Origin: a virus
Virus record (IMG/VR): IMGVR_UViG_3300022701_000095
Span: 1 to 20,344 of that record
DNA: 20,344 bases
Strand: one strand, 5' to 3'
In this document: positions 1 to 20,344 of the stretch, in pieces
Numbering within the stretch: position 1 is the first letter of the stretch
Layout of the letters: every line of letters begins with the position of its first letter
The notes under the pieces: generated by a model
The model's input: the letters and a program-made list of their open reading frames with translations, nothing else
Database searches by the model: none
Told to the model about the DNA's origin: nothing
Translations under genes and position numbers: made by a program

Positions 1-66
1 GTATCGTATTTGGATCGTTCTGGGAAATATCAAAACCAGCGCGGCGTCTCTTTACCTAAACTATAG
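1..66 (+). CDS. C-terminal end of an unidentified upstream gene (partial)
   Basis: The first frame is open from the window edge to a TAG at 64-66 and would give a 21-residue tail, VSYLDRSGKYQNQRGVSLPKL. The stop lies 7 bases before the next ATG, a spacing that fits the compact gene packing seen elsewhere in the window. The peptide is polar and basic and I recognise no family in it. A second frame is also open to the edge but runs into the signal-peptide gene at 74, and the third stops at 57. This frame is the most plausible ending, but 21 residues cannot prove it. Confidence 0.35.
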   Translation, partial: VSYLDRSGKYQNQRGVSLPKL

Positions 67-73
67 GGCTGTT

Positions 74-424
74 ATGAATAAAATTATCATTGCTACAATT
101 TTTACATTGATCTCATTTGCCAGCATTGCTGATGAGTCGTTCCGCGCAAACTTTACGCGCCTTGACACTCTGGCAGTCCCTCCAACGAGCGCAACAATTA
201 CGTGGAGCGTAAATGATTTGATTGTTGTTGGGCCGGTTAGTGTCGGATTGAATTTTTTATCAAACAATCAAACTATTGATGTGAGCAATGGCGATGTAGT
301 AAAGGCGGTTCTTACATTAACGAACGATGGCGGCAGCGCAGCCTATGACGCAAATGTGGTAGCTGCTGTTGTACCGCCGCAGCCGCCGAGTGATCCAGGC
401 ATAACGGTTGAGCAGTTGCCGTAA
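74..424 (+). CDS. Small exported protein with Sec signal peptide, unknown function
   Basis: The 116-residue product starts with a textbook signal peptide: Met-Asn-Lys, a hydrophobic core at residues 4-15, and a likely signal peptidase I site after A19 (SIA/DES). There is no lipobox cysteine. The mature part of about 97 residues is rich in Thr, Val, Ser and Asn, looks beta-stranded (residues 40-95 resemble one immunoglobulin-like sandwich), and ends in a proline-rich tail around PPQPPSDPG. AGGG at 65-68 is a reasonable ribosome-binding site for the ATG at 74. The protein should act in the periplasm or outside the cell. It sits two genes before the endolysin, so a lysis or host-surface role is possible, but it has no transmembrane helix and lacks spanin or holin features. 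I do not recognise the family. Confidence 0.7.
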   Translation: MNKIIIATIFTLISFASIADESFRANFTRLDTLAVPPTSATITWSVNDLIVVGPVSVGLNFLSNNQTIDVSNGDVVKAVLTLTNDGGSAAYDANVVAAVVPPQPPSDPGITVEQLP

Positions 425-432
425 AGCAACTC

Positions 433-645
433 ATGCTCATGCCGGTCTCTGCAAAAAAACCATGCGCTCACGTTGGTTGTAATAAAATAGTCAGCGTGAG
501 CGCTAGGTTTTGCGGCAAACACGCAGAGCAGAGACGCAAAGAACAGATAGCAAGGACAGTGAACAAGCGCCGCGAAACCCCATGGGAACATGCGGGCATG
601 TATGGATACAAATGGCAGAAAAGCAGAATCGTTTGGTTGAGGTAG
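433..645 (+). CDS. HNH-endonuclease-like N-terminal fragment, nuclease core missing
   Basis: This 70-residue product has a zinc-ribbon-like pattern, C11, C16, C27 and H30 (C-x4-C-x10-C-x2-H). A basic stretch follows, then YGYKWQKSRIVWLR and a stop. Phage HNH nucleases that accompany the terminase commonly begin this way: a Cys-rich start, a basic linker, then a YGxxWxKxRxxxL segment leading into the catalytic His-Asn-His core. Here the TAG comes just where that core should begin, and no HNH residues follow in any frame before the endolysin ATG at 649. It is most likely a remnant, or a stand-alone zinc-binding peptide that was kept. Its last codons contain TGAGG (638-642), which serves as the endolysin ribosome-binding site. 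ATGs at 433 and 439 are both possible starts and neither has a clear Shine-Dalgarno. Confidence 0.55.
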   Translation: MLMPVSAKKPCAHVGCNKIVSVSARFCGKHAEQRRKEQIARTVNKRRETPWEHAGMYGYKWQKSRIVWLR

Positions 646-648
646 ATT

Positions 649-1257
649 ATGATTACAGTATCGGCATTGGTAGCACTGGGTGTTAAGCCGTCTCGGGCGA
701 AAAAATACGTGGGTAAATTGAATTTATGCATGTTGCTTCATGATATTGATACCGAAATTAGAACCTCACATTTCATCGCACAACTGCTGCATGAGTCCGG
801 CAAATTGAGATACACAAGGGAGAATATGAATTACTCTGAATCGGCATTGCTTACGGTGTTCTCGAAATATTTCAATGCTGACCGAGCTAGGCAATATGCG
901 CGCAATCCGAAAAAGATCGGTAATCGGGTCTATGCCGACCGGATGGGTAACGGTAACGAAACTAGTGGCGACGGTTATCGATATCGCGGTCGCGGTTTGA
1001 TTCAACTTACAGGCAAAAACAATTATCGCGATTTCAGTGAATGGGTTGGTGATAGCAAAATACTAGCTAATCCTGATTTGGTCTCTGATGAATATGCGGT
1101 CGAGTCCGCAACGTTCTATTGGGATGTCAACCGGCTCAATCGGATTGCCGATAAAAATGATGTGAAGCTGTTGACGAGAGCGATTAATGGCGGCACAAAT
1201 GGGCTGAAAGATCGGCGCGTTTTGACTAAAAAACTGCTGCTTGATTTTGGTCTGTAG
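649..1257 (+). CDS. Endolysin, GH19 chitinase/lysozyme family
   Basis: The 202-residue protein belongs to glycoside hydrolase family 19, the chitinase-like fold many phages of Gram-negative bacteria use to cut the glycan strands of peptidoglycan. The family's active-site block HESGKL at 48-53 carries the likely catalytic acid E49, and E58 (YTREN) is the likely second acidic residue. RGRGLIQLTGKNNY at 113-126 is the conserved substrate-cleft motif, and NGGTNGL near the end matches the family's conserved C-terminal part. Length is normal for a single-domain endolysin; there is no cell-wall-binding domain, signal peptide or membrane segment, so export should need a holin, which I do not see in the window. 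TGAGG at 638-642, six bases upstream, supports the ATG at 649. A virion-associated role cannot be excluded, but position and size favour lysis. Confidence 0.92.
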   Translation: MITVSALVALGVKPSRAKKYVGKLNLCMLLHDIDTEIRTSHFIAQLLHESGKLRYTRENMNYSESALLTVFSKYFNADRARQYARNPKKIGNRVYADRMGNGNETSGDGYRYRGRGLIQLTGKNNYRDFSEWVGDSKILANPDLVSDEYAVESATFYWDVNRLNRIADKNDVKLLTRAINGGTNGLKDRRVLTKKLLLDFGL

Positions 1258-1284
1258 CGGGTCGAGTAGAATGCAATCCCATGT

Positions 1285-1310
1285 ATATAATGGATTATAT
1301 TTGTTTTTTT
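1285..1310. promoter_or_regulatory. AT-rich palindrome with TATAAT and T-run before the terminase genes
   Basis: The 66-base gap between endolysin and TerS-like gene holds the inverted repeat ATATAAT-GG-ATTATAT (1285-1300), then TTGTTTTTTT (1301-1310) and a GAGGG ribosome-binding site (1312-1316) for the ATG at 1324. The left arm contains a perfect -10 hexamer, TATAAT (1286-1291), but no good -35 lies 16-18 bases upstream. It could therefore be a weak or activator-dependent promoter for the packaging operon, or an AT-only terminator hairpin with a U-tract after the lysis gene. The sequence alone does not decide between these. Confidence 0.4.
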
Positions 1311-1323
1311 CGAGGGTTGCTTG

Positions 1324-1875
1324 ATGCCAATTTGCGGTGCTAAAACACGAAAAGGCGGTATTTGCACCAAACCCCCAATGCGTGACAAAAAGCGCTGTAA
1401 TTTGCATGGCGGCAAAAATCCAGGTAGCAGCGATCCGGCAAAGGGTGGCTTGATCCATGGCATCTATTCCAGCGCACTGGCTGATGATGAGATTGCTATC
1501 TACTTTCCTGTGTTGGACCAGATCGGCAGTATTGAGCAGGAATTGGTTATCGCTCGATTGCAGTTGCTCAGAGCGTCCAAGGCTCGCAAAGATTGGGCGA
1601 GTGGTGCGGTTGATGGATTGATTGTTGTTGAGGACTCCGAGGAGACTAACGAGATTAGCAATGACTCGGGAACGTATGAAACAACGAAGCGGCGCAAGAT
1701 CAAAAAATTGCCAGACTTTGAAAAAATAATAGGTGAATGTCTCAGTAGGGTAGGCAATCTCGAACGGATCAGAGCGGAGTTGATCGGTGATATGGTTGAT
1801 GATGCCGATACCGTTGCAGTAAAAATACAAGATGCGCTCAGGCAGGTTGCAACTATGATGGGCGATAATGAGTAG
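1324..1875 (+). CDS. Terminase small subunit-like protein (HGG motif)
   Basis: The 183-residue protein starts with a likely zinc-binding head: C4, C14, C25 and H28, the last within CNLHGGKNPG (25-34). This is the hallmark of the HGG-motif phage proteins found just before the large terminase. The N-terminal CGAKTRKGGxC arrangement is also typical. The rest is mostly helical with a charged linker (around residues 105-130), and the end is a probable helical oligomerisation region (LSRVGNLERIRAEL). The expected role is recognition of phage DNA and loading of the TerL motor. GAGGG at 1312-1316 fits the ATG at 1324; the in-frame TTG at 1321 is less likely. The gene overlaps the large terminase by 8 bases, which supports the pairing. 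Family membership is clear, while the DNA-recognition role is inferred from position. Confidence 0.75.
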   Translation: MPICGAKTRKGGICTKPPMRDKKRCNLHGGKNPGSSDPAKGGLIHGIYSSALADDEIAIYFPVLDQIGSIEQELVIARLQLLRASKARKDWASGAVDGLIVVEDSEETNEISNDSGTYETTKRRKIKKLPDFEKIIGECLSRVGNLERIRAELIGDMVDDADTVAVKIQDALRQVATMMGDNE

Positions 1876-3199
1876 TAAGTTGCAATTACTGGGTGATCGC
1901 TGGTATGAGTTACTACCTCATTCCGAACAGATACGATTATGGAAAAGCGCCGCTAGGTTTAACGTTGTTCCGGCCGGTCGTCGGAGTGGTAAATCTGAAA
2001 TATCAAAACGGAAATTGGTTTATAGAGCAATGCAAGGCACTGCGTTTAAAAACCCTCGTTTTTTCGTGGCTGCTCCTACTCGTGAGCAATCCAAGCGCAT
2101 ATTCTGGGAAGACCTTAAGGCACTCGTTCCATCATGGATAAAAAAAGGCCGTCCGCGTGAAAGCGACTTGATTATTCCCATGCTGAATGGTTCGTCTATT
2201 TGGGTTTGTGGGCTGGATCGACCTGAACGGATTGAAGGTCAGCCGTGGGATGGTGGCGTATTAGATGAGTATGCAAACACCAAAGAAAAAGCATGGGGTG
2301 AGAATATTCGACCAGCGCTATCCGACCGCTCTGGTTGGTGTGATTTGATTGGAGTACCAGAGGGACGAAATCATTACTATGATCGCTATCGATATGCCAT
2401 GGATTCAGGTGATCCGAACTGGGCGGCATATCATTGGATTAGTGCCGACATTTTGCCAGATGAGGAGATTGAAGCGGCAAAACGAGAGCTTGATCCGCAG
2501 ACGTATCAACAAGAATACGAAGCCAGCTTTCTGTATTACAGCGGTCGAATCTACTACCAATTCAATGAGCGCGAGCATTGCGCTAGACTCGAATACAATC
2601 CGCAAAGACCACTAATTTTTTGTTTCGATTTTAATGTTGATCCAGGTGTTGCGGTTGTGTGCCAAGACCTAGATTTTGGTGGTAGTCAGTTTGGTACGGG
2701 CGTGATTGGCGAGGTGCATATTCCGCGCAACAGCAATACTCAAGTGGTTTGTCAAAAGCTGGTGGCTGATTGGCAACATCACAATGGTCGAATTATTTGC
2801 TACGGTGATGCGACTGGCGGTAGTCGAGGTAGCGCAAAAACAAGTGGGTCTGACTGGGATCTGATTAAGCAGGAGCTGCAGCCAGCATTCAACTATCGAG
2901 TGAAATTTAATGTGCCGAAAGCCAATCCGACCGAACGCAGTCGAGTGAATTCCATGAATACGCGATTAAAATCAAGCGGCGGTGACGTTCGGCTGAAAGT
3001 TGACCCGAGTAAAGCACCTAATCTTGTAAAGGATTTTGAGGGCGTGGTAGCGCTTGAGGGTGGCAGTGGTCAAATCGACAAAAAAAGCAACCTGAAATTA
3101 ACGCATTTGTCTGATGCATTAGGATATTTTATTGTCAGAGAGTATCCTGTTATCAGCAATAATGATCAAATATCAACACATCGGCAGCGCATACAATAA
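1868..3199 (+). CDS. Terminase large subunit (ATPase and nuclease)
   Basis: This 443-residue packaging motor has both canonical domains. The ATPase half shows Walker A GRRSGKS (37-43) and Walker B GGVLDE (129-134), with D133 and the catalytic E134. The RNase H-like nuclease half shows the three expected acidic residues: D254 in FCFDFNVDPG, D314 in YGDATGG, and D416 in HLSDALGYF. It should cut concatemeric DNA and pump it into the prohead at the portal. Length is usual for the family. The ATG at 1868 overlaps the TerS-like gene, and the TAA at 3197-3199 shares a base with the portal ATG, so translation is probably coupled across all three. No key residue is missing. The sequence does not show whether packaging is by cos cleavage or headful. 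Confidence 0.95.
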   Translation: MSSKLQLLGDRWYELLPHSEQIRLWKSAARFNVVPAGRRSGKSEISKRKLVYRAMQGTAFKNPRFFVAAPTREQSKRIFWEDLKALVPSWIKKGRPRESDLIIPMLNGSSIWVCGLDRPERIEGQPWDGGVLDEYANTKEKAWGENIRPALSDRSGWCDLIGVPEGRNHYYDRYRYAMDSGDPNWAAYHWISADILPDEEIEAAKRELDPQTYQQEYEASFLYYSGRIYYQFNEREHCARLEYNPQRPLIFCFDFNVDPGVAVVCQDLDFGGSQFGTGVIGEVHIPRNSNTQVVCQKLVADWQHHNGRIICYGDATGGSRGSAKTSGSDWDLIKQELQPAFNYRVKFNVPKANPTERSRVNSMNTRLKSSGGDVRLKVDPSKAPNLVKDFEGVVALEGGSGQIDKKSNLKLTHLSDALGYFIVREYPVISNNDQISTHRQRIQ

Positions 3200-4638
3200 T
3201 GAGCACAGTAGACACCCCATGCAAAGCGTATCACGAATATAGCCAGTATTGGGATTTGCCGGTGAGGCTATACCGAGGCACACTCGCAATGCGTGAGGCG
3301 ACCACGCAATACCTGCCACGACAATACAGTGAAAACGCACCAGCAGGCAAAAATGGCACGGTTGAAGATCCTTATTATCAGCGCCTATCAATCAGTTTTC
3401 TGTATAACGCTTACAAGTACAGCATCCAGTCATTGCGTGGAAAAATATTTTCTACTCCAGTCGAGATACTAGACGATAGCGGCGAATACCTAAAATCGCT
3501 GGGTAATGAAATCGATATTGACGGCAACAACATTAACGCATTTGCAACACAGCTTTTCGTCAATGCGATGCATTACGGGTTGATGTATGTCCTAGTCGAT
3601 TTTCCACCGGCACAGTCCGACAGGATGATCACGCTAGCGGACAATCGGGCACAAGGCGCAAGACCATTTTTTATTAGCTTGGCTCCGCCTGACGTGATCG
3701 GATGGAAAACAGAAAAAATAGCAGGTAGATCGGAATTGGTGCAGTTTCGATATCGCGAGATTGTAACTGCTGATGATGGTGAGTTTGGTGACACTGAGGT
3801 TGAACAGATCAGGGTTTTTTATCGCGAGCGCTCGCAGATCTGGCGAAAAAACGACAATGACGATTATTACCTGCATGAAGAGATGCCAAACACTCTGGGT
3901 AAAATACCAGTCGTGACGTACTACACTCAGCAGATGGGTGCATATCAGGCAATCAGTCCGCTGTATGATCTGGCAATGAAAAACCTAGAGCATTGGCAAG
4001 AAGGCAGTATGCAAAAGCTAGCCAGTAACGCAGCTAGATCATTAATATTGTTTGGCTCTGGGTTTCCCGGTAGCGTTACATCACCTGACGGTAGTGAGCG
4101 AGACAGCGCACCACTGCAAATCGGTATGCATCAGATGATTACTGCTGAGAGTCCTGATGCGCGGCTGGAATATTTGGAGTTTCCGATATCAGCATTAGAG
4201 TATGGCGAAGAGAAGTTGAAAACTCTCAAAGATGAGATGGCTGTATTGTCGTTGGGGCCAATCTTGCAGCAGCGGCCAGGCACAATGACGGCTACCGAAA
4301 AAGCAATCGATACCGCGCAGGCTCAGAGTGTTTTGTGGGGCTGGGCTGTTGATCTGCAAGCCGCTTTGACTGATGCATTAGCTATTGCTGCGGAGTGGGC
4401 GCAGGTTCCAGCAGAACCCGAGATTTACATCAACACGGATTTTGGCATACCTATGGAAATGGGGCCAGAGTTGGATATCCTGCACAAACTGGCGGTGACA
4501 AATAATCTCAGCGCTGAATGGTTGGGTATGGAGTTGAAGCGCCGAGGGGTACTTATGGACGCATATGATTTTACTGTAGACAAAGAACGGATCCAGTCAG
4601 AAACAGATCAGTTAGGCGTAATGGGTAGAGAGGCGTAA
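3199..4638 (+). CDS. Portal protein, DUF4055 family
   Basis: The 479-residue protein matches the DUF4055 family, which in many siphophages sits directly after the large terminase and is taken to be the portal. Visible landmarks are the N-terminal YWDLPVRLYRGTLAMR, the YYQRLSISFLYNAY segment (roughly residues 59-72), a YGLMYVLVDFPP strand-turn (around 127-138) and a helical C-terminal half typical of portal stem and crown regions. Portals form the ring through which DNA enters and leaves the capsid and on which TerL docks. The ATG overlaps the TerL stop by one base, and the Mu F-like gene follows after 8 bases; terminase, portal, Mu F is a standard order. Assignment rests on family resemblance and position. 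Confidence 0.88.
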   Translation: MSTVDTPCKAYHEYSQYWDLPVRLYRGTLAMREATTQYLPRQYSENAPAGKNGTVEDPYYQRLSISFLYNAYKYSIQSLRGKIFSTPVEILDDSGEYLKSLGNEIDIDGNNINAFATQLFVNAMHYGLMYVLVDFPPAQSDRMITLADNRAQGARPFFISLAPPDVIGWKTEKIAGRSELVQFRYREIVTADDGEFGDTEVEQIRVFYRERSQIWRKNDNDDYYLHEEMPNTLGKIPVVTYYTQQMGAYQAISPLYDLAMKNLEHWQEGSMQKLASNAARSLILFGSGFPGSVTSPDGSERDSAPLQIGMHQMITAESPDARLEYLEFPISALEYGEEKLKTLKDEMAVLSLGPILQQRPGTMTATEKAIDTAQAQSVLWGWAVDLQAALTDALAIAAEWAQVPAEPEIYINTDFGIPMEMGPELDILHKLAVTNNLSAEWLGMELKRRGVLMDAYDFTVDKERIQSETDQLGVMGREA

Positions 4639-4646
4639 TTACGCAC

Positions 4647-5666
4647 ATGGCATCAGCCGATGAGATCCTTGACACTACGTTGCGTCATGCAATCGACATG
4701 GAGCGATACAAAAACGGCGTTGTGCGTAGAATTGTAGCGCTACTGAATCAGATTGATGATGACATCATGCGGCAAATATCTGATGTTGATTTGACTGATT
4801 TCGCGCAGTCACGGCTATTACTGTTAGAGCAAAACATCGTGTCAATGATAGACGCAGGCAATGTGCGATTACAGGCAAACCTTGAGGACGAGTTGCGTGA
4901 GCTAGTAAATTCAGAGATTGATTTTTATGATGATCTCGCAACAGCAGCGAATCCATCATCAACGCCAACGTCGGTAATCGGGGTAGCGGCAACAACACGC
5001 CTCAACACCGATGATGTTTATGCTGCTGCAATTGGTCAGCCGTTCCGTGGGCGGACTTTGGGAGAGTGGTTTGATAGTCTCGGCGATCAGAAAAAGCGGA
5101 AAATTCTTGATGAAATTCGCATCGGTTTTATTGAGGGCGAATCGACTGATAGCTTGGTCAGAAGGTTGCGTGGAACACCGTCTGGCAGATTCAATGATGG
5201 AGTATTGACGCGCCTCAGTCGACATAATGTTGAAACAATTGTGCGGACTGCGGTGCAGTATTTTAATAATTTTGCACTCAAACATAGCATGGAACGCGCA
5301 CAGGTCGAGTATTGGCAATTTGTGGCCGTACTGGATCGTCGCACAAGCGCCGAGTGCAGAGGCCGGTCAAACAAGGTTTATAAGGTAGGCGATAAATCCC
5401 CATGGCCGCCAAGGCATCCGCGCTGCCGATCAGTAGCCATGCCGCTGCTATCAGAGGACGATTTGCCGAATACGCTGAGTTATAATGACTGGCTCAAAAA
5501 ACAGCCTGAGTTGGTTATCAATGAGATACTGGGTAAACGCAAAGCACGGTTGTTTTTGGCTGGCAATTTGGAGTTAGATAGCTTTACTAGTCGGCAAGGC
5601 GATGAGTTGACGTTGACACAATTGCGGCGGCGACATCCGCAGGCATGGCTCAGGTCTGATTTGTAA
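4647..5666 (+). CDS. Phage head morphogenesis protein, Mu F-like (minor head protein)
   Basis: The 339-residue protein has a helical N-terminal part and the Mu F / SPP1 gp7 signature near its C-terminus. R231-RTSAEC (C237), a short loop, and WPPRHPRCRS (H257, C260) match the conserved cysteine followed by P-HP-CR pattern. Proteins of this type bind the portal, are carried in the virion in a few copies and help assembly or DNA injection. The gene follows the portal by 8 bases and has only a distant purine-rich stretch, GAGAGG (4628-4633), as ribosome-binding site, so coupling to portal translation is likely. About 60 residues follow the signature without a recognisable extra enzyme domain. Confidence 0.88.
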   Translation: MASADEILDTTLRHAIDMERYKNGVVRRIVALLNQIDDDIMRQISDVDLTDFAQSRLLLLEQNIVSMIDAGNVRLQANLEDELRELVNSEIDFYDDLATAANPSSTPTSVIGVAATTRLNTDDVYAAAIGQPFRGRTLGEWFDSLGDQKKRKILDEIRIGFIEGESTDSLVRRLRGTPSGRFNDGVLTRLSRHNVETIVRTAVQYFNNFALKHSMERAQVEYWQFVAVLDRRTSAECRGRSNKVYKVGDKSPWPPRHPRCRSVAMPLLSEDDLPNTLSYNDWLKKQPELVINEILGKRKARLFLAGNLELDSFTSRQGDELTLTQLRRRHPQAWLRSDL

Positions 5667-5732
5667 CGAGATAATTTTAGATGTATATTTGTCAATATGT
5701 ATCCGAAGGATGCGCAATTACGAGTTAATTAA

Positions 5733-6557
5733 ATGGCATTAAAGTTAAAACTGACTGCTGACGAGTACAGCAGTATCGATCAAAATCTACAGGCAGTGTA
5801 TTTGCCTGATGGTGACGGCTACGTGTTGGATGTCGATGGTGTCGAAGACGTAAGCGGCCTCAAATCTGCGTTGCAACGGCAAAAAGACGCAGCATCATCG
5901 GCTAAACAACAGAGCAGTGAATTACAGCAAAAGCTGGATGCGATGAATGCGACTGTCGGCGGTGATGCCGGGTTGCAGCGGTTAATGGAAATACAGCAAC
6001 AGCTAGAACAGAATGAATTGCTCAAGGCGATGGCCGATGGCAATCTTGAGTTTGTTAGCGAAAAGCTCGTAGGCAAAAACACTGAGGCGTGGCAGAAAAA
6101 GTATGACACTCTGCAAACACAACTCAACGAGATTTCAGAATCCAAGGCCAACAGCGAAAAGCGGTTGCAGCAAAAGATTATTGAAGGCGAGATTCGCAGA
6201 GCCGCAGCGACAATGCTAGTACCTACCGCTATCGATGATGCGGTAATGCTCGGCGGCAACGGTTGGCAAGTTGCAGAAGATGGTAGCTTGATATATCCAT
6301 CCGATACCGGTGAGCCAGAATTGGGCGAAAGTGGAAAGCCGATTACACCCGGTGAGTGGTTGTCTGGTCTGAAGGATCAACGCCCGCATTGGTTTGCTGG
6401 TCACAGCGGTGGCGGTGCAACTGGTGGTAGTGGTGGCGGTGGTGCGCGGCAACCTTGGCAGTTGAGCCGCGAGGACGCTAATGACTTTAATAAGGTCAAA
6501 CAAGCAACGAAAGCAGCACAAGAGCAAGGATTGCCGAGCTACGAAACGATAGAATAG
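5733..6557 (+). CDS. Capsid scaffolding protein
   Basis: The 274-residue protein sits just before the major capsid gene and looks like a scaffold. A short N-terminal beta region (residues 1-35) is followed by Gln-, Lys- and Glu-rich coiled coil (about 38-68 and 82-155). Then come a compact segment around VPTAIDDAVMLGGNGW, a glycine linker (226-237, GGG and GGSGGGG runs), and a charged helical tail from SREDANDF onward. This fits proteins that guide coat assembly and bind the shell through a C-terminal helix. The assignment is by position and architecture, as scaffolds diverge strongly. TAA at 5730-5732 directly precedes the ATG, so no upstream in-frame start exists. The ribosome-binding site is poor (GAG at 5722-5724), and GAAGGA at 5705-5710 is too far away to serve directly. 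Confidence 0.75.
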   Translation: MALKLKLTADEYSSIDQNLQAVYLPDGDGYVLDVDGVEDVSGLKSALQRQKDAASSAKQQSSELQQKLDAMNATVGGDAGLQRLMEIQQQLEQNELLKAMADGNLEFVSEKLVGKNTEAWQKKYDTLQTQLNEISESKANSEKRLQQKIIEGEIRRAAATMLVPTAIDDAVMLGGNGWQVAEDGSLIYPSDTGEPELGESGKPITPGEWLSGLKDQRPHWFAGHSGGGATGGSGGGGARQPWQLSREDANDFNKVKQATKAAQEQGLPSYETIE

Positions 6558-6561
6558 TAAG

Positions 6562-6578
6562 CCCGTCTGGTTGGCGGG
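6562..6578 (+). promoter_or_regulatory. Hairpin after the scaffold gene
   Basis: CCCGTC (6562-6567) and GGCGGG (6573-6578) can pair as six base pairs, one of them G-U, around the loop TGGTT, starting four bases after the scaffold stop codon. There is no T-run behind it, so it is a poor intrinsic terminator. It may mark an RNA processing or stability boundary between scaffold and capsid messages. Confidence 0.35.
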
Positions 6579-6585
6579 TGATGTT

Positions 6586-6670
6586 TATAATGCGCGTCGT
6601 GATGACGCCCTAATCCCGCAGGGTAATGTTTTCGTCTGGAAATCGTTAGCCCTACAGATGGAGTTTTTAT
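6586..6670 (+). promoter_or_regulatory. Duplicated leader element, copy 1, before the major capsid gene
   Basis: The gap before the capsid gene contains four blocks that recur before the tail-tube gene. They are TATAAT (6586-6591), the hairpin core GTCGTGATGAC (6596-6606) inside a five-pair stem GCGTC/GACGC (6594-6608, loop GTGAT), AATCCCGCAG (6612-6621), and TGGAGTTTTTAT (6659-6670), which includes the GGAG ribosome-binding site. Spacing of the first three blocks equals that of copy 2. This copy has 37 bases between the third and fourth blocks, versus one base in copy 2, and these can fold further (AGGGTAA at 6620-6626 with TTA-G-CCCT at 6646-6653, bulged G). No -35 box stands at a normal distance from TATAAT. 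It is probably an RNA-level or promoter element for high expression; the function is unknown. Confidence 0.6.
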
Positions 6671-7835
6671 GCTTAATGCACTGAATGCGTATGATCCATT
6701 ATTTTATGTCAATAATGCTTTGATGTATCTTACAAATAATCTCGGTATGGCCGGTAGAGTGTACCGGGATACAGATTTGCAGCAGATTCCTCGCAGCGGA
6801 CGCACCGGCAAAATGCGCCGCCCCTCAAATTTTACCGCAACCGCAGTTGATACAAGCACCGGCGGCACAACACAAGACGTCGATACTGAGGAGGTCGATA
6901 TCACCTATGATCAATGGCATGAAGTCAAGTTCGCCGTGTATGAGGATGAGCTTGCCTTTGCTGGTCAGCGCTTCATTGAGGAGCACATCAACCCAGCGGC
7001 CTATGCTCTGGCTGATAAAATTGATCAATCATTAACGAACCTCTATAAGCACGTCCCTAGCTCGGTTATTGCGGGCGTTACGCCTGGTGTCGCCGATGTA
7101 ACAGCAGCTCGTCAAGCATTATTTAATCAGAAAGCCCCCAATGACGGTATGCGGGCATTAATGATGGGCGGAGCAATGGAAGCGGCGTTACTCAATCTGA
7201 CCGCGTTCAATCAGAATGATGGCGCTGGTGCTGTCGGTGTTAGCACTCAAACCACTGGCGACCTTGGTAGAAAATTCGGCTTTGATCTGTTTGCAAATCA
7301 AAATACTCCAAGTCACACTACTGGAGCTATGGCCGATACTGCTGGTGCGCTTAATGGCGCTGGTGCCAAAGGCGCGACAACTATTAGCATTGATGCGCTC
7401 ACTGATGCAGACACAATCGAGCCAGGTGATACATTTTCAATCGCTGGGAATGATCAAAAATACTCATATGTTGGCACCGCCACGCTCACCGTGTCTGGTA
7501 GTGCTGTAAGCAATATCGAAATTAGTCCGCCACTCCAGGCCGCTTACGCAGATAATGCGGTGGTTACGTTCGAAGCTGGGGCATCAGCTTCAACAAAAAC
7601 CGTGAATTTGGCATTTCACAAAGCGGCGTTTGGGTTAAAATTCGCAGAGTTACCGCAAATCGCTAATGAAATGGGCGCTCGCATTTCGATGCAGACTGAT
7701 CCAGTTACCGGCCTATCATTGCGCGCACGGATGTTTTATGAGGGCGACAATAATCGAATTAAGGTCGCGCTTGATGCGCTCTGGGCTGTAACGACACTAG
7801 ATCCGCGTCTGGCTGTACGTGTTCGCGAAAATTAA
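6669..7835 (+). CDS. Major capsid protein, P22 coat (gp5)-like
   Basis: The 388-residue protein forms the shell. It resembles the P22 coat-protein family: an opening with DPLFYVNNALMYL, a VDITYDQWHEVKFAVYEDEL strand region, a helix with NPAAYALADKIDQSL, and a closing part TVNLAFHKAAFGLKFAELP followed by GLSLRARMFYEGDNNRIKVALD. A Gly/Thr-rich beta-stranded segment at about residues 225-310, with GDTFSIAGNDQKYSY and ISPPLQAAYADNAVVTF, sits before the closing part. It corresponds to the inserted surface-domain region that this family often carries between its HK97-fold segments. GGAG at 6660-6663 lies five bases before the ATG. The gene follows the scaffold and the duplicated leader, consistent with very high expression. 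Confidence 0.9.
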   Translation: MLNALNAYDPLFYVNNALMYLTNNLGMAGRVYRDTDLQQIPRSGRTGKMRRPSNFTATAVDTSTGGTTQDVDTEEVDITYDQWHEVKFAVYEDELAFAGQRFIEEHINPAAYALADKIDQSLTNLYKHVPSSVIAGVTPGVADVTAARQALFNQKAPNDGMRALMMGGAMEAALLNLTAFNQNDGAGAVGVSTQTTGDLGRKFGFDLFANQNTPSHTTGAMADTAGALNGAGAKGATTISIDALTDADTIEPGDTFSIAGNDQKYSYVGTATLTVSGSAVSNIEISPPLQAAYADNAVVTFEAGASASTKTVNLAFHKAAFGLKFAELPQIANEMGARISMQTDPVTGLSLRARMFYEGDNNRIKVALDALWAVTTLDPRLAVRVREN

Positions 7836-7850
7836 TATAGGTTGAATTTC

Positions 7851-7871
7851 AACGCCGCACGATGCGGCGTT
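7851..7871 (+). promoter_or_regulatory. Nine-pair GC-rich hairpin between capsid gene and the next gene
   Basis: AACGCCGCA (7851-7859) and TGCGGCGTT (7863-7871) are perfect reverse complements around the three-base loop CGA. ATTTC before the stem can add pairs with GAAAT (7876-7880) across a bulge, which would place the GAGG ribosome-binding site of the next gene (7873-7876) inside the structure. A competing small hairpin GTTG/CAAC (7841-7853) shares the bases AAC. There is no T-run, so it is not a standard terminator. It more likely limits translation downstream of the abundant capsid message, protects its 3' end, or is a processing site. Confidence 0.55.
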
Positions 7872-7883
7872 AGAGGAAATATT

Positions 7884-8063
7884 ATGGCGACACTCGAAAC
7901 AGTAGAGATTCATAATTTCAAGGACAATGCCGACATGGACTCTAAATTCATCATCAATAAACGCGATTTCGATCCTGAGAAGCACGAAATTTTCGGCGAG
8001 CGTAAGGCTACTCAAAAACCAGCCGCATCAAAAACACGTTCGCAGTCGCAGGCGAAATCATAA
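7884..8063 (+). CDS. Small head-region protein, unknown function
   Basis: The 59-residue product starts at the ATG at 7884, which has a good ribosome-binding site, GAGGAAA (7873-7879). A longer frame from a TTG at 7842 would run through the hairpin and is unlikely. The motif FIINKRDFDPEKHEIFGE (residues 22-39) resembles the INxxDFDPxxHxxFGE motif of small proteins encoded after phage capsid genes. The last 20 residues are a basic, Ser/Gln/Lys-rich disordered tail. It is acidic-basic patterned, soluble and has no membrane segment. A structural or assembly role near the head is inferred from position only. Confidence 0.7.
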   Translation: MATLETVEIHNFKDNADMDSKFIINKRDFDPEKHEIFGERKATQKPAASKTRSQSQAKS

Positions 8064-8383
8064 TGCGATACTTGCTTGAGAATGTTTCCGCCAACGTGAC
8101 CGGCGAATGGATCGATTTTGGGTTGTCAGCACAGTTCCGTCATGCTTTTGCAAATGGTGCGAACACGTTGTTTGTTCATGCGGATGCGTGGGATGGCGCT
8201 AGCGTGGCTATTGAAATCCGCCGAAAACACGACAGCAAGGCATACCCAATTTCTAGCCTGACTGCATTAACTGAGGACGCAGCGGCACACCTCGGTTTTC
8301 TCGGCGCTCAGATTAGAGCCGTCGTAACAAGCGCAGGCGGCAGCACGGCAGGTCTAACAGTTGGGATAGAATCATACTCATGA
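8063..8383 (+). CDS. Probable virion protein of the head module, unknown function
   Basis: The 106-residue protein is almost entirely beta-prone, with short alternating strands (EWIDFGLSAQFRHAF, TLFVHADAWDGASVAIEIRR, QIRAVVTSAGGSTAGLTVGI), suggesting one beta-sandwich. Its ATG shares one base with the upstream TAA (TAATG at 8061-8065), and its TGA overlaps the next ATG, so it belongs to the same translation unit. Small beta proteins in this place are often capsid decoration or head-fibre components, but I cannot name the family. Confidence 0.7.
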   Translation: MRYLLENVSANVTGEWIDFGLSAQFRHAFANGANTLFVHADAWDGASVAIEIRRKHDSKAYPISSLTALTEDAAAHLGFLGAQIRAVVTSAGGSTAGLTVGIESYS

Positions 8384-9288
8384 CTGACGCGAAAACATTA
8401 AATCATCTCAGCCTAGGTGCGCCTGATATTAGAACAACAACAGGGATTGTTGATGTGCTGCGCTATTGCCTAGTAACGAACCCACATCCAGACGGTGCAT
8501 GGACTGAGCCGTTTACTCCTGCGCCAGATGTCACAGTTTTTAAAAATCACATCAGCGGCGGTGAGTTCTGCATCAACGTGAACAATGGTGGTGGAGGGGG
8601 CGCGTATGCCGAAATAACGTGCTATAGGAACATGACAGCCATAGAGGTAGGGACAGATCAGTTCGGCCCAGCGCCGGGATACATGAACGGACGAGATACA
8701 AACGCCGTAACAGACCCTGGTGAATGGTTTTGTTACTATAATCAGAAATTTTTTATTTTAGTGTGTCATTACGGAACAGGTACAGCAAATAATTATGACC
8801 AATCCTTTTTGGCTTTTGGCCCAGGTATAAAACCGTTATCATCGAACGACGTTAATAACTGCTTTATTCTGGTAAATGATGCCTCGTCCGGATTTAGCTA
8901 TACTTATGATATGTGGCGAAACGCCTATGCTAATTCTGGGGCATGGGTTTCTAATTTAGACGGAACTGTAAATAACCCAGGCCTATACTTAAACTACTAC
9001 ACTGGTGGAACGTGGCCTTACGGTATATATGACAGCCCTATTCATGGGACTGTGGATCAGACCGCTGTGAGTAATATTGTTCTGAAAGACGCAAACACGA
9101 CTGGGGACTACCGCGCCTTATTCCCAGGAGTTTTAATTTGTATGACGCCACCAGGTGGGCATGTGTTTGCTGAGCAGGAGGTGTTGGTAGACTCCGGGGA
9201 TCTGTCGGGTGCAGATGAAACACGAGCATTCTTTGCGTACAACAGCGGGCAACTACTGATAAGCACCCATGAGGGGCTTTGGAGTTAG
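8380..9288 (+). CDS. Unrecognised 302-residue protein between capsid and connector genes
   Basis: I recognise no family. The protein has no signal peptide, membrane helix or obvious enzyme motif. It is rich in Gly, Asn, Tyr and Trp, with many short strands and a GGGGG run near residue 70, and looks like a globular beta protein (FFILVCHYGTG, FLAFGPGIK, LYLNYYTGGTWPYGIYDSP). The start overlaps the upstream stop (ATGA at 8380-8383). Codon use differs from the neighbours: by eye about half its glycines are GGA or GGG, against about a fifth in the capsid gene, and AGA/AGG arginine codons occur. That suggests later acquisition. A decorating, head-fibre or cargo virion protein is the simplest guess from location. 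Confidence 0.65.
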   Translation: MTDAKTLNHLSLGAPDIRTTTGIVDVLRYCLVTNPHPDGAWTEPFTPAPDVTVFKNHISGGEFCINVNNGGGGGAYAEITCYRNMTAIEVGTDQFGPAPGYMNGRDTNAVTDPGEWFCYYNQKFFILVCHYGTGTANNYDQSFLAFGPGIKPLSSNDVNNCFILVNDASSGFSYTYDMWRNAYANSGAWVSNLDGTVNNPGLYLNYYTGGTWPYGIYDSPIHGTVDQTAVSNIVLKDANTTGDYRALFPGVLICMTPPGGHVFAEQEVLVDSGDLSGADETRAFFAYNSGQLLISTHEGLWS

Positions 9289-9291
9289 GTT

Positions 9292-9639
9292 ATGGGGGCA
9301 TCTAATGTACGCATAATTAAGCAAACCGCCGTATTTACTATACGAAATAATATCCCTCCAGGAAGTATTTCTGTATCCGTAGGGGATGGTGGAAATGCCT
9401 TAATAGATCTGTATATGAATATGTCAGCACCAAAAAAAGTAAACTCCATGTATGGATCAAATGTGGTTTTTGATGGTATACCCACAAATACCAACTATTG
9501 GTTGTATGCGTATAGGCAAGGTGAGTCTGTGTTTTGTTCAGGGCCATTGGCTGCGGGTGATTCGGTTAGTATTGATTTTGCAAGTGGTGGCGGCGGTGGT
9601 GGTGACTCAACCGCTTTATTGCCGGTGACAGTGCTATGA
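9292..9639 (+). CDS. Unrecognised 115-residue protein with glycine-rich tail
   Basis: The product is a small beta-rich protein (RIIKQTAVFTIRNN, SISVSVGDGGNALIDLYMN, NYWLYAYRQGESVFCSG). Its composition resembles a carbohydrate-binding or fibronectin-like sandwich, ending in a flexible stretch SGGGGGGDS and a hydrophobic tip. GGAG at 9281-9284 is a good ribosome-binding site. It follows the 302-residue gene by three bases, shares its raised GGA/GGG use, and its TGA overlaps the gp36-like start. The two genes probably form one acquired unit. Membrane segments and enzyme motifs are absent. Confidence 0.65.
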   Translation: MGASNVRIIKQTAVFTIRNNIPPGSISVSVGDGGNALIDLYMNMSAPKKVNSMYGSNVVFDGIPTNTNYWLYAYRQGESVFCSGPLAAGDSVSIDFASGGGGGGDSTALLPVTVL

Positions 9640-10151
9640 CTGATATTACTCTAATTACTCCGATAGATATGATTGATCAATTCGGCGACGATGAGATTGC
9701 GCAGCGAGCAATTAGAGATGATCATCATGAGGTGTCTGGTGATGATTTGCGGGTCACGATTAATGATGGTGATCGTACTGGCTGGACTCAAGATCTACGA
9801 AATCAGGCTGATTTTGCGCTCGATAATTTGCAGTCTGCTTGCGATCAAAGTAATGCGATAGCTAGCGGTTATATTCGTGCCGGTTATCCCGTTATTGATA
9901 CCACTGCCCCCACTAAAACCCCACTTGATGCAAAACGGTACACGCTCGATTTATGCCGATTCATTCTGTATGACGACAATTACCCTGAGTATGTTTATAC
10001 GGCTAACGTTGCCGCGCTGGCATGGTTTCGCGATGTTGCTAGTGGGAAAATAGCGCTAGATTTGGGTATTGCGAATATACAAAAACCGGGCGGGTTGGTC
10101 ATGACGAACTTGCAGTATCCGCTGATGAATAATGATCAGGCGGTGCATTGA
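9636..10151 (+). CDS. Head-tail connector protein, Mu gp36-like (DUF1320)
   Basis: The 171-residue protein fits the DUF1320 / Mu gp36 family. It has an N-terminal ITPIDMIDQFGDDEIAQRA (the family opens with a D-x3-x-FG-x-E helix), a helix of the DNQADFALDNLQSACDQSNAIASGYIRAGYP type leading to the conserved GY-x-x-GYP turn, and a C-terminal helical block ending in WFRDVASGKIALDLG, matching the family's ia-x-Gk-x-x-Lg motif. These proteins form the ring joining the filled head to the tail. ATGA overlap with the gene before and TGATG overlap with the gene after put it in a tightly coupled connector operon. Confidence 0.8.
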   Translation: MTDITLITPIDMIDQFGDDEIAQRAIRDDHHEVSGDDLRVTINDGDRTGWTQDLRNQADFALDNLQSACDQSNAIASGYIRAGYPVIDTTAPTKTPLDAKRYTLDLCRFILYDDNYPEYVYTANVAALAWFRDVASGKIALDLGIANIQKPGGLVMTNLQYPLMNNDQAVH

Positions 10152-10561
10152 TGGGCGTCAAAATAACCAACCCCGGCGTGATCAAAAAATACGCCAAAGC
10201 CGCACGACGTATTAAAGATGTTCGTCAACTGAATCGCGATATTGCAATAAAACTACATCAAAACGTCATTGTTCGGTTTGTGAAAGAGCGTGATCCTGAT
10301 GGGCAAAGCTGGAAACCGTCAAAGCGAGCGCAACGCGAAGGCGGTCAAACACTAACGGATACCGGACGGTTGCGGGCCAGCATCCGGTTTGGGTTTGGTC
10401 GGAATTATGCCGAGGTATTCACCAACACGCTAGAGTATGCTGCTGTGCATAATGAAGGTGCGGCGCGTATGCCAAAACGTCAATACATTGGTTATGGCTC
10501 AGACGAGCGTAACGCGGTCAATGATGCGGCCAATCAATTTATTAAAAAGGCGTTTGGTTGA
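10151..10561 (+). CDS. Virion morphogenesis / tail completion protein, Mu gpG-like
   Basis: The 136-residue protein matches the phage virion morphogenesis family (Mu gpG). It shows FVKERDPDGQSWKPSKRA (family pattern E-x-PDG-x-W-xP), LTDTGRLRASIRFGF (L-x-x-TG-x-LR-x-SI), YAAVHNEGAARMPKRQYIG (YA-x-H-x-G, then P-x-RxyiG) and a C-terminal helix. Such proteins act at the head-tail interface during tail completion. I use the ATG at 10151, whose A is the last base of the upstream TGA; a TTG three bases earlier is less likely. Confidence 0.85.
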   Translation: MGVKITNPGVIKKYAKAARRIKDVRQLNRDIAIKLHQNVIVRFVKERDPDGQSWKPSKRAQREGGQTLTDTGRLRASIRFGFGRNYAEVFTNTLEYAAVHNEGAARMPKRQYIGYGSDERNAVNDAANQFIKKAFG

Positions 10562-11019
10562 TGCTGGTGCTCAATGACTACTTCGAGCCAGAGCAATACA
10601 TCATTGAGCAGTTGCAGACACTCAAGCCTGATCATTTCAAGCATGTTCAGTCAGCACTGAATGTCGAGCAGGTCTTAGAGTATGGCGGCAAAGCACCGGC
10701 GGCATTTTTGATATTTTCGCAGCATCAAATTGTGAACAGCAAGCGGCATGTCATGCAAGAGCAACAAATCTGGATGGTGGCGGTGTTGGCACGAAATCGA
10801 GCTGATACGGAATACAATACACATGTACGCCGTGACGCTGGGCCGCTGCTGTATCATGTAGATAAAGCGCTGCACGGTTTCGCATTTGCAAATGAAGCCG
10901 GGCAGGCATCAGCACTGAAAGCAACGACACCGCCTGAAGCATTCGAGTATTTGCCGGGCACTGGTGTATTTACGCGAGCGTTTAGTCTGGAGTTCGTCAA
11001 CTCATCATCTAATCGCTAA
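10561..11019 (+). CDS. Tail terminator-like protein, Mu gp37-like family
   Basis: The 152-residue protein occupies the usual place of the tail terminator, between the gpG-like gene and the tail tube gene. It resembles the Mu gp37 / DUF1834 group: YIIEQLQTLKPDHFKHVQSALNVEQV at the start, a core QQIWMVAVLARNRADTEYNTHVRRDAGPLLYHVDKAL, and a closing strand GVFTRAFSLEFVN. The fold expected is a small alpha/beta ring protein that caps the finished tail tube. The ATG at 10561 overlaps the upstream TGA by one base; the TTG at 10558 is an unlikely start. Confidence 0.72.
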   Translation: MLVLNDYFEPEQYIIEQLQTLKPDHFKHVQSALNVEQVLEYGGKAPAAFLIFSQHQIVNSKRHVMQEQQIWMVAVLARNRADTEYNTHVRRDAGPLLYHVDKALHGFAFANEAGQASALKATTPPEAFEYLPGTGVFTRAFSLEFVNSSSNR

Positions 11020-11020
11020 A

Positions 11021-11069
11021 TATTATTACTGTCGTGATGACAGTAGAATCCCGTAGCTGGAGTTTTTAT
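11021..11069 (+). promoter_or_regulatory. Duplicated leader element, copy 2, before the tail tube gene
   Basis: This is the second copy of the element found before the capsid gene. Its blocks are TATTAT (11021-11026), the hairpin core GTCGTGATGAC (11031-11041) in a perfect six-pair stem ACTGTC/GACAGT (11028-11044, loop GTGAT), AATCCCGTAG (11047-11056) and TGGAGTTTTTAT (11058-11069), which includes the GGAG ribosome-binding site at 11059-11062. The distances between the first three blocks equal those in copy 1. The outer stem pairs differ from copy 1 on both arms, so pairing is preserved while sequence is not. No -35 box is placed properly before TATTAT. It begins one base after the gp37-like stop codon. 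Confidence 0.6.
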
Positions 11070-11070
11070 T

Positions 11071-12072
11071 ATGACTATTACTGCGTTAGATGTTGGTAGC
11101 ACCGTCGAGATTGGGTCTGGTGTAGCGTATTTTGACCCATGGGATGTGAATAATAATCGATCTGGCGAAATCGATATGGGTGAGCCGGAAGAAATCAACC
11201 TCACAATCGAGCAAGGCGACAAAACCGAGCGTCGCTCTCGCCGATCTGTAGGCCGTCCGGTGATTTTCACCCAAACGACGCAGGGATCAAAGTCGATTAA
11301 ATTGACATCGTTATCGGTTACTGCTGAGCTGAAAAAGCTATTTTTATCCGCTGAAAAAGTCACGGTGACACAAACCGCTAGTGCGGTCACGGATGAAATC
11401 ATCTGGACTGATAGCATTGAGGCGAATCGCCATTACCAGTTAGGTCAAACCACATCTAATCCGGTTGGTGTAATCGGCGGCACGACTGTAAGTATTATGT
11501 CATTCCCGAGCGGGATTGCGGCGTGGGCAGCAGACACAGCATATGCAGTTGGTGATGCGGTAGAGAAAGTCACGGATGATAACACGGTATGGGCGGTCGT
11601 TGATGCAGGCACTACCGATGCGAGCGAGCCAGCATGGCCAACAGAGGCGTTAGGTGATACGGTGGTAAATGGCACAGTTACATTTAAGCGTGTTTCTGAT
11701 GCGCAAGAAACATATGTCCTCGGTACTGACTATGAGTTAGAAACCAACACGGATGAGGGTTTGCGTATTAAATGGATATCACCTGACACGTTCCCTCACG
11801 CGATTTGGGCTAATTACACGCCGACCGCCAATACTCGCACACGCCTGCAAACTGGATCTGGCACTAGCCTAGTCGGTACGTTTCGATTTGTCGAAGACTC
11901 GGAAACACCGGTTTTTGGCAAAAACTGGGTAGCGCACAAGGTTGAGCTGACCCCTGACGGCGACCTTGGGTTAGTTACGGATGAGTCAACACTTAAGCAA
12001 GTAAGCTTTACGATGAATATTCAAACTGTTGCTGGTATTCCTGACCTGATGGTTGATGGGAAGGCGGTCTGA
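11071..12072 (+). CDS. Major tail tube protein with an inserted beta module
   Basis: The 333-residue protein has the place and look of a tail tube protein: DVGSTVEIGSGVAYFDP at the start, a IDMGEPEEINLTIEQGDKTERRSRRSVGRPV segment, and the closing HKVELTPDGDLGLVTDESTLKQVSFTMNIQ, typical of tube subunits. Residues 151-208 form a separate small module: AW at 151-152, TAYAVGDAV, then AGTTDASEPAWP, and NGTVTFKRV at 200-208. The same type of module occurs in the tail-tip protein at 16483-19926, so it is likely a surface-exposed insertion rather than part of the tube core. GGAG eight bases before the ATG and the duplicated leader fit high expression. The TGA overlaps the next gene's ATG by one base. 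Confidence 0.8.
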   Translation: MTITALDVGSTVEIGSGVAYFDPWDVNNNRSGEIDMGEPEEINLTIEQGDKTERRSRRSVGRPVIFTQTTQGSKSIKLTSLSVTAELKKLFLSAEKVTVTQTASAVTDEIIWTDSIEANRHYQLGQTTSNPVGVIGGTTVSIMSFPSGIAAWAADTAYAVGDAVEKVTDDNTVWAVVDAGTTDASEPAWPTEALGDTVVNGTVTFKRVSDAQETYVLGTDYELETNTDEGLRIKWISPDTFPHAIWANYTPTANTRTRLQTGSGTSLVGTFRFVEDSETPVFGKNWVAHKVELTPDGDLGLVTDESTLKQVSFTMNIQTVAGIPDLMVDGKAV

Positions 12073-12566
12073 TGGCTAGCATTACATCAGCATCGCCACT
12101 TGTGCAACAAGCCAAGGCGGTTGTTGCGTTTCCGGCTACGGTGCCGTCTAGCGCCGATCCGTTATGGATTAATCTGCAATATTATGAGCGTGTGACGGCG
12201 TTCATTCTGGTCAAAAATGCGACTACCGTCACCGGTAGCGCGGTAACACTTGAGCAAGCAACGGACACCGAAGGCGCGGACTCCAAAGCGCTTGGATTTA
12301 GCGAAATGTTTGCAACGCTTGATACGGATGCGGCAGATAACCAGCAATCGACTGTTGTTGCAGCGGACACATTTACGACACTAGCTACCGACAACGATTC
12401 GGCGCTCTATCAAATCGAGATTGCAAAATCTGATCTTGATACAGCTAACGGATTTGACTGTTTCCGTGTCGCGTTAGGTAATGCGGTCGCCTCAACGATT
12501 GGTGTTATGTACCTGCTTTGGCCGCCAGTAACAGGCGGTGTAATTCCATCAGCTATTGTTGATTAG
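12072..12566 (+). CDS. Tail-module virion protein of unknown function
   Basis: The 164-residue protein has the pattern of a small conserved phage virion protein: SPLVQQAKAVVAF, then WINLQYYERVTAFILVKNATTVTGSAVTLEQATDTEG, a KALGFSEMFATLDTDAADN turn, and YQIEIAKSDLDTANGFDCFRV. Homologous-looking proteins accompany head or tail genes in other siphophages, but no exact role comes to mind. It is predicted mostly beta, unlike the helical tail assembly chaperones that normally occupy the slot between tube and tape measure. No slippery heptamer is visible near its end. The start overlaps the tube stop codon (TGATG). Confidence 0.75.
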   Translation: MASITSASPLVQQAKAVVAFPATVPSSADPLWINLQYYERVTAFILVKNATTVTGSAVTLEQATDTEGADSKALGFSEMFATLDTDAADNQQSTVVAADTFTTLATDNDSALYQIEIAKSDLDTANGFDCFRVALGNAVASTIGVMYLLWPPVTGGVIPSAIVD

Positions 12567-12571
12567 TCGTT

Positions 12572-15500
12572 ATGGCAATTGAGCGTGTCGGACTGCGGAT
12601 TGATGTTGAGGTAACTGGCGAGAAAAACTTTGATAATCTCGTTGCGGAGCTTCATTCCCTGGAGTCGATCACTCCGTCACTATCAAATGATGTTCGACGT
12701 TTAGCAGATCAGGTTAATCGACTGAACGAAACGCAAGAGGCTGTTGATGCGTTTCGTAAGCTGAAACAAGAATCAACCGCATTATCTGCGGAATTAAAAA
12801 AGCAAGAGACCGCCGAGGCATCTGCTAACAATGCGCTAAAGGAGAGCGAATCGGCTGCGGCCGCGTCTGCGGCAAGAAAAAAAGAGCTTAAAGATGTTGT
12901 TGCGAATTTATCTGCCAGTTTGGCGGCAGCAAAAGCCAGCTTCGCCAATATAAATAAAGCATTAAAAGATGGCGAGCAAATAAGTGCCCAGCAAACATCA
13001 AATTATTTTGAACTGCAAACTACAATAAAAAAATTGAGCGCTGAGCTATCAGATTCGCGTTCTAGCCTGAAAAATGTAAATGCAGAAACAACAAAATTAA
13101 ATCGCGCCGTAAAATTGAGTGCTGCTAGTACAAGCAAGTACGCGAAAGCCGTGAGTACGCTAAAAGCTTTGCACGAATCTGCTACGTCACAACTGCAAAA
13201 TTATCGGCAAAAATTAGATGCGGCAAATATTAGCACTGGGAATTTAGAAAAAGGGCAGTCGCGATTAAGAAGCGAGTTGGCGACAACGACCGGTCAACTA
13301 TTAAAGTCGGGCGATGCTGCAAAAACTCTTTCAGCAAACATACAGCAAGCAACGCAATCATTTGCAAGGCAAATACCAGATCCAACTGGAAAAGTCCGAG
13401 AAGGACTCAATAAAACAAAAAATGCCATAAAAGAAAACAGGTTAGCGGGTGAGGCGTTAACACAGGGACTTCAAGGCATCGGGCTTGCTCTCGGTGGAAC
13501 TGCTTTTTTAAATACAACGAGATCGCTTGAGTCACTGAAAAAAGGCTTTGTCGCGATCACCAATGATTCAGCCAAGGCCGCTGATGAGTTCGAGTTCGTG
13601 AGGAAAACGGCTGATAGGCTAGGGGTTGATCTTGTTGATACTGGGCAGGCTTACTTAAGGGTTGCGGCTGCAGCGAAAGGAACATCATTAGAGGGTGAAA
13701 GGTCAAGGCGTATATTTGTTGCGGTAGCTCAATCAATGTCAGTTCTTGGTAGATCGTCAGCCGAAATTGATGGCGCACTAAACGCGGTTCAGCAAATCAT
13801 TTCAAAAAACACGGTTTCCATGGAGGAGCTGAGGTTACAACTTGGTGACCGATTGCCAGGAGCATTGCAGGTCGCATCTAGGGCTATGGGCGTTACCACA
13901 GAGGAGCTGGTGAAATTAGTGTCAACAGGGAAATTGACCGCTGAAGAGTTTTTACCTGCGTTCGCTCAAGAGCTTGAAAACACATTTAATTTAGACTCAG
14001 CGAAAAATGTTGATAATTTAAGCGCCTCGGTTAATCGTTTTAAAAACGAGTTAACGGAAACAATTGAGAAGGCTCAGGCAGGAAAAGGGCTTAGTGAGGT
14101 GTTTGATTTTGCTAGCTCAAGTGTTGGATTTTTGGTTGATGGTGTTCAACGTGTATCAGGCGCTGCCGCTGTTGTTGTTGAGGATTTCCAAAGATTAGGT
14201 CAGGCGTTGGTAGAGGGAGATATCCAAGGGTATTTGGATGGAGTGGTAGATAGAAATTTATTGCTAAATGAGGCAATTAGCGGAACAAGCAACGCAATAG
14301 ATGAGCAGGCCGAGGCGTCGAAAAGAGCGGCTGAGGCTCAGATACAGGCAGCTGAAGACATAGAAATAGCACAGGGCAGGCTAAAGGTTAAGGCCGATGA
14401 AGCTGCGGAGTCGTACCAAAACGCGCTCGATAAATTAGATATTTCCGCCGTTGGTAATAGCATATCAAAGCAAGAAAGCCGCATTATTTCTGCGTTTGAG
14501 AATATTTCCAGTCGCGCTGGAGACACAAAAATAGTATTTGATGGACTATCTGATGCATTGAAATTAGATAGTGATGCTGGCATTAGAGCTGCGTCTGACG
14601 CTGTTAATGATATTTTTATTAATGGGGCAAATGCCGATCAGGTGCTAGCTGACCTGAGATCGAAGCTGTCAGCGCTAGAGCCTGGCGACGCGGTAAATAA
14701 TACAATTAAATCGATACGCACTTTAGTCGATTCATCGAAAGAGTCGTCATCTCAAATCGAACTTATTAAGAAAAGCCTTAATGATTTTCAGGTTGGTAAA
14801 ATAAATACCGTTGCCTCTGTGATGGAGAATATCCGAAGATCAGGGACAGACTCGGGCATAGTGATTGCTGCGTTAAGCGCTGCAATTGATGACATCAAAA
14901 CACCTGCTGGAATTATTGCGCTAAAGGAATCATTGCAATCTGCCGGGTTAGAGTCGAGCGTTTTAAAGCAAGGGCTTGAATTAACAAAGAAAAAACTAAC
15001 CGAGCTAGAGTCGGAAGCAAATAAAATAAAATCCAGCGTTGATGCGGCCAGTGGCTCGCTCTCTGATTTTAGCGCCAACGCTCCAATCGAAATAGTCAAT
15101 GGATTCAAAGAGGCAAATGCTGAGCTTACTAGATTGCGTCTGTCAGGGCAGTCTGCAGCTTCTGATTTGCAAGCCTCATTTACTGCATCAGCAGAGCAAA
15201 TAATTTCAAAATTCAGTCAGCTTTCTGAGTCGCAAAAACAGCAGGCAATCAATTTAATACAGTCTCAAGCGAGCGCGCTTGGTCTTTCAAATGTGCTTGA
15301 GCAGGCTGCCAAAAACGCAGCATCAGTTAAATTAAATGTTCAAGGCGTATCCAGTGCAATTGATTCTGCAGCTAAAGGCGCGGTTGGTATTGATTCCGCT
15401 GTGGTTAGCGTTGGCGCTGAGTTTCAAGGATCAAGCGCGGCAGCCAAAGAAATGTCTGGTGCAATATCCGAGGGGAATAAAAAACTATCTGAATCCCATC

Positions 15501-16486
15501 AATCATCTAAAGCGATAACGCAAGAGACCGAAAAACAAGCCGAAGGTGTTAAAAATCTAACGTCGCTCGTGAAAGCGATGAATGATGCATGGCAAGGTGC
15601 GCGGGATAGAATTTCTGAGTTGAGCGAGGAGGCGTTAGCGTTATTTGATTTCAATCTCGACTCTCAGCTATCCGATGGCGCGAACTCAATAATTAATACA
15701 TTTGCAAAACCAAGTGGGGACGCGATTGATCAGTTACGCCAGCAAATCACGGCACTGAAAAACGAAGGCTTTACGCTCCGACCGCAAGGTGTTACTGAAT
15801 TTATTAATCAGGTCAAACAGGCGGAACTGCAAACAAAAATATCGTTTCTCGCGCAAAAAGAAGAGGCCGACAAACTCACGGCATCAATCGAAAATCTTGG
15901 CGAGTCCGGTTGCGGTAGTCTGGGCGACTTGGAGCGCGCGGCGCATTTGGCAAAAACTGGATTTGGCTTATTGGGCGATGAGAATCTAGGGCCGTTGCGT
16001 GACGCCATTGATGATGCTCGTCAAAAGCTGGATCGGCTGGAAGAGAGCGCAAATCGAACATTGCAAGGGCTACAAGAGCGGCTATTGCAATTACAAGGGA
16101 ATGAAGTCGAATTACTCAATCTGCGGTTTCAGCGTGAAAAATTAGAGCTGCAAAATCAATTGCGTGAGGCACAAGCTGCCGGTGATCGCGAAGCTATTGC
16201 AGCGCTTGAGCAAAGCTTGCGGCTACTCAATGATATTAACTCAGCAGAAAAAGAGCGGTTGCGTAATCAGGAAAAAAGTCGCAACGCTGATAATCGAGAC
16301 ACGGAGCCACGCGACAATCAACGATCAACCAACCGTAGCGGCGGTGGCATAACAAATGTAACAGTGGTGCCATTGATCGCGCCGGATCGATTTGCTGAAC
16401 AGATCGTAAGAAACGGATTGAATAATAATGTTGTGCGCGATCTTGTGAATCCAGCACTAGAGCGTCAAAGGCAACTCAGCGGATGA
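12572..16486 (+). CDS. Tape measure protein
   Basis: The 1304-residue protein sets tail length. It shows long N-terminal coiled coil (about residues 20-260), then the conserved tape-measure N-terminal domain (about 305-480) with ITNDSAKAADEFEFVRKTADRLG, a SMSVLGRSSAEIDGALNAVQQI helix and SMEELRLQLGDRLPGALQVAS. A long alanine/serine-rich helical middle follows, then a second coiled coil near the end (about 1145-1240) and a short beta C-terminus. I see no convincing membrane helix or lytic domain. At about 1.5 angstrom per residue it would correspond to a tail near 0.2 micrometre (inference). Arginine codons AGA/AGG cluster in the middle third but are rare at both ends, suggesting a mosaic gene. 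The ATG lacks a good ribosome-binding site; the upstream stop is five bases away. Confidence 0.93.
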   Translation: MAIERVGLRIDVEVTGEKNFDNLVAELHSLESITPSLSNDVRRLADQVNRLNETQEAVDAFRKLKQESTALSAELKKQETAEASANNALKESESAAAASAARKKELKDVVANLSASLAAAKASFANINKALKDGEQISAQQTSNYFELQTTIKKLSAELSDSRSSLKNVNAETTKLNRAVKLSAASTSKYAKAVSTLKALHESATSQLQNYRQKLDAANISTGNLEKGQSRLRSELATTTGQLLKSGDAAKTLSANIQQATQSFARQIPDPTGKVREGLNKTKNAIKENRLAGEALTQGLQGIGLALGGTAFLNTTRSLESLKKGFVAITNDSAKAADEFEFVRKTADRLGVDLVDTGQAYLRVAAAAKGTSLEGERSRRIFVAVAQSMSVLGRSSAEIDGALNAVQQIISKNTVSMEELRLQLGDRLPGALQVASRAMGVTTEELVKLVSTGKLTAEEFLPAFAQELENTFNLDSAKNVDNLSASVNRFKNELTETIEKAQAGKGLSEVFDFASSSVGFLVDGVQRVSGAAAVVVEDFQRLGQALVEGDIQGYLDGVVDRNLLLNEAISGTSNAIDEQAEASKRAAEAQIQAAEDIEIAQGRLKVKADEAAESYQNALDKLDISAVGNSISKQESRIISAFENISSRAGDTKIVFDGLSDALKLDSDAGIRAASDAVNDIFINGANADQVLADLRSKLSALEPGDAVNNTIKSIRTLVDSSKESSSQIELIKKSLNDFQVGKINTVASVMENIRRSGTDSGIVIAALSAAIDDIKTPAGIIALKESLQSAGLESSVLKQGLELTKKKLTELESEANKIKSSVDAASGSLSDFSANAPIEIVNGFKEANAELTRLRLSGQSAASDLQASFTASAEQIISKFSQLSESQKQQAINLIQSQASALGLSNVLEQAAKNAASVKLNVQGVSSAIDSAAKGAVGIDSAVVSVGAEFQGSSAAAKEMSGAISEGNKKLSESHQSSKAITQETEKQAEGVKNLTSLVKAMNDAWQGARDRISELSEEALALFDFNLDSQLSDGANSIINTFAKPSGDAIDQLRQQITALKNEGFTLRPQGVTEFINQVKQAELQTKISFLAQKEEADKLTASIENLGESGCGSLGDLERAAHLAKTGFGLLGDENLGPLRDAIDDARQKLDRLEESANRTLQGLQERLLQLQGNEVELLNLRFQREKLELQNQLREAQAAGDREAIAALEQSLRLLNDINSAEKERLRNQEKSRNADNRDTEPRDNQRSTNRSGGGITNVTVVPLIAPDRFAEQIVRNGLNNNVVRDLVNPALERQRQLSG

Positions 16487-19400
16487 CCGACATTACGCCA
16501 GTCGATACAACGATAATCGGCAATCAGAGATTTCTCTGTCAAAAAGACAATCTTTGCGCTGATGCCACGATCACTGCTAGCGCAACTAAATCCGCAAGCG
16601 GCACCGTGACCGCATCAAATCCTGTGCGATCAGGTAATAGCGTCGGCACTGTATCACTGACTGGCGACTATACCGATAACGACGATGCAACGTTTGACGT
16701 TGAGATCAGATCCGGCACCGGCACGACAAGGCGCACTAGTCAGCCGGTATTTGTTGGTGCTGGCATTGGCACTGAATTAACTAGCGCAACTGCGACTGCG
16801 GCAGTACCCGCGCAAAACATCACGGCACGGCTTATTGATCTCGGTATATCGGATCGATACGCAAAACTCGATTTTTACGGTTACACGCTAAAATCAAAAA
16901 TTGGTCGCGCTGGCGGTAATGCGATCACGATCACTAATGACCGATCAGGCATTACATACAGCAATAGCGGCAATAGCGCACCGGCGGCAATGACTCAAGA
17001 TGAACACCGTTTTGAAGGGCCGGGTTATGACTTTGGTGGTGCGTATGGGCTGGACGCTGACGGCCAAATACATCCCGATACGAAGCGGTTTTCGTTCGGT
17101 TCAGATCCGCGTGTGTACCGCCAGTACCGACGATTTGAAGAGGGGAAAGAGGTTTACATCGTAGATCCTCCGCTTGCTCGGTCGGTCGCTGAAAATGCGG
17201 TAATAAAATCGGTAACAGGTACTTATGCTGTCACTGTTGCGGTGATCGATAGTGCATGGGTAGCATCAACCGCATACGCATCCGGTGATGTCGCGACATC
17301 TGGTGGCAAGGTTTTTCAAGCGACGGTCGCAGGCACGTCTGGTGGTTCAGAGCCTTCGTTTGATTCTAGCGAGCTAGGCGCAACGACAAGCGATAGTGGT
17401 ATCACGTGGTCATTTGTTGCTGCCAGCAGTAGCGAGACATACAGCAATCTAGTTACGTTTTTCGATCTAATCAAAGCGCTGCTTGGGTCAGGTTTGGTTG
17501 AGATTGTTGGGCCGGGCGATACCCCGCCAGTGCTGATACAGGACAAAACACCGGGCGGCATTGATGCGGAAGATATTCCCTTTTTGACTAATAGCTTCCA
17601 TCTCGGTTTTGATGCTACTGGCTCCGACAATATCAAAACGATTACTGATATTGGGCTGAATGCGGCCAACGCAGAGCGCAATGAGCAAATATCAATACGC
17701 TGCACTAGTAATCGAGCGCAAGGCGCAGAGTCGTGGGATGTGATTGGAAGCGGTAGCGGCTCAATGGGGGCAGCGGTAACAGGTTCGCTGTTTTTTAATA
17801 AAGGTGTTCAATTCACCATCCCGAAAAGATCGGCTACAAATCAGGTTGGTGAGACGGCTGATCCGGTGACGGGTGATGTTACTATTAGTAGCACTAGTTT
17901 TGCCGCTGACAATGGCACTGACACAACATTTCCGCAAGCGTGTGTGCGTGAATACGTGCTGGGGCCGAATGCGAAACCGATTGATATTACATTTGAGTAC
18001 CGACCGCGACCGGCTGATGGATGCACATGTGAAAATGCAACGATTACCGGAGCGCTTGACGCGTCATGTGTCGGTGCTGATCCCGTTAACGTAGTTAGAG
18101 CTAATATATTAGGGGGTGCCGAATTGGCAACGATTCCAGCTACAATACAATCCCGAATATCAGAACTGTGGAGCTGGTATAGTAATAAAATTGACGGCTT
18201 AACATTTCTGTATACCATAGCCAATGGGCGCGAACCGGGTGCCTATGAATATCAGTACAAAAACAATGCCGTGATGCTATCGAATATTTTGGCCGAATTT
18301 CAATCGGCGCTTTATGATCTGCAAGCAATTCCAACGGCTTTGGCTGCATACGATGCTGTATTTGTTGAATTGCTTGCCGATGCTCAATTGCAAAAAGCTG
18401 ATGATGCGGAAAACTCACTAGAATTTCTCAGAACGGATGGATCAACATACCCTGATCAATATCGGCAAAAACTCAACAAAGTGCGCGCAGATGCGGGGTT
18501 GCAGCCAAATTTTAGCCAACCCAGTGGCGGAAGCGGTAGCGTTTCAGGCTCCGACTGCTGGGTGAATGACGAGAGCGCAACTCATTGGTGGGTTGCGACT
18601 GGTAGCGATGGGCGCAGCTATCCGCCCATGTTTACAAATCAGCCGTACTATCTCGTTAAAGAGGTGCATGACGCTGCTGGCAATCAGCGGTTTGTTAGTC
18701 TCGATATGGCCGGTTTTGTTGTGGCCATTGGTTGTGATGATCATGTTTCGGTTGGTGACACAATCACTGTGTCGATATTGCCAGAAGCTGGCGAGTCTAG
18801 CATTGCCGATAATCGGTTTTATCAGTTGGGGGATACGTTCCTTGTTGACATCGTTGCGCGCAAGCCGTTGCAAATGCAAAACGGGCGTAGCGGTGACAAT
18901 AATCAAACGTGGTCGGTGCATGGTGATGTTTATGGCGCTTACTCTGGTTACACGGTCAATACCGAATCGCCGGCGGCATACAGTGATGACGGGTTAGGGT
19001 TTACTATAAATGTTGGCAATGTCCCGAGTGCTATCGGTGATACGCTGAGTTTTGCAGTAATGCTCAATCAGTTCCGGTGGCGTAAAAATGCGGACGCTTG
19101 GTCTGCGGATATGGATATTGATGCGACGGTGGCATTGTCAGATGGCCTGTCGGCAAATTTCGGTGAAGGCGCTGGCGTGTCATATCAAGACGGTGATTCT
19201 TTTGCTTTTACTGTTGTGCAGCCATATTCGCCGAGTCATGCAGCACTGCCCAGCAGAGAATATTGGTCGCCTGGCGCTTCTGGCGGCACATTGACGTTTG
19301 AGTTTGCCAACGATCAGGTTGTCGATATGATCGCGGTTGCATGGCATCTATTGCCAGCGGGTGCGACGATTACAGCACGATTGCTTGATTCTGGAGATTC

Positions 19401-19926
19401 AGAGCTTTACTCGACAGTACTTGTACACAACAAAAACGTGATATTCGATTCACTCGATACCGCGCAATCATCTGTGAGAAAGCTGGAAATTATTGTTTCT
19501 GGTGCCGATAATTTTTGGCTGGCTTGGGTGTGGTGTGGTCAGTCGGTGTATCTGAACGCTGATGCTGATGAGTTGATTATACGCCCTAGCAAATTGATGT
19601 TGCGCGGAAGCAATGCAATTGTTGGTAGACACATTGCTGACGGCTATACCGGTCGATTAGAGTATCGAGGGCAATGGCAAACAAATGATGAGACTGGATT
19701 TCTGTCAGAGTCAGATATCAATAAATTAACTGATATTTTTGACTACATAAAACTAAACAATGATCAACCAATCGGACTGATTCCAAACACGAATTACGAT
19801 GAAGGCTACCTGCTGCATTGGGAGGGCGATACGTTTGAGCCGGTTGATCAGTTTGCATTCAATCTCAATAATCGAGATCAGCGAGTGCAGTCCACGTCAA
19901 TCGAATTTAGTGCGTTGTATCAATAA
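16483..19926 (+). CDS. Large tail-tip / baseplate structural protein
   Basis: The 1147-residue protein follows the tape measure with an ATGA overlap, the position of distal tail or central tip proteins in siphophages. It is dominated by beta-strand segments with many Thr, Ser, Gly and Asp. Residues 257-312 carry the same small module as the tail tube protein: AWVASTAYASGDV, AGTSGGSEPSF, then SGITWSFV. A helical segment (about 550-665) contains ATIQSRISELWSWYSNKID and LNKVRADAGLQ. The C-terminal third has repeated beta-sandwich-like stretches (SADMDIDATVALSDG, GGTLTFEFANDQVVDMIAVAWH), possibly carbohydrate-binding or receptor-facing, and a DUF-like end with GDTFEPVDQFAFNL. No peptidase or depolymerase motif is evident. 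Its exact role is inferred from position. Confidence 0.7.
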   Translation: MTDITPVDTTIIGNQRFLCQKDNLCADATITASATKSASGTVTASNPVRSGNSVGTVSLTGDYTDNDDATFDVEIRSGTGTTRRTSQPVFVGAGIGTELTSATATAAVPAQNITARLIDLGISDRYAKLDFYGYTLKSKIGRAGGNAITITNDRSGITYSNSGNSAPAAMTQDEHRFEGPGYDFGGAYGLDADGQIHPDTKRFSFGSDPRVYRQYRRFEEGKEVYIVDPPLARSVAENAVIKSVTGTYAVTVAVIDSAWVASTAYASGDVATSGGKVFQATVAGTSGGSEPSFDSSELGATTSDSGITWSFVAASSSETYSNLVTFFDLIKALLGSGLVEIVGPGDTPPVLIQDKTPGGIDAEDIPFLTNSFHLGFDATGSDNIKTITDIGLNAANAERNEQISIRCTSNRAQGAESWDVIGSGSGSMGAAVTGSLFFNKGVQFTIPKRSATNQVGETADPVTGDVTISSTSFAADNGTDTTFPQACVREYVLGPNAKPIDITFEYRPRPADGCTCENATITGALDASCVGADPVNVVRANILGGAELATIPATIQSRISELWSWYSNKIDGLTFLYTIANGREPGAYEYQYKNNAVMLSNILAEFQSALYDLQAIPTALAAYDAVFVELLADAQLQKADDAENSLEFLRTDGSTYPDQYRQKLNKVRADAGLQPNFSQPSGGSGSVSGSDCWVNDESATHWWVATGSDGRSYPPMFTNQPYYLVKEVHDAAGNQRFVSLDMAGFVVAIGCDDHVSVGDTITVSILPEAGESSIADNRFYQLGDTFLVDIVARKPLQMQNGRSGDNNQTWSVHGDVYGAYSGYTVNTESPAAYSDDGLGFTINVGNVPSAIGDTLSFAVMLNQFRWRKNADAWSADMDIDATVALSDGLSANFGEGAGVSYQDGDSFAFTVVQPYSPSHAALPSREYWSPGASGGTLTFEFANDQVVDMIAVAWHLLPAGATITARLLDSGDSELYSTVLVHNKNVIFDSLDTAQSSVRKLEIIVSGADNFWLAWVWCGQSVYLNADADELIIRPSKLMLRGSNAIVGRHIADGYTGRLEYRGQWQTNDETGFLSESDINKLTDIFDYIKLNNDQPIGLIPNTNYDEGYLLHWEGDTFEPVDQFAFNLNNRDQRVQSTSIEFSALYQ

Positions 19927-20261
19927 TGATTGTTTGGCTTGAGATTGGCGATAATCCGATTACAGCTTTTTACTCGGTACGTGAGCCAATTGATATTGCT
20001 TTGCCATCCATCAGATACCCCACATTATTAGCAGTATCGACATTACGCCGACCGTTGCGCGTCGGTGGTGGCAGTGAAGCGGCGAACATGTCAGCAACGC
20101 TCAAAAATGACAACGGCGAAATGACAAATATCGTCTCCCAGTTAGTATTTAAAAACGCCATCATCAAGCAACACTCGAACAATCAGACTCGTGATTTTTT
20201 CACTGGCGTTGTGAGGGATATCACGTTTGATTCACAAATCACACTATCGATTGTCAGCTAG
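19926..20261 (+). CDS. Small tail protein, probable tip or hub component
   Basis: The 111-residue product shares one base with the upstream stop (TAATG at 19924-19928). Central and closing segments ANMSATLKNDNGEMTNI and DFFTGVVRDITFDSQITLSI follow the pattern of tail hub and tip beta-barrel domains, in which a strand ending in LxNxdG is followed by a (L/F)FxGxVxxI strand. The protein is short for a complete hub. Its frame ends at TAG (20259-20261), where a different frame continues with fibre-like sequence, so a frameshift or overlapping start at this junction is possible. Confidence 0.65.
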   Translation: MIVWLEIGDNPITAFYSVREPIDIALPSIRYPTLLAVSTLRRPLRVGGGSEAANMSATLKNDNGEMTNIVSQLVFKNAIIKQHSNNQTRDFFTGVVRDITFDSQITLSIVS

Positions 20262-20344
20262 TAATGTCAAAGCTGCGTTAGATGAACTTGATACCAACGA
20301 CGATACTATACAAGGTAATTTGACAGATCATGAGAATGAAATAA
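20251..20344 (+). CDS. Start of a fibre-like reading frame, cut by the window edge
   Basis: In the +1 frame relative to the preceding gene the DNA reads LSASNVKAALDELD and then TNDDTIQGNLTDHENEI, open to the right edge. The ASNVKAALDELD type of motif is common in tail fibre and appendage proteins as a linker or repeat leading into coiled coil. No ATG fits: the ATG at 20264 is in another frame and stops after five codons. The earliest stop-free codon in this frame follows a TGA at 20212-20214, leaving TTG at 20227 or 20251 as starts, neither with a visible ribosome-binding site. I list the TTG at 20251; fusion to the 111-residue protein by frameshift, or a sequence error, is an alternative. 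Confidence 0.4.
   Translation, partial: MSASNVKAALDELDTNDDTIQGNLTDHENEI

Follow-up and report, generated by a model that had tools for sequence, protein, structure and literature searches.

Repeats located just upstream of many phage start codons, in front of various gene families and without a proven function, are described for the cluster K mycobacteriophages. There, the start-associated sequence (SAS) with the consensus GGGATAGGAGCCC (up to two deviations) is placed immediately before the start codon, and the extended element (ESAS) consists of imperfect 17-bp inverted repeats with a spacer of 4–13 bp (PMC3203893). These repeats are the nearest parallel to the leader reported here, which shares with ESAS the inverted repeat upstream. 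However, inspection of the copies showed an SD (Shine-Dalgarno) segment of the type (A)GAUGGAG, by which the GGGATAGGAGCCC criterion is not met, and the ESAS criterion of 17-bp repeats is not met by stem arms of about 7–8 nt that enclose a loop of 4–5 nt. Furthermore, SAS and ESAS are described within one phage cluster, whereas the leader extends across unrelated phages and host classes and mostly precedes virion genes.

The gene 10 leader of phage T7 carries a hairpin upstream of the SD and raises the translation of the major capsid protein. In contrast to the element described here, it is a single locus with another sequence, and its hairpin originates from RNase III processing. The coat protein operators of MS2 and PP7 are similar in being small hairpins with a specific loop and an imperfect stem beside a start site, but they are repressor sites on the replicase gene with a different loop and position, and a coat-type RNA binder was not identified in our case. 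Lambda boxB/nut also exhibits a pentaloop with a GNRA-like fold; its loop is, however, GNRNA, and it acts as an antitermination site downstream of promoters without a fixed distance to a start codon. Rfam 15 gave no match at gathering score in the window or in five copy-bearing loci, and permissive scans of both window copies returned only sub-threshold snoRNA matches. A literature search, which did not cover subscription papers, revealed no paper giving the core sequence as a phage motif. The element is an undescribed RNA family of a known general kind, the phage 5′ leader elements, and its span of unrelated phages and several host classes is unusual for such an element.

The window, i.e. the whole 20,344-nucleotide stretch of viral DNA that was analysed, contains two copies. 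A first-pass annotation had reported four shared blocks in the same order before the capsid and the tail tube genes. The central blocks are indeed found at 6596–6606 and 11031–11041 (GTCGTGATGAC) and at 6612–6621 and 11047–11056 (AATCCCGYAG), and the last block, TGGAGTTTTTAT, at 6659–6670 in copy 1 and 11058–11069 in copy 2. The combination of the central blocks is present twice in the window, and 100 dinucleotide shuffles never produced it. The gaps of 4 and 5 bases were given correctly, and their sequences differ between the copies as described; what had been overlooked is that they form the outer strands of a stem (GCGC/GCCC and UACU/AGUA). Their equal lengths follow from the gaps being helix strands. 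TATWAT, which had been counted as a block of the shared unit, is absent from other copies and does not belong to what is conserved. The features of both loci are as follows:

6592–6610, + strand: hairpin of copy 1, GCGC-GUC (GUGAU) GAC-GCCC, from sequence, fold and covariance model (45–47 bits)
6612–6618, + strand: conserved single-stranded segment AAUCCCG of copy 1; A(A/U)UCCC is kept in most copies
about 6620–6655, + strand: inserted second hairpin of copy 1, between AATCCCG and the SD, from the fold; variable among copies
6656–6663, + strand: SD segment of copy 1, AGAUGGAG
6669–7835, + strand: gene that copy 1 serves, coding for the major capsid protein (match to phrog_283, major head protein; E 3.9e-63)
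11026–11046, + strand: hairpin of copy 2, UUACU-GUC (GUGAU) GAC-AGUAG, from sequence, fold and covariance model (41–47 bits)
11047–11053, + strand: conserved segment AAUCCCG of copy 2, on the same basis as in copy 1
11055–11062, + strand: SD segment of copy 2, AGCUGGAG, from the sequence
11071–12072, + strand: gene that copy 2 serves, coding for the major tail (tube) protein (match to phrog_807, major tail protein with Ig-like domain; E 1.7e-18)

According to sequence and fold, the outer stem of copy 1 is formed by the pairs 6595:6607, 6594:6608 and 6592:6610 with a C·C mismatch at 6593·6609, and its GNRA(U)-type loop comprises 6599–6603. Copy 2 has a stem without mismatch and with a G·U pair at its base, in which the outer strands UACU and AGUA pair from 11030:11042 to 11027:11045. 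Since the outer strands differ and yet pair in each copy, the window alone already exhibits compensatory change. Both copies are one structured 5′ leader RNA, and the initial observation is correct but understates its extent. With this covariance model no other gene in the window carries the leader, as had been claimed. A different strong hairpin with the loop ACGAU is located at about 7861–7880, ahead of the small gene following the capsid gene.

Across the copies, the element is arranged in the order hairpin, A(A/U)UCCC, a spacer of about 6 nt, SD and start codon. The hairpin has the core YGUC-GUGAU-GACR, in which the third stem pair is invariably G-C; the pairs above it carry a 5′ pyrimidine and a 3′ purine in nearly all copies. 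The outer positions vary without losing their pairing, apart from what is usually a single internal mismatch; in most copies this mismatch lies 5–6 bp below the loop and is often C·C. Because the loops alternate, in most copies, between GUGAU, GUGA, GAGAU, GCGAU and GCGA, the simplest reading is a GNRA fold to which a U may be added. The commonest SD segments among 58 copies are AGATGGAG (17) and TGATGGAG (8). Counted from the G of GUC, the start codon lies 37–41 nt away in 28 of the 38 non-redundant copies; copy 2 matches the modal spacing of the other copies (40 nt). CCC and GGA are mostly 5–7 nt apart. An extra hairpin is inserted between A(A/U)UCCC and the SD in four copies (copy 1 of the window, G001d, L004 and L051), and a short form exists in which A(A/U)UCCC is missing and the hairpin sits directly on the SD.

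The first exact pattern, GTCGTGATGAC-N3-7-AATCCCG, was run on the viral contigs and on the genomes collection. Eight stretches of the viral contigs matched. In six of them the outer stem is paired and a start codon is close by, and five of the six also have a clear SD. Nearly all of the 76 matches in the genomes collection were due to chance; one clear copy was found on a Methylobacter contig before an N4gp56-type capsid gene. Covariance models were built from 5 (R1), 15 (R2) and 31 (R3) copies. R1 revealed further copies in the same contigs that are invisible to the exact pattern, such as one before the sheath gene of L006, a contig with another copy at its tail tube gene, and one before the gene following the scaffold in L009; R2 and R3 added to these finds. 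The AUUCCC form turned out to be commoner: GTCGTGATGAC-N3-7-ATTCCC matches 57 stretches of the viral contigs, some of them in near-duplicate contigs, in comparison to 2 for a loop-reversed control pattern. Although this search fixed only the loop, the three closing pairs and AUUCCC and did not constrain the outer stem, 55 of the 57 matches have the first outer pair. SD and start codon follow downstream in 47. Some of these 47 may be chance matches, e.g. those before a cytochrome-like gene in three near-identical contigs.

In pair counts from three alignments, 89–91% of the pairs are standard; two-sided changes numbered 28, 55 and 58 compared to 10.2, 18.6 and 16.5 in shuffles. Covariation was observed in six of seven stem pairs, and the signal was lost when the partners were slid. 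These alignments, having been fitted to the model, are biased in its favour; an unbiased check is provided by the unconstrained outer pair. In a relaxed scan, GNRAU hairpins were found before 22 of 437 SD-bearing starts of the motif phages versus 2 of 352 in cultured controls, and five-base control loops gave 0–2. BLAST matches in Haemophilus phage HP2 and Burkholderia phage BgManors32 fall within coding regions and were dismissed as chance, and several weak genome-scan matches were discounted as they are inside or antisense to coding sequence. A search of the viral contigs with the capsid protein of the window returned no relatives.

Judging by their predicted products, the genes downstream are from unrelated families: major head proteins (phrog_283, 334, 10, 70 and 267), portals (phrog 156 and 332), tail proteins (807, 185 and 1407), sheaths (phrog 165 and 205), a scaffold (3927) and tail fibres. 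Several phages carry two copies, and one (G001) carries four. Replication genes follow a few copies, namely Toprim_3 primase-like genes (G216, G237) and a helicase gene (G387), by which the element is not restricted to virion genes. Dozens more copies precede virion genes in other phages, which supports the initial idea that the genes of abundant virion proteins share an expression element. According to the first-pass annotation, the absence of further copies before structural genes or of conservation in close relatives would have refuted it. The outcome of this test speaks for the finding, although Pan1, R5C and SSP002, the closest annotated relatives according to the capsid protein, are without the element.

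Among 311 genomes of the Methylobacter order, six contain real copies, one of these being a CRISPR spacer, and all six carry pmoA. The spacer, CGCGTCGTGATGACGCCCTATTCCCTTGATGG, belongs to an array of 53 repeats and matches the window at 6593–6617 in 24 of 25 positions and L009 in 26 of 27. Other samples gave one copy in 300 Burkholderiales genomes and about one in 368 genomes of the class sample; no copy besides the seed was found among 349 genomes of the phylum sample. A plasmid of Sinorhizobium medicae carries a near-perfect copy before a gene for a large tailspike-like protein. The cultured Synechococcus phage Yong-M4-211 exhibits a GUC-GAGAU-GAC hairpin with C·C mismatch, UUUCCC, an inserted hairpin at the same place as in copy 1, and AAGGA before its P22-type coat gene. 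The model score is modest (20.9 bits, E 0.005), and the case that this phage probably carries the element rests on position and anatomy. The element is absent from about 17 cultured phages whose virion proteins are related, and is thus dispensable. A methanotroph-specific factor, suggested by the methanotroph genomes and the spacer, was dropped in view of the copies in the Burkholderiales genome, on the Sinorhizobium plasmid and, by position, in the Synechococcus phage.

While structure and placement could be demonstrated by comparison, a function in translation is inferred, in the absence of expression data. We consider it reasonably likely that the leader is a widespread cis-acting RNA element of phage virion genes acting at translation initiation. 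Three features point towards this step: the distance to the start codon is fixed, the element stands on the coding strand beside the SD, and the proteins served are abundant ones. A site for a translational repressor or a stabiliser of the mRNA could be placed in the same way. Relative to the start codon, the hairpin occupies roughly −45 to −24 of the coding strand, about where the 30S footprint ends upstream, and could aid ribosome loading there. Its ribosomal partner might be rRNA or platform proteins such as S1 or S2, with the 30S platform as the most likely site, and the mRNAs favoured would be those in need of heavy translation late in infection. Pairing of the loop with the 16S 3′ end (GUGAU with AUCAC) was rejected because the loop varies as GNRA (GAGAU, GCGAU, GUGA). 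Mimicry of 16S helices 36/37 (S2 region), of the type known from ribosomal-protein leaders, was unsupported by the model; R3 applied without filters to two methanotroph 16S loci gave a best E of 0.71 in flanking sequence and nothing convincing in the gene.

In principle, the hairpin could instead be the operator of a phage or host RNA-binding protein that represses or times virion translation, as the MS2 coat protein or T4 RegA do. The specific loop, the purine/pyrimidine pattern of the stem, the near-loop mismatch and the conserved UCCC are typical of a protein site. Nevertheless, no protein family common to all motif phages was found (the contigs are partial, and a shared factor could lie outside them), and the site is common to unrelated phages of unrelated hosts, which leaves an operator unlikely without putting it out of the question. 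As no shared protein was detected and the hosts are distant, we infer that a conserved host component is a likelier partner than a phage regulator. A 5′ stabiliser or processing signal of virion mRNAs, comparable to the ompA or T7 gene 10 leaders, needs neither the loop sequence nor UCCC nor a tight start-codon spacing. In its favour, the four copies of G001 lie below a promoter-like TTGCAW-N16-TACAAT and three of them would be near the mRNA 5′ end, but this association is not general: sigma-70 −35/−10 hexamer pairs exceeded shuffles in only 2 of 34 copies, at varying distances. We give the stabiliser reading little weight. One further TTGCAW-N16-TACAAT repeat in G001 has no hairpin, showing that promoter and leader are separable.

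The initial annotation had also allowed for a promoter, which is unsupported as a common property, while among its alternatives an RNA element at translation initiation fits best. TATWAT is located 4 bases upstream of both window copies, and a dyad read as DNA by polymerase or a regulator would suit DNA binding as well. The alternation of GNRA tetraloop and pentaloop, the covarying stem with internal mismatches, the coding-strand orientation and the constant distance to the start codon instead of any −10 box all speak against this reading, so that a promoter or DNA operator is very improbable. A switch in which UCC of A(A/U)UCCC pairs with GGA of the SD under control of the upstream hairpin would be in accordance with the nearly fixed CCC-to-GGA distance, which suits a small hairpin loop, and with strong predicted pairing in two copies. 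As only 3 base pairs would form, the flanking bases do not covary and the predicted pairing probability is below 0.3 in most copies, it was rejected as a general mechanism and appears quite improbable, though still possible.

The unrelated families downstream point towards a leader that spreads horizontally without being tied to the gene it precedes, and that may do so with or between gene modules. Only tentatively do we propose a phage-wide, host-independent initiation RNA, the hairpin of which would dock on a conserved part of the 30S platform and boost the loading of virion mRNAs from cyanobacteria to proteobacteria; it would correspond, in bacteria, to the leaders by which other viruses recruit ribosomes. 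The translational priority of late genes is understood in few model phages, and capsid and tail proteins are needed quickly in hundreds of copies. Phages whose virion genes are unrelated and whose hosts are distant share one RNA element, which suggests a common answer to this need. The leader marks virion genes in unannotated phage contigs and is a ready expression part. As a host CRISPR spacer matches the motif, one spacer could in principle act on several phages.

On the G001 phage contig, all four leader copies are preceded on their 5' side by a repeated promoter-like element, TTGCAW-N16-TACAAT, and one more such site is found there without a leader (L179-L181). The other features are listed below.

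L188, 7270-7302 and 7163-7196: two leader copies in tandem, 5' of the scaffold gene
Window, 7861-7880: strong hairpin AACGCCGC-ACGAU-GCGGCGUU, immediately 5' of the Shine-Dalgarno sequence belonging to the small gene that follows the capsid gene
L176, 8216-11673, and L177, 1106-4548: Toprim_3-bearing replication proteins, ~1135 aa, downstream of the leader
L271, 8990-11371: near-perfect leader in front of a solitary tailspike-like gene, Sinorhizobium medicae plasmid
L173, G053 genome, C1 438000-453000: CRISPR array of 53 repeats, pmoA-bearing methanotroph

Equivalents of the tandem pair upstream of the scaffold gene were observed at L185 and L186. In this set of three phages a reading frame of only two codons comes after the first copy; its sequence is ATG TTT TAA, except in the third phage, where it reads TTG TTT TAA.

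Similar to the leader in placement, the window hairpin precedes a gene starting at ~7884, but its loop is ACGAU and not GNRA. Hairpins of the form NNGUC-GGGA-GACNN were also seen on the G163 phage contig (L174, L194) and the G007 contig (L196), a few nucleotides upstream of several starts (portal, scaffold and a large virion gene). They share the stem of the leader and carry the ribosome site, Shine-Dalgarno GGGAG, within the loop.

The tailspike-like gene on the Sinorhizobium plasmid is adjoined by glycosyltransferases, and no further phage genes were recognised nearby. Spacer 17 of the G053 array (numbering from 0) is a match to the leader element itself. The replication genes at L176 and L177 lie on methanotroph contigs of small size, which may be satellites or elements resembling plasmids that employ the same leader signal.
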